Shown: positions 1 through 62,277 of the stretch, one piece after another
How the letters are laid out: every line of letters starts with the position of its first letter
Position numbering within the stretch: the first letter of the stretch is position 1
Origin: Mollicutes bacterium
Lineage (GTDB): Bacteria > Bacillota_I > Bacilli_A > RF39 > UBA660
Assembly (NCBI GenBank): GCA_012799635.1
Contig: JAAZKW010000028.1
Coordinates: 1-62,277 of the forward strand
Length of the DNA: 62,277 nucleotides
Reading direction: 5' to 3'
Translations under genes and position numbers: made by a program
The notes under the pieces: model-generated
What the model saw: only the letters and a program-made list of their open reading frames with translations
Databases searched by the model: none
Told to the model about the DNA's origin: nothing

Positions 1-760
1 GTAAGGGATTTTTTATCTCTTGGGCTGCTTCGAATAAGAAGTTTGCTTTATCATCATAGGTTTGTTCCATTATCGTTTTATTCTTATATAATTCATTTAA
101 TACTTTTATGTCGGGGTTTTCAATTGTGAAATACATTAGAAAAATAATGAATGCTATAGATGGATTAATCAAATAATTAAGTTGTGGAAAAATTATTTGA
201 ATTAATAAATTAATTATACTTAAAAAAACCAACGTAAAAATTGGATAATATTTTTTATTAATATTTTTAATATTCATTATTAATAATATAATCATAAATA
301 AAAATTCGATTCCTATAGCAAAAAATGTGAATTGCAAAGAAAGCCCAGACACAATCGCTTGCCCATCGATAAAATCATTATGAATGGGTAATAAAAAGAT
401 TAGAAGACAGCAAATTGAGCCCAACATTACAAATAATTTTAAAGGATTTTTAATATTTCTTTTAATTTTTGATACATGGAATGTATAATAAGTTAATGTT
501 AATCCCCACAATAATAAACCGCTTAAATAAATTTTATTAAGAAAATTTATAATTAAAATTGGTATTTTGGATATTTGTATTATACAAATGCCTAATATCA
601 AACCGCTTATGCTTGTTAATATAGTTATAATTAGTATTAATAAGTAAGTATTATCTTCAGTTTGACAAATTCTTCTTTTAGTAATAAATACTATGTAAAA
701 CAATATTAAAACTAATAAAGCAAATATTGTGAGTGAAATAAAACCGATGGAATTACTCAT
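1..760 (-). CDS. Partial multi-TM sensor histidine-kinase-like protein, runs off left edge
   Basis: Open minus frame from ATG at 760 (MSNSIGFISLTIFALLVLILFYIVFITKR...) with several TM segments, ending at the window edge in ...KANFLFEAAQEIKNPL, which resembles an H-box (AHEIRNPL). Not in ORF track because it is truncated. Confidence 0.6.
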   Translation of the reverse strand, partial: MSNSIGFISLTIFALLVLILFYIVFITKRRICQTEDNTYLLILIITILTSISGLILGICIIQISKIPILIINFLNKIYLSGLLLWGLTLTYYTFHVSKIKRNIKNPLKLFVMLGSICCLLIFLLPIHNDFIDGQAIVSGLSLQFTFFAIGIEFLFMIILLIMNIKNINKKYYPIFTLVFLSIINLLIQIIFPQLNYLINPSIAFIIFLMYFTIENPDIKVLNELYKNKTIMEQTYDDKANFLFEAAQEIKNPL

Positions 761-864
761 AACCTCTCTCCTATTACTGTTTATTATATGATAACATTAT
801 AATAATAATATGTGAAGAATAAATACCATAATTATAAAGATAATAATGTTTCGTATTTACCAAA

Positions 865-2865
865 TTAAACAACTCGCTTTAGTACTTTTGTTTTTTGCAT
901 TTCTTCTGGCACTACTATTTGAACTGCTCCAATCGATATATTCGTCTCTGAAACTTTAACTAAAACATCATTATTAGAAATGCCCTGTTTAATTAAATTA
1001 AGATAATCGACCTTGCTATTCTTAGTAAATGGTAATTCTTTTTTATATTCTATTCTTGATGGAATTTGCCTTGAAGACATATCAGGATTTTGAATTATTT
1101 GTTCATTAATTATTCTTTTTGTCACTTCATAATAATCAATATCATAATTTTCATCCTCCAGTACAATATGTGCTTTTGGCATGTTTCCTCTTCTTTCAAC
1201 ATCATAATATGGAACAATTACACAATATTTAACTAAAGGATGTTCTTCAATAGCTTTTTCTATTTCATAAGTAATGACATTAAAGCCATCAAATCGAGAA
1301 AAAGCTCTTCCTTTCCTTTCATTAAAATAAAATACTCCATTTCTATCCATTTCAGCTAAATCTCTAGACCTAATATAACTTCTACCATCCATTTGATAAT
1401 GAGGAATAATTATTTTGCCATCAAGCACACCTTCAGTAACAGCATCTGATGAAACAACCAATTCTCCCGCCAACCTATCCATTTCTTTTTCAAATTTTAA
1501 AGGTACTAATCTATCTTCTACATTAGGATCTACGATTGAATAAATAGTGTTTGGCAAAGGTATACCAATTGAACCATATATATTATATTCTCTTTGAGCA
1601 TACGAACCACATCCACAAAATTCACTCATGCCATGCCCTTTTTCTATTCTTTTATTACAATTATGCTCTTTTAACCAAGCATTCATTTTTGCTTCATCAG
1701 CGCTAGTCATAGAATCACCACCATATATAATTCTATTTATAAAAGATAAATCCATATTATCTAAATATTTACACTTTGTTAATGCTAATAACCAACTTGG
1801 TGTTGAAAGGATAACATTGGGATGATATTTTTTTATTAAATAACCAAATTCATTAATTTTAAATTCAGGGACTTCAATATTTATAGCATTACTCGCTATA
1901 TTTAATGCATAGTTATTAAAAGCTCCAAAAGGTGCAAAAAATGGTAAAATATGTAATACTCTATCACCTTTTTTAAAATTAGCTTTTGCTTTAAATAACT
2001 GTTCGATTGATGATATTTGATTTCTACTAGTTAAAGGAATTGGCTTTGGTCTCGAACCAGTTGTCCCTGAAGTATGACCAATATAATTTATTAAATCACC
2101 AATGATTATTTCATTATATCTAAAACTTGTTGTATTATTTAAAACTTGTTGATATGTAACTATTTCTAATGGAGATTTTTTAATAGCATCTTCATATAAA
2201 CGAGTTAATTTATTTGCTTCTCTTATTTTATTTAATATTACTTGATAAAATCTTAATTTTTCAATATTCTCGTCTTTACGATTATTCTCTATCTTATTAT
2301 AAGCAAGTGCCTCTTTTAAATAGTCTATTTTTTGAAGGAGGTTCATTTCCTTACTTGCTGATACTGTTACTATTCTATCAATCCCAAGTTCTTTTAATTC
2401 ATTTTCTATTGGCTGTAACATACCTAAATAACATTGCTCCAATGCAACTATATGTTTGACTTTTTCACTCTCAAGTAATTGTAACATCTTTTTAGCATTT
2501 ACTTCAGGAATCATACTATCTGGTCTTGGATCCGAAAAATTACTGACAGCACCTATTTGAGCAGCTCCAAGCCACATTTCCCCTGCTTGAGGAATGTTTG
2601 GTACAAGAAACTTTATTCTTTCTTCAGGATTTAATCCCAAACCTGTAAAAGCATTTGAAGCTAAATCAACATCATGCCAAAATTGTCTATAATTTTTGGA
2701 GTGTCCATAATATTCACTTGCAATTAAATTATCGTTTCCTTTTGTTTTATTTTTTAAATATCGAGTAATATTAATGTTCTTATCTGGAACATTAATTATA
2801 CTCTGGTCATAATATTGTTGCCAAGGTTGGTCAATATGTGGATAACCAGTCTTATTTCTTGCCAT
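865..2865 (-). CDS. AMP-forming acyl-CoA synthetase / adenylation-domain-like ligase
   Basis: P-loop-like GHTSGTTGSRPKP, C-terminal SRDLAEMDRNGVFYF and LPFTKNSKVDYL (A10 Lys) motifs of class I adenylate-forming enzymes. Confidence 0.8.
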   Translation of the reverse strand: MARNKTGYPHIDQPWQQYYDQSIINVPDKNINITRYLKNKTKGNDNLIASEYYGHSKNYRQFWHDVDLASNAFTGLGLNPEERIKFLVPNIPQAGEMWLGAAQIGAVSNFSDPRPDSMIPEVNAKKMLQLLESEKVKHIVALEQCYLGMLQPIENELKELGIDRIVTVSASKEMNLLQKIDYLKEALAYNKIENNRKDENIEKLRFYQVILNKIREANKLTRLYEDAIKKSPLEIVTYQQVLNNTTSFRYNEIIIGDLINYIGHTSGTTGSRPKPIPLTSRNQISSIEQLFKAKANFKKGDRVLHILPFFAPFGAFNNYALNIASNAINIEVPEFKINEFGYLIKKYHPNVILSTPSWLLALTKCKYLDNMDLSFINRIIYGGDSMTSADEAKMNAWLKEHNCNKRIEKGHGMSEFCGCGSYAQREYNIYGSIGIPLPNTIYSIVDPNVEDRLVPLKFEKEMDRLAGELVVSSDAVTEGVLDGKIIIPHYQMDGRSYIRSRDLAEMDRNGVFYFNERKGRAFSRFDGFNVITYEIEKAIEEHPLVKYCVIVPYYDVERRGNMPKAHIVLEDENYDIDYYEVTKRIINEQIIQNPDMSSRQIPSRIEYKKELPFTKNSKVDYLNLIKQGISNNDVLVKVSETNISIGAVQIVVPEEMQKTKVLKRVV

Positions 2866-2905
2866 TTTATTACTCCTTTTATAATTATTTTGTAACTAAT
2901 AAAGA

Positions 2906-4654
2906 TTATATTCTTTCTCTTGTATAATGATTTGATAAGTCTTCAACAGTAATTCCTCTTATCTTTGCTTCTTTTTTATCAGATTCATATTGAGCATAAA
3001 ATTTAATTAATTCAATTACACGATATTCCATAACCCTCACCGAAGCCATTGCTATTATTTCCAGCATTTCTTCTTCGGTTGTATAAATAGGAATTTTTAT
3101 CTCTTCAGGTTTTATTTTTCTTAATCTTTCTATTTCCCTTTGATGTTGTCTTTTTCTTAATATTTCATATTTTTCTTTTTCCATATCTCCCATAGAATTC
3201 ATCGCTATCATATTTTCAATATCTTCTGGAGTTGTAGGTAAAGAGCCATCTACCAATCCACTTGACATTCCCCCAATTTTTCTTATCTTCTCTTCAAGCA
3301 CTAATTTTTTTGAATATAATACAAAAACATCTTCCATAAATTTTATAATTTCTTTTTCTAATGAAAGCATTTCTTCTTCTTTAAAAATAATACTTTCTTT
3401 TACTTGCTGGATATACTTTTCTATTTTATCTAAATCATCAAATGGAATATTAGTTATACTAAGAATATCATAAATTGATGAATTAAGATACCAGTTAATT
3501 ATCGTAGTATATAATTTTGATAATATATACTCTAATTCAACATTTAAATCTAATATTTCCTCACGTTTAAATATACACCACTTATTTAATGATGCTCTTT
3601 TTTTATAAACACTTTTTAATTGTTCTAAATCATTGTTACTAATTTTATCACTATGCTTTTCAAAAAAATCAATATGACTAGTTATATCTTCAATATCAAA
3701 TAAGTATTTGTTCTTTGACTGATTTTCCCTAATTTCACTATAAGATAATCGCTCTTTACTTTTTCCAGCTAATTTTGAAAGCTTTGATAAAGTAAATTCA
3801 CTCTCAAACTCATCTTTAGCTTTTTGAAATTCTTCAACAAATTCATCAATAATTATTATTTTTATCTCATAAGGGTTTATAACTTCATTCTTATCTTCAT
3901 CATAATAAGGACTACTTTTAATCTTATTTATTAAAATTTTAGGTAATGAACCTTTTATTATTAAAGGATATTTAGGCTCACATAATGAAGCATACTGTTG
4001 TAATAACGTTAGCATTTGATCTAATTTTTCAGGATTATTAGAAGCCACCCCCAACATTTTATCTTCATTTGAAGGTAAATACTCTAAAGATGCTTCTAAT
4101 ATCATAGCTAAATCATCTTTATCTTTAATTTGAGATAATAAATAATCCCTTAACTCACAAGATTTACTAAATTCTATCCTTAATTTCTGTCTAGTTATAT
4201 CTTCTAATTGTTTTCTAATTAATGCTAATATCCCATAATTAATATCAGTATACCTATTTATTTTACTTTCTATCTCTTTACTTTCAGACTCAGCTTCCTT
4301 TAATTTTAATCTAAATAACTCATCATCTGCTTGTTTTTCTTCTAATAAAAGTTTTTGAATCTTACAATTTAATTCATTAAGTTTTAAATCTCTATGTTCT
4401 TCAAGTTCTAAATCAGACATTGTCTGAATCCTCATATATTCCATAAGATTAACATATTTTTTTAACATTCTTCGAGCATATTTTGCCTCACGTAATTTAT
4501 ATTTTTCATATAAATAAAAACTATAATTTTCTTCATTTAATTTATCTTGATAATATTTAATAGTTTTACTAGCTTGCTTAATTTCACTTTCTTGTGCATC
4601 AATCAAGCTTTCTATATAATTTGGTTTAGTTTGTTCATCAACGATTACATTCAT
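2906..4654 (-). CDS. Long helical/coiled-coil protein of unknown function, downstream of T7SS genes
   Basis: 582 aa ORF, charged heptad-rich sequence, own upstream terminator separation, 40 nt from the AMP-ligase gene. Confidence 0.6.
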   Translation of the reverse strand: MNVIVDEQTKPNYIESLIDAQESEIKQASKTIKYYQDKLNEENYSFYLYEKYKLREAKYARRMLKKYVNLMEYMRIQTMSDLELEEHRDLKLNELNCKIQKLLLEEKQADDELFRLKLKEAESESKEIESKINRYTDINYGILALIRKQLEDITRQKLRIEFSKSCELRDYLLSQIKDKDDLAMILEASLEYLPSNEDKMLGVASNNPEKLDQMLTLLQQYASLCEPKYPLIIKGSLPKILINKIKSSPYYDEDKNEVINPYEIKIIIIDEFVEEFQKAKDEFESEFTLSKLSKLAGKSKERLSYSEIRENQSKNKYLFDIEDITSHIDFFEKHSDKISNNDLEQLKSVYKKRASLNKWCIFKREEILDLNVELEYILSKLYTTIINWYLNSSIYDILSITNIPFDDLDKIEKYIQQVKESIIFKEEEMLSLEKEIIKFMEDVFVLYSKKLVLEEKIRKIGGMSSGLVDGSLPTTPEDIENMIAMNSMGDMEKEKYEILRKRQHQREIERLRKIKPEEIKIPIYTTEEEMLEIIAMASVRVMEYRVIELIKFYAQYESDKKEAKIRGITVEDLSNHYTRERI

Positions 4655-4742
4655 ATTGTTTTCCTTCCTTTATATAACAATTGTGTCAATTATTATATAT
4701 GTTTTTTCTTATTATGTCTAGAAGATAACAAGCTTTCATAAA

Positions 4743-4766
4743 AAAAAGAGTGACTTTATCACTCTT
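4743..4766 (-). terminator. Intrinsic terminator after DUF4176-like gene
   Basis: Minus strand AGAGTGATAAAGTCACTCT followed by T-run. Confidence 0.7.
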
Positions 4767-5838
4767 ACTTTGTTCCTATTTGATTAATCAATATATTTAA
4801 TTTATTCTTAAAGCTTTTCTCCTCTTCATCTTTAAATCCATAGGCAATCACTTCTTCAACATCTTCATTATCAAACAAACATGTCTTATCTGCTGCCATA
4901 TATCCTTCTGGATAAAAGCATCCTGAATAATCATATACTTTTCCACTTTCTTCTTTAGATATTGAACAAAAACCCATTACCATAACTTTCTTATCAATAT
5001 TTTTTAATTTTACAATTGAACCAATTGGTAAAAAGTTATCTTTAATATCTTCAATTGTATCAAGCATATCTTTCGTAGCAGATCCAATTCCCATTCCCGC
5101 GATAGCTGCTCCAGCAGTTCCTATTGTAAGATTTTCAACGCCTTTAGAACCTGATGCAATTAAATCATTAATAGAAGTTAATCCTGAGTTAGATGCTCCA
5201 ACAGACATTCCTGGAATAGTAGAAGATACCACATTAGCCTTTGGCGTAATAACATCACCGCCTCCTACAATACTACTAACTGATTCATCAGTATTAACAA
5301 GTTGAGGTGGAGCAGTTTCAAATGAATACTGTGGTGTTACTGGTGGTAGTGGTTCTGAATATTTACCCACTGGCTGTGGTTTAGCAGCAGGAGCTGCTGC
5401 TGATAATCCTAGACCTGTAAGAATAATTTCTTCTGGCCCAACATTTGTAATTGTAATATCTGGTACAGTAGGTTTTTCTTTATCTGGTTCTTTTAATGGA
5501 CCCTCTATTCGATTTGTTGGTCCTGACACACCAGATGATCTTGATGAGCTAGCATATTTTGCACCTTCAATTTCGGCATTTTTATATTTTAAACCAACGT
5601 TCTGATAATTATTTTCAATTTTATTTATTTCATCATAATAGTCCAAATAATTTGCTTTTATATTATCCATCCATTTCATTGTAGATGTTTCTAACAAACC
5701 ATGTTGCTCAAAATAACCTCTTAATTTAAAATAAAATGTGTGAAATTTAGCTTTAGTTCGAGAAATATCATTATTGGCATCTCTTAAATAACCTTTTAAT
5801 GTGTTTAAATCATCATAATCAACATGAACTAAATTCAT
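4765..5838 (-). CDS. T7SS-associated protein: WXG-like helical N-terminus, Pro-rich linker, DUF4176-like C-terminus
   Basis: C-terminal LPIGSIVKLKNIDKKVMVMGFC...YDYSGCFYPEGYM resembles DUF4176; location next to WXG100 genes. Confidence 0.65.
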   Translation of the reverse strand: MNLVHVDYDDLNTLKGYLRDANNDISRTKAKFHTFYFKLRGYFEQHGLLETSTMKWMDNIKANYLDYYDEINKIENNYQNVGLKYKNAEIEGAKYASSSRSSGVSGPTNRIEGPLKEPDKEKPTVPDITITNVGPEEIILTGLGLSAAAPAAKPQPVGKYSEPLPPVTPQYSFETAPPQLVNTDESVSSIVGGGDVITPKANVVSSTIPGMSVGASNSGLTSINDLIASGSKGVENLTIGTAGAAIAGMGIGSATKDMLDTIEDIKDNFLPIGSIVKLKNIDKKVMVMGFCSISKEESGKVYDYSGCFYPEGYMAADKTCLFDNEDVEEVIAYGFKDEEEKSFKNKLNILINQIGTK

Positions 5839-5871
5839 TATTTCCTCCTTTCTAGTCTTGTCAAAACTTTA

Positions 5872-6540
5872 TTACTTTCCTTTAAAACTTTCAATACTTA
5901 ATATTAAATTTTCAAGATTTTTAATATGTAAAGTCATAGCCTTTATTCTATTAATGTTTTTATAAATTGAGGCTAATTCTTTTTTATCATGAATAGATTC
6001 TCCACCATTATTACACTTTAAATTATATCTGTAAAAACAATGTCCTTTAATTTTACAAAGATGTTCTCTTGTAAATGAATAAGTTTTATAATATTTTGTT
6101 TCCTCCCCTTCTTTAATACTACTTTTATTTTTATTATTTGCAACTATATTATAGTTTCTCAAAGATAAAACTACTTTCATTACTCGATTATCATATTCAT
6201 TATAAACTTTTTTAACTAATTCATTCGCCTCTTTTTCCATATGTGATACACAATCTCTTTTTATCATGGATGGCAATTGTTCCGTTATATTAGTAAAATC
6301 ACTATCAATTCTATTATTCAAAGAAATAATCCTTTCTCGCAAAGTTGCGGAACTATCATTTCCACTATAAGCATCTGAAGCAATTGAGATTGCCCTTGTC
6401 AAACTCTTTTTTATTTGAGCGGTATAACTTAAATATTCCTTTGCTTGATTCATAAATTCAGTTATTTCACTTTCTTTCATAAAACAAGTTGGAGGATTAC
6501 TTGCTGCAGCAGTATAATCCACACTAAGACACTTGGCCAT
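5872..6540 (-). CDS. Helical WXG/LXG-like T7SS-associated protein
   Basis: 222 aa helical ORF within WXG100/EssC cluster. Confidence 0.5.
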   Translation of the reverse strand: MAKCLSVDYTAAASNPPTCFMKESEITEFMNQAKEYLSYTAQIKKSLTRAISIASDAYSGNDSSATLRERIISLNNRIDSDFTNITEQLPSMIKRDCVSHMEKEANELVKKVYNEYDNRVMKVVLSLRNYNIVANNKNKSSIKEGEETKYYKTYSFTREHLCKIKGHCFYRYNLKCNNGGESIHDKKELASIYKNINRIKAMTLHIKNLENLILSIESFKGK

Positions 6541-6578
6541 AACACATTCCTCCTTTTTACATTATCTAATGTATTATA

Positions 6579-6630
6579 AATGAAAGAATAGTTTCTTTCA
6601 TTTACAATACACTACATCTTTGTAGTGTAT
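6579..6630 (-). other. Two tandem perfect 10-bp hairpins downstream of WXG100 gene
   Basis: ATACACTACA-AAGA-TGTAGTGTAT and AATGAAAGAA-ACTA-TTCTTTCATT on minus strand, no strong U-tract. Confidence 0.65.
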
Positions 6631-6637
6631 ATAATAA

Positions 6638-6907
6638 TTAAACTTCCTCTACGCCAGCATATTCAAAAGCAGCTTTTTCAACTATAGCTGTTTGATGTGC
6701 GAAACTGGCAAGTATTGGTCCAAAATCTTTTGCAAAATCAACCCACTTTCTTTTAAAATCCGTTGCACTTTGCCCCATCCAAACTTTTGGATTGTCTACA
6801 TTTTCTTCTACCAACTTGTTCATTTCATTAAATATTTTAGTTAATTCAACTTGCTGTTCATCCATTTTTGTCCTGGCAGCACTAATAGCTAAATGATCTA
6901 AAGCCAT
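6638..6907 (-). CDS. WXG100 family protein (EsxA-like)
   Basis: 89 aa, helix-WMG-helix (NPKVWMGQSATDFKRKW). Confidence 0.8.
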   Translation of the reverse strand: MALDHLAISAARTKMDEQQVELTKIFNEMNKLVEENVDNPKVWMGQSATDFKRKWVDFAKDFGPILASFAHQTAIVEKAAFEYAGVEEV

Positions 6908-6945
6908 TATTTATCCCTCCTTTTAACAACAATATAACCCTCTTA

Positions 6946-7254
6946 TTAGACGTTCATAAATCTATTAATATTTTCTTCAGCTTGCTTATAATTATCTGCT
7001 TGTATATCAGATCTTTTACCAAATTTTTCTGCCATTGCACTCAACTCATCCATTTGTTTAGAAAGCGAGGTATACATAGATAAAAAATTGTTTAATACAC
7101 GCATAGCTTCTTGGTCATTGTCTACCCAATTAGCCTTAACCTTATTCACTTCATCAGATATTAACTTATGTGCCTTTCTTGCATCGTCAATGTTTTTAAG
7201 CATACGACTAGAAAATATACGCATTTCCTCTTTTTGATAATTTGTAACTTGCAT
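6946..7254 (-). CDS. WXG100-like protein
   Basis: ~102 aa, central KANWVDNDQEAM turn; SD GGGAGG supports start at 7254 rather than 7269. Confidence 0.65.
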   Translation of the reverse strand: MQVTNYQKEEMRIFSSRMLKNIDDARKAHKLISDEVNKVKANWVDNDQEAMRVLNNFLSMYTSLSKQMDELSAMAEKFGKRSDIQADNYKQAEENINRFMNV

Positions 7255-7384
7255 TATTTCACCTCCCATTATATTTAAGAATATTAATCTAAGTTCTGTT
7301 GAACTATATCCTTATGATTTCATTTTATACTAAAAATAAATAAAAAGCAATGAAATTGAGTGTTTTTATACATGGATTTTACTT

Positions 7385-7639
7385 TTACATTAATATTAGT
7401 CTTGATCCATTCATAATTCGATTTTCTTTTATAGTATTATTTGGATCATATGGAAGTCCTGTATAACCATCTACTAAAACAAGTTCATTGTTAATAGGAA
7501 AACAACCTGTAGATAAATCATTAATAGCTTTATTTAATAAAAATATTATTTCAATTGTTTTTTTATTTACTGGTAAGAAAACATTAAATTTTTCCTCTAA
7601 AGATGGAACTATAATATCAACATTTATTTTATTTTTCAT
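7385..7639 (-). CDS. esaB: EsaB/YukD-like ubiquitin-fold T7SS protein
   Basis: 84 aa, β-grasp-like pattern, overlaps the essC stop; syntenic position. Confidence 0.65.
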   Translation of the reverse strand: MKNKINVDIIVPSLEEKFNVFLPVNKKTIEIIFLLNKAINDLSTGCFPINNELVLVDGYTGLPYDPNNTIKENRIMNGSRLILM

Positions 7640-10600
7640 AATAACTCTTCCTCTTCTCCATATTTTTCTATATATTTAAATAAGATATTCTTATTTGATA
7701 ATACATAATAAGCAAAATTATATGGTAAATTATTTTCAATATTTCTTGTAGAATATATTCTAAATAAAGATTGATCTGCAAGTCCATCACCAATCCAAAT
7801 ACCTTTTGATGGATTTATAATATCTTTATACCAACTATCATATTCAAACTTTTTAAGATTATCAGCAGAATCTACTATTACATAACTAATCTTACCTAAT
7901 TTTTTAGAATCAATCATCGGCGAAGATACTAATGATTCAAAATTATCATTAAGTATTGTCTTTATTTTATTAATACCTACTATTACAAATACCATATCAG
8001 CATATTTATCAAGCACTGAAGCATCATAACCATTATTTACATATTCTTCATTTAATTTAGCAACATTCTCCTTAAATGACTCAAAAACAGGTTCAAAAGA
8101 AGAGTTAAAATAATTAGTATGTTTTATATTATCAACTATCTTTTCAGCATCAATAACAAATACTTGAGTATTTTTTATTGTTGTAAATTGATAAACTAAG
8201 GAACTAATAAATCTTTTAGCATCTTTAATTTTTTGACATGAAACCATTAAAGAAAGATCATTTTTAAGATCATAAGTTAAAATATTAAGATCATCTTTAG
8301 CAACCCCTATTGGAATACTTGAAAGTCCATCTAAAGCACTTGCTACAAATGTTGTTGATACTACATCTGGAAGTGTTGGAATACTTAAAGCTCTTTTGGT
8401 ATATGTTTGATTTAAATTACTAATTGCTGTTTTTACTACTTCGGCAATATTATCATCTTCAGCAATACTTCCAGTTTGAAATTCAAATATACCTTCTCTT
8501 TTAACCATTCCTCTTCCTAAAACTTTACTTGGTAAAACATCAGTTTTACCTAAAATAGCACGATAATCATATTCATCATTCATTTGTAATAATATTTTTT
8601 CATTAAAGTTTTGTGTTATCTTAATACGCATATTATTTATTGCACTTACACTTACTACAAAGATAATACCATATTTTTGTCCTTCTCTTGTTAAAAGACT
8701 AAACTCATCCATATCATCATCATAAAGTTCATTAAATGATTCAAAACCATTTACAATAATTATATCAGTTGGAACAGTACTTCCACTGTTAGCACAATAA
8801 TAATCATAACTTCCATTATAATCAGCAAATAATTTCTTACGATCTTCAATCTTATATTGTAAGAACAAAAATAATGATTTTATTTTATCTATCTCACTTG
8901 AAGCAACAATACCTCCTACCTGAGGAGCCTTACTATACATTTTCATAAGTCCTGAACCAAAATCTAAAATATATAAGTTTAATTCTTCTGGAGTATATGT
9001 TGTAATAAGAGAATATACTAAAGAAGAAAGCGTTACTTCTTTACCAGAACCAACAGAACCATAAATAATAGTATTACCCATTTTAGATAATGGCATTGTT
9101 AAAATATTTTGTCTTTGTTCTTTTGGAACATCATACTCTCCAATTACAGGATTTATTTCAAATGGTTTCTTATTATACTTATATTTTATCTTCAATTTAT
9201 CAATATATATTATTGCAGGAATTGGATCAAGCCATAACTTTTCAATATTAATATTTTCTTGTCTTCCAACAGATTTAATATATTCTAAAATATTAGTTAT
9301 TTCTTCACCCTTATGAACTCCACGATCATCATGAGACTCATTATCTATTTGTTTAACAATTGATCCTACATTATCAACAAAATTAATGGAAGTATCCACT
9401 ATTTTCTTTAACTTCTCCGATTCATAATATGCTGCCCCACACCAAGCAGACTGTCCTTTAGCAAAAAAATCATTAAATCCTACTTGCAAGTAAAACCTAC
9501 CTGTCTCTTTAATATAAGCAGCATCTGGAGATTTAATCATATCATGACTATCTGATTTATCTTGAACTTTTAAACATACTCTAAACTTAGAGTTAGACCA
9601 TATTTGGTCATCTACTACGCCACTTGGCTTTTGAGTAGCTAAAATTAAATGCACTCCTAAAGATCTACCTATACGAGCTGTAGAAATAAGTTCATCCATA
9701 AAATCAGGTTGATCTGCTTTTAATTCTGCAAATTCATCTGAGATAATCATTAAATGAGATATCGGTTCTTTTACTCTTCCTTCTCTATAAAGTTTTTGAT
9801 ATTTATATATATCTATTGTACTTTCATTACAATCATCTCTTGCTTTATTAAACATTCTTTGTCTTCGTTTAAGTTCACTTTGAAGCGAAGATAAACTCCT
9901 ATTAATTTCATTTGTATCTAAGTTAGTAATAGTACCTGCAAGATGAGGAAGTTTTTCTCCGGTATCTTTATTTTCAAAAGCTCCAGCAAGTCCTCCACCT
10001 TTATAGTCTATTAAAACAAATTGTACTTCCTTAGGATCATAATTTACTGCCATTGATAATATATAAGTAATAATAAACTCTGATTTACCAGAACCTGTCA
10101 TACCAGCAATAAGTCCATGAGGACCATGAACTTTTTCATGTAAATCAAGTTTAAATAACTCACCATTTTCATCAATTCCTACGGGACATGATAAAGAAGT
10201 CGTTGGATCATTAGTCTTCCATCTATTATAAGCATTTAATTGTTCTACATTACCTGCATTATACATCTCCATAAAGGTATAAATAGTAGGTAATTCAAAA
10301 AAACCACCCTTTATTTCAATTGCAATATTAGATACCACAAAGATATAAGCATCAATCGTTGTCTGAATATATTCACATTTAAACTCTTGTATCTTATTTA
10401 TCTCTTCTTTAACAAATCTTTCTCCTGTTTCCGATGTTATATTAACAAAAGCCTGACACTGGGTTGGAAGTTTATTAATTCTTTCTGTTAAATAAAGTAA
10501 AGAAAAACCATGATTATCTTTATTTTCTAAAATACTATGAGTAATACTTATTTTACTTGCTATATCAAGACTATCAATAATTATCAAATAATTTTCTTCA

Positions 10601-12255
10601 TAATAATCTTCTTTTCTAAACTCTTCAATACCATATTCGGTCTCAACAGTAGATCTTTCTCGATATATTTCATCTAAATATGAAGAAAGTCTTGAAGCTT
10701 CATCTTGATTTGAAGCAAAAAACCTTACTTGTTTATCATTACTCCAACAATAAGGACTATTCTTAAGCTTACTCCAATAAGGTTCATTTCTCTTATTAGT
10801 AATAATAACTATTTTTAATTCATCATAAGATTGAAAAGCAATTAACTGTAATATAATCCCATCCATAAATCTTTTTAGATTAACCATATTACCTATAAAT
10901 CCATTAATAAATGATTTTCTTAAAGAAATATTAAATGGTACATCAATCAGTTTATTACTATTGTTTACAAGATCTTGTACTTCTTGTTTAAGATTATCTT
11001 CATCTAAACTAAACTGCTCTTTAGGAGCATTAATTACTATATCAGGATCAATATTACCTATTCCAAGTCTAACTGACATAAAATCATTATGTTCTGGTCT
11101 TCTTTCCCATAGATTCCTAGATTTTTGAAGTATAATATTACCAACTACTTCTAAAGTAGGACTATTAATCTTCAAAATACTCTTTTGATTTTCACACTCC
11201 GATTTAATATCATTACCAACTTTAACTAAATATTCATGATATTTTTTTTGTCTTAATTTTTCTAATTTTTTCCTTCGGTAATTTTGATAAGCTCTATTTA
11301 AACTAGGAAAAACAAGCATTGCAATAAGAAAAGTAAGTGCCGTAATAATTGAAGTCATATTTTCTTTAAAAGTTGTTTCTTTTCTTAAAACACCAACTAA
11401 AGCAATAATACCCGAAATTGAAGAACCCATTCCCATTACTAACATCGGGCCTAAAGTTAAAATCGCAGGAATATTTTGATCTGTCTGCTTCGAAGGAGGG
11501 GCATCAATATTTATGGTTTTCGTTTCAATAATTTGACTAAACCTAGGAGGTCTTATAAAATAATCTTTTTCTTCATATAAAACTTCATTTGATTCAGGAA
11601 AATCAGTATTAGTAAAATCAAGCTTATTTGGTTTATGAACTTCAAATTTCTTAGTAACATATTTTACTTTATCATCAACAGTTCCTAAAAGAAGTTTATT
11701 TCCAACAAAAGAAAAAGTAAGGCCTTCGATAAAGATAGCATCCCCATATGATACTGTCGCTTCGGTTACAAGACGATTATTAATATATAAATTAGCATTA
11801 TTATGTAAATTTTTAATATAATATAAACCATTTTTTCTTACAACTTCTAATTGATTATAAAACAAATTAGGATGTTCATATGAAATATAATTGATTTCTC
11901 CTCTTTGTTTATTCGCAGAATTTCCAATATAAAAAGTAAGCTCATCTTTTTCAACAAAATCAAGCATTAGCATTCTACTATCAAATGTTTCCCCAACAAA
12001 AACACGATAAGTTTCTTTAGTAGCATTTTCATAAAAATTATAAAAATGGTTCTGTTTTAACTCAGTAAACTCAATAATATTATTATTCTCAACTATTTTA
12101 ACATCATCATTGCTTTTAATAGTCCATTTACCATCTACACCACTAATGTTAATCAAGTTTTGATTTTGTTCATTAGTTATCCAATAATTACCGTATACTC
12201 TTGGTGGTAATATTAAATTAACTACTCGAGATTTCCCAATTAACTTAACCTTCAC
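7636..12255 (-). CDS. essC: Type VII secretion ATPase EssC (FHA + FtsK/SpoIIIE domains)
   Basis: 1539 aa; N-terminal FHA-like region, two TMs, Walker A GMTGSGKSEF in D1, degenerate GSVGSGKEVT in D2. Confidence 0.9.
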   Translation of the reverse strand: MKVKLIGKSRVVNLILPPRVYGNYWITNEQNQNLINISGVDGKWTIKSNDDVKIVENNNIIEFTELKQNHFYNFYENATKETYRVFVGETFDSRMLMLDFVEKDELTFYIGNSANKQRGEINYISYEHPNLFYNQLEVVRKNGLYYIKNLHNNANLYINNRLVTEATVSYGDAIFIEGLTFSFVGNKLLLGTVDDKVKYVTKKFEVHKPNKLDFTNTDFPESNEVLYEEKDYFIRPPRFSQIIETKTINIDAPPSKQTDQNIPAILTLGPMLVMGMGSSISGIIALVGVLRKETTFKENMTSIITALTFLIAMLVFPSLNRAYQNYRRKKLEKLRQKKYHEYLVKVGNDIKSECENQKSILKINSPTLEVVGNIILQKSRNLWERRPEHNDFMSVRLGIGNIDPDIVINAPKEQFSLDEDNLKQEVQDLVNNSNKLIDVPFNISLRKSFINGFIGNMVNLKRFMDGIILQLIAFQSYDELKIVIITNKRNEPYWSKLKNSPYCWSNDKQVRFFASNQDEASRLSSYLDEIYRERSTVETEYGIEEFRKEDYYEENYLIIIDSLDIASKISITHSILENKDNHGFSLLYLTERINKLPTQCQAFVNITSETGERFVKEEINKIQEFKCEYIQTTIDAYIFVVSNIAIEIKGGFFELPTIYTFMEMYNAGNVEQLNAYNRWKTNDPTTSLSCPVGIDENGELFKLDLHEKVHGPHGLIAGMTGSGKSEFIITYILSMAVNYDPKEVQFVLIDYKGGGLAGAFENKDTGEKLPHLAGTITNLDTNEINRSLSSLQSELKRRQRMFNKARDDCNESTIDIYKYQKLYREGRVKEPISHLMIISDEFAELKADQPDFMDELISTARIGRSLGVHLILATQKPSGVVDDQIWSNSKFRVCLKVQDKSDSHDMIKSPDAAYIKETGRFYLQVGFNDFFAKGQSAWCGAAYYESEKLKKIVDTSINFVDNVGSIVKQIDNESHDDRGVHKGEEITNILEYIKSVGRQENINIEKLWLDPIPAIIYIDKLKIKYKYNKKPFEINPVIGEYDVPKEQRQNILTMPLSKMGNTIIYGSVGSGKEVTLSSLVYSLITTYTPEELNLYILDFGSGLMKMYSKAPQVGGIVASSEIDKIKSLFLFLQYKIEDRKKLFADYNGSYDYYCANSGSTVPTDIIIVNGFESFNELYDDDMDEFSLLTREGQKYGIIFVVSVSAINNMRIKITQNFNEKILLQMNDEYDYRAILGKTDVLPSKVLGRGMVKREGIFEFQTGSIAEDDNIAEVVKTAISNLNQTYTKRALSIPTLPDVVSTTFVASALDGLSSIPIGVAKDDLNILTYDLKNDLSLMVSCQKIKDAKRFISSLVYQFTTIKNTQVFVIDAEKIVDNIKHTNYFNSSFEPVFESFKENVAKLNEEYVNNGYDASVLDKYADMVFVIVGINKIKTILNDNFESLVSSPMIDSKKLGKISYVIVDSADNLKKFEYDSWYKDIINPSKGIWIGDGLADQSLFRIYSTRNIENNLPYNFAYYVLSNKNILFKYIEKYGEEEELL

Positions 12256-12320
12256 ACTTACTCCCTATTCTCCTATAAGTATATAATAAATAAGTTTAAA
12301 AAACAATATTGATTCTACAA

Positions 12321-12348
12321 TTGACAAATTTTTGTAATGTATTATAAT
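12321..12348 (+). promoter_or_regulatory. SigA-type promoter of rpsD
   Basis: TTGACA (12321-12326), 16 nt, TATAAT (12343-12348). Confidence 0.75.
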
Positions 12349-12356
12349 AATAGTGC

Positions 12357-12434
12357 AATTTCATTTGGCAGTGTTTTTAAAAATTATAACGTGTTTATGA
12401 AAAATAAAAGTAGCTTTCTGCCTAAAGCGAAATT
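12357..12434 (+). promoter_or_regulatory. Candidate structured rpsD 5' leader
   Basis: AATTTC..TTTGGCAG pairs with CTGCC(T)AAA..GAAATT, between promoter and rpsD SD. Confidence 0.55.
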
Positions 12435-12512
12435 TAATTTAAACTCCCTATAATTATTTAAAAATATTAACTTTTGTTTTTGTAATATTTTAAGAAAGGA
12501 GATCTTTTAAAT

Positions 12513-13115
12513 ATGGCAAGATATACTGGTCCTACATATAAAAAATCTAGAAGATATGGCTTTTCAACATTAGAAACGGGAAAAGAACTAGCTAAAAAAC
12601 CATATCCACCTGGAGTTCATGGTAAAAGTCGTCGTAGAAAATTATCTGAATACGGTGTTCAATTACAAGAAAAACAAAAATGTAGAACATTATATGGACT
12701 AACAGAAAAACAATTTAGAAAAGTTTTTGAAAAAGCTTCTAAAATGAAAGGTATTGCTGGTGATAATTTATTTATTTTACTTGAAAGTAGAATTGATAAT
12801 TTAATTTATCGCATGGGAATGGCTAGAACTAGAAGAAGCGCAAGACAAATTGTTAATCATGGTCACATATTAGTAAATGATATTAAAGTAGATATTCCAT
12901 CATATACTTGTAAGCCTGGTGATATTATATCTGTTAAAGAAAATAGTAAAAATCATCCTGCAATTGTTGATGCTTTAGAACTTAAATTATCTACTCCAAA
13001 ATTTGTAGAATTTGATGCAAAAAAACTATCTGGTAAATATATTAGAACACCAGATAGATCTGAACTTAATCCCGATATTAATGAACAACTTATTGTTGAA
13101 TATTACAGCAGATAA
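12513..13115 (+). CDS. rpsD: 30S ribosomal protein S4
   Basis: MARYTGPTYKKSRRYGFSTLETGKELAKKPYPPGVHG...; S4 motif. Confidence 0.97.
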   Translation: MARYTGPTYKKSRRYGFSTLETGKELAKKPYPPGVHGKSRRRKLSEYGVQLQEKQKCRTLYGLTEKQFRKVFEKASKMKGIAGDNLFILLESRIDNLIYRMGMARTRRSARQIVNHGHILVNDIKVDIPSYTCKPGDIISVKENSKNHPAIVDALELKLSTPKFVEFDAKKLSGKYIRTPDRSELNPDINEQLIVEYYSR

Positions 13116-13143
13116 AAAAAGAGCAAAATAGATGCTCTTTTTT
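13116..13143. terminator. Bidirectional terminator after rpsD
   Basis: AAAAAAAGAGCAAAATAGATGCTCTTTTTT. Confidence 0.7.
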
Positions 13144-13151
13144 AATTTCTT

Positions 13152-13382
13152 TTAATTTTCGTTTTCTATATTATTTTCTTTTTTATTGATAACACTATTA
13201 TCATCAACACTAACATCTTCTTCGTTTAAATATATTCTTAAAGCATCATTATAATTACTAACTTTATTCCATATTTCTTTTAAATGATAAGATTTTATAC
13301 ATATTTCTTTATAAATATCTAATGCGTCATTAATACCTTTGTTTTTTAAATCATAAACTTTTAACATATTCTTCTTTACCAT
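13152..13382 (-). CDS. Small hypothetical protein
   Basis: 76 aa ORF overlapping the 3' end of the next gene. Confidence 0.4.
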   Translation of the reverse strand: MVKKNMLKVYDLKNKGINDALDIYKEICIKSYHLKEIWNKVSNYNDALRIYLNEEDVSVDDNSVINKKENNIENEN

Positions 13383-15945
13383 CCTTCGTTTGTAATCGCT
13401 CTATTTCATCTTTAACAATATTCTGGAATTGTATAAGATGCCTAAAATCTCCCTTTTCTTTTTTCCTTTTTTCTATTTCAATAGTCAATTCTTTTAATAA
13501 AACAGTTAAATGATTATATTTTATAGTATTATCATTAATATTCTTAATACCTTCAATTACTATTTCAAACATTTTTTTGAACCCTTTTGCATTAAAATAT
13601 TTATTATATTCTAAATTACCATCATTATAATCATGACAACCAATAATATTATTAAAATACGTTATTATTAACAAAGATAAATATGAAGGATCTTTCGTTT
13701 GTAATAGCTGTTCATATATTAAATAACATTTATCCATCTCTTTTTTAGCAAAATACAATCTATCTACTATAACAATTGGTAAATTCATATCTTTTGCTGC
13801 TTGAAGTGATTGTTCATAATAATATACACATCTAATTTTATGTGTATCTTCTTTACTTATCTTATGTTCTATTAACATTTCATATACAAAATACGCATCA
13901 TTTGCTTCTTTTAACAATTTTATAACATCCTTGCTTATATTTTTTACTTCAAATTCCTTAATTAATTCTTTCCTAGTCATAAAATTATATTTATTATTTA
14001 TATCATCTATTATGTATATTATATATGAAGGCATCCTTTTTAAAATCTTTCCGTCTTCATACTTCATTCTTTCAATTAAAACTTCATTATGTGTATGTCT
14101 AGTATTATTGATTAGTTCCGAAGGTGTTGAAAAAGCAAAATCTATATTTCTAGAAATATCATAATAATGTTTAAACCAATTGGAATTTGCATCGGTATCT
14201 GTAGACATTAATAATTCCTTTCCATTTAAATTATTGAAACCCAAAATAGGGTAGAATACTCTAGCAGTAGCTATTTGATTATTTCCTATGTAACTACAAG
14301 AGATTCCATGTAAATAAAGTTCTGGCCTATTCCAATCATCTAAAAAGCTGCCTTTTCTTGAATAATCACTATATGCTCCTAAAACATGGATTAATAAATT
14401 AAAATCATCTTTTAAAAGGAATATTTTACTTTGATTATTATTAATACTTCTTAGTCTACCTAAAATTTTTGGATCACCGATTAAACCTTCATTATTATCT
14501 AATTTTTCATCATCTGTTATATAATATAAAGTACTATCATAGAGTTTGGCATATTCATTTCTTAGATAGACTTCTAAATATAGATAATTATTAAAGCTTG
14601 GTAACATCATATCACTAGCACTAAACATAAACATTAATTCTTCAATATCATTACAATTAACAATATCATAAATATCAAACAATATAAGTTTAACGTTCTC
14701 ATCTATTTGTAAATTTAATACAAGATTTTTATCTTTAAAATATCGATTTAATATAAAAAGTGATTCCTTTAAATCAAAACCATATTTTTTTAATAAGAGC
14801 ATATTTTTTAAATTACTAATGTCTTGCGCCTCTTTAATCCTTAATTCATATTGTTTATATTTTTTGGTGATAATTCCTAAAAAATTGTTATCTTTTAAGT
14901 CTTCAATATTTTGAATCCCAAAAAAATTATGGGCTTTTTGTAATATATATATATAATTTATTAATTGCTCATCAGTTACATTTTCACTATTATTAATAAT
15001 TCCTTTATAATATAAAAAATGATTTATCACATTATACGATATTGATGAAGTATCATATGGCATTGTATCAATTATTTTTAACATTCTATTTAATAATAGT
15101 AATTCTCCATTAGTTAAGCTGACTACTTTATACTGCAACTTTGGAGATGTACATATTTTATGAAAATATTTTGAAGAAAAAATATTCATACGGGTTTCTA
15201 ACATTAAAGGATTTAAATAAGAAAGAAGTTCAGAGTCAATTAAAACTAAAGATTCTATTTTTTCTTTTATTTGATATGGATCAATAGCTAAAAAATGAGC
15301 GTATAAAGCTGTAAATTTTTCTACAGGTGTTTTTTCAGGAATTCTATTACGTTTACTATAATTTACAATTTTATTACAAAAATTTTCTAAATTATTATAA
15401 TAACAAATATCCTTAAACAAACCTGAATACAAAAGATTATCTGGTAAGATAAACTCTTTTTTATTTGCCATCCAATCAAACAATTCCTTTTGTTCTTCTT
15501 TAGAAGAATGACATTCAATAAGCGAGGGGTTAAGACGACACACTATATCATACCTTTTTAAATTCATAGCAAGTCTAAAAAATTTCTCGTTATACCATAA
15601 TTTTTCTAGCCATTCATCAGGAAGTTTATCAAATATTTCCAAGATCATTTGCAATGTTTCATCCGTATATGCTTTTTCTTTAAACTTAGTAACTAGATCA
15701 TATCTTTTAAATTCTATTGCTTTTTTTAAAAGTTTATCATTACCGGTTAACCTAGGTGAAGTTTTATATAGGTCCAAAGAAAAAAATGTAACACTAATTG
15801 TTCTCACAATATAATCACCATATTTCTCAACTATATAATCTTCAACGGTTTCGTCACAAATACTAATTAAATCATATCTAAATGACTTTACTAATATTTC
15901 AGAAAACTTTTCAATTTTTTCTACGCTTGCAAATTGAAAGTCCAT
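13351..15945 (-). CDS. Large hypothetical protein with degenerate helical repeats in N-terminal part
   Basis: 864 aa; repeated pattern like LLKKAIEFKRYDLVTKF / FFRLAMNLKRYDIVCRL. Confidence 0.55.
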   Translation of the reverse strand: MDFQFASVEKIEKFSEILVKSFRYDLISICDETVEDYIVEKYGDYIVRTISVTFFSLDLYKTSPRLTGNDKLLKKAIEFKRYDLVTKFKEKAYTDETLQMILEIFDKLPDEWLEKLWYNEKFFRLAMNLKRYDIVCRLNPSLIECHSSKEEQKELFDWMANKKEFILPDNLLYSGLFKDICYYNNLENFCNKIVNYSKRNRIPEKTPVEKFTALYAHFLAIDPYQIKEKIESLVLIDSELLSYLNPLMLETRMNIFSSKYFHKICTSPKLQYKVVSLTNGELLLLNRMLKIIDTMPYDTSSISYNVINHFLYYKGIINNSENVTDEQLINYIYILQKAHNFFGIQNIEDLKDNNFLGIITKKYKQYELRIKEAQDISNLKNMLLLKKYGFDLKESLFILNRYFKDKNLVLNLQIDENVKLILFDIYDIVNCNDIEELMFMFSASDMMLPSFNNYLYLEVYLRNEYAKLYDSTLYYITDDEKLDNNEGLIGDPKILGRLRSINNNQSKIFLLKDDFNLLIHVLGAYSDYSRKGSFLDDWNRPELYLHGISCSYIGNNQIATARVFYPILGFNNLNGKELLMSTDTDANSNWFKHYYDISRNIDFAFSTPSELINNTRHTHNEVLIERMKYEDGKILKRMPSYIIYIIDDINNKYNFMTRKELIKEFEVKNISKDVIKLLKEANDAYFVYEMLIEHKISKEDTHKIRCVYYYEQSLQAAKDMNLPIVIVDRLYFAKKEMDKCYLIYEQLLQTKDPSYLSLLIITYFNNIIGCHDYNDGNLEYNKYFNAKGFKKMFEIVIEGIKNINDNTIKYNHLTVLLKELTIEIEKRKKEKGDFRHLIQFQNIVKDEIERLQTKDGKEEYVKSL

Positions 15946-15960
15946 TCTAAAAGGAACTTT

Positions 15961-16419
15961 TTATAGATTTTCTGCAATTTCATAACCATATTCTTCTATT
16001 ATTTCATCATTAAATGCATCAAAATAGAAAATACCTAAAAAGAAATATAAACCATTATTTAATATCTTTTTTAAAAATCTTGCACTATATCTTAAATTTT
16101 CTGGTATTGTTATGCCAAGTTTAATGACTTGTTCCATTAATTCATCGGTAAAAGTGTCCTCTTTAGCAAGGTCTAAAACAACATATATTCCATTATCCAA
16201 TGCTATTTTTAAAAAGTTAATGTCATTAATAGCTTTATCATATTTACTAAGTAATTCTTTTCTGCAATAAAAAGGAATTCCTGATAACTCGTATTGATGA
16301 CAAGTTTCAACTGCTGCAATATAATTGCCAACATCTACATAATCAAAAACTAGATGCCATTTTTTATGCTTTTCATCACTTTCTTGCTGTAATTTTTTAT
16401 AATCTATCTCTTTTTCCAC
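15961..16419 (-). CDS. Small helical-repeat hypothetical protein, apparently related to N-terminus of next gene
   Basis: 152 aa; LKKILNNGLYFFLGIFYFDAFNDEIIEEYGYEI resembles downstream protein's repeats. Confidence 0.5.
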   Translation of the reverse strand: MEKEIDYKKLQQESDEKHKKWHLVFDYVDVGNYIAAVETCHQYELSGIPFYCRKELLSKYDKAINDINFLKIALDNGIYVVLDLAKEDTFTDELMEQVIKLGITIPENLRYSARFLKKILNNGLYFFLGIFYFDAFNDEIIEEYGYEIAENL

Positions 16420-16531
16420 TATAAATTCTCCAAAAATACGCTTGTTTTTTTCATAATTCCCATTCTATTATATAATATTATTTTTATTTTTTACCTATCT
16501 ACTACAATTTAATTATATCTTACTTTTGAAG

Positions 16532-16563
16532 ATAAAAAAAGAGCAAAATAAATGCTCTTTTTT
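16532..16563. terminator. Bidirectional terminator
   Basis: AAAAAAAGAGCAAAATAAATGCTCTTTTTTT. Confidence 0.65.
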
Positions 16564-16581
16564 TATAATTATATATTTATT

Positions 16582-18117
16582 TTATTTTGCTACTGCTTGA
16601 GCAATTGGAATAAATATAATGAATATTGCTATTATGATTAACATAAATAACCAAATATATTTAATCCAAGATTTATAATTGATATCTAAATAAGAAAGAC
16701 CAATTAACAGTAAGCCACTTGTTGGTATAAACATATGAGCTAGTCCATAAGTAATCACATATATTGTATGAGTAATATCTACGTGTTTACCTAATACAGT
16801 AATACCAGGGCCAATTAAATATCCAGTATAACCAAGATCTGCATGGAATATAGATGTAACAAAAGCATTTATGGCAACAATATAAGCATTAAAGTTCTTT
16901 GTTAATCCCCAAGCCCAAGCTGTAATACCAGCGAATATTTGCGTCATATAACAGATAATAAATACTGTATAAGCCATAACATATAAACTTATAGGCTTCA
17001 TCATCTTTTTACAACCATCAGCAAAATTAGAAGCAAAATCGTTTAATTTCATCCTATTAATAATTGCAATTACTAAAGAGAATATTAATAAGATTATTGT
17101 TAAACTTGATATTTCCCATGAACCAGGAACAAGATTTTGACTATCTGCTGAACCAAGAATATACTTAAAAATAGTAAAATCTTTACCAAATTTAAGTGAC
17201 ATAAACCACTCATGAAGTTTTTCAAACCACAAAAGATTAAAATTAGTTTTCCAATCTACAAACCCTATTACTACTATTACAAATAATGCAATTAGAAGTA
17301 CTAGAATTGGCCAAATTTTAGCATCACTACGTGGCATTTCAACAGCAAATAAATCTTCTGCTTTTTCGCTAGCTACATTTTTAGCTTCTTTTGTTTTAGT
17401 TTTTCTTATTCCTTTAACAGCAGGCTTATTAGTTTTTCTTGACTTTACAAGTTTTATAACTACGAACAAAACAAATGCAAGTTCAACTAAACCAGCAAAT
17501 ACTAAACGATATTTTAGTGCTGAAGTTACTGAAAATTGCATATAATTGTTAAACCAGAAAAGACCTTCTGTACCATATGTAGCGCCAATTGTTCCAGCTA
17601 AAATTGAGCCAAAAGTAATTGCCATAGTTGTAGTTTTATCAAATTTCGCTCCTAAAAGCACCGTTACTAACAATGGTATAAATACAAATGTTGGTAATGT
17701 GATTCTAAAAATAGATGTTAAGAAAAATAACAATAACATAATAATAATTGCTGAAGTTATGTAATTTTTTTCAACAGTCTTTGTCATCTTTTTAACTAAC
17801 GTTTGATAACCTTTAGTTTCTTTTAGTACACCATATAGTCCGCCTAAAGTTAATAAGAAAATAATTGTTGATAAACCAAAATATATTGCATATAAATATA
17901 TTATTGGAATATCATTAAGTCCCAGACGACTCATTCCGCTTTCAACAAACTTAAGTCCTTGCATAGTACCATTTGGTAATATCCAAGTTAAAGTAAAGGC
18001 TATAAAAATAAATATAAATATCCACTTATATAAATCTTTACCTTTTGACTTCCAAGTAAGTATTGAAAAAAAGAGTGCTAAAACTAAAACAAGTATTATA
18101 CCTAAAACTTTTAACAT
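16582..18117 (-). CDS. YfcC/C4-dicarboxylate-carrier-like polytopic transporter
   Basis: 511 aa with ~12 TMs; conserved HADLGYTGYLIGPGI and HMFIPTSGLLLIGLSYLDI. Confidence 0.55.
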   Translation of the reverse strand: MLKVLGIILVLVLALFFSILTWKSKGKDLYKWIFIFIFIAFTLTWILPNGTMQGLKFVESGMSRLGLNDIPIIYLYAIYFGLSTIIFLLTLGGLYGVLKETKGYQTLVKKMTKTVEKNYITSAIIIMLLLFFLTSIFRITLPTFVFIPLLVTVLLGAKFDKTTTMAITFGSILAGTIGATYGTEGLFWFNNYMQFSVTSALKYRLVFAGLVELAFVLFVVIKLVKSRKTNKPAVKGIRKTKTKEAKNVASEKAEDLFAVEMPRSDAKIWPILVLLIALFVIVVIGFVDWKTNFNLLWFEKLHEWFMSLKFGKDFTIFKYILGSADSQNLVPGSWEISSLTIILLIFSLVIAIINRMKLNDFASNFADGCKKMMKPISLYVMAYTVFIICYMTQIFAGITAWAWGLTKNFNAYIVAINAFVTSIFHADLGYTGYLIGPGITVLGKHVDITHTIYVITYGLAHMFIPTSGLLLIGLSYLDINYKSWIKYIWLFMLIIIAIFIIFIPIAQAVAK

Positions 18118-18179
18118 ACTTTACCTCCTTATCAGAATTATATCACTACAGGACATAAAAAAAAAGCAAAATTGCTTTT

Positions 18180-18980
18180 TTAGTCTAAAAATTCGATATT
18201 TATGGAGCCAAGACTACCATTTATGTCTATTTTTCTTTTACCATTTCCAATAATGGTACTTTTTTTAATTACTTGATTTTCAACTTTAAAATCACCTAAA
18301 CCAATATCAATATCAAGTTCATAATCATTTTTAGTGCCATAAAGTTTAATGTTTGACGATCCAACACCACATTCAATACTGCTATCGCCTTCTAAGTTAC
18401 CTGTAAAAAACAAAGTTCCTAAGCCAAGTTTAAGCTCTAAATCTTTAAAGGTACAATTATCAATTTTTAAACTACCTGCCCCACCATCAATTTGAGTATT
18501 ATCATAAGTAACAATATTTTTTATATCAACTTTTCCAGCACCCAAATCAAGTTCCAAATCTTCAGTTAATAAATAATCTATTTTTACTTTTCCAGCACCA
18601 GCTTCTATTTCAACTTCTTTAAAAACATAATCTTTTGGTACTGTAAGTTTTAATACATTACCCTTAATTAACTTTAAAGCATTAGAATGCTTCTCTTCAA
18701 CAGATAATTTATTATCTTTTTGTTTAATATTTATATTTTGATTATTAGTTTCAATTTTTATTTTTTCACCTTCTAAAATCATAAGTTCTGTATTTTCAAG
18801 TTCAATATCAATTTCTAAAATATCTTTATCAATTTCAAAAGATTGCATTTTACTTTTATTAGTCTTATTTATAATACTTAAAGGCTTTATCTCTTCCTTT
18901 TTAATAAATATTTTATAACCAATAAAAATAATAAATACAAATATAACTAAACTAATTACTCTAGATAAAATTTTAAACAT
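18180..18980 (-). CDS. DUF4097-like (toastrack) membrane-anchored protein
   Basis: N-terminal TM then repeated β motifs (LDLGAGKVDIKN, GGAGSLKIDN, ECGVGSSNIKL). Confidence 0.7.
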   Translation of the reverse strand: MFKILSRVISLVIFVFIIFIGYKIFIKKEEIKPLSIINKTNKSKMQSFEIDKDILEIDIELENTELMILEGEKIKIETNNQNINIKQKDNKLSVEEKHSNALKLIKGNVLKLTVPKDYVFKEVEIEAGAGKVKIDYLLTEDLELDLGAGKVDIKNIVTYDNTQIDGGAGSLKIDNCTFKDLELKLGLGTLFFTGNLEGDSSIECGVGSSNIKLYGTKNDYELDIDIGLGDFKVENQVIKKSTIIGNGKRKIDINGSLGSINIEFLD

Positions 18981-19060
18981 ATATGATTATTCTCCTTTAT
19001 ATAAGTATAATATCATATTATTTATTTTATTTAAATTAAAAACCTTGCTTTTGTAAGGCT

Positions 19061-19936
19061 TTAATTATTTATTTGCTTCATCACTTCTTCAGCAAAGTTT
19101 TCAGATCTTTTCTCCATTCCTTCGCCTACTTCAAAACGACGCATTGTTATAATCGTTCCATCATTATTCTTAACAAATGTTTTAACATCAATACTATCAT
19201 CTTTTATAAAAGGTTGTTCTGCTAAACATACTTCTTGATAATATTTCTTAATTCTTCCTTCAACCATCTTCTTAGCTATTTCCTCAGGTTTTCCCTCTTC
19301 CATAGCTTTCTTTAATTGAACTTCTTTTTCATTATCTAAGATATCACCAGGAACATCTTCAGGAAATACATATAAAGGTTTCATTGCAGCTACTTGCATA
19401 GCAACATCCTTAGCTATATCTTCATTTGCTCCTTCAAGTAAAGCTAAAACAGCAATCTTACCTCCCATATGAATATATTCACCAAAAACTTCATTATCCT
19501 TTTTAGTTATTCTTTCAAATCTTCTTAAAGAAAGTTTTTCACCTATTCTAGCTGTCTTAGCAATAATAAAATCTGCTATACTTCCTTCTTCACATTTAAG
19601 TTTATTTGCTTCTTCTAAAGTTGTTACATCGCTTTTTAAAATAGTATTACCAATAGTATCGATCATTGATATAAACTCTTCATTTTTAGATACAAAATCA
19701 GTTTCACTATTTACTTCTAGAATAACAGCATTATTGCCCTTTATATATATATTAGCAAGACCTTCCGCAGCTATTCTACTTTCCTTTTTTAAAGACTTAG
19801 CAATGCCCTTTTCACGAAGATAATTAATTGCTTTTTCCATATCTCCATTTGTTTCACTTAGTGCCTTTTTACAATCCATCATTCCAGCACCAGTTGTTTC
19901 TCTTAATTCTTTAACTAAATTAGCTGTTATTGCCAT
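19061..19936 (-). CDS. tsf: Elongation factor Ts
   Basis: VKELRETTGAGMMDCKKALSETNGDMEKAINYLREKG. Confidence 0.97.
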   Translation of the reverse strand: MAITANLVKELRETTGAGMMDCKKALSETNGDMEKAINYLREKGIAKSLKKESRIAAEGLANIYIKGNNAVILEVNSETDFVSKNEEFISMIDTIGNTILKSDVTTLEEANKLKCEEGSIADFIIAKTARIGEKLSLRRFERITKKDNEVFGEYIHMGGKIAVLALLEGANEDIAKDVAMQVAAMKPLYVFPEDVPGDILDNEKEVQLKKAMEEGKPEEIAKKMVEGRIKKYYQEVCLAEQPFIKDDSIDVKTFVKNNDGTIITMRRFEVGEGMEKRSENFAEEVMKQINN

Positions 19937-19946
19937 TATTTCCTCC

Positions 19947-21008
19947 TTACTTTAAAAGCTTTAAAAGATCATCTTTTCTTAGTGAAGAGTATCCCTTAAG
20001 ACCTCTTTCTTTAGCAATTGCTTTTAATTCTACTAAAGTTTTATCACTTAGATTTTCTTTTACTTCTTCCTTTTTAATCTCTTTCTTAGTTTCCTTAATT
20101 TCTTCTTTTTTATCTTTTTCTACTACTTTAATTTCTTCTTTTGGGGCTTCCTTCTTAGCTATCTTTTTATCTGTATCTTCATCAACAAAATCAGTTACGG
20201 TATAAACATCACTATCTTTTTCTTTTTTTACTTCTTCAGAAATATGTTCTTCTTTTATTAATTCTTCCATTGACTCATTTTTATTAATTTTATTTTTATC
20301 ATCTTCGGTAAGATAATCAACCATTTCTAAATTAGTTGCTTCACATATTGCATTAGCCAAAACTCCAAGTAATACTTTAATACTTCTTACAGCATCATCA
20401 TTACCAGGAATTACATGATCAACATCATCAGGATCACCATTTGTATCTACTATTCCAAATACTGGAATACGAAGCTTTCTTGCTTCTTTAATTGCATTAT
20501 ATTCTTTTTTAGGATCAACAATAATTAAAGCTTGTGGTCTTTTATCCATCCCACGAATACCCGCGAATAAACGGTTTAATTTTTCATATTCCTTTTTAAT
20601 TTTAATTACTTCTTTTTTAGGTAATACTTCAAACTTACCACTTTTTTCCATTTCTTCGATTTCATCTAATCTTTTAACACGACGACGAATATATGTAAAA
20701 TTAGTAAGTGTTCCGCCTAGCCATCTTTCTGTTATATAGTAAGAATTACTTCTGGTTGCTTCTTCGATTGCAACCTCTCCACTTTGTTTTTTAGTCCCTA
20801 CAAATAAGAACTTTCCCCCATTAGTTGCAATCGTCTTAATTGCTTCATAAGCCTCTTCTAACAACTTTTGAGTTTTTTCAAGATCAATAATATAGATATC
20901 ATCCCTTGAATTAAAAATATACTCTTTCATTTTAGGATTCCATCTTTTAGTTTGATGTCCAAAATGAACTCCAGCTTCTAATAAATAACTCATAGAAACT
21001 ACTGCCAT
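19947..21008 (-). CDS. rpsB: 30S ribosomal protein S2 with long C-terminal extension
   Basis: [27 protein letters not shown]...; ~100 aa K/E-rich tail ending [29 protein letters not shown]. Confidence 0.95.
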
Positions 21009-21035
21009 GAAATATCCCTCCTTCGTTATAACACC

Positions 21036-21096
21036 TTAATGCTTCATCCTACATCTTCACCCTTTGGGCACTTGAAGATAATAGTCCACATTAATG
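21036..21096 (-). promoter_or_regulatory. Candidate structured rpsB 5' leader
   Basis: Outer CATTAA/TTAATG pairing enclosing ATCTTCA..CCC-AAA-GGG-TGAAGAT hairpin upstream of rpsB SD. Confidence 0.5.
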
Positions 21097-21246
21097 TTTA
21101 TTTGCTTTCAATAGCACTTGTATTTTATCATATGTTATATAAAGATAGCAAGGACTAAATTCATACAATACCTTTTTTTGTTTATAAATCACCAATTTTA
21201 ATATAAAATAAATTAAAAATGATATATAATTAAAAAAGAGGTAAAA

Positions 21247-21741
21247 ATGGAATATAGAGATTTATACGATGAAAATAAGAAGTTAACTGGAGATAAGATA
21301 AAAAAAGAAAATAAAATACCAGGGGGTAAATATTATTTAACTGTAATTGTTTTTATTGAAAATAAAAATAACGAGTTTTTACTACAAATAAACAAGAAAT
21401 TTAATTTATGGTCAACTACAGGCGGACATCCTAAAAGTGGAAAATCTAGTTTAGAGGGAATAAAAACAGAATGTTATGAAGAACTTGGCTTAGATATTGA
21501 TTTAAAAGAATTTAATTTATTCAAAACAATAAAAACAGAGGATGATTTTGTTGACTTATATTATGTAAAAAAGGATATTGATTTAAAAAAAATAAAAAAA
21601 GAAAACAAAGAAGTTGAAGATGTTAAATGGTTTTCTAAAAAACAAATTACGAATTTAATAAAAAAGGGCAAGTTACTCCCTTCTCACATAGCGTTTTATT
21701 TGGATTGTTTAAATTACTTAAAACAAACGGATAATAATTGA
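21247..21741 (+). CDS. Nudix hydrolase
   Basis: Nudix-box-like GGHPKSGKSSLEGIKTECYEELGLDI. Confidence 0.8.
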   Translation: MEYRDLYDENKKLTGDKIKKENKIPGGKYYLTVIVFIENKNNEFLLQINKKFNLWSTTGGHPKSGKSSLEGIKTECYEELGLDIDLKEFNLFKTIKTEDDFVDLYYVKKDIDLKKIKKENKEVEDVKWFSKKQITNLIKKGKLLPSHIAFYLDCLNYLKQTDNN

Positions 21742-21831
21742 ACTATTCAATCCTAATTTCTTACAATTAATAAATCTTCCTTATTTTCAAAAATACATTC
21801 CGTTACTTGTTAGTATTTTTATTTGTAATCT

Positions 21832-22032
21832 TTAGATTTTAAAAGTTGATAATAGCACTTCATAATCCTTTAACATAAGTTCATACATAATAATTGGATC
21901 ATAACAATCATATGTATATATTTCTTGTTTTACTTCTTTTTTGAATTTTATGCCCTCTAAAGATAATAGTTTTTCTTTAAAATCATTAATATCAATATTA
22001 AGTATTTTTATTTCTAATTCTTCATCATTCAT
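21832..22032 (-). pseudogene. N-terminal fragment of CYTH-domain protein
   Basis: MNDEELEIKILNIDINDFKEKLLSLEG...EIYTYD resembles CYTH start but ends after 66 aa. Confidence 0.5.
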
Positions 22033-22067
22033 AAAATTTCTTTATAACGTTTTTAAAAGATTCATAT

Positions 22068-22538
22068 CTACCTATTTTTGATTAATGAATTATATTCTTT
22101 TAAACCATCTTCATAACTAATATAATCCTGCCAACATTTCCATTTCATTATAGGTAATTTTTCCTCAGACCAAGGTAGTTTTGTTATTGAATAAACATCT
22201 CCCAAATAAACAATTGGTTCAACTTTTTCTTTTCTTATCAATACTAATCCATAATCTTTTTTCAAAGCTTCTAAAAATTGTTCATGTGTTTTATTATAAC
22301 TATGATAAGAACCGTTTATAAGTCGTACATAGCCTAATGGAGTAAGTATACTTTCAGGTATGCCATAATAAAACTCTAATCCCATAGCTCCATTATCAAC
22401 AATTTGACTATGACAAGGAGATACTTCATCGGTACTTGGGCTATTGATTTCAAAAGTAACTTGACATTGGTTTTTTATTCTAGCAAAGATGTCTTTTCTT
22501 ACTTTTTCCACATTTGTCCAATACGTCATTTTATCCAT
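22068..22538 (-). CDS. Hypothetical protein (intact copy of duplicated pair)
   Basis: 156 aa; near-identical C-terminus to 23982..24281. Confidence 0.6.
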   Translation of the reverse strand: MDKMTYWTNVEKVRKDIFARIKNQCQVTFEINSPSTDEVSPCHSQIVDNGAMGLEFYYGIPESILTPLGYVRLINGSYHSYNKTHEQFLEALKKDYGLVLIRKEKVEPIVYLGDVYSITKLPWSEEKLPIMKWKCWQDYISYEDGLKEYNSLIKNR

Positions 22539-22583
22539 GGAAAAACCCTCCTTTAAGCGCCTGTTATTTTATATAATAAATTG

Positions 22584-23255
22584 TTATTTATTTGCAAATG
22601 ATCTTACTATATCATCCTTAACATGAATCGTCTCACTTATAAGTTTTGTTTTGATAATCTCTTTTGCTTGTTCATAAAAAACACGCAATAGCTTCGCATT
22701 ATTTTCTGCTTCTAAAAGCTTTTTTAAATATTCTAAGCCCTTTATTTTCTTATCTACTTCATAATTAGAAATACTCTCGATTGCTTCATTAACAAGTTCT
22801 ATTTTATCACTATGAGAAATTAATTCTTCATGATGTTCGTATTTTTCCAAACAATATATACTTTTTTGATTTCCTTCTAAAATCCCTGCTAAAATAAATG
22901 CTAAATAAGGCGGTGTTACTTTTATACCATCAACTCCAATATAGTCATGAAGAAAGCCGTAAATAGTATCACCGGATAAGTGATATATATTTTCTATGTT
23001 TTCAAACATAGGATCCCCATTAGGTAAGCTCGCTCCTGAAATAAATTCTTTTTTTTCTTCATCAAATTCTGCGAAAGAAAAAACTTCATGTTTTTTCCCA
23101 TAAGTTCTATTACTACATTTTCTTACCACTTCATCTAATAATTCTTTTAATTTTTCAGCATCAATTAAAACAGTATAACGACGCTCTATATTATCTTCTT
23201 GGATTATATATTCAATCCCTGTATCTGTATACTTCACAACAAAACCTCCGTTCAA
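22584..23255 (-). CDS. Hypothetical protein, duplicated
   Basis: 223 aa; paralog of 24416..25102. Confidence 0.65.
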   Translation of the reverse strand: MNGGFVVKYTDTGIEYIIQEDNIERRYTVLIDAEKLKELLDEVVRKCSNRTYGKKHEVFSFAEFDEEKKEFISGASLPNGDPMFENIENIYHLSGDTIYGFLHDYIGVDGIKVTPPYLAFILAGILEGNQKSIYCLEKYEHHEELISHSDKIELVNEAIESISNYEVDKKIKGLEYLKKLLEAENNAKLLRVFYEQAKEIIKTKLISETIHVKDDIVRSFANK

Positions 23256-23289
23256 AAGATATTATAACAGTCACATATATCTTTAGTCA

Positions 23290-23385
23290 ATTCATTTATT
23301 CATCTTATTTATAAGTATATTAGCAGTTATATCTCCGGTTACATTTAATGTTGTATATGCCATATCCAATAATTTATATATATCC
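23290..23385 (-). pseudogene. 3' fragment of SLC1-type symporter gene
   Basis: Matches 3' end of 25139..26308 then diverges. Confidence 0.75.
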
Positions 23386-23399
23386 TAATTATAATCTTA

Positions 23400-23985
23400 C
23401 CTATTAATCATCTTTTTTTATCGCTTCATCAAAAGTTAATATTTCATATTCATTTAAATTTATACCACTTTCTTCATATACATCATCAGTATTTATAACT
23501 CTAATATCTTTTTTAATATAACCTAATCTTTTAGCTAAATCATAAATATCTTTAACATTTTTCCTTTCAATTTCAACATATTGGTTTAATTAAAGGCCAT
23601 GAATCTATTTCTATTTGCATATCTTTATAAACATAGCTTATTCTTTTTTTCTCGACCAATTTTTTACGAAAATAACCAAATTCTTCAAGTAAAGAGTTTG
23701 CCATTTCAAAATTATCTACTTTAATTTCGATTTCTTTAACATTTTTTATATCATAATCTTTTAAAGTGCTATATATATATTTAATCTTAAGTTCACATGT
23801 ATCACCATTTTGTCTTAATCTTATCCATTTAAAAAATCTATTTTTAGTATCTTTATTGTTAAGAATATCTATATCTACATTTTTTATATTTTTATAAATA
23901 TAAGCATCTAAATAATCATATCTGGTTATCTTATAGATTATCTTTTTATCTTTTTCATTTATGTTTTTAAAAAATTCATATCTAC
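23400..23985 (-). pseudogene. Frameshifted CYTH-domain gene, C-terminal part
   Basis: ...FFKWIRLRQNGDTCELKIKY...MQIEIDSWPLI then 1-nt shift near 23585 into YVEIERKNVKDIYDLAKRLGY. Confidence 0.6.
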
Positions 23986-24385
23986 CTATTTTTTCTTAAT
24001 GAATTATATTCTTTTAAACCATCTTCATAACTAGTATAATCCTGCCAGCGTTTCCATTTCATTATAGGTAATTTTTCCTCAGACCAAGGTAGTTTTGTTA
24101 TTGAATAAACATCACCCAAATAAACAATTGGTTCAACTTTTTCTTTTCTTATCAATACTAATCCATAATCTTTTTTCAAAGCTTCTAAAAATTGTTCATG
24201 TGTTTCATTATAACTATGATAAGAACCGTTTATAAGTCGTACATAGCCTAATAGTATACTTTCAGATAACTCTAATCCCATAGCTCCATTATCAACAATT
24301 TGACTATGACAAAAAGATACTTCATCAGTACTTGGGCTATTGATTTCAAAAGTAACTTGACATTGGTTTTTTATTCTAGCAAATT
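23982..24385 (-). pseudogene. Decayed copy of 156-aa hypothetical gene (start region and internal codons deleted)
   Basis: Alignment by eye to 22068..22538; lacks the N-terminus/SD seen in copy 1. Confidence 0.65.
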
Positions 24386-24415
24386 TGAATAGCTATTATT
24401 TTATATAATAAATTG

Positions 24416-25102
24416 TTATTTATTTGCAAATGATCTTACTATATCATCCTTAACATGAATCATCTCATTTATAAGTTTTATTTTAATAATCTCTTTTGCT
24501 TGTTCATAAAAAACACGTAATAGCTTCGCATCAAAATATTGCTTTTCTTTTTCTGCTTCCAAAAGTTTTTTTAAATATTCTAAACCCTTTATTTTTTTAT
24601 CTACCTCATAATCATCAATACTCTCGATTGCTTCCTTAACAAGTTCTATTTTATCACTATGAGAAATTAATTCTTCATGACGATCGTATTTTTCCAAATG
24701 ATATATACTTTCTTGGTTCCCTTTTAAAATCCCTGCTAAAATAAATGCTAAATAAGGCGGTGTTACTTTTATACCATCAACTCCAATAGAGTCACAATGA
24801 TAGCTGAAATGATTATTAGAGGTAAAGCGATATATCTTTTCTATGTTTTCAAACATAGGATCCCCATTAGGTAAGCATTCTCCTGAAATAAATTCTTTTT
24901 TTTCTTCATCAAATTCTGCAGAATAAGAAGCTTCATGTCTTTTCCCATGAGTTCTATAACTACATTTTCTTACCACTTCATCTAATAATTCTTTTAATTT
25001 TTCAGCATCAATTAAAACAGTATAACGACGCTCTATATTATCTTTTTGGATTATATATTCAATCCCTGTATCTGTATACTTCACAACAAAACCTCCGTTC
25101 AA
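24416..25102 (-). CDS. Hypothetical protein, duplicated
   Basis: 228 aa; paralog of 22584..23255. Confidence 0.65.
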   Translation of the reverse strand: MNGGFVVKYTDTGIEYIIQKDNIERRYTVLIDAEKLKELLDEVVRKCSYRTHGKRHEASYSAEFDEEKKEFISGECLPNGDPMFENIEKIYRFTSNNHFSYHCDSIGVDGIKVTPPYLAFILAGILKGNQESIYHLEKYDRHEELISHSDKIELVKEAIESIDDYEVDKKIKGLEYLKKLLEAEKEKQYFDAKLLRVFYEQAKEIIKIKLINEMIHVKDDIVRSFANK

Positions 25103-25138
25103 AAGATATTATAACAGTCACATATATCTTTAGTCAAT

Positions 25139-26308
25139 TTATTTATTCATCTTATTTATAAGTATATTAGCAGTTATATCTCCAGTTACATTTAATGTTG
25201 TATATGCCATATCCAATAATTTATATATACCTGAATAAAAACCTATAAAAGATAAAGGTATATTAAAATAAGATAAGTATGTAGCACCAATTACAATACC
25301 ACCGCCGGGTATTCCTGGGGCTGCCATATTAATAAAAGTCGCTACAACAAGCATTAATAAATATGTTGTAAGGGTTATCTTTATTCCAAATAATGTAGCA
25401 TTAAATAAACCTAATAATGCAAAAGATACTGCTCCGCCACACATATGAATAGTGCATCCCAAAGGAACTACTATATCTGTTGTCTTTGAAGGTATATTAA
25501 AGCCTTCTTTACATGTTTTAATTGTATAGGGAAGAGTTGCCATTGAAGAACATGTTGTTAATGTAATAAGCCATACTTTACTAACTTTTTTTATATAAGT
25601 AATAGGATTAATCTTAGCAAAAAACCACACTGGTAAAATCATTATAAAAAACAAAACAATGATACTTGAAAAATATGCAATTCCTATATATTTTAAACCA
25701 TATTTAATAATACTTATCCCATAGGTTGCAACTGTATTTCCAACTAAAGAAAAAACTCCTATTGGTGTCAGAAGAATAATATCTTCCAAAAGTTTATTAA
25801 AAATATTTTTTAATCCCTCTAATAAATCAATTACTTTGTTACCATTTTTAACCTTATCTGCATATATTCCAAAAAACATAGCTAAAATAATACCCGGAAG
25901 AATTAAATTGTTTTGAAAGATATCAATTATATTACTTGGGAATAAATTTGTAACAATATCGGTCATTTTGAAAGATGTTAAAGTTCCATCCCAATCTTTA
26001 AGTTGATAATTAAAACCCTTCGAAGGATTTATTAAAGTTACAATTAATGATGTTATTAAAAAACTCATAATAAACATAACAATAAACAGTACCACCGTTT
26101 TTATTATTAATTTGCTACCTTTTTTAACTGATTTATTTATAGTTATAGAAATAGATGTAAATAAAATTGGAATGATAATAAATTTAAGAAGGTTTATATA
26201 TATGACTCCCAAAAAAGATAACTCTTGCATTAATTTAGGGAAAAACACACCAAATATAATACCTATTATTAAACCTATTATAATAAATATATTAAAATTT
26301 TTTCTCAT
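25139..26308 (-). CDS. Dicarboxylate/amino acid:cation symporter (SLC1 family)
   Basis: Polytopic; TTCSSMATLPYTIKTC, NMAAPGIPGGGIVIGATYL. Confidence 0.85.
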   Translation of the reverse strand: MRKNFNIFIIIGLIIGIIFGVFFPKLMQELSFLGVIYINLLKFIIIPILFTSISITINKSVKKGSKLIIKTVVLFIVMFIMSFLITSLIVTLINPSKGFNYQLKDWDGTLTSFKMTDIVTNLFPSNIIDIFQNNLILPGIILAMFFGIYADKVKNGNKVIDLLEGLKNIFNKLLEDIILLTPIGVFSLVGNTVATYGISIIKYGLKYIGIAYFSSIIVLFFIMILPVWFFAKINPITYIKKVSKVWLITLTTCSSMATLPYTIKTCKEGFNIPSKTTDIVVPLGCTIHMCGGAVSFALLGLFNATLFGIKITLTTYLLMLVVATFINMAAPGIPGGGIVIGATYLSYFNIPLSFIGFYSGIYKLLDMAYTTLNVTGDITANILINKMNK

Positions 26309-27464
26309 AATAATTCTCCATTCTTTTAATTGCTTTTAAAACAGATTCTCTAGTTCCTAAAGCAGATACTCTAAAATAATTATCTCCTTTGTTGCCAAAT
26401 ATAATACCTGGTATTACAATAATATTTAATTCTTTTAAAAAGAACTCAAAAGTTTCCCAAGAGTTTAAATTATTAGGATTTTTAATCCATAAAAAGGGAG
26501 AATCTATTCCACCCATAACAACAAATTGATACTTTTCAAAAACTTTTTTTAATAACTTTGCATTATCTTGATAATATTTAATATTTTTAGATATTAATCT
26601 TTTTGCTTTTGGTAAAAAGGTTGCTTCAGCACCTTTTTGTGCTATATAATCAGCCCCATTAAAACGATTAATTGTTCTTAATTTCCAAAGATCATTAATA
26701 TCTTTACAAATATCATTAGGAATTATAAAGTATGAACATCTTACTCCTGTAAAACTAGCATTTTTAGAAAAACTTCTAAATTCAATAGCAACCTTTTTAG
26801 CATCTTTTATATCATATATTGATTTAGGAACATCTTTATTTGTTATAAAACGATGATAAACATTATCATATAAAATAATAGCTTTATTTTTTAGTGCATA
26901 AGAAACCCATTTTTCTAACACATCTTTTGAATATGCAATACCAATAGGATTATTTGGTGAACACATATATATTAAATCATATTTTTCTTTTGGGATTATG
27001 GGATTAAAATTTTCATCAAAGTTATTTAAGATAGTTACTTTTCTATTAATACATAAAGATCCATCTTTATAAATAGGATATAATGGCTCATAGGCACATA
27101 TTTTACTATTGATATCAAATAATTCCAATATACTTGTTGTATCTGTTTTTGTACCATTAGAAATATATATTTCATTTAATGAAAAAGATTTATCTTTATA
27201 TTCGTTATCCAAAATAGCTTGTTTTAAAAAATCATGGCCATAATAAAAACCATATCCCTTAAATGTTTTAATATCCGCTAGGTCATTAATAGCTTTATGC
27301 ATAGCATCAACAACTGGTTTAACAATCGGTTTTGAAACATCACCAATACCAAGAGAAATTATTTTTTTATTAGGATATTCTTTTTTAAAGGCTTTTACCT
27401 TCTCACTAACATTTTTAAAACTATTTGTCCCTTGCAGTACATATATATCATTAAATTTAACCAT
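26292..27464 (-). CDS. dapL: LL-diaminopimelate aminotransferase-like (class I PLP aminotransferase)
   Basis: ISLGIGDVSKPI, GYGFYYGHDFLKQAI, EFRSFSKNASFTGVRCSYF (PLP Lys). Confidence 0.75.
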   Translation of the reverse strand: MVKFNDIYVLQGTNSFKNVSEKVKAFKKEYPNKKIISLGIGDVSKPIVKPVVDAMHKAINDLADIKTFKGYGFYYGHDFLKQAILDNEYKDKSFSLNEIYISNGTKTDTTSILELFDINSKICAYEPLYPIYKDGSLCINRKVTILNNFDENFNPIIPKEKYDLIYMCSPNNPIGIAYSKDVLEKWVSYALKNKAIILYDNVYHRFITNKDVPKSIYDIKDAKKVAIEFRSFSKNASFTGVRCSYFIIPNDICKDINDLWKLRTINRFNGADYIAQKGAEATFLPKAKRLISKNIKYYQDNAKLLKKVFEKYQFVVMGGIDSPFLWIKNPNNLNSWETFEFFLKELNIIVIPGIIFGNKGDNYFRVSALGTRESVLKAIKRMENYYEKKF

Positions 27465-27481
27465 AGTATTATCACCCTAAT

Positions 27482-27979
27482 TTATATTTTTTTTATAAAA
27501 GCAATATTCACTCCTCTTTCATTTTCATATTTATTTACAATTTTATAATCAAGATCTTCAAAGTTTTTCTTTGAACGAATGTTTTTCTCCGATACTTTTG
27601 TAAAAATATATTTATAATTTTTACTTTTAGCATACTTTTCTAAAACTAAAATCATTTGTTTTTGAAGTTTATTTCCCCTATAATTAGGATGTACCATAAC
27701 AGGACCTACTGATGTAGTTTCTTTTTCATCATATGAAAGATTATGTTTATCAAGTGTTTTTCTCATTACTGGTATTAAAAAAATTGAACATACAGGAATA
27801 TTATTGTCATAATAAAGCCATATTTTTCCACCATTTTCTAAAATATTTATTACATCTTCTTTAGTAAAAGCGCCTAGTAAATCTTTATCATCCAAATTAT
27901 CTAAAACTATATTATATAAATTTAAATAATCATCTATATTAGTGGTTTTTTTTATTTTTAAATCTTTTAACTTTATCAT
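27482..27979 (-). CDS. GNAT family acetyltransferase
   Basis: VGPVMVHPNYRGNKLQKQMILVLEKYA. Confidence 0.7.
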   Translation of the reverse strand: MIKLKDLKIKKTTNIDDYLNLYNIVLDNLDDKDLLGAFTKEDVINILENGGKIWLYYDNNIPVCSIFLIPVMRKTLDKHNLSYDEKETTSVGPVMVHPNYRGNKLQKQMILVLEKYAKSKNYKYIFTKVSEKNIRSKKNFEDLDYKIVNKYENERGVNIAFIKKI

Positions 27980-27996
27980 CCTTTCTCCTTTCATTT

Positions 27997-30900
27997 TTAA
28001 AACAAACTAAGTTGTGAAGATTCCGGCATTCCTTCAAAAATACCCATATCCTTCATCTTATCAACTAAGGTTTGAGAAGCTCTACAGCGATTTTGAAAGT
28101 CTTCAATAGAAATAAATGGTTGCTTTTTAGCCTCTTTTACAATATTATTTGCAACAGTTTCTCCAAGACCATCAATTGTTATAAACGGTGGTATTAAAGT
28201 AAAATCATCTTTAATATCAAAATTTTTTGCCTTACTTTGATATAAATCAATTGGAGCAAGTTTAATTTTTCTAGCAGCTGCTTCAAGAGCAACACTTAAA
28301 CATTCTAATGTACCAATTTCTTTATTAGTTGCCTCAAAACCTTTGTTCTTAATCTCTATTATTCTTTTCTTTATTTGGTCATATCCACCAAGCATAGCAA
28401 CAATATCAAAATCTGTTGCTTTAGTAGAAAACCATGAGGCATAAAAGCATGCTGGCATATGGACCTTATACCAAGCAATTCTAAAAGCACTCATAACATA
28501 AGCTGCAGCATGAGCTTTTGGAAACATATATTTAATTTTTTCACATGAATCGATAAACCATTCTTCGATTCCTGCATCTTGCATTGTCTTTCGATGCTCT
28601 TCCCAAGTAAGTTGATCTTTACTTGCCTTACCTCTTCTTACAAACTCCATTATCCTAAAAGCCTTTATCGGTTCTAAACCTTTATAGATAAGATAAACCA
28701 TTATGTCATCACGACAACCAATTACCTCTTTAAAAGGAACAATTTTATTTTTAATTAGTTCTTGAGCATTACCTCGCCAAACATCAGTACCATGTGATAG
28801 CCCTGCAATTTTAACTAGTTCTGCAAAGGATGTTGGTTTTATTTCATCTACCATTCCTATTGTAAAATTAGTACCAAATTCTGGAATACCTAAAGTACCT
28901 GTAGGACACATGATTTCTTCAGTAGTAACTCCTAAAGCATCAGTTGATGAAAAGATAGACATGGTCTTTTTATCATCCATTGGAACTTCTAAAACATTTG
29001 TATTAGAAAGCTCTTGAATTAAACGTAATTGGGTTGGATCTGAATGTCCTAAAATATCTAGTTTAAGAAGATTTTCTTCCAAAGATTGATAAGCAAAATG
29101 AGTTGTTCGCCATGAAGATTTATTCTCATCCGCAGGATATTGAAATGCAGTAAAATCAAAGACTTCTTTATAATCAGGAATAACTACAATTCCTCCGGGA
29201 TGTTGACCAGTAGTTCTTTTTACTCCAGTACATCCTAATGCAAGACGTTCTATTTCAATATTTTGTTTACCTAAAATACCATTATCTTCTAAATAACCTT
29301 TAACAAAACCAAAAGCCGTTCTATCTGCTACAGTAGTAATCGTTCCTGCACGATAAACATTATCAACACCAAACAATACCTTAGTATATTCATGAGCATC
29401 TGCTTGATTTAAATCTGAAAAGTTAAGATCAATATCAGGAACTTTATCGGCATTAAAACCTAAGAAAGTTGCAAATGGCATATCTTGACCATCTTTTTTT
29501 AATGGATTACCACAAACAGGACAATCTTTATCTGGAAGATCAAATCCTGAAGCATAATTTTGACCATAAGGAATATTTTCTTCATCTTCAAAAGAGGAAT
29601 ATTTACATTTTAAACAACGATAATGAGCTGGAAGAGCATTTACTTCGGTTATACCTATTAAATGAGCAACAAAACTTGAGCCAACACTTCCTCTTGAACC
29701 TACAATAAAACCAGCATCATTAGAATTTTTAACTAATCTTTGAGATATTAAATAAATAGCATCAAAACCGCCACCAATAATACCACCCAAAGATTTTTTA
29801 ATCTTTTTTTCTAAAATTTCATCAGTAAGCTTGCCATCTTTATCATCCCAATTTTCTTTAACATATTCTTTAGTTATCTTATAAACTTTATCATAACCCG
29901 AGAGTATCGTTTCATGGATATTATTAAAAATTAGTTTTTCTAACTCTTTTTCTTCCAATTTAGAATTTTCTTTTAATAATTTATCATGCCAATAATTATA
30001 TACAATATCACCATATAATTCTTTAGATATTCTTTCTTCAATATTATATGGTAAAACATCTCCATACCATTCTTTAGCAGTTTGATAAACAAGATCTGTA
30101 ACAACTTTTTGACAATCAATAAATTCCTTAGTATTTTCATCTCTAACTCTTGGGGAAAAAGGAACTCCTTTGGTATCAAGTATTACTTCAATATTTTCTA
30201 TCATATCAAATACTTTATTAGTATTAGTAACCACTATTTCATAAGCAAGGTCTTTATCAAGAAATTTAAAATCATCAAGCATTTCTTTTGTAGTTCTAAA
30301 ATGCATCGAAGGAATTTCTTTGATATCTTTTTTATTAAGAGGATGAAGTCCACCACCAGGTACTTTTTGATTAACAATTATTTTTCTAAATATTTTATCT
30401 TCTTTATCAAAATGATGAACATCTCCAGTAGCAACAATAATTTTACCATTTTGTTTAGTAGCATTAATTATCTTTTTAAGATGATTTTCAACCTCTTCTT
30501 TATTTTTAAAATCAGATGTTTGAATTAAATGATCATAACATTCTGGTGGCTGTACTTCTATATAATCATAGAAATTAATTATATTAGCAAGATCATCTTT
30601 ATCTTTACTTCTTGCTTCAATAAATACCTCTGATTCATAACAACCACTTCCAATAAGAAGCCCTTCTCTTAAGGAAGAAAGCTCACTTCTTGGTATTCGA
30701 GGGGTTTTATAAAGATATTTAGTTGATGCAAGAGAAATAAGTTTAAATAAATTTTTAAGACCAACCCTATCTTTACATAATAAATTAACATGATAAGTCT
30801 TACCAAATTTATATATTTCATCTTTAGATATTAATCTTTCAATATCATTTATATTCTCTATATTTTGATTAATTAATTTTTTAAGCATTTTATCAAATAC

Positions 30901-32577
30901 TAAAGCCGTAGCTTTGGCATCATAATCAGCTCGATGATGATGCTTTTCATCAAAGTCTACATTATATCTTTTAACAATCGCAGAAAGAGAGTGTCTTGCA
31001 AAACCTGAATCTAAAGTTCTTGATAATTCTAAAGTATCTATTACGGTATGATTAAATTCCCCAAGATTATATTTTTGCATGGCCCTTTTAATAAAAGAGA
31101 TATCAAATTTAGCATTATGAGCAACCATAGGATTATCCCCCACCCATTTTAAAAACCTTGTAGTAACCTCTTTTTCATTATCAGCATCCTTAACCATTTC
31201 ATCAGTTATTTCTGTTATTGCAGTAATATGATCAGGAAGATGATAGCCAGGATTAATAAATTCATCAAAAGTATCAATAATTTCTCCATCGATAATTTTA
31301 ACAGCCCCAATTTCAATCATTTGATCTCCAACTGCTGCATTAAAACCTGTTGTTTCTGTATCAAAAACCACAAATGTAGTGCCTTTTAAGGGTAAATCCA
31401 TGGAATTTGTAACAATATTAATCATATCTTCTACTAAAACAAGTTCCGCACCATAAAGTCCTTTAAATGCTTTTGATTTATCTTCAATATTTTTATTATA
31501 TTTTTTAATAAGTTCATAACAAACCGGAAATGCTTGACAACCATTATGATCAGTTATAGCAACACCTCTATATCCCATATCAATACATCTTGTTATCAGT
31601 TCACATGTATGAGCATCTAAATCAAGTTTAGTTAAGCCATCCATTTGACTCATCATTGTATGAGCATGAAGTTCAACTCTTTTTACTTTTTCATCGTCAG
31701 TAATGGCCTTTTCTTTAGAAGGTATAATTTCAATTGCTTTAGGAGTTAAAATATATGTTTTAGTATAATCATCTTCTTTGATATCTCCAAAGACTCTTAT
31801 CCATAATCCTTCTTTTAATCTTGACATAATACGATTATTTTCTTCTTTATTATATTTAACAATTTTCATTAAATAACTATCCGTTTTATCACTTACTTTA
31901 ATATTATTAATAAAAACAGGGCCTAACTTACTAGTTCTTTCTAAAGTCTCTATTCCAAATATATAGCATTCAAAAACACTTTTTAAAGCTTCCCCATACA
32001 CATCAATAAACTTAGTTATCTCTCCTTTTACATGTTTTCCCATAACATAAGGGGACTCTTTCTTCTTCAAATCTATTTCTTTATTATTCTCATCTTCAAT
32101 TTCTTTTTTTGTTTCTTTTAAAACATCTTTATCCACAATAACATTTAAATTAATATCACCAAACCCATAAGCTTTATAAGTATTTAATATTTTATTTTTA
32201 TTAGTATCAAAAAACTTAGCAACTATTTCACTTAATAAATTTACTGTTAAATTATTATCTTTTAAACTAATTTTGTTACCCTTCAAAGAAGGTTTGTTTT
32301 TAATTAAGTCATTAAATACCTCTTGAGCATATTCTTCATCACTAAGGTCCTTTTTATATTCAAGATATATTTGACATTTTTTCTCACCATTTATTTTATT
32401 CTTGGCAGCTAAAAATAACTCATCTACTTCTTCTTTAGTCTTAACTTTCTTACATGATAAAAAAACATCATAACTATCTTTACTTTTATAAAAGATAACC
32501 TTTTTAAGTTCTGTATCATCAAAACTACTACCCTTATATTTAATACTATCTAAGAATCTTTTTACATCTTCATTCAT
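27997..32577 (-). CDS. polC: DNA polymerase III alpha subunit, PolC type
   Basis: PHP region plus FVVFDTETTGFN exonuclease domain and C-terminal polymerase; 1526 aa. Confidence 0.96.
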   Translation of the reverse strand: MNEDVKRFLDSIKYKGSSFDDTELKKVIFYKSKDSYDVFLSCKKVKTKEEVDELFLAAKNKINGEKKCQIYLEYKKDLSDEEYAQEVFNDLIKNKPSLKGNKISLKDNNLTVNLLSEIVAKFFDTNKNKILNTYKAYGFGDINLNVIVDKDVLKETKKEIEDENNKEIDLKKKESPYVMGKHVKGEITKFIDVYGEALKSVFECYIFGIETLERTSKLGPVFINNIKVSDKTDSYLMKIVKYNKEENNRIMSRLKEGLWIRVFGDIKEDDYTKTYILTPKAIEIIPSKEKAITDDEKVKRVELHAHTMMSQMDGLTKLDLDAHTCELITRCIDMGYRGVAITDHNGCQAFPVCYELIKKYNKNIEDKSKAFKGLYGAELVLVEDMINIVTNSMDLPLKGTTFVVFDTETTGFNAAVGDQMIEIGAVKIIDGEIIDTFDEFINPGYHLPDHITAITEITDEMVKDADNEKEVTTRFLKWVGDNPMVAHNAKFDISFIKRAMQKYNLGEFNHTVIDTLELSRTLDSGFARHSLSAIVKRYNVDFDEKHHHRADYDAKATALVFDKMLKKLINQNIENINDIERLISKDEIYKFGKTYHVNLLCKDRVGLKNLFKLISLASTKYLYKTPRIPRSELSSLREGLLIGSGCYESEVFIEARSKDKDDLANIINFYDYIEVQPPECYDHLIQTSDFKNKEEVENHLKKIINATKQNGKIIVATGDVHHFDKEDKIFRKIIVNQKVPGGGLHPLNKKDIKEIPSMHFRTTKEMLDDFKFLDKDLAYEIVVTNTNKVFDMIENIEVILDTKGVPFSPRVRDENTKEFIDCQKVVTDLVYQTAKEWYGDVLPYNIEERISKELYGDIVYNYWHDKLLKENSKLEEKELEKLIFNNIHETILSGYDKVYKITKEYVKENWDDKDGKLTDEILEKKIKKSLGGIIGGGFDAIYLISQRLVKNSNDAGFIVGSRGSVGSSFVAHLIGITEVNALPAHYRCLKCKYSSFEDEENIPYGQNYASGFDLPDKDCPVCGNPLKKDGQDMPFATFLGFNADKVPDIDLNFSDLNQADAHEYTKVLFGVDNVYRAGTITTVADRTAFGFVKGYLEDNGILGKQNIEIERLALGCTGVKRTTGQHPGGIVVIPDYKEVFDFTAFQYPADENKSSWRTTHFAYQSLEENLLKLDILGHSDPTQLRLIQELSNTNVLEVPMDDKKTMSIFSSTDALGVTTEEIMCPTGTLGIPEFGTNFTIGMVDEIKPTSFAELVKIAGLSHGTDVWRGNAQELIKNKIVPFKEVIGCRDDIMVYLIYKGLEPIKAFRIMEFVRRGKASKDQLTWEEHRKTMQDAGIEEWFIDSCEKIKYMFPKAHAAAYVMSAFRIAWYKVHMPACFYASWFSTKATDFDIVAMLGGYDQIKKRIIEIKNKGFEATNKEIGTLECLSVALEAAARKIKLAPIDLYQSKAKNFDIKDDFTLIPPFITIDGLGETVANNIVKEAKKQPFISIEDFQNRCRASQTLVDKMKDMGIFEGMPESSQLSLF

Positions 32578-32594
32578 ATTACACCCATCCTGCT

Positions 32595-35417
32595 TTATCT
32601 TCTTTTAATATTATTAACAATTATTTGGTACTTGTCAAACCTTTTGGAAGATTTCCCCTCAATAAATATTATTTCATTTTCTTTTAAATCACTAACTGTT
32701 TCAAACACCTCTGGAAACAAGGTAAGTTCCACTATTCCCGTTTCATCAGAAGCAACCACAAAAGCCATATTATCACCCTTTTTAGTAGTAATTATAGTTA
32801 TTTTCTCTATTAATAAAGCCATCTTAATATTTTTAAATAAATATTTAATAGTATCTTTTGCTTTTACTACTTTGGTATATATACTTACAGGATGATTACC
32901 AAGATAAGTCCCATAATATTTTATTTCATCTTTAAGAAGCGTTTTATCATCATATTCATCTTTTACATCAATAATTGGTTTATCAAAAGAAAGATCTTCT
33001 AAAGAAGCATAATTAAATATTTCATATTTTTTTTCAATTAAAGCTTTATTAGTAATCTTAAAAGAAAAAAATACTGATGATCTTACTAAAATCTCATATA
33101 TATTATCATTAATAATACTTTTATTTTTAATTAAAAAATCATATATATCTAGATATTCTTCTTCTCTATTATTTATTATTTCATTTATAATATTTTCATT
33201 TAATCCTTTAATCATATTAAAAGGAAGTAATAAATAATTGTTTTTAAATTGAAAATCATTATGCGATTTATTAATATTAGGTTTTAATATCTTAATACCG
33301 CTTTTCTTAAGTTCATTTAAATAATATTTTCTTTTTAAATCATCTTTAGTTTCACTTAAAAGACTTATATAAAAATATACAGGATAATTTGCTTTCAGGT
33401 ATGCAAGACGATATGATATAAGTGAATATGATACTGAATGAGCTTTATTAAAACCATATTCAGCAAATCTTTTAATTTGATTAAATAAATCGTTTAAAAA
33501 CTCTTTATCATAACCATTTTTTATCCCTTTAGCAATAAAATTTTCTTCTTCCTTTATAATAATATCTTCTTTTTTCTTAGATATTGCATTTCTGATATTA
33601 TCTGCTTCATATTCAGTATATCCTGCTATTTTTACAAGTATTCTCATAACTTGTTCTTGATAAATAATAACTCCCCAAGTGCTTTTTAAGATATCTTTCA
33701 AGCTATCATGAACATCTATTTTCCCTTTTTCTTTATTATTTACATATAAATCAATTTGATTACTTGGTCCTGGTCTTACTAATGCCATTGCAATAGAAAG
33801 TTCTTCAAAAGAAGACGGTTTTATCTTTATTAAAGTCTTTTTAGCATAATTTGACTCAAATTGAAAAATATCATTTGTTTCACCATTTTTAAACAACTCA
33901 TAAGTTTTTTTATCATCTAAAGGTATATTATCAAAAGAAATATTTGGTATCTTTTCAATAATATTTTTTATTGTAGTTAAATTCTTTAATGCTAAGAAAT
34001 CCATTTTAAGAAGACCTAACTTTTCTAAATAATCCATAGTTATACCAGTTCGATTTATAACATCATCTTTAATTATAGGAATAATATTTTTTAAAGGTAC
34101 TGATGATATAACTACCCCAGCTGCATGAGTAGAAATGTTTTTCTTTAAATTCTCAAGATGCATTGCAACATCATATAATTCATTAAGTTCACTATACATC
34201 CTTAAATATCTATGTACTACATCTTCTTCTTTATTAGTTTTTAAACTTTTTCTATTATCAATACATTTAATAAACTTATTAAATAAATATATATCTATCT
34301 TAAATACTTTTGCTAAATCCCTTAATATTAATCTTGCTTTATAAGTATTAAAGGTAAGTCCTAAAGCAACAAAATCATCCCCATATTTTTCTTTAACATA
34401 GTTTGTTACTTCGCCTCTTTTAGAATCTTCAAAATCAATATCAATATCAGGCATTTTATTTCGATAGGGATTCAAAAATCTTGCAAAAGATAAATCATAT
34501 TCTATAGGGTCAATATCAGTAATTCCAACAGAATAGCTTACTAAGGAACCTGCAGCACTACCTCTTCCAGGACCTACTAAAATATTGTTTTTCTTTGCAT
34601 ATAAAACATAATCATAAACAATTAAAAAGTAATCAACAAAGTTCATTTCTTTAATTATTTTTAATTCTTCTTCTAATCTTTTTTGATATCTTTTATTTAC
34701 TTTATTATTCAATCTTTTCTCAAGACCAGTCTGAGCAAGCTTACTTAAATATATAAATGAATTAATATTCTTTCTATATACTGGAATATATCTTTTATCA
34801 AAAGGAATTTCAATATTAATATGGTTACTAAATTCTAATAAATATTCATAATCATCTTTAGATATACGATCATTTAAATAATCATTATCACTATGTTCAA
34901 AAGATTTACCCAATAATTTTAAATAATCTATATATTTAATATCTTCTTTAAAAAGACATCTTATATTATTAAGATATACTATTTTATCAGTTAGTATTAA
35001 GGCTACTTTCTTTTCATCATTAGTATTATATGAAATATATATATTATCTTTATTTTCAAACTCTTGGTAAAGATTAATTTCTTTATTTGGTAAAACAACT
35101 AAAATATTATCATCTATTATATCTTTTAAAAGAAGACTTTCTTTTTCATAATTAATAGCAATTAATTTTTGATACCCAATATAATTCTTAGCATATAAAT
35201 ATACCGTATGATCTTCTATTTTTATTTCCATGCCTATTAATGGCTTTATATTATTATTTTTACATTTAAGGTAAAATTCAATACTTCCATAAAGTTCATC
35301 ATCACATATTCCACAAATCTTAATATTTTTTTCAATTAAAACTTTAATTAAATCATCAATTTTAATTAAACTCTTAAGAAGGGAATATTCCGTGATAACT
35401 TTAATTGGAATTAACAT
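32595..35417 (-). CDS. dnaE: DNA polymerase III alpha subunit, DnaE type
   Basis: NNILVGPGRGSAAGSLVSYSVGITDIDPIEYDLSFARFLNPYRNKMPDIDIDFED; 940 aa. Confidence 0.95.
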   Translation of the reverse strand: MLIPIKVITEYSLLKSLIKIDDLIKVLIEKNIKICGICDDELYGSIEFYLKCKNNNIKPLIGMEIKIEDHTVYLYAKNYIGYQKLIAINYEKESLLLKDIIDDNILVVLPNKEINLYQEFENKDNIYISYNTNDEKKVALILTDKIVYLNNIRCLFKEDIKYIDYLKLLGKSFEHSDNDYLNDRISKDDYEYLLEFSNHINIEIPFDKRYIPVYRKNINSFIYLSKLAQTGLEKRLNNKVNKRYQKRLEEELKIIKEMNFVDYFLIVYDYVLYAKKNNILVGPGRGSAAGSLVSYSVGITDIDPIEYDLSFARFLNPYRNKMPDIDIDFEDSKRGEVTNYVKEKYGDDFVALGLTFNTYKARLILRDLAKVFKIDIYLFNKFIKCIDNRKSLKTNKEEDVVHRYLRMYSELNELYDVAMHLENLKKNISTHAAGVVISSVPLKNIIPIIKDDVINRTGITMDYLEKLGLLKMDFLALKNLTTIKNIIEKIPNISFDNIPLDDKKTYELFKNGETNDIFQFESNYAKKTLIKIKPSSFEELSIAMALVRPGPSNQIDLYVNNKEKGKIDVHDSLKDILKSTWGVIIYQEQVMRILVKIAGYTEYEADNIRNAISKKKEDIIIKEEENFIAKGIKNGYDKEFLNDLFNQIKRFAEYGFNKAHSVSYSLISYRLAYLKANYPVYFYISLLSETKDDLKRKYYLNELKKSGIKILKPNINKSHNDFQFKNNYLLLPFNMIKGLNENIINEIINNREEEYLDIYDFLIKNKSIINDNIYEILVRSSVFFSFKITNKALIEKKYEIFNYASLEDLSFDKPIIDVKDEYDDKTLLKDEIKYYGTYLGNHPVSIYTKVVKAKDTIKYLFKNIKMALLIEKITIITTKKGDNMAFVVASDETGIVELTLFPEVFETVSDLKENEIIFIEGKSSKRFDKYQIIVNNIKRR

Positions 35418-35456
35418 ATATCATTTACCTCCTTAATAATATTTTATCATATATAA
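35386..35456 (-). repeat. 71-bp direct repeat A (dnaE 5' end/SD)
   Basis: 70/71 identity with 40314..40384. Confidence 0.9.
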
Positions 35457-35487
35457 TACTTATATGTATTAAAAATGAGCTACTCGC

Positions 35488-36045
35488 TCATTTATAATCT
35501 TCCCTAATAATTGAATATGACTCCAAGTTAGCATATTTATTGGTATTCTTATCTATTAATCTATTTCTTAATGTTCCTTCATGTTTCATACCCACTTTTT
35601 CCATTACTTTACCACTTCCTATATTTGTAGGAATAAATTGGGCATATATTGTCTCTACTGGGGTTTCTTCAAATAAATAATTAATAACTGCTCTTAGTGC
35701 TTCTGTTGCATAACCTTTGTTCCACCACAAAGACCCATATGCATAACCTATTTCAACAGTATTGTTTGTTTTATCGCAATTTACAGATGTTATAGTACCA
35801 ATTAATGTGTTCGTTTCTTTTAAAATAACAACCCATCTAAATTTATTGTAGTCTTTATATTCGCGAACCCATTTTTCAATTAAATTTTCTGCAACTTTTA
35901 CATCATCATATTTATTCCAAACTGTATATTTTGATACTTTATTATCTCTTCCCACATTAAGAAACAACTCTGCTGCATCGTTTAATTTTGCCTTTCTTAA
36001 TATTAAATTTTTTGTTTCAATTTTTTTAGTTATCGCTTTCTCCAT
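35488..36045 (-). CDS. RimJ/RimL-like GNAT acetyltransferase
   Basis: VEIGYAYGSLWWNKGYATEALRAVINYLFEE...NIGSGKVMEKVGMKHEGTLRN. Confidence 0.8.
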   Translation of the reverse strand: MEKAITKKIETKNLILRKAKLNDAAELFLNVGRDNKVSKYTVWNKYDDVKVAENLIEKWVREYKDYNKFRWVVILKETNTLIGTITSVNCDKTNNTVEIGYAYGSLWWNKGYATEALRAVINYLFEETPVETIYAQFIPTNIGSGKVMEKVGMKHEGTLRNRLIDKNTNKYANLESYSIIREDYK

Positions 36046-36102
36046 AATATTTTACTTAATAGAAATTAATTCTATTATTTCCTCCTTTATTTGAATTTCT
36101 TT

Positions 36103-37272
36103 TTAATTATTATTATATTCATCTAATAATTCAAGAATTATTTTATTAACCTGCTTTATTTTTACCTGAATATCTTTAATTATATTTTTACCATTAAACA
36201 TTTCTTTGTATTTTTTATTTAATAAATCTATTTCAATTTTACATAAACTATAACTACTAAAATCGTATCCTAATTCATATAATATTATTTCAAATTTAGC
36301 AATTAATGAAAAATATGAGTATATATGTATATATAGTTCTTCTCTTATTCCTAAAATAGCTTTTTTATTTTCATATTCAATAATATCAATAGCATTAATG
36401 GGCACTCCTTTTTTAATGCATATTTTATAAACTAATGCAAAATAACCATAAATTATATCACATTCATGATTCTTAAGCTGTTTTTTTAAGTCTCTAATTA
36501 GGATAACGTCTTTAGTAACACTTGTCTTTTTCTTTATTTTTTTTACAATGTCTATTATTGCACTATTAAAGTCTATTTTACTACAATCAAGCTTTTTTTC
36601 AAGTATCTTAATTTGAGCATTAATATCAAATTCATTATTATCATAAATAGTTTCAAAGCAATTTGTCCACTCATTAAAACCCAACATACTTTTTTCTAAA
36701 TATTTTACTAATTCATCAAAATTTTTCGTTGAATTTAATACAACCATCATTATTTCCTCTGTATTATCTCTACATGAATAATCAAGTACGCCATCTTAAA
36801 AGTGTAAGCTATATTTATTGTTTTTGATATTATCTAAATAATTATTTGATATTATTGGTAAATAATTCGTAATACCGTGTACTCTATCCCTTCCTTTATA
36901 TCCTAAAACATAAGAAATCATATAGGATATTTTATTTTCTAAATTTAATTTTTTTGCAATATCAGAATCACCATAAATAAAACTAATATCAACGTCACTA
37001 AATATTAGATTAGTATTGCGAGCTAAACTACCAGTTAAAAAAATACGCCAATCTTTTATTTTTTCTTGAGGAAAAAAGGAAATTATTTTTTGAATAGTTT
37101 TAATAATAATTTTTTTATGTTTGCTCATAATATATCTCATTTTTTCTTTTGAATAATCATTTAAAACATGTAAATATTCTTCATATAAACTATTGAATTT
37201 TTTTGAATAACTTTTTCTTAATGAATTTATTTTTTTCTGATATTCCCTTTTGCTAATACTTTTATCAACCAA
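36103..37272 (-). pseudogene. Nucleotidyltransferase gene interrupted by an in-frame TAA (two ORFs 37272..36796 and 36750..36103 in same frame)
   Basis: N-terminal GSLARNTNLIFSDVDISF NTase motif; 36798..36796 TAA is the only stop between the ORFs (...SLHF*DGVLDYSCRDNTEEIMMVV...). Confidence 0.55.
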
Positions 37273-37400
37273 AATAATTCCCTACTAACAATTAAATGTA
37301 ATTCTAAATTAACATGCTCTTATATACTGTTTTTTAGCCTATCTTTATTTTTTCGATTTTACTTAATAGAAATTATTACTATTGCTTTTTTCTTAGCTTT

Positions 37401-38441
37401 TTATGTCTTTATTTTATAAATATCTTTTTGAAAAATTAGTTGCTTTTTTAAATATTCGTTTAAAAATTCATAAATATCAATGTATTCTTCTTCTTGTATA
37501 ATTTTGTTATATAATTTTTCTCTACCTATTTTTCTCTTTTTTGCTAAATATTTTAACATTCCTTTATTAAAACTGCTTTCTGATGAAAACCACTTGTTAT
37601 TATAAATAAAATATAATTTCATAAACAAATGATCATATTTAAAAACTTCTTTTTCTAAAACAATGTTTTCTTTATTTTCAATATATGGATGAATTAAATA
37701 AATAACTTTTTTGTGAAAAATATGGGCTAAATAATCTACAATATAAATATTAAATAAATGTTTATTACATATAACTGCAATAATGTTTTCTTCATTAAAT
37801 GTTGTTAAAAATAAACTCCAGAAAAAGTCTATATCTAAGTTGTAATCTTTAAACATAACTCCTGTTTTTCTTGATTTAGAAATTAATAACTCTTGTTTTG
37901 AATAATATTCATTAAATTGTTGAAAATTATTATTATATAATTGAGGAATACATTTTATTTTTTTTATATATCTAGGTGAAATTTTTAGAAATAATCTTTT
38001 TTCTTTTTTTTCTTGGCATCCTTTCTTACATTTCGTACATATATATTTATTATTAATTTTTTTAAATAACTTATTGTTATAATATTTCAATGCTTTTTTA
38101 GGAAAATCTATTAATCCACAATCACACTGTATTATTGTTTCACTTTTTTCAATTATTATTTTTTCATCATATAGTCTTTGAATTTTTTCAATAATAATAT
38201 TAATATTATCATTATCTATAAAATAATCATCGAATGTTAACTGTATTTCGTTTAAAAATTTAATAAATCCATTTGTCTTTTTATTCTTAAAACTATGAAG
38301 TAGATTAATTGATAATATATTTTTTATTTTTAATTTTTCAGAAATTAATTTAGATAAAATAATAGATGTTAGCCTTGCGGTTTTTTCTTTAGTAAATGGT
38401 GCTATAGGGAAATTTGTAACAACATAATTATCTTTTTTCAT
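37401..38441 (-). CDS. Degenerate class I aminoacyl-tRNA synthetase-like (MetRS-like) protein
   Basis: NFPIAPFTKEKTARL at HIGH position, C-x-C..C-x2-C knuckle, KRLFLKIS, LLISKSRKTGV, order as in MetRS core; no HIGH or KMSKS. Confidence 0.5.
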   Translation of the reverse strand: MKKDNYVVTNFPIAPFTKEKTARLTSIILSKLISEKLKIKNILSINLLHSFKNKKTNGFIKFLNEIQLTFDDYFIDNDNINIIIEKIQRLYDEKIIIEKSETIIQCDCGLIDFPKKALKYYNNKLFKKINNKYICTKCKKGCQEKKEKRLFLKISPRYIKKIKCIPQLYNNNFQQFNEYYSKQELLISKSRKTGVMFKDYNLDIDFFWSLFLTTFNEENIIAVICNKHLFNIYIVDYLAHIFHKKVIYLIHPYIENKENIVLEKEVFKYDHLFMKLYFIYNNKWFSSESSFNKGMLKYLAKKRKIGREKLYNKIIQEEEYIDIYEFLNEYLKKQLIFQKDIYKIKT

Positions 38442-39327
38442 TTAAAACTCTCTTCATATTTCGGCATAATATTTTTTCTTTTTCTCCTTGAGTAAAAACA
38501 TTACTTGAAGTAAAAGCATTCAATTCTAAGCTATGTGAAGAAAATGGATAATCCGAACCCCAAACAACTTTGGTAATATCTACATTTTCTAAAATAACAG
38601 TATATAAATCATCTAAACTTGCATATTTCTCTATATCAAAAATAATTGCATTTTTAGGCCTTTTTATATAACGATCATATATTCTTTTAGATGGTGCTAT
38701 ATCAATAATAGTATTATCAAGATGGTTCATTTGTTTTATTGCCGGTATATTTAACGCTGCAAAATGAGCGAGTTGGAAGTAATTTTCATATGATTTAATA
38801 AAGTTTATCATATTACTTGGATTTTGGTTGTCAAAGATACCACAATGAACTAACATAGGAACCTTTCCAACAAAAGATGAAACATCATCAAGATTATATC
38901 CACTTAGACCAGTATACGCTTTAATACCCTTTACTAATTTACCATACTTTTCTAAATAATAATCTATTAACCATTTCATTGAAGTTTTTGTCACAGATAC
39001 TAGCAGATAAAAATATAAATTTTTTTCATATTTTAGCAGTTCAAATAAAATATCATTGTATTTTATGTAAGGGTCAATACCACTATATGTTATTAAACCA
39101 CAATTCATACATTTACATAATATTTCTCCTGGCTTATTGCCATCAAACATTGCAATTCTATGATTTTTATTGTTCTTACAACTAATATCTTCAATATAAG
39201 GGTCAATCATTATTACAGACTTATCAATTCCGTTAATTTTCATTAGTTCTTTAAATTCTTCTAATTTTTGTTTAGATTCTTCAACATTTTTTGTTATTGC
39301 AATATGTGCATGTGAATCTATAATCAT
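38428..39327 (-). CDS. Amidohydrolase (Amidohydro_2-like)
   Basis: MIIDSHAHI, MLVHCG, LAHFAA, VVWGSDYPFSS; overlaps next gene. Confidence 0.8.
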   Translation of the reverse strand: MIIDSHAHIAITKNVEESKQKLEEFKELMKINGIDKSVIMIDPYIEDISCKNNKNHRIAMFDGNKPGEILCKCMNCGLITYSGIDPYIKYNDILFELLKYEKNLYFYLLVSVTKTSMKWLIDYYLEKYGKLVKGIKAYTGLSGYNLDDVSSFVGKVPMLVHCGIFDNQNPSNMINFIKSYENYFQLAHFAALNIPAIKQMNHLDNTIIDIAPSKRIYDRYIKRPKNAIIFDIEKYASLDDLYTVILENVDITKVVWGSDYPFSSHSLELNAFTSSNVFTQGEKEKILCRNMKRVLNEKR

Positions 39328-39339
39328 ATAATAGCCCTC

Positions 39340-40053
39340 CTATTTATTAAATTCTCTTATTCTTTTTTTAGCCAAGGTAGTATGTGCTTTATTTAACCAA
39401 TTATTTCTTAGTCTATATGTGAATTTGTCAGTAATAACTCTCACTATATCCTTATTATTTAAAGTATAAGTCACAGGAACATAATTACCATTAACAACAA
39501 CTCCAACCATAGTATTTCCAATTTCAGAACTAATATAATAAGCAAGTGGCGCAAATATTTCTATTGTTTCAAGCGCATTTTCTTTTTGCTTAATTTCTAA
39601 TTTATATTCTAACGTTCTCATATTATGTAATCTATCAGCAAGTTTTATTATAATTATTCTAACATCATCGGTTATACTCGTTATTATTTTTCTTGTATTA
39701 GCTACGTCTTGATCTTCTTTACACACAAAGTTAACTTTAGATAATTTTCTAGCCCCATCAACTAATAATGCAATATCCTGATTAAAATAATAAACAATGT
39801 CCTCTTTAGTACATTTTGTATCTTCAAAAACATCATGCAATAATCCAGCACATACTGTATCACAATCAGCATGTAAATCAGCAAGTATGAAGGCAACATT
39901 AATTGGATGCGTTATATATTCTTCTCCACTAATTCTAAATTGTCCATCATGATATTTTTTTACAAATTCATAAGCTTTATTTATTATTTCTAATTCTTCT
40001 GGATTATATTCTCTTATTTTATTAAGTAAATCTTTAATAGTTATTTCTTTCAT
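39340..40053 (-). CDS. RelA/SpoT-type HD protein lacking synthetase domain (HD fused to C-terminal TGS-like segment)
   Basis: HDGQFR..YITHP, LLHDVFEDT, KLADRLHNMRTL; then directly GVVVNGNYVPVTYTLNNKDIVRVIT. Confidence 0.75.
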   Translation of the reverse strand: MKEITIKDLLNKIREYNPEELEIINKAYEFVKKYHDGQFRISGEEYITHPINVAFILADLHADCDTVCAGLLHDVFEDTKCTKEDIVYYFNQDIALLVDGARKLSKVNFVCKEDQDVANTRKIITSITDDVRIIIIKLADRLHNMRTLEYKLEIKQKENALETIEIFAPLAYYISSEIGNTMVGVVVNGNYVPVTYTLNNKDIVRVITDKFTYRLRNNWLNKAHTTLAKKRIREFNK

Positions 40054-40073
40054 TTTAACTCCTTTCTAAACAA

Positions 40074-40110
40074 TTAAAAAACGGCGTAAAAAATCTCTTT
40101 TTTTACGCCG
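40074..40110 (-). terminator. Terminator/attenuator hairpin upstream of HD/RSH gene
   Basis: CGGCGTAAAAAA-AGAGA-TTTTTTACGCCG then TTTTTTAA on minus strand, ~20 nt before SD of 39340..40053. Confidence 0.75.
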
Positions 40111-40220
40111 CTTATCTTTGCCTCCATATTTATAAGGCATAAACAAGATGTGATAAAACAATATTTCAATTTATTAATAATTTTAATAATAAAATATTTA
40201 ATATAATTAAAACTTATCAT
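40074..40220 (-). CDS. 48-aa leader ORF upstream of HD/RSH gene
   Basis: AAAGGAGCATAT-ATG; MISFNYIKYFIIKIINKLKYCFITSCLCLINMEAKISGVKKEIFYAVF*; last codons traverse terminator. Confidence 0.55.
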   Translation of the reverse strand: MISFNYIKYFIIKIINKLKYCFITSCLCLINMEAKISGVKKEIFYAVF

Positions 40221-40313
40221 ATATGCTCCTTTTTATATAAATTAAATTCATACTATAACAAAATTTAATAAAAAGCAAGCTTTAAGATGCTGTTTATGTT
40301 GAAAATATATGAT

Positions 40314-40384
40314 TATTCCGTTATAACTTTAATTGGAATTAACATATATCATTTACCTCCTTAATAATATTTTATCATATATAA
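40314..40384 (-). repeat. 71-bp direct repeat B (truncated dnaE 5' end: MLIPIKVITE*)
   Basis: 70/71 identity with 35386..35456. Confidence 0.9.
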
Positions 40385-40410
40385 AAATTTTATAAATATA
40401 AAGTACATCT

Positions 40411-40692
40411 TTAATTAAAATGTTTTTTATATCTAGATTGAATTCTTTTCTGATTTGAATTTCTTTCAAGTATTGTTCCACGAATATTATTACATACCTC
40501 TTTATTAATTGCTATCCTTGAGTCAAAAACTAAAACTATCATATTATCATCTGTAATATTAATAACTTTTATGATTGAAGATGGAATAAAACCCAAGTTT
40601 TGCAAACGCCTTTTTTCTGCTTCAGCACCATCTAAATATCTAATAATAAACTGATCATTTATATTACAGTCATTTAATTTATTTATAATCAT
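40411..40692 (-). CDS. FeoA-domain protein
   Basis: EAEKRRLQNLGFIPSSIIKVINI...RIAINKEVCNNIRG. Confidence 0.65.
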   Translation of the reverse strand: MIINKLNDCNINDQFIIRYLDGAEAEKRRLQNLGFIPSSIIKVINITDDNMIVLVFDSRIAINKEVCNNIRGTILERNSNQKRIQSRYKKHFN

Positions 40693-40732
40693 ATCCTAAA
40701 CCTCCAACTATTTTAACAAATTTTTAATAAAA

Positions 40733-40761
40733 AGATGTTTCCACTATTAATGAAAACATCT
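40733..40761 (-). terminator. Array-unit terminator
   Basis: AGATGTTTTCATTAATAGTGGAAACATCT + T-run. Confidence 0.7.
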
Positions 40762-40818
40762 AGTAAAATTCAATAATCAATATTTAAGTTATCAATTATT
40801 TTTAATAGATAAAAGTCT

Positions 40819-41424
40819 TTATAATACAGCTCGTAATCTTACATGTGGGTCTTTATCCCTTATTTTTAACTCACGTTTAACTGTTTTCAATAATAATTCA
40901 AATTCCTGTATCTTATTATTCAAAATTCTAATTTGTATTAAAAGCTCCTTTTCTTCTGCTTTCGACTCTGCACATTCTTTTGAGTTACGTAAAATATCAT
41001 CATAGGAATCTCCGCTGTTAACCTCAAAACGCATATCACATCTTTCACATAAATGTTCACATAAATCATTATATACCTTTTTGCAGTCTTCTAATCGCTT
41101 CTCATATGATTTAATAATATTTAAAATCGTGGCTTTTTCTTCATCCGTTAAAATTCTATCATGATTAACTAGATATACGTTCCCAGTATTTACATCATAT
41201 TCTACAATATTCCCAAGAACAAAGTTGTTTGAACCTAAAGTATTAAAATTAATTTTCTCACAAACTTCTCCATCAAGATCACTAACACTAACAGTACCTA
41301 TAACAAGTCTCAAATTCGAATCATCAAGTTGTTCAATTACACTTTTATTAGCAAATTCAAAATAACTTTCAGGAGTAATTTCCTCGTTATAAGGAATTAA
41401 TCTACTTATTACTCCAATTTTCAT
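40819..41424 (-). CDS. Tandem-array family member 1 (unknown)
   Basis: MKIGVIS start, helical C-terminus; shares promoter/terminator with neighbours. Confidence 0.65.
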   Translation of the reverse strand: MKIGVISRLIPYNEEITPESYFEFANKSVIEQLDDSNLRLVIGTVSVSDLDGEVCEKINFNTLGSNNFVLGNIVEYDVNTGNVYLVNHDRILTDEEKATILNIIKSYEKRLEDCKKVYNDLCEHLCERCDMRFEVNSGDSYDDILRNSKECAESKAEEKELLIQIRILNNKIQEFELLLKTVKRELKIRDKDPHVRLRAVL

Positions 41425-41477
41425 ATTTTCCTCCCTATAAATATTTTAGCATATATAATATTTTATTCAAATAAAAA

Positions 41478-41506
41478 AGATGTCTTCACTATTAATGAAA
41501 ACATCT
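41478..41506 (-). terminator. Array-unit terminator
   Basis: Near-identical hairpin copy. Confidence 0.7.
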
Positions 41507-41548
41507 CTTAAAAACTTTTAGAAAAAAAATGTTATTTATCTGGTTTTC

Positions 41549-42190
41549 TTATTTGCCATAATGTTTAAACTTTTTATAAAAAGAATCTAACCTAATCCTA
41601 GCTGTTGTTTTTTCTTCCTCTGTTTCAGCTCTTTTTTCTAAAATTGTTGCAAGTTTTATTAATAACACTTCTTCTATTTCTCTTATTTTATAATCCAGCA
41701 ACTTATTAAACTCAAGATCATCATCTCTTTTTGCTTTTAAAGTTTTATATTTTTCCCAATTATTATTAACATCTTCAGGTGTCACCCCCAAATCTACATG
41801 ATAAAGCTCAATGTCATCATCTACTTTACGCCTCAAGCCCTTATAAGTGCGTAACATTTTTTGATACACTTCAATTAAAACTAAAACCTGCTTTTTTTCA
41901 TCATCTGTAAAAGGTCTGAAGTCTCCATAACCATATACATCCTTTGGGCTTTCATCAAGTGAAAATACTTCGCCAGTTTCTTCGTTAAATTTTATAACTT
42001 CGCCAAAGTAATGAGGTTTTGAAAAAAATTTTTCATATACTATTCCAGTATTTAAATTTCCTTTGCTATCAACAAAACTAATAATTAACTCCATAGGCAA
42101 ATGTCCATATGAGTCAGATATGCATTTAAAATATTCGTCAACAGTAGGATCCCATGCATAGGATATTCCGCTTATAACTCCAATTTTCAT
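41549..42190 (-). CDS. Tandem-array family member 2 (unknown)
   Basis: MKIGVISGISY...; paralog of next genes. Confidence 0.7.
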   Translation of the reverse strand: MKIGVISGISYAWDPTVDEYFKCISDSYGHLPMELIISFVDSKGNLNTGIVYEKFFSKPHYFGEVIKFNEETGEVFSLDESPKDVYGYGDFRPFTDDEKKQVLVLIEVYQKMLRTYKGLRRKVDDDIELYHVDLGVTPEDVNNNWEKYKTLKAKRDDDLEFNKLLDYKIREIEEVLLIKLATILEKRAETEEEKTTARIRLDSFYKKFKHYGK

Positions 42191-42242
42191 ATTTTCCTCC
42201 TTGCAAACATTATAGCATACATAATATTTTATTTAAATAAAA

Positions 42243-42271
42243 AGATGTCTTCACTATTAATGAAAACATCT
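42243..42271 (-). terminator. Array-unit terminator
   Basis: Near-identical hairpin copy. Confidence 0.7.
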
Positions 42272-42285
42272 CTTAAAAACTTTAT

Positions 42286-42927
42286 TTATCTAATCCTAGC
42301 CGCTGGTCTTGATGTCCCTATCTTGATTCTTTGTTCTGAAACTGTTATAACTCTTTCTAATAACAACTCTATTTCTCTTATTTTATAATCCAGCATTTTA
42401 TTAAAAGCAATATTATCTGATATTTCTTTTTTTGTTCTTTTAAATTTTTCCCAGTTATTATTGATATCTTTCTTTGTAACCCCAAAATTTACGTGATGAA
42501 TTCTATCGTCAACAGGTATTATACGTTTAGTTTTCCTATAATCAATTAACAATTTTTGATACGCTTGAATTAAAACTAAAACCTGCTTTATTTCATCATC
42601 TGTAAAATTCCTTAAGTTTTCTGGATTACTATAAATATCATCAACGTTCATTGGTTCTTCATCAAGTGACAATACTTCACCAGTTTTTTTGTCATATAAT
42701 ATAACTTCGCCAAAGAAATGACGTTCTGAAGAAAAATTTTTAGTAAATATTTCTGGTTGTAGTCTTCCTATTATATTAACACAACTAATAATTAGTTCAT
42801 CATAACAAATCCTAGGTGTTAAAGGCTTAATCATTTCTTCATAATATGTTTGTTCATCAATAACCTTTCCAACACAATCCCAGTACCACAAGTACCGGTT
42901 GAATCCGCTTATAACTCCAATTTTCAT
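42286..42927 (-). CDS. Tandem-array family member 3 (unknown)
   Basis: MKIGVISGFNRYLWYWDCVG... Confidence 0.7.
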   Translation of the reverse strand: MKIGVISGFNRYLWYWDCVGKVIDEQTYYEEMIKPLTPRICYDELIISCVNIIGRLQPEIFTKNFSSERHFFGEVILYDKKTGEVLSLDEEPMNVDDIYSNPENLRNFTDDEIKQVLVLIQAYQKLLIDYRKTKRIIPVDDRIHHVNFGVTKKDINNNWEKFKRTKKEISDNIAFNKMLDYKIREIELLLERVITVSEQRIKIGTSRPAARIR

Positions 42928-42980
42928 ATTTTCCTCCCTGCAAATATTATAGCATACATAATATTTTATTTAAATAAAAA

Positions 42981-43009
42981 AGATGTCTTCACTATTAATG
43001 AAAACATCT
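42981..43009 (-). terminator. Array-unit terminator
   Basis: Near-identical hairpin copy. Confidence 0.7.
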
Positions 43010-43022
43010 CCTAAAAAACTTT

Positions 43023-43673
43023 TCAAAGAGAATTAAATCTAATCCTAGCTATAGAGCTTGTGTTCTCAATTCTTCTTTTTGAAATTGTTATAACTCTTTT
43101 TAATAACAACTTTATTTCTCTTATTTTATAATCCAGCATTTTATTATATTCAAGATCATTTTCTCTTTGTGCTTTTAACTGCTTGTGTTTTTTCCAGTTA
43201 TTATCAATATCTCTCTTTTTCCCCCCAAAATCTGCGAAATGAATTTTACTGTCATCAAATATTATACGCTTGCTTTTTTCATAATTACTTAACCTTTCTT
43301 TATACGCTTGAATTAAAACTACAACCTGCGCTAATTCAACATCTGTAAAATTAATTAATTTTTCTGGATGACAGTCAATATCATCAAGGTTCATTGGTTC
43401 TTCATCAAGTGACAATACTTCACCAGTTTCTTTGTCATATAATATAACTTCGCCAAAAAAATGACGTTTTGAAGAAAAGTTTTTAGTAAGTATTTGTGTT
43501 TGTAGGTTTCCTTTTCCATCAACATAACTAATCATTAGATGATCATAATGAAGCTCAGGTGTTAAAGGCTCAATCATTTTTTCATAATATGTTTGTTCAT
43601 CAATAATAACCCCTCCAATACTACCTCCAAACCACCAGTACCGACATAACCCGCTTATAACTCCAATTTCCAT
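43023..43673 (-). CDS. Tandem-array family member 4 (unknown)
   Basis: MEIGVISGLCRYWWFGG...; start placed at SD-preceded ATG 43673. Confidence 0.7.
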   Translation of the reverse strand: MEIGVISGLCRYWWFGGSIGGVIIDEQTYYEKMIEPLTPELHYDHLMISYVDGKGNLQTQILTKNFSSKRHFFGEVILYDKETGEVLSLDEEPMNLDDIDCHPEKLINFTDVELAQVVVLIQAYKERLSNYEKSKRIIFDDSKIHFADFGGKKRDIDNNWKKHKQLKAQRENDLEYNKMLDYKIREIKLLLKRVITISKRRIENTSSIARIRFNSL

Positions 43674-43766
43674 ATTTTCCTCCCTACAAATATTATAGCA
43701 TACATAATATTTAATTGACAACTCCTTATTATTTTGATAAACTTATACCGACTAGGAGGTATATTC

Positions 43767-43937
43767 ATGGCTACTAAAGTAACAACAAAAAAACCTTTAA
43801 AAGGTAATAGACGTTCTCATGCACTTAATAAAACTAAAAGGGCGCAAAAACCAAACTTACAAAAGAAAACCATTGATGGTGAAAAAATAATAACTTCTGC
43901 AAGAGAAGCTAGAACCTTTAGAAAAGAAGAAAAGTAA
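43767..43937 (+). CDS. rpmB: 50S ribosomal protein L28
   Basis: MATKVTTKKPLKGNRRSHALNKTKRAQKPNLQKK; SD AGGAGG. Confidence 0.85.
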   Translation: MATKVTTKKPLKGNRRSHALNKTKRAQKPNLQKKTIDGEKIITSAREARTFRKEEK

Positions 43938-43957
43938 AGCTGCAAATAATGCGGTTT

Positions 43958-45448
43958 TTATTTTGATGAATATATTCTTGTTCTAATAGTTTTTGAAGCT
44001 TCAATATCTTGATATTTAAAATTAGTAATTTCATTATGAAGAGCAAATCTTACTGTATCATCACTTCTAAGTATTTTATTAAATGGTACTATTTTATTAT
44101 TTACAAGAACAAATGATGTATGCCTAAAAGCATCCTCTCCTATGGCAGCTAAATAATCGATAATATTGGAATTAACTGGTAAATCAACAACATCTCCATT
44201 CATATCATTATATACATATATTCTACCCATAAAAAGTTCTTGATATAATTGTTCTACATACATTTGGTTATCACCATAATATTCATCAATATCTTTTAAA
44301 GTTTGAAAAAAACTATAATTTTCTTGCAATGTTTTTTGAATACTTTCTTTATTATTATTTCCATCATAATATCTAATGATACCCCTAAGATTATTTTGAT
44401 CCATTTCATAAGTTTTTATTCTGGCTTGGACAAGATGATTACATGGCCCAAATAAAGTTGTATGAATTGCAGAATACATATTAGTTTTAGGATCACGAAT
44501 ATGGTCTTTAATTAGATTTTTTTTATGCTTATATAACTGATGAATCTCGCCTAAAGTAACATAACAATCCCCAATACTATTAACTAATATCTTTAAAGCT
44601 ATTAAATCATTGATTTCTTGTAATTCTTTACCCTGACGTTGTAGTTCATAAATGTTACTAACATTTTTAAAGCGTTCTATTATCTTAAAATTCATTTTTA
44701 TATTATATAACACTTCTGCATGCTGTAATCTTTCAGAAATAGCACATGTCATTGTTTTTAAAATATGATCATGTTTTTCATTAAGACTATTTAATTTAGT
44801 TGTAATAGATAAAAACTTATTAGGATTTAAATATTTAAAAGCAAGGTCATTTAATTCATCGCGAATATAATATGCTCCGATAAAATTTGCAAGAGGAACA
44901 TATATTTCTTTTGTCTCTTCGGCTTTAAGAATTTGTTTTTCAGATGGCATATATTTTAAAGTTAACATGTTATGAAGTCTGTCTGCAAGTTTAACGATTA
45001 TAACCCTAGCATCTTTATCAATATATCGCATCAGTTTTCTTAAATTAGCATAATCAAGATCCTTCATTGACTTATATTCTTCATTTGGAAACTTTGATAC
45101 GCCTTCAACTAAAAGATATATTTCTTCACCAAGACTTTCTCCGAAAACTTCAATAATATTATCTTTAGTACAACAAGTATCTTCGATAACATCATGCAAA
45201 AGACCAGCACAAAGCATTGTTGTATCTGCTTTCATATGAGCTAAAATAATAGCTACACAAAGAGGATGCGTTATATATGGAGTTCCTTCTTTTCGTTTTT
45301 GTCCTTCATGGAATTTTTGTGCCAATAAATATGCCTTATTAACATTAGTTTTAGTTTCCAAATTATAAGAATTTACTTTTTCATTAAGTATTTTAAATAA
45401 TTTTTCTTCACTAACTATTTCGATAATCAGTTCATATAAATTTTTCAC
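43958..45448 (-). CDS. RelA/SpoT homolog: HD domain intact, synthetase domain degenerate
   Basis: LLHDVIEDT, KLADRLHNMLTLKY; NMYSAIHTTLFGP, HLVQARIKTYEMDQ. GTG start with AAAGGAG at 45448 preferred. Confidence 0.75.
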   Translation of the reverse strand: MKNLYELIIEIVSEEKLFKILNEKVNSYNLETKTNVNKAYLLAQKFHEGQKRKEGTPYITHPLCVAIILAHMKADTTMLCAGLLHDVIEDTCCTKDNIIEVFGESLGEEIYLLVEGVSKFPNEEYKSMKDLDYANLRKLMRYIDKDARVIIVKLADRLHNMLTLKYMPSEKQILKAEETKEIYVPLANFIGAYYIRDELNDLAFKYLNPNKFLSITTKLNSLNEKHDHILKTMTCAISERLQHAEVLYNIKMNFKIIERFKNVSNIYELQRQGKELQEINDLIALKILVNSIGDCYVTLGEIHQLYKHKKNLIKDHIRDPKTNMYSAIHTTLFGPCNHLVQARIKTYEMDQNNLRGIIRYYDGNNNKESIQKTLQENYSFFQTLKDIDEYYGDNQMYVEQLYQELFMGRIYVYNDMNGDVVDLPVNSNIIDYLAAIGEDAFRHTSFVLVNNKIVPFNKILRSDDTVRFALHNEITNFKYQDIEASKTIRTRIYSSK

Positions 45449-45594
45449 ATTAACTCCTTTCTTAAAATATAAAAAACAACCAATATGTGATTGCTTTGTA
45501 ACTATCGTTTTTGCCAAAATCCCCACATATCCTGTTAATTCATACTATCATTTTATATTATTTAATATAAAAATGCAAGAATTTAAAAAAGTAT

Positions 45595-47730
45595 CTAGTT
45601 TTTATTAGATACTTTTATTATAAATTCATTATCATAATCAATAACTAATTTATCATTTTCATGTATTTTTTCTTCAACTAAAGATTTAGCAATCAATGTT
45701 TCAATATTTTTAGTAACATACCTTTTAATAGGTCTTGCACCAAACTCTTTTTCATAAGCATCATTAATGATTTTATCTTTAGCTTTATTTGTCAACACAA
45801 CATTTAAATTAACATGTCTTAAGTTTTCATTAAGAACTTCAATTATTCTATCCAAAACCTTAACAATTACTTCTTTAGATAAAGAATTAAAGACAACTAT
45901 TTCGTCTATTCTATTGATAAGTTCTGGCCTAAACTTTGATTTTAAAATATTTAGCACTAAATCATTTTTATTTTCTTCTTTACTATTTAAAATAATTTCT
46001 GATCCTAAATTAGATGTCATAATAATAATGGTATTTTTAAAATCAATTAATCTTCCTTTAGCATCAGTAATTCTTCCATCATCAAGTATCTGAAGTAAAA
46101 TATTAAAAACATCAGGATGAGCTTTTTCTATTTCATCAAATAATACTATTGAATATGGGTTTCTTCTTACAGCTTCGGTTAATTCTCCGCCTTCATCATA
46201 ACCAACATAACCCGGAGGAGCTCCAACTAACCTTGATACATTAAACGCTTCCATATATTCGGAGCAGTCTATTCTAATCATATGTTTTTCATCATCAAAA
46301 AGTTCATAAGCAAGTGATTTGGCAACTTCAGTTTTACCTACTCCAGTTGGCCCCATAAAAATAAAGGAACCAATTGGTCTTTTAGGGTCTTTAATCCCAC
46401 TCCTTGCCCTTATAATAGCATTTGTTACAAGTTTAATTGCTTCATCTTGACCTTTAACACGTTTTTTAAGATTATCTTCAAGTGATAATAATTTAGCTTT
46501 TTCACCACCAACAAGCTTAGCTATTGGAACATTAGTCCAACGTGAAACAATTTCAGCAATTAAGTTTTCATCAACGGTATCCGATAATATTTGATTTTGC
46601 ATAGCAAGTTTAGCTTGGGAAAGTTCCATTTCTATTTGAGGTATTTTTCCATGTTTTATTTCGGCAGCTTTTGTTAAATCATATTCATTTTCAGCCCTTT
46701 CTAAAGCAAATTTCAATTCTTCCAGCTCAGCTTTTTTAGTATTTATTTCTTCTTTTAGTTTTTTCTCTTCTTCCCATGTCTTTTGATATTCCTTTTGCTT
46801 TATTTTTAAATCTTCCATCTTGTTAGCAATATCTACTACTTTAGATTTAGATACTTCATCTTTTTCTTTTTTTAATGCTTCATATTCTATTTCTAAAGTC
46901 ATAAGACTTCTATTTATTTCATCAAGTGATGCAGGAACAGAATTTGCTTGCATTTTAATAGTAGCACATGCCTCATCAACTAAATCTATTGCTTTATCTG
47001 GTAAGAAACGATCTGTAATATATCTATTTGATAAATTAACTGCTGCAACTAAAGCTCCATCTTTTATAGTTACACCATGAAAGACTTCAAATCTTTCTTT
47101 TAAACCCCTTAGTATAGTAAGCGTATCAACATCACTAGGCTCTTTTATTAAAATCTTTTGTAATCTTCTTTCTAAAGCTCCATCTTTTTCAATATATTCA
47201 CGATACTCATTTAAAGTAGTTGCTCCAATAAGGCGCATTTCACCTCTAGCAAGCATTGGTTTTAACATATTTCCAACATTCATTGCTGAAGAAGAACCTG
47301 CTCCGGTTATCATATGTATTTCATCAATAAACATAATAATATTTCCATCTGAAGATTCTATTTCCTTTAAAACTGCTTTAAATCTTTCTTCAAATTCACC
47401 TTGATATTTTGCTCCAGCTATTAAAGCAGATAAATCAAGCTCCCATATCTTTTTATTTTTTAAATCACTTGGAACATCGCCTTTATTAATTCTTTGAGCA
47501 AGGCCTTCAACAATAGCAGTTTTACCTACCCCAGCCTCTCCAATTAAACAAGGATTATTTTTTGTTTTACGTGATAAAATCCTAATTAAATTGCGTATCT
47601 CTTCATCTCTTCCTATAACAGGATCAATTTTATTATTAGAGGCAAGATAAGTAATATCTCTTCCAAATTTTTCAAGTGGGTTTGTATTTGTATCTTCTAT
47701 ATTCATAAATCCTCCCTTTCTATTAACCAA
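45595..47730 (-). CDS. clpB: ClpB-type AAA+ disaggregase lacking N-terminal domain
   Basis: [19 protein letters not shown]-domain, [22 protein letters not shown]. Confidence 0.9.
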
Positions 47731-47760
47731 AAACTAGTGAAATAATTCACTAGTTCGTTA

Positions 47761-48156
47761 TTATTTTATATTAATATATTTTTTAGTTGAATCTTCTTTT
47801 GGAACTGTTACAAATAATGTACCATTTTTAAATTCTGCCTTAACATCTTCTTCTTTGACATTTCCAACATAGACTTGTCTTTCACATTTTTCATGATATT
47901 TTCTTTCGCGATGTAAATATTTTTTACTGTCCTCTTCTTTTTCTTCTGAACGTCTTTCAGCATGAATTGTTAAATAACCATTTGTAATATCCATTTTAAT
48001 ATCTTCTTTTTTAAATCCTGGAACATCTACTTCAATAGTATATAAACCATCCTTTTCATAAATGTCCATTCGCATTAAATTTTTAAAACTCCTAGTACTA
48101 AAATCAGAATCATCTAAAAAACTATCAAATAATAATCTGCTTGGTAACATATACAT
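47761..48156 (-). CDS. Hsp20/alpha-crystallin small heat-shock protein
   Basis: IEVDVPGFKKEDIKMDITNGYLTIHAER...VKAEFKNGTLFVTVPK. Confidence 0.92.
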   Translation of the reverse strand: MYMLPSRLLFDSFLDDSDFSTRSFKNLMRMDIYEKDGLYTIEVDVPGFKKEDIKMDITNGYLTIHAERRSEEKEEDSKKYLHRERKYHEKCERQVYVGNVKEEDVKAEFKNGTLFVTVPKEDSTKKYINIK

Positions 48157-48176
48157 TCCTTCCTTTCATATAACCT

Positions 48177-48220
48177 AATTATATAACAACAATTAGCACT
48201 TGTCAACCCTTGAGTGCTAA
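48177..48220 (-). promoter_or_regulatory. SigA promoter overlapping CIRCE-like operator upstream of hsp20-clpB
   Basis: Minus: TTAGCACTCAAGGGTTGACAAGTGCTAA; TTGACA-17-TATAAT. Confidence 0.75.
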
Positions 48221-49930
48221 TTATTGTTTTTTATATAATTCCCGATATTTCCTTGATGTTTTCATTAATGTTTTATGATCTCCAGAAGCAATTATATTAC
48301 CCTCCTCTAATAAAAATATCTTTTTAGCATCAATAATTGTAGATAAACGATGAGCTATAGTAATAACCACTCGGTCTTTAGAAACAGCTTTAATTGCTTC
48401 TTGAACTTCTTCCTGAGTCTTATTATCCAAAGCGCTAGTTGCTTCATCAAATAATATAATCTTACTATTTTTAAGAAGTGCTCTTGCAATAGCAAGTCTT
48501 TGCTTTTGCCCACCCGAAAGTTTTACTCCACCTTCTCCTATTATTTGATCATATCCCTTTGGAAAAGATTTAATATATTCATCAATTCTAGCAATCTTAC
48601 ATACTCTAATAATATCTTCCTTTGTTGCTTTATTATTAACTAATTTCAAATTATCTTTAATAGATAAATTAAATAAATAGGGATTTTGACTTATTATTGA
48701 AATACTATTATTAAGGGTCTTTTTACTTAATTTCTTTATATCAAATCCATCAATAGTAATTAATCCTTCATAATTATCATAACTTTTAGTAATCAAATTA
48801 AAGATTGTTGTTTTACCAGCACCGCTTTTACCAACAATTGCAACATCTTCATGTGAGGAAATTTTAAAAGATAAGTTATCTATTACTTTTTTATTTTCAT
48901 AAGCAAAACTTACATTTTTAAACTCAATGTCACCCTTTATATTTTCGATTTCTATTACTCCAAAATCTTCAACAGGAAATAGTTTATCATCAAATATTTC
49001 AGCAATTCTGTTTTTAGCAACATTATATTTAATTAAATGTTCTTTTAAAGAAGCATAACTATTAGCAAGCGAGAAAACTTCATTTCGATAAAAAATAACA
49101 ATCAAAAAGTTAGTTAATAAAAGCAGATTGTTTTTAACAAGATAAATTCCTACTGTAAAAACTATAAATGTTATAATTATTTTCATAATTTCAACTAAAA
49201 TAAAGACATTCATACTTGAAAAAGTCAACTTTGTTTCTAATTTTGTAGTATTATCAAGAGCTTCTCCAACATTATGATTAACTTTTTCAGAAATACCTAA
49301 TTGTTTTATATCCTTAATTCCTTTTAAAATTTCATTTATTAATGTACCACTTTTCTCTCGCTCTGCTTTCGTTTCTTTAGAAATCCTCTTATATATTTTA
49401 AATTGTTTTTCACCCAAATAATATATAAGAAATATACCCAAACAAAATATTAAGCCTAAATATATATTTACATATAATATATAAAATAAAATAAATACTT
49501 CAGTTATAATATTAAAAAGATTATATTGAACGATACTAAATACAGAAAAAACATCTTCGGGGTCACTTTTTATTCTTTCTTGAAATTCACCAGTTGTTCT
49601 TTTATCAAAGTTAGAAGTTTTTAGTCTAAATACTCTTTGAACAATATCATATCTTATATCATATAAAAGGGTTTCTTGAATATTTCTTAAAACTTTAGTA
49701 GCAATATATTCTGTAAAAGCCGATAGTATTGAAAGAACTGAAAATAAAGTAATTAAGATATATGTTGCTTTAATATTAAATTCTGTTATACTTACAACCA
49801 TTTTAGCACCCAAAACAGGTCTTACAATATTAAACGCTGAAAGCATTCCATATATAAAGAACATCAATATTATAGGCCCTTTAACTTTTTTTAGATACTT
49901 TTTCATTTTTCTCCTTTTTATTATAATCAT
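48221..49930 (-). CDS. ABC transporter, fused permease and ATPase
   Basis: GKSGAGKTTIFNLI, LSGGQKQRLAIARALL, DEATSALD. Confidence 0.92.
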   Translation of the reverse strand: MIIIKRRKMKKYLKKVKGPIILMFFIYGMLSAFNIVRPVLGAKMVVSITEFNIKATYILITLFSVLSILSAFTEYIATKVLRNIQETLLYDIRYDIVQRVFRLKTSNFDKRTTGEFQERIKSDPEDVFSVFSIVQYNLFNIITEVFILFYILYVNIYLGLIFCLGIFLIYYLGEKQFKIYKRISKETKAEREKSGTLINEILKGIKDIKQLGISEKVNHNVGEALDNTTKLETKLTFSSMNVFILVEIMKIIITFIVFTVGIYLVKNNLLLLTNFLIVIFYRNEVFSLANSYASLKEHLIKYNVAKNRIAEIFDDKLFPVEDFGVIEIENIKGDIEFKNVSFAYENKKVIDNLSFKISSHEDVAIVGKSGAGKTTIFNLITKSYDNYEGLITIDGFDIKKLSKKTLNNSISIISQNPYLFNLSIKDNLKLVNNKATKEDIIRVCKIARIDEYIKSFPKGYDQIIGEGGVKLSGGQKQRLAIARALLKNSKIILFDEATSALDNKTQEEVQEAIKAVSKDRVVITIAHRLSTIIDAKKIFLLEEGNIIASGDHKTLMKTSRKYRELYKKQ

Positions 49931-50777
49931 CTAGAAAACTTTTATATTTACCATCTTTTTTTGTTCCTAATACACAATTTAAATTAATATTACTCATCGA
50001 AGCAAAGATATTCTTATCAACATCAATGTTTATTTTCTTCAGTTCTGCTATTAAATCTTTTATTTCTTTTCTTTTACTATCAAGCTCATCTAGATTACTA
50101 TTTTCTAAAAACTTACATGCACAATTTAAAAAACACAACTCATGGTCTTTAGCCCAAGCAATAATAGCTTTTTCTCTAACTAAATATAGTGGTCTTATAA
50201 GTTCAATTCCCTCATAATTATCACTGTGAAGTTTGGGTAACATTGTTTGAACCTCCCCAGCATAAAAAATTGATAAAAGTGTTGTTTCTATTACATCATT
50301 GAAATGATGACCTAAAGCTATTTTATTACAACCCATCGCTTTAGCTTTGCTATATAAAGCTCCTCTTCTCATTCTAGCACATAAATAACAAGGTGCTTTT
50401 TCATTTAAAGCATTACTACTTTCAAATATATTTGTAGAAAACACCTCTAAAGGAAGATTTAACTTTCTAGCATTTTCCTTTATTAAGGATATGTTTTCAT
50501 CATTATATCCTGGATTCATACAAACATAGCTAACTTTTATTTTACAAGGGCCATGCAACGCTAATTCTTCCATACATTTTGCAAGTAAGAAAGAATCTTT
50601 CCCTCCAGATATACAAACCATAATATGATCATTATCACTAACCAATTTATAATCACTTATTGCCTTTGTAAAAAGACGCCAAATATCTTTACGAAATTTA
50701 GTGATAATACTTCTTGATACTTTTTCATTATATTTTAATTTCTTTTTCATTTTACCCTTTAAATGATGCATCAACAT
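49881..50777 (-). CDS. TtcA-like tRNA 2-thiolation ATPase
   Basis: SGGKDSFLL, CYLCARMRRGALY, GHHFNDVIETTLL, CACKF. Confidence 0.75.
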   Translation of the reverse strand: MLMHHLKGKMKKKLKYNEKVSRSIITKFRKDIWRLFTKAISDYKLVSDNDHIMVCISGGKDSFLLAKCMEELALHGPCKIKVSYVCMNPGYNDENISLIKENARKLNLPLEVFSTNIFESSNALNEKAPCYLCARMRRGALYSKAKAMGCNKIALGHHFNDVIETTLLSIFYAGEVQTMLPKLHSDNYEGIELIRPLYLVREKAIIAWAKDHELCFLNCACKFLENSNLDELDSKRKEIKDLIAELKKINIDVDKNIFASMSNINLNCVLGTKKDGKYKSFLDDYNKKEKNEKVSKKS

Positions 50778-51390
50778 AATATATTGGTCTTTTCTCTTTT
50801 AAATATTGTTTTTCATAATTAGTCATTATATTCGGAATAGGATTTTCATCATTATGTAAATCTAAAGAAACTCTATCAAATGAATACCAATATTGACTAA
50901 GTGTTTCTAAAGAATATGCAAAAAATCCTTTATTATCAGTTTTTAATATAATTCGTTTGTGTTTTCTAAATACCTTATCGTATCGTTTTAAAAAACTTTC
51001 ATGAGTAAGACGCCTTCTTATATCATGTTTTTTAGGCCAAGGATCACAAAAAGTTAAATATATAGTATCTATTTCTTTTCCAAAGATATGATCTATTTCT
51101 TGAGCATCTGCGTTTATTAATCGCAAATTTTTTAAATTTACTTTTTCTAAATTGTTAACAGCCATCACCATTTGAGAATCTATTTGCTCAAGACCAATAA
51201 AGTTAATATTCGGATAACTTTTAGCCATATCAATAATAAAATCCCCTCTTCCCATTCCTAACTCTAGTTTAATAGGGTTATTATTATTAAATAACGTATG
51301 CCATTTTCCCTTATACTTTTCTGGATTTTTAACTAAATATTTGCTTTTAGATATTATTATATCAGCATTTTTTATTACATTATATTTCAT
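50752..51390 (-). CDS. trmB: tRNA (guanine-N7-)-methyltransferase
   Basis: LELGMGRGDFIIDMA, LTFCDPWPKKHDIRRRLTHESFL. Confidence 0.92.
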   Translation of the reverse strand: MKYNVIKNADIIISKSKYLVKNPEKYKGKWHTLFNNNNPIKLELGMGRGDFIIDMAKSYPNINFIGLEQIDSQMVMAVNNLEKVNLKNLRLINADAQEIDHIFGKEIDTIYLTFCDPWPKKHDIRRRLTHESFLKRYDKVFRKHKRIILKTDNKGFFAYSLETLSQYWYSFDRVSLDLHNDENPIPNIMTNYEKQYLKEKRPIYYVDASFKG

Positions 51391-51799
51391 TTATCTTCCT
51401 TTTTTCTAAATAATCGATTGCTTTTGTAAAAAGTTCTTTAATATCTTCATATGTAATTTTTATAAAGACTTCTTCTTTTGAAAACCACCCATAATCACTT
51501 ACTTCACTTTCCTGAACAGTGATTTCTTGATTCAAAGCTTTAGCTATAAAAAAGACCACTTCTTTTTGGACATCCTTTGCTTCAATATAATAACTTATAA
51601 CAAATTTTTTATCAGATAATATTTGAACATCAATATTTGTCTCTTCTTTAGTTTCTCTTATAGCAGTTTGTTTTTCATGTTCCTTTTCTTCCATATGTCT
51701 TTTGGGAAATCCCCAATAATTGGCTTCTTTTTGTTTAATAAGTAAAAATTGTTTCTTATCATTTATAACGATACATCCACAGCACTTTTCTTTTTTCAT
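51380..51799 (-). CDS. Nudix hydrolase
   Basis: GFPKRHMEEKEHEKQTAIRETKEETNI. Confidence 0.88.
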   Translation of the reverse strand: MKKEKCCGCIVINDKKQFLLIKQKEANYWGFPKRHMEEKEHEKQTAIRETKEETNIDVQILSDKKFVISYYIEAKDVQKEVVFFIAKALNQEITVQESEVSDYGWFSKEEVFIKITYEDIKELFTKAIDYLEKRKINEI

Positions 51800-51800
51800 T

Positions 51801-53168
51801 TTATTTTCCTTTTAAAATATCTATTATAGGAAGAAGATTCATACCAAAAGAACCTTTAAACAAAATAGCATCATCTTTTTCTAAAACTTCGTCTAAATAA
51901 GGCAAAATATCATAAGCCTTCTTAAACCATTTAACATTCTCTTTATTATATCCCTTATTAAGAATTATACTTAATGTATCTTTACAAGCATCTCCAACTA
52001 AAATAATTTTATCAAAATTATATTTAATAACTTCTTTACCCAGGTCTTCATGAATGCTTTTGGAAAACTTTCCTAATTCTAACATATCCGCTAAACATAT
52101 CAATTTTCTCTTACTAGGCAAACTATTAAACTGTCTTAAAGCAAGTTTCATAGAATCTATATTAGCATTATAAGCATCATTTACTATTTTAACACCACTT
52201 TTATTAATTAATATTTCTCCTCTTCCAGAGCTTACACTATAACTTCTTAATGCCTTTTTAATTGAAGAGCTATCTACATTATATAAATCTCCAACTGCAT
52301 AAGCAATTAAACTATTATATATAAAACCCTTTCCCAAAATATTTATAACTATTTTTTCATTATTAATCAAAAAAGTATTATGACCATCTTTTTCTATAAT
52401 ATTAGTAGCATTATAATCACAATTCGAATTAATTCCTACAGTAAGTATATTATATTTATCTTTAAGTTTATTATAAGCTTGATGAAGTAAGTCATTATCT
52501 TTATTAATAAGTAATTTACCTTCTTTTTTAAGACCATCTAAAATTTCAAGTTTTGCTTTTAAAATATTTTCTCTTGATCCTAGATTACCAATATGAGCAG
52601 TCCCCACATTTGTAATAATAGCTAAATCAGGTTTACCTATTTTTGATAAAACAGATATTTCTCCTAAAGAATTCATCCCCATTTCACTAACAATTATCTC
52701 TTCATCTTTTAATCTTAATATCGTAAGAGGAAATCCTATCGCATTGTTCAAATTTCCTTCATTTTTTAATACCTTATATTTCTTGGAAAGAACACTTGCT
52801 ACCATTTCTTTAGTAGTTGTTTTTCCTACACTTCCAGTTATACCAATAAGAGGAATGTTTGTCATACTTAATTTATATTCTGCAAGCTTTTGTAAAAATA
52901 AAATAGTATTTTCTGTAAGAATAATAGTATTTCTCTTATTTTTAATCACATCTTTATTATCTAAAATACATATCTTTGCACCTTTTTCAAAAGCATCTTC
53001 ATAAAAAGTATTACCATCTATTATCTCACCCTTAATACCAACAAAAACATCTCCTTGTTGAAGTTTTCGTGTATCAATACAAAAATTATCTAATACTAGG
53101 TTTTCATTTCCGCAAATAATTTTTGCATTTAGTTTTTCTAAAATATCCTTAATTACTATTTGCTTCAT
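51801..53168 (-). CDS. murF: UDP-N-acetylmuramoyl-tripeptide--D-alanyl-D-alanine ligase
   Basis: GITGSVGKTTTKEMVASVL, NEGNLNNAIGFPLTIL. Confidence 0.9.
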   Translation of the reverse strand: MKQIVIKDILEKLNAKIICGNENLVLDNFCIDTRKLQQGDVFVGIKGEIIDGNTFYEDAFEKGAKICILDNKDVIKNKRNTIILTENTILFLQKLAEYKLSMTNIPLIGITGSVGKTTTKEMVASVLSKKYKVLKNEGNLNNAIGFPLTILRLKDEEIIVSEMGMNSLGEISVLSKIGKPDLAIITNVGTAHIGNLGSRENILKAKLEILDGLKKEGKLLINKDNDLLHQAYNKLKDKYNILTVGINSNCDYNATNIIEKDGHNTFLINNEKIVINILGKGFIYNSLIAYAVGDLYNVDSSSIKKALRSYSVSSGRGEILINKSGVKIVNDAYNANIDSMKLALRQFNSLPSKRKLICLADMLELGKFSKSIHEDLGKEVIKYNFDKIILVGDACKDTLSIILNKGYNKENVKWFKKAYDILPYLDEVLEKDDAILFKGSFGMNLLPIIDILKGK

Positions 53169-53302
53169 AACAATCCCCTTTCAAAATAATTAACTAAATC
53201 TATTGTATCACGTAAGTAATAAAAACAAAACTTTTTATTGCTTGACATTTTATCTGTTCTTATGTAGTATAAAGCTTAATTAACTTGGAAAGGAAATTTA
53301 AA

Positions 53303-53716
53303 ATGGAACAAAAAAAGAAAGAAGTTACTGGCCTTAGAAAAGGAAATCGTCTTAAAAAAATTACAGCTGCAGCTTTAATTGGTTGTAGTTTAATTACTTT
53401 ATGTGGATGTGATAGTGGGAATAGAAAAAGTTCATATAGTTATAACTATACCTTTAATAAAGCAATAATAAATAATTACGATGGCAATGTTATGATTGTT
53501 GATGTTAAAACTTGGGATTATATTACTTATGAAGAAACACAACAACTATTGATAACCACAACAGATGATTTAGTTATTTTCACTAATACTATTGACACAA
53601 GGATCTTTGGTGATAAGAATTCACAAACCTCAGTTGAAGATTTTGCAAGAGCTTGCTTTGGTGAAGATAGGAATATTGTTTATTATAATGATATAAATAA
53701 AAGTCACGAAAGATAA
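53303..53716 (+). CDS. Putative lipoprotein
   Basis: Signal peptide with lipobox-like LITLCGC. Confidence 0.6.
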   Translation: MEQKKKEVTGLRKGNRLKKITAAALIGCSLITLCGCDSGNRKSSYSYNYTFNKAIINNYDGNVMIVDVKTWDYITYEETQQLLITTTDDLVIFTNTIDTRIFGDKNSQTSVEDFARACFGEDRNIVYYNDINKSHER

Positions 53717-53842
53717 ACCATATCTATTTGCTTTAAAAAACTGTGATTATTAGTTTCACAGTTTTATTTTGGTTTTTATATATTCATAAACTTTTGATAT
53801 AAAAGTTCACACTTTTCTTGACCCATTTTTTTAAATTTACAT

Positions 53843-54742
53843 TTAATTGGTATTCTCCTCAAATAATGATTTTGTTATTGAACCAATGCCAACCCCTATA
53901 GCGGTAATAAATAAATACCATGCACTATGAATTAAAACAAACTTATTGTAAAAAATAAAAACCGAAGGTATAAAAAGTAAAGATACTATCATAGGATAAA
54001 ACGCTTTATTTTTTAGATTAGATTTATAACCAAATATTATTGATAAGAAAAAAGCTAATAACATATTTAATAAAATAGTTCCCATATGATTAAATTTCAA
54101 AAAGAACATCGGCAAAAGATAAAACAATAGAAGTTGAATAAACAAAATATTTGAATCCCATAAATTTATTTTAAATTTTTTTGACATTTTACTAACAACT
54201 TCATTTACTTCATCCCACGAAGAAACCCTATCATATGGAAGATACAAATCTTTATTGTAATAACTGGTAAATAAATAACAGGTCGTTTTAGTATTAGATA
54301 CTTCCTCAATGTTGAAATGTGAATCATCAAAGAATAAATCTATTCCATATTCTTCACAAGCTTTTGCTTTTTCTTTATCACAGATTAGTTTATCATATTT
54401 AATTCCATATTTTTTCAATTGCTTTGCAGTTGATCTATAAGCATCCTTTAAATGTTTATTATTTCTTGCAGTAATTATATATATTTTATGACCTTTTTCT
54501 TTTAAAGAATTTATTACTTTAACAGCATTTTCTTTAGCGGGTATTTTATCAAAACTTTTCTCAAACAACTCAAAAACCGCCTTAATATCTTCCTTTTTCA
54601 GATATTTAGTTAATTGCATATAATAAATACCATCTTTAATTAAAGAAGAAACATCAATATTAAATTTCTTATTCAAAATATGTTTATTAAAGTATTCACA
54701 TGTTGACGATATTGTATCATCTATATCAAATCCTATTTTCAT
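53843..54742 (-). CDS. HAD/5'-nucleotidase-like domain with C-terminal TM region
   Basis: MKIGFDIDDTISST, IYIITARNNKH, DLFFDDSHFN; start after AAAGGAG. Confidence 0.7.
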   Translation of the reverse strand: MKIGFDIDDTISSTCEYFNKHILNKKFNIDVSSLIKDGIYYMQLTKYLKKEDIKAVFELFEKSFDKIPAKENAVKVINSLKEKGHKIYIITARNNKHLKDAYRSTAKQLKKYGIKYDKLICDKEKAKACEEYGIDLFFDDSHFNIEEVSNTKTTCYLFTSYYNKDLYLPYDRVSSWDEVNEVVSKMSKKFKINLWDSNILFIQLLLFYLLPMFFLKFNHMGTILLNMLLAFFLSIIFGYKSNLKNKAFYPMIVSLLFIPSVFIFYNKFVLIHSAWYLFITAIGVGIGSITKSLFEENTN

Positions 54743-54755
54743 TTTATACTCCTTT

Positions 54756-55370
54756 TTATCTATTTCTAACCTTTTGGTAAAACTCATATAAAGAATTTTC
54801 ATCTTTAATAAAATAACTATCTATTCCAGCATTCTTAGCACCATCGATATCATCTTTTTGATCATTTCCAATCATAATACATTTATCTTTTGGTGTATCT
54901 CCTATAGCGAGTAAAAAAGCTTCAAGATGGGGCTTTATAGCATCATCTCCGGTTATAACCTCATCTATATATTCATATAATCCCATTTTCCTAAGTCTAG
55001 GCACTTGAGTTTCTCTAAACCAACTAGTAAGAACAACAATGCTTTTATTATTATTTTTTAAATAACCGAAAAGTTCCCGAACCCCTTTGGGATGTGTATC
55101 AATAATATTTTCTCCTTGATAAACAAGCCATTTATGTATTAACTTTTCAGATATATTAAAACCATAAAATTTAAAACAAGAAATTAAGAGTTCTACATCA
55201 TATTTTTTAGCTTCGCTATAAAATTTATCAATTACTAATTCTTTTTTACTTAAAAAATCTTCTAAAATGCTAGGTTCTAAATTATCTTCAAAAAATTTTT
55301 TTTCTTTAGACCAATTTGGTATTAATAGAGTATAATCTAAATCAAAAATATATTTATCATAATCTTTCAT
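54756..55370 (-). CDS. HAD-superfamily hydrolase
   Basis: YIFDLDYTLL, VVLTSWF, MIGNDQKDDIDGAKNAGI. Confidence 0.8.
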   Translation of the reverse strand: MKDYDKYIFDLDYTLLIPNWSKEKKFFEDNLEPSILEDFLSKKELVIDKFYSEAKKYDVELLISCFKFYGFNISEKLIHKWLVYQGENIIDTHPKGVRELFGYLKNNNKSIVVLTSWFRETQVPRLRKMGLYEYIDEVITGDDAIKPHLEAFLLAIGDTPKDKCIMIGNDQKDDIDGAKNAGIDSYFIKDENSLYEFYQKVRNR

Positions 55371-55438
55371 GTAATCTCCTATTTATTATTATAAAGCATT
55401 TCCATAATAAAGGAAACTGTAAATATTCCAAAATAAAA

Positions 55439-55461
55439 GTCGCAAATAAATTTTAAGCGAC
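55439..55461 (-). terminator. Hairpin after DUF134 gene
   Basis: GTCGC..GCGAC. Confidence 0.45.
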
Positions 55462-55485
55462 AAAATTAACTGTTAAATCAATTAT

Positions 55486-55842
55486 TTAATTAAAACGAGG
55501 TCCTCGTCCCTGCCTTTGACATCCTCTTCCACAACTTTTATTTTGCCCATCACAAAGTCGATACTCTCCACCTTCAATTGTTAAAGATTTTCCATTAACT
55601 AAAACTTCTGCTAGTTTTTTTCTTGCTTCAACATAAATACCTTGAACAGTGCTACGAGCAACATTCATTTGCAAAGCGCATTCTTCTTGAGTAAAACCCT
55701 CTAAGTCAATAAGTCTTATAGCTTCATACTCATCTACACTCATAATTATATGTCCTTCTTTTTTTAACAAAGGATTAAGAGGACCAAAACTATTACTTAT
55801 AGGAAGACAACATACTCTTCTTCTTTTTCTTGGTCTTGCCAT
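55486..55842 (-). CDS. DUF134/UPF0251-like HTH protein
   Basis: [22 protein letters not shown]...[30 protein letters not shown]. Confidence 0.85.
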
Positions 55843-55888
55843 ACTAAATCAACTCCATTTCACTTAAAGACTAACCAATAATTTTTGG

Positions 55889-56158
55889 TTAGTCTTTAAG
55901 GTTTTCTAATTGTTTATCGACTGCTTCAAGTTCATCTTGTAAAATGTCTTTTTGTTCTTTAAGGATTTCTTTTTTTGTTTTTGAAGATACTTGATTCATT
56001 CTAAAACATCTTCTCCCACCACGTCTGCAGCCAAACCCTAGGCCTAATCCCATTCCAGTTCCAACATCATTTTGTTGTCCATTATCTGTACAATTTCCTA
56101 AGCCTCTTCCTGTTGCTGGGCCTTTACCTGTTGGACCCATTCCATCTTTCTTCGGCAT
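55889..56158 (-). CDS. DUF5320-like Gly-rich protein
   Basis: MPKKDGMGPTGKGPATGRGLGNC...; SD AGGAGG. Confidence 0.75.
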   Translation of the reverse strand: MPKKDGMGPTGKGPATGRGLGNCTDNGQQNDVGTGMGLGLGFGCRRGGRRCFRMNQVSSKTKKEILKEQKDILQDELEAVDKQLENLKD

Positions 56159-56176
56159 GTTATTCACCTCCTTATA

Positions 56177-56237
56177 ATTTCTGACATATGTCAATAACCA
56201 CTTATAGTATATCACATTTCTGGCATATGTCAATAAT
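56177..56237 (-). promoter_or_regulatory. Paired palindromic operators around promoter of DUF5320-DUF134 operon
   Basis: TTTCTGACATATGTCAATAA and TTTCTGGCATATGTCAATAA spaced 39 bp; TTGACA-16-TATACT on minus strand. Confidence 0.7.
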
Positions 56238-56352
56238 TATTTGGTTATTTTATTCAATTAAACTTTTAGCATCTTTTCTAGCTTTTCTATCTGTTTCAAT
56301 TAAATCATATTATTCTTTAAATAAAAATAATATAAAAAAAGGTAAAATGTGT

Positions 56353-57930
56353 TTACTTTTTACCTTTATCTTTTTTATTAACAGATGTGTTAGTAATATT
56401 ATCCTGAACTTTTGTCATTTCCTCAGCATTCTTTAAAGAAGCCTCATATTGTTCTTCGATAATTTTAATTTCTTCTACCGTAAATAAATCCCTTCTAGCA
56501 TAAAGTCTTACTCCAACTCTACCTTCTTCATAAATAATAATATATTTTTCATTATCTATATTATAAAATAATGCATCAGATGTATCTACTAGTATATGAG
56601 TAAAATCATATTTTTTAATAAATTCTTGATAATCTAATTGTCCTGTTTGAAGTTTATAGTTTTCTTCAAAAATATCTTCTTTATGATTATTCTTTTTCAA
56701 AAACACTTCTGCTCTTGGATCTATATATGATTTAAATCCTGCAAACTCCACTGTTCCACCATTATTAAATGATGAATATACTGTCGAAGTTTTAGGATCC
56801 GCATACATTTGAAGCACTGCCATTGCATTAGAAAGCCCATTAGAAAGAGCAATGTTCTTACTATTAATAGCAAATAATACCATCGTTCCCCCCATAGAGG
56901 CAATTGCTAAAATTATAGTAAAAACCTGGATTATTGTCTTCAAAACTTTATTGTTTATTTTTATATTTTTAGGATATATGTCCCTAAAGAAATATGCAAA
57001 GGGAAAGAAAGCTACTAGAATAAAATGACTTAATGCTTTAATAGTTATAAAGCCTAATATTAAAGTGCCTGCGATTAAACATAAATATCTAACACGCATA
57101 CGTCCATTTTTGAAATATCCAAAACATAACATAATTGTAAGAGCTATACCAAAAATTATATAGCAAGTTAAGGAATTAAAAGTAAAAGGTCCTAATTCTA
57201 ATATATATAAATGCATTAACTTATTACCATAACTTCTAAATATAAATGTTATTGCATCTACCGTATAGGGATTAATAAAACCTACTAATAAAGAAACTAC
57301 TATTGCTAAAAAGAACGGCTTTTTCTCAAATCCTTGAAGCTTTAATTTTTCACACTTAAAGGAATCAATTACATATGGAAGAATAAATAAGAACATCATC
57401 CACCATAGTGAAGCATGTAAATTAATTTCAAGCAGTGATAAAAAAGGAAGCCATAATAAATATCTTTTCTTCTTAGTTTTAATATAGAGTTCTAATACAT
57501 AAATAACTGCCAATAATATAGCGAAGCTAAATATTTGAGGTCTAGTTACTATATAATTAATACTTAATATAAAATCACAAAGTAACATTATAATAAGAGA
57601 TAAGTTTTCATTATTATCACTTAATAACATTGATATTTTAAATAATAATAAACATATTATAAAATTAACACCAATAACAAGAACAATAAGTCCTATTTCT
57701 TTGAAAAAATCAAATACGAGCCAAAATATAACTGCTGAAAGCCAATTTTGAACTACTATATCTAATCCCTGATGAATAGAAAGAACATCTTGATAATAAA
57801 TGCCATTATTAACAATTTCTCTGCCTTCAGCAAGAATATACCATAGATCATTATCAAGTATACCTTTTAATAAAATAAATAATGCGGGCAAACTAAAAAA
57901 TAATAAATATTTCCATATTTTCTTTTTCAT
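56353..57930 (-). CDS. Polytopic membrane protein (glycosyltransferase/polymerase-like)
   Basis: 525 aa, ~10 hydrophobic segments plus soluble C-terminus. Confidence 0.5.
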   Translation of the reverse strand: MKKKIWKYLLFFSLPALFILLKGILDNDLWYILAEGREIVNNGIYYQDVLSIHQGLDIVVQNWLSAVIFWLVFDFFKEIGLIVLVIGVNFIICLLLFKISMLLSDNNENLSLIIMLLCDFILSINYIVTRPQIFSFAILLAVIYVLELYIKTKKKRYLLWLPFLSLLEINLHASLWWMMFLFILPYVIDSFKCEKLKLQGFEKKPFFLAIVVSLLVGFINPYTVDAITFIFRSYGNKLMHLYILELGPFTFNSLTCYIIFGIALTIMLCFGYFKNGRMRVRYLCLIAGTLILGFITIKALSHFILVAFFPFAYFFRDIYPKNIKINNKVLKTIIQVFTIILAIASMGGTMVLFAINSKNIALSNGLSNAMAVLQMYADPKTSTVYSSFNNGGTVEFAGFKSYIDPRAEVFLKKNNHKEDIFEENYKLQTGQLDYQEFIKKYDFTHILVDTSDALFYNIDNEKYIIIYEEGRVGVRLYARRDLFTVEEIKIIEEQYEASLKNAEEMTKVQDNITNTSVNKKDKGKK

Positions 57931-58017
57931 AAAAAAACTCCTTATAATTTACTAGTCTAATCCCTAAGTAAATTATAAGGGTATTTGCTTATTAAAGTCA
58001 AGTAAATATGCTTAAAA

Positions 58018-58386
58018 CTATATCCACCTTGAAATAGAAACTATTCTTGTAGTATATTCTTGATAGTTAGTAAATAATTTAATAATTACATTAATAAATT
58101 CTTTAACCATTTCTTTATAATCTTTTTTAACATTTATTTTAATCATTTGTTTTTGAACTTCTTTTCTAAAAGCATAATCATTTATATACTTTGCTACTGC
58201 ACTATCTAAATTGGTAATTTTTTCAACACTTACTGAATCATTGATATCAACATTAAAAATGTATTCACGATATATCCGAATAATACTTTTAGTTATTTCA
58301 TCCTCTTTTAAAGGATTAAATTCAATAATACTATAATAATTTGGACAATATTTTAAAACTTTTTTACTGTATTCCAACTTTATCAC
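58018..58386 (-). CDS. Hypothetical protein
   Basis: 122 aa ORF. Confidence 0.4.
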   Translation of the reverse strand: MIKLEYSKKVLKYCPNYYSIIEFNPLKEDEITKSIIRIYREYIFNVDINDSVSVEKITNLDSAVAKYINDYAFRKEVQKQMIKINVKKDYKEMVKEFINVIIKLFTNYQEYTTRIVSISRWI

Positions 58387-58498
58387 TACCTTATCTTTAA
58401 TACATCATATACTAAAAGTTAGTTTTTGTAAATACAAATTAAAAAAATTTTATACCTTAAAATAAAAAAAGCCCTTAATTATGGACTATTTTTAAAAA

Positions 58499-58574
58499 TG
58501 GTGTCCTGTTGGGAGCTCGAATCCCAGACCCCTTGATTAAAAGTCAAGTGCTCTACCTACTGAGCTAACAGGAC
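58499..58574 (-). tRNA. tRNA-Lys(UUU)
   Basis: GTCCTGTTAGCTCAGTAGGTAGAGCACTTGACTTTTAATCAAGG...ACCA; CCA encoded. Confidence 0.95.
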
Positions 58575-58586
58575 ATAAAACGAAAA

Positions 58587-58662
58587 TGGCTGCCTCGGGT
58601 GGACTCGAACCACCGGAATGTCAGAGTCAAAGTCTGATGCCTTACCACTTGGCTACGAGGCA
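58587..58662 (-). tRNA. tRNA-Gln(UUG)
   Basis: TGCCTCGTAGCCAAGTGGTAAGGCATCAGACTTTGACTCTG...GCCA. Confidence 0.93.
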
Positions 58663-58666
58663 ATAA

Positions 58667-58750
58667 TGGTGGAAGGAGACGGATTTGAACCATCGTACCC
58701 AAGGGAACAGATTTACAGTCTGCCGCGTTTGACCACTTCGCTATCCTTCC
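58667..58750 (-). tRNA. tRNA-Tyr(GUA)
   Basis: GGAAGGATAGCGAAGTGGTCAAACGCGGCAGACTGTAAATCTG...ACCA with long variable arm. Confidence 0.95.
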
Positions 58751-58913
58751 AAATTATTAAAAATCGCGCATAAAAAATAACCGCCTTTTTCAATACAAGC
58801 ACTATATTATCATGAAATTCTCTTTTTGTGAATACTTTTTTAACAATTTGCTTGAATTTTACGATAATATTATATTAAAAATTATACTAATTAAAATAAT
58901 ATTTCTTTTATTT

Positions 58914-59954
58914 TTAACTTTTTTCTCCAATAAAAATTAATTCTCTTTGAATAATAAAATTAACAACAAATATTACTAGATCAACTACTATCTTAATTAA
59001 AGTTGGATTAATACTAATGAGTGTTGCTAAGTATTCTACCGTTAATCCAGATACAAACATTTGAATAATAACTAATAAGACGTATTTAATAAAAGATGTT
59101 TTATTTTCTTTTTTAAATACTAATTTAGCATTAACCATATAATTATATAAACTTGATATAACTCTTGCACAAATTGTTGCTAATAAAATATTGTAATTAA
59201 ACTTAAATAATATCCAAAACAAAGAAAAAAACAAAATATCAACAACAAATGATGAAATTGATGCAAAAATATATTTTAAAAATAATTTATATATTGAAAT
59301 AGAATCTTTAATAGGATTAAAATGACTTTCACTATTTCCAGATATATAAATCGTTTCAATATCAACTTCATAAATAGGAACATTCTTATTAATAGTTTCT
59401 ATTAACATATTTGTTTCATATTCAAACCTTTCCCCTAGTGTATCTATAAACTTAACCATAACATCTTTTGGGTACCCTCTTAAACCTGTTTGAGTATCAG
59501 TAATACTAAGTCCTATAAAGAGCTTAAAAACTCTTCTTGTTATCTTATTTCCAAACTTATTTCTTGTTGGAACATTTTTACTATCAAAATTACGACAACC
59601 CAAAATTAAACTATTTGGATGTCGTTCTATTTCACTTGCTACTTTCTTTATATCTTTAATGCTATGTTGTCCATCACTATCAGCGGTAACAACACCCTTT
59701 AGTTTAGGATAAGTATTTAAAAGATAATTAAAAGCATCCTTCATAGCCCTACCTTTTCCTAAATTAATGTAATGATGTAAAACTATTATACCTTTTTTCT
59801 CTATCTTTTTAAAAAAATCATTATATTCTTTTCTACATCCATCATTAATTACTAAAATATTTTTAGTTTCTTTTAATAAGTTATCTAAAAAAGCTTCGAA
59901 AATTTGAATATTAGGATTAAGGGTTGGAATTACTACAAAAATATTATCATTCAT
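58914..59954 (-). CDS. GT2 glycosyltransferase fused to GtrA-like membrane domain
   Basis: VVIPTLNPN, TADSDGQHSIKDI, DTQTGLRGYP; 4-TM C-terminus. Confidence 0.85.
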   Translation of the reverse strand: MNDNIFVVIPTLNPNIQIFEAFLDNLLKETKNILVINDGCRKEYNDFFKKIEKKGIIVLHHYINLGKGRAMKDAFNYLLNTYPKLKGVVTADSDGQHSIKDIKKVASEIERHPNSLILGCRNFDSKNVPTRNKFGNKITRRVFKLFIGLSITDTQTGLRGYPKDVMVKFIDTLGERFEYETNMLIETINKNVPIYEVDIETIYISGNSESHFNPIKDSISIYKLFLKYIFASISSFVVDILFFSLFWILFKFNYNILLATICARVISSLYNYMVNAKLVFKKENKTSFIKYVLLVIIQMFVSGLTVEYLATLISINPTLIKIVVDLVIFVVNFIIQRELIFIGEKS

Positions 59955-59956
59955 AT

Positions 59957-61087
59957 TTAATCTCCATTATTTTGCATACTAACTACACGATAAGCACCTT
60001 CGTAATAAACAAAATATAATGTTTCATTAAACTTATCTGCTCTTTTTATACCATTAGCTATTGTCATATTCTTTTCAAATGATATATCAACTGAAAATGC
60101 AATATCACTATATATTTTATAATTACTTACTTTAATATTAGTAAAAGTTTCTTTATCCAAGGTATGTCTTGAAGTAAAAGTAATATCAACCTTTGTTGCC
60201 CAATCATATGCTCTTTTATAAAGAGATGTTCCTTCGATTAAGTTAGGAGTCAGTTTATAAAGTCCATATTTAGGACCACCTAAGTCTGCCGTTAAAAATA
60301 AACTCCAATTTTTAGCAAATTCTAATGGATCATAATCCTTATTAGCTAATTTCTCAAAAGCTTTATCTTTATCATCCGTTGTAAAATAACTAGTTACATT
60401 ATATTCTAAACCACTAGATGTTACCTCTATTTTATTTTCATTCTCTTTTGCTGTTATTTTAGGTTTAGTTGTAAGTCCAGTTATAGTAAAATGTTTTTCA
60501 TAAGGAAGATCTACCATTTCATATATTTCACTATAACCTTCAATCTGAACCTTTTCTTCTAAATAATCATCTGTTACTTTAATATCGTTAACATAAATAT
60601 CATATTTATCACTAGCATATATATCAACACTAAATATACCATTAGAATTATATGCATCTATTTTTTTAATTTTATACTTATTAAAATTTAAAAGCCCCAA
60701 TCTATTTTCTTTTTTACTTGTTAAACTAACGGTAGCAACCCTTATTTTCCCTGCAAAAACATCATATTTATTAACATCTTCTTTATCTTCAACATAAGTT
60801 ATTTTATTTTCTTTAAATAATTTTGCATATCCTGATTTATAAGAAGTATTTTCAAATTCACTTGTTTTACTAGGATATTTAAAATAATCATTAGCTCGCC
60901 CATTAACACATGCTTTTTTAATATCTGTTACTAATGCTTTCATATAACTATCAGCATTTCCGTTCTCATATAATTTAAGAGAACTAGTTACATAAATCAA
61001 AATTGCTTCAGATAAAATAAGTAATATCAAAAAGAATATTAACAAACTACTTTTATATAACGATTTTTTCTTCTGTTTCTTAGCCAT
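59957..61087 (-). CDS. Membrane-anchored extracytoplasmic protein, unknown
   Basis: N-terminal TM after basic residues, β-rich exterior. Confidence 0.5.
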   Translation of the reverse strand: MAKKQKKKSLYKSSLLIFFLILLILSEAILIYVTSSLKLYENGNADSYMKALVTDIKKACVNGRANDYFKYPSKTSEFENTSYKSGYAKLFKENKITYVEDKEDVNKYDVFAGKIRVATVSLTSKKENRLGLLNFNKYKIKKIDAYNSNGIFSVDIYASDKYDIYVNDIKVTDDYLEEKVQIEGYSEIYEMVDLPYEKHFTITGLTTKPKITAKENENKIEVTSSGLEYNVTSYFTTDDKDKAFEKLANKDYDPLEFAKNWSLFLTADLGGPKYGLYKLTPNLIEGTSLYKRAYDWATKVDITFTSRHTLDKETFTNIKVSNYKIYSDIAFSVDISFEKNMTIANGIKRADKFNETLYFVYYEGAYRVVSMQNNGD

Positions 61088-61095
61088 TTAACCTC

Positions 61096-62124
61096 CTACT
61101 TCCTAATTAAAAATGCCTCAGGTAAACGCCATGAAGAATTAGAATAATAAAACGTTACCGAAGTCATTAAATATTGATCTTGATAATACATAACCGATGA
61201 TGAGCCACCATCAAGATTTGCAGCATTTACTGCCCCATATTTTTCCATAACTTCAATTAAATCGCTTGCTGTTGCTCCAAGATGAGAAGATGCACCTCTA
61301 CCATCAGTAACAAGTAAAAGTAATGTGCCATCTTTTCTTTGACCTATTGCTGTTCTAGGGTTTGCACCACTACCAAAGCCTTTAGCAATTCTTTTTTCAC
61401 CATTAATTATTAATTTAACAAAATGATTATTAACATCAGAACTTTCTTCTTGAAAGGTTACAGCATCTCTAATTTTTTCTGTTTCAACTAATTTTTTAAC
61501 CCCTTCTTGGTTTAAACCTTCCAAAGAAAGAATCTTTAAAATATTATTTTCATCAAGACCTATTAAATGATAACCAACTCCATGTGGAGCATTCCAAACA
61601 ATTTGTCCTTTAGAAACTACAACACCCATGGGATATCCACCCTCATTACCAGTACTTTTATATATTCCACCATTTATTCCTCCTAGGGCATCATTTTCTT
61701 TAACAAGCTCATCTAAAGTCTTACCATATTGAGTAAAGGGATACGTTGTTGCGACATAAACTGTTGACGGATCTGGAACAATCATCATTGTAGCAAAAAA
61801 ATTAGCTCCATGTATTTTTTCAATTTTAATTTCATTCTTACTATCCTCTTGAACCTCAATTAAGTCAGCATCTACATCTTTTGTCATTTCCTGAAGAGAA
61901 TTACTATCTACTATTTTTTGAATATCTTTGCTTGGTAAAACTAAATGAACCACAAACTTCAATGCTCCTGTTTCAAGAAACGTTGTAACAAAGATATTAC
62001 GGGCCGACTTTGATGGACCATAACAAATAATAAGTAATGATGAATACAAAGTAATAATGGTCATTAAAAGAAAAACACCAATAAATGACAATGCTTTTAA
62101 AATAAATAGTAGAAGTTTTTTCAT
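61096..62124 (-). CDS. Phosphodiester glycosidase (NAGPA-like) exopolysaccharide protein
   Basis: NPRTAIGQRKDGTLLLLVTDGR...SDLIEVMEKYGAVNAANLDGGSSSVMYY. Confidence 0.8.
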   Translation of the reverse strand: MKKLLLFILKALSFIGVFLLMTIITLYSSLLIICYGPSKSARNIFVTTFLETGALKFVVHLVLPSKDIQKIVDSNSLQEMTKDVDADLIEVQEDSKNEIKIEKIHGANFFATMMIVPDPSTVYVATTYPFTQYGKTLDELVKENDALGGINGGIYKSTGNEGGYPMGVVVSKGQIVWNAPHGVGYHLIGLDENNILKILSLEGLNQEGVKKLVETEKIRDAVTFQEESSDVNNHFVKLIINGEKRIAKGFGSGANPRTAIGQRKDGTLLLLVTDGRGASSHLGATASDLIEVMEKYGAVNAANLDGGSSSVMYYQDQYLMTSVTFYYSNSSWRLPEAFLIRK

Positions 62125-62277
62125 AATAACACCATCCCTTGAAAATTTATTAATCTCCTATACGATAATATTATATCCTTACTTTCACTTTTTAGCAATT
62201 ATAACTTGATATAATGTAATAGTTTTATGATAATGTCAGTATAGTTAGTTTTTTGAAAATGTCAGTCTTATATAATA

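What the first reader, a model, noticed from the sequence alone, without database searches (positions are those of the whole stretch)
37401..39327. Degenerate MetRS-like protein coupled to an amidohydrolase
The 346-aa product follows the order of a class I synthetase core (Rossmann start NFPIAPF, Cys knuckle, KRLFLKIS, LLISKSRKTG, WxxF) but HIGH is replaced by KEKT-like residues and KMSKS by FSSES-like residues. The gene overlaps an amidohydrolase gene by 14 nt. A non-tRNA-charging aaRS paralog paired with a hydrolase suggests an unexplored pathway (aminoacyl transfer, amide turnover or regulation).
Basis: partly seen in the sequence, partly recalled or inferred. Interest (0 to 1): 0.65.

Follow-up and report, generated by a model that had tools for sequence, protein, structure and literature searches.

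The report
Pseudo-methionyl-tRNA synthetase beside a nucleotidyltransferase
A gut bacterium carries a protein shaped like methionyl-tRNA synthetase that has lost both class I signature motifs for handling ATP; its relatives nearly always sit beside a nucleotidyltransferase gene (once fused to it) in scattered, probably mobile gene islands, which points to an unstudied, probably regulatory or resistance-type system rather than a synthetase-amidohydrolase pathway.

Summary
The ORF at 37401-38441(-) is a real, conserved protein with a MetRS-type class I fold. AlphaFold gives pLDDT 90.5. The top 27 PDB fold hits are all MetRS. Profile comparison with MetRS gives 92%, with clean controls. No sequence library recognises it. 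All 34 aligned homologues lack both HIGH histidines, and the KMSKS segment is deleted rather than replaced by FSSES. Homologues are under purifying selection (dN/dS about 0.10-0.18 in most pairs) and share their own invariant residues plus a four-Cys zinc site. This is therefore a repurposed family, not a decaying synthetase. The amidohydrolase partnership fails: none of 37 homologous loci and none of 79 relatives has that gene. The true partner is a pol-beta-type nucleotidyltransferase: adjacent in 27 of 37 loci, replaced by a nucleotidyltransferase-NUDIX protein in 3, fused in 1. An S51-type serine hydrolase usually follows (27 of 37). In the window that nucleotidyltransferase has an in-frame stop, the S51 gene is missing, and a RelA-type gene has an internal deletion. 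The block lies between two copies of the dnaE 5' end. Best mechanism (inferred): the pseudo-synthetase is a ligand-binding sensor or adaptor for an AMP-transferring enzyme. The window copy is probably a partly decayed instance.

The parts
37401..38441 (-). MetRS-fold pseudo-synthetase, 346 aa
   Evidence: ORF; 34-member family; AlphaFold pLDDT 90.5 and MetRS fold hits; hhalign to MetRS 92%
38373..38384 (-). position of the HIGH motif, here KTAR (residues 20-23)
   Evidence: column composition: no His at either HIGH position in 34 homologues; 0 of 34 HIGH-like
38016..38126 (-). CP-type zinc site, C106-x-C108 ... C135-x2-C138 (C142 in 30 of 34)
   Evidence: four Cys invariant in 34 of 34; aligned with the MetRS knuckle
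37818..37880 (-). family-specific conserved block S188-x2-R191-x-T193-G194 ... N201-x-D203-x-D205-F206-x-W208
   Evidence: invariant or nearly invariant in 34 sequences
36796..37272 (-). N-terminal part of the partner nucleotidyltransferase (GS...SDxD motif), ends at an in-frame TAA (36796-36798)
   Evidence: PF01909 E 5e-6; same reading frame continues as the next part
36103..36750 (-). C-terminal part of the same nucleotidyltransferase, after the in-frame stop
   Evidence: reading-frame translation; clusters with intact nucleotidyltransferases
35488..36045 (-). GNAT acetyltransferase, cassette gene
   Evidence: PF13302 E 3e-30; homologue lies between nucleotidyltransferase and pseudo-synthetase in L047
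38428..39327 (-). amidohydrolase-like gene, found only at this locus
   Evidence: PF04909 E 4e-5, below cut-off; no homologue in 37 loci or 79 relatives
39340..40053 (-). short RelA derivative with the synthetase domain deleted (HD hydrolase + TGS left)
   Evidence: 70% and 54% identity to the two ends of the 480-aa RelA beside the operon in L052; the middle is missing
35383..35465 (-). 5' end and leader of the intact dnaE gene, right copy of the flanking direct repeat
   Evidence: 94% identity over 83 nt with 40311-40393
40311..40393 (-). orphan duplicate of the dnaE leader and first codons, left copy of the flanking repeat

Best explanation
Shown: 37401-38441 encodes a member of an unnamed MetRS-fold family that has lost HIGH and KMSKS but keeps a zinc site and its own invariant residues. 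It belongs to a sporadic operon, nucleotidyltransferase - pseudo-synthetase - S51 hydrolase, with variable extras (GNAT, NUDIX, HAD, radical SAM, short RelA). Inferred mechanism: the pseudo-synthetase no longer activates an amino acid with ATP. It binds a small ligand (an amino acid or a nucleotide or adenylate conjugate) and acts as the sensor or substrate-presenting subunit of the nucleotidyltransferase. The nucleotidyltransferase then transfers AMP to a protein or metabolite, and the S51 hydrolase and the accessory enzymes process or reverse the product. In the window the nucleotidyltransferase is interrupted, the S51 gene is gone and RelA is truncated, so this copy is probably a partly decayed island; the amidohydrolase is an incidental neighbour or a local replacement part.
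For: Fold: pLDDT 90.5, PDB top 27 all MetRS. Loss of HIGH in 34 of 34 and loss of KMSKS. dN/dS 0.10-0.18 in seven of eight relative pairs. Nucleotidyltransferase adjacent in 27 of 37 loci in three different gene orders, S51 in 27 of 37. A nucleotidyltransferase-NUDIX protein replaces it in the clostridial loci L055, L058 and L059, and the two are fused in L064 (742 aa). The nucleotidyltransferase model (pLDDT 93) has GlnE and DrrA, both protein AMP-transferases, and the MNT AMPylating antitoxin among its best fold hits. S51 keeps its GxSAG and DVH motifs.
Against: No ligand, target or reaction is shown. The nucleotidyltransferase fold hits beyond the top one are weak (GlnE E 2e-3, TM about 0.4). 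The accessory genes vary so much that a biosynthetic or resistance role fits about as well. Some loci, such as L056 and L063, show no nucleotidyltransferase neighbour (L063 and several others are near contig ends).
Confidence: 0.4

Rival explanations
1. The operon makes or tailors a small molecule: the MetRS-fold protein is a ligase or transferase that uses a substrate activated by the nucleotidyltransferase, in the way that hydrazine synthetases use a MetRS-like domain in natural-product clusters; GNAT, NUDIX, radical SAM and the S51 hydrolase are tailoring enzymes.
For: The only non-MetRS entry among the 28 best fold hits is the PyrN MetRS-like domain. MetRS-like domains are established in hydrazine biosynthesis (PMC11705231; PMC10445470). 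Tailoring-type enzymes recur.
Against: Hydrazine synthetases adenylate the amino acid with ATP, whereas HIGH and KMSKS are gone here. No cupin is among the recurrent partners, and no carrier protein, NRPS or transporter was apparent in the neighbour lists read by eye.
Confidence: 0.22
2. The islands give protection against inhibitors of an aminoacyl-tRNA synthetase, MetRS in particular: the pseudo-synthetase is a decoy that binds the inhibitor, the nucleotidyltransferase, GNAT or S51 enzymes inactivate it, and some islands add an insensitive second MetRS.
For: A divergent full-length second MetRS lies directly downstream in L060, whose genome has another MetRS, and a broken related one lies near L039 (40-46% identity to each other, about 26-30% to canonical MetRS over most of their length). 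Extra aaRS genes are a known route to antibiotic resistance (PMC9437257).
Against: Only 2 of 37 loci have it. No T-box or SAM element lies next to the operon. No inhibitor is known for these hosts.
Confidence: 0.13
3. A toxin-antitoxin or anti-phage system: the nucleotidyltransferase is a toxin or an AMPylating antitoxin and the pseudo-synthetase (with RelA in some) is its partner.
For: Patchy distribution (12 of 291 family genomes). A serine recombinase beside it in L028 and L051-L053. Weak PADLOC hits of the nucleotidyltransferase to PDC-S09 and of the short RelA to PDC-S33. MNT antitoxins among the fold hits.
Against: Three-gene core plus metabolic extras; partner is not HEPN; no match in the phage or plasmid collections and none in viral contigs.
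Confidence: 0.15
4. The window copy is simply a decaying remnant with no present function; the 346-aa ORF is intact only by chance.
For: In-frame TAA in the nucleotidyltransferase, RelA internally deleted, no S51 gene, and loss at conserved positions (G22A, P27I, N336I).
Against: The pseudo-synthetase ORF is full length and keeps every residue that is invariant in its 33 relatives. The stop in the nucleotidyltransferase could be a metagenome assembly error.
Confidence: 0.3
5. One reading: aaRS-like protein and amidohydrolase form a functional pair.
For: 14-nt overlap, same strand.
Against: The pair occurs nowhere else: 0 of 37 loci, 0 of 79 relatives.
Confidence: 0.04

Closest known systems
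Methionyl-tRNA synthetase (type 1 and 2, class I aaRS)
   Same: Rossmann core, single zinc knuckle in the connective region, ISR-type strand, overall fold
   Different: HIGH and KMSKS absent, sequence identity about 10% in the structural alignments, shorter C-terminal region without a full anticodon-binding domain, separate canonical MetRS in the genome
MetRS-like domain of hydrazine synthetases (PyrN, Spb40, AzsN)
   Same: MetRS fold used outside translation
   Different: those adenylate an amino acid with ATP and are joined to a cupin; here the signature motifs are gone and the partner is a nucleotidyltransferase
HisZ, regulatory HisRS paralogue of HisG
   Same: a synthetase-fold protein without adenylation activity that senses an amino acid for a partner enzyme (PMC9437257); analogy only
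   Different: class II fold, partner HisG, different pathway
Glutamine synthetase adenylyltransferase (GlnE) and MNT-type nucleotidyltransferases
   Same: pol-beta nucleotidyltransferase core with GS...SDxD, fold hits of the partner gene
   Different: low TM-scores, no GlnE domain repeat, partner is MetRS-fold rather than glutamine synthetase or HEPN

Membership tests
Methionyl-tRNA synthetase | MetRS-type class I fold | tested here: met
   AlphaFold + Foldseek: top 27 PDB hits MetRS, E down to 3e-12, TMq about 0.65; hhalign 92%
Methionyl-tRNA synthetase | HIGH motif | tested here: not met
   0 of 34 homologues
Methionyl-tRNA synthetase | KMSKS motif | tested here: not met
   segment deleted in the profile alignment; only two chance KxSS strings far downstream
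Methionyl-tRNA synthetase | zinc knuckle in the connective peptide | tested here: met
   C106, C108, C135, C138 invariant
Methionyl-tRNA synthetase | anticodon-binding helical domain | tested here: inconclusive
   about 85 C-terminal residues in short helices, shorter than the domain in MetRS; homology not resolved
Methionyl-tRNA synthetase | charges tRNA-Met | not testable with these tools
   a separate canonical MetRS exists in the genome
MetRS/cupin hydrazine synthetase | cupin domain fused or adjacent | tested here: not met
   recurrent partners are nucleotidyltransferase, S51, GNAT, NUDIX, HAD, radical SAM, RelA
MetRS/cupin hydrazine synthetase | ATP-dependent amino acid adenylation (HIGH/KMSKS) | tested here: not met
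   motifs absent; the activity itself was not assayed
Type VII MNT/HEPN toxin-antitoxin | nucleotidyltransferase with GS...SDxD | tested here: met
   PF01909, invariant G76 S77 S87 D88 D90
Type VII MNT/HEPN toxin-antitoxin | HEPN partner | tested here: not met
   partner is MetRS fold
GlnE-type protein AMP-transferase | GlnE-like fold of the nucleotidyltransferase | tested here: inconclusive
   GlnE E 2e-3, TM about 0.4; DrrA E 3.5e-6
GlnE-type protein AMP-transferase | transfers AMP to a protein | not testable with these tools
   needs biochemistry

The most novel reading that the evidence does not exclude
A bacterial pseudo-synthetase/AMP-transferase two-part sensor: a MetRS fold stripped of its signature motifs reads an amino acid, an aminoacyl-adenylate or a tRNA acceptor end and switches a protein-modifying nucleotidyltransferase, in islands that sometimes also carry a RelA-type enzyme. 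In logic this would resemble eukaryotic Gcn2, where a degenerate synthetase domain controls a kinase (analogy from general knowledge).
Probability: 0.15. Interest if true: 0.8.

Novelty: new variant of a known kind. Interest (0 to 1): 0.52.

Why it matters
aaRS paralogues with lost chemistry are known (HisZ and others), but a conserved MetRS-fold pseudo-synthetase tied to a nucleotidyltransferase, once by gene fusion, and carried in sporadic, apparently mobile islands of gut bacteria matched no Pfam or NCBIfam family and no paper found in the library searched. It offers a concrete, testable pair for the question of what synthetase folds do outside translation, and it gives annotators a named partner in place of the incidental amidohydrolase.

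Tried and rejected
Sequence libraries (Pfam, NCBIfam, PDB sequences) with the single protein, with 4 and with 34 homologues: no aaRS or other credible match. Viral contigs, phages and plasmids: no relatives. Conserved aaRS-like/amidohydrolase pair: rejected. S51 remnant in the window: none found. T-box or SAM regulation: no such element next to the operon (one SAM riboswitch in L037 lies about 5 kb upstream). Host-essential MetRS: rejected, a canonical MetRS exists. Transfer between Alphaproteobacteria and Gastranaerophilales (L056, L057): the stretches are 94-98% identical including flanks, so one bin is probably contaminated. Residue-level placement of the methionine-pocket Trp was attempted from the profile alignment and is ambiguous, so no claim is made. 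Literature searches on this gene combination found nothing relevant.

Full report
What was checked first. The ORF at 37401-38441(-) (346 aa) and its 14-nt overlap with the amidohydrolase-like ORF 38428-39327(-) are as described. No Pfam, NCBIfam or PDB sequence matched the protein, not even with profiles of 4 or 34 homologues.

It is a real family. Relatives at 28-29% identity appeared in 3 of the 97 other genomes of one draw, 12 of 291 genomes of the same GTDB family matched a profile, some of them weakly or over short stretches, and 37 loci came from a scan of 84,980 species genomes. Most are gut Bacilli metagenome bins, with several Clostridia, a Lachnospiraceae and a Microgenomates bin. 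The distribution is patchy: none of the other same-genus genomes tested, 2 others of 395 in a class-wide draw and no other in a phylum-wide draw. In pairs of close relatives dN/dS is 0.10-0.18 for the pseudo-synthetase in seven of eight pairs (the eighth, 0.34, is a nearly identical pair), so the proteins are maintained.

Fold. AlphaFold on the 34-sequence alignment gave mean pLDDT 90.5 and pTM 0.89. Foldseek against the PDB returned MetRS for ranks 1-27 (best 1a8h, E 3.2e-12, TMq 0.65), then the MetRS-like domain of PyrN; among predicted viral proteins MetRS again came first. Profile-profile comparison with MetRS proteins fetched from relatives gave 92-93% probability, against 0.2% for reversed MetRS and 0.3% for the nucleotidyltransferase profile.

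What is lost and kept. At the HIGH position the window has KTAR and the family has mostly N-I-G-M; no member has either histidine. The KMSKS stretch falls in a gap of the alignment, so 'FSSES' is not its replacement. Invariant instead are P12, N46, D76, C106, C108, C135, C138, L150, P166, S188, D203, D205 and W208. The four cysteines correspond to the MetRS connective-peptide knuckle. Loss of both ATP-handling motifs in every member with strong conservation elsewhere argues for a changed function rather than decay. In solved MetRS these motifs bind the ATP phosphates (PMC9071491).

Neighbourhood. Only the window has the amidohydrolase. The recurring neighbour is a pol-beta nucleotidyltransferase of about 380-410 aa: 27 of 37 loci, in the orders NT-aaRS-S51, aaRS-NT-S51 and aaRS-S51-NT, replaced by an NT-NUDIX protein in L055, L058 and L059, and fused to the pseudo-synthetase in L064 (742 aa). 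Several of the other loci end at contig edges (L057, L061) or are cut by insertions (L060). An S51-type hydrolase with GxSAG and DVH motifs accompanies it in 27 of 37. Extras are GNAT, NUDIX, HAD, a radical SAM protein and a short RelA. Serine recombinases lie next to L028 and L051-L053. The nucleotidyltransferase model (pLDDT 93.2) is nearest in fold to the AMP-transferases DrrA and GlnE and to MNT; these matches are weak beyond the first.

The window copy. The nucleotidyltransferase reading frame 37272-36103 is whole except for one TAA at 36796-36798. The GNAT at 35488-36045 is homologous to the one in L047. The HD/TGS gene 39340-40053 is the short RelA found beside the operon in L052 (70% identity) with its synthetase middle missing; the genome has a separate 703-aa RelA and a canonical MetRS. 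No S51 gene was found in the window. The block is bracketed by two copies, 94% identical over 83 nt, of the dnaE leader and first codons (40311-40393 and 35383-35465). In same-genus genomes the gene upstream of dnaE differs, being a RelA-type gene in several, so the flanks suggest an insertion, but no clean empty site was found and the mechanism is open. In L041 pieces of a spoVS-like gene flank the operon in the same way.

How it most likely works. Shown: fold, motif loss, purifying selection, linkage and fusion with a nucleotidyltransferase. Inferred: the pseudo-synthetase binds a ligand and steers or presents substrate to an AMP-transferring partner. The precedent for a synthetase fold without adenylation acting as a sensor is HisZ (PMC9437257). 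Rivals that remain open are a biosynthetic role in the style of hydrazine synthetases (PMC11705231), protection against aaRS inhibitors (a second, divergent MetRS lies beside L060 and a broken one near L039), and a toxin-antitoxin or defence role (weak PADLOC signals). The present copy may be a partly decayed island.

Verdict. The find is a new, uncatalogued family of a known kind (synthetase-fold proteins outside translation) with an unusual and well-supported partner; function is untested.

Noticed in passing
window 35383-35465 and 40311-40393: The dnaE leader and first codons are duplicated on either side of the block (94% over 83 nt), suggesting an insertion that rebuilt the 5' end of dnaE.
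   Followed up: partly
L041 4890-5099, 8933-9294, 11478-11803: Three partial copies of a spoVS-like gene flank and divide the island in another genome, a similar flanking duplication at a different gene.
   Followed up: partly
window 40819-43721: Four tandem paralogues beginning MKIGVIS (201-232 aa) with repeated intergenic stretches and no Pfam match for those tested.
   Followed up: no
window 22049-23382 and 23963-25229: A tandem duplication of about 1.3 kb at 92-93% identity.
   Followed up: no
window 43958-45526: A second, divergent 522-aa RelA/SpoT-like gene (HD, synthetase, TGS) besides the genome's 703-aa one.
   Followed up: partly
own genome G000:C15:9556-9726: A 75-aa open frame matching only the N-terminus of MetRS, perhaps another duplicated gene start.
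   Followed up: no
L060 7905-9581: A divergent second MetRS (558 aa) directly after the pseudo-synthetase; the genome has another MetRS on a different contig.
   Followed up: partly
L056 and L057: Nearly identical stretches (94-98%) binned as Alphaproteobacteria and as Gastranaerophilales: one bin is probably contaminated.
   Followed up: yes
L055, L058, L059: Clostridial version with GNAT, an NT-NUDIX protein and a conserved 356-359-aa protein of unknown family (no Pfam match) before the pseudo-synthetase.
   Followed up: partly
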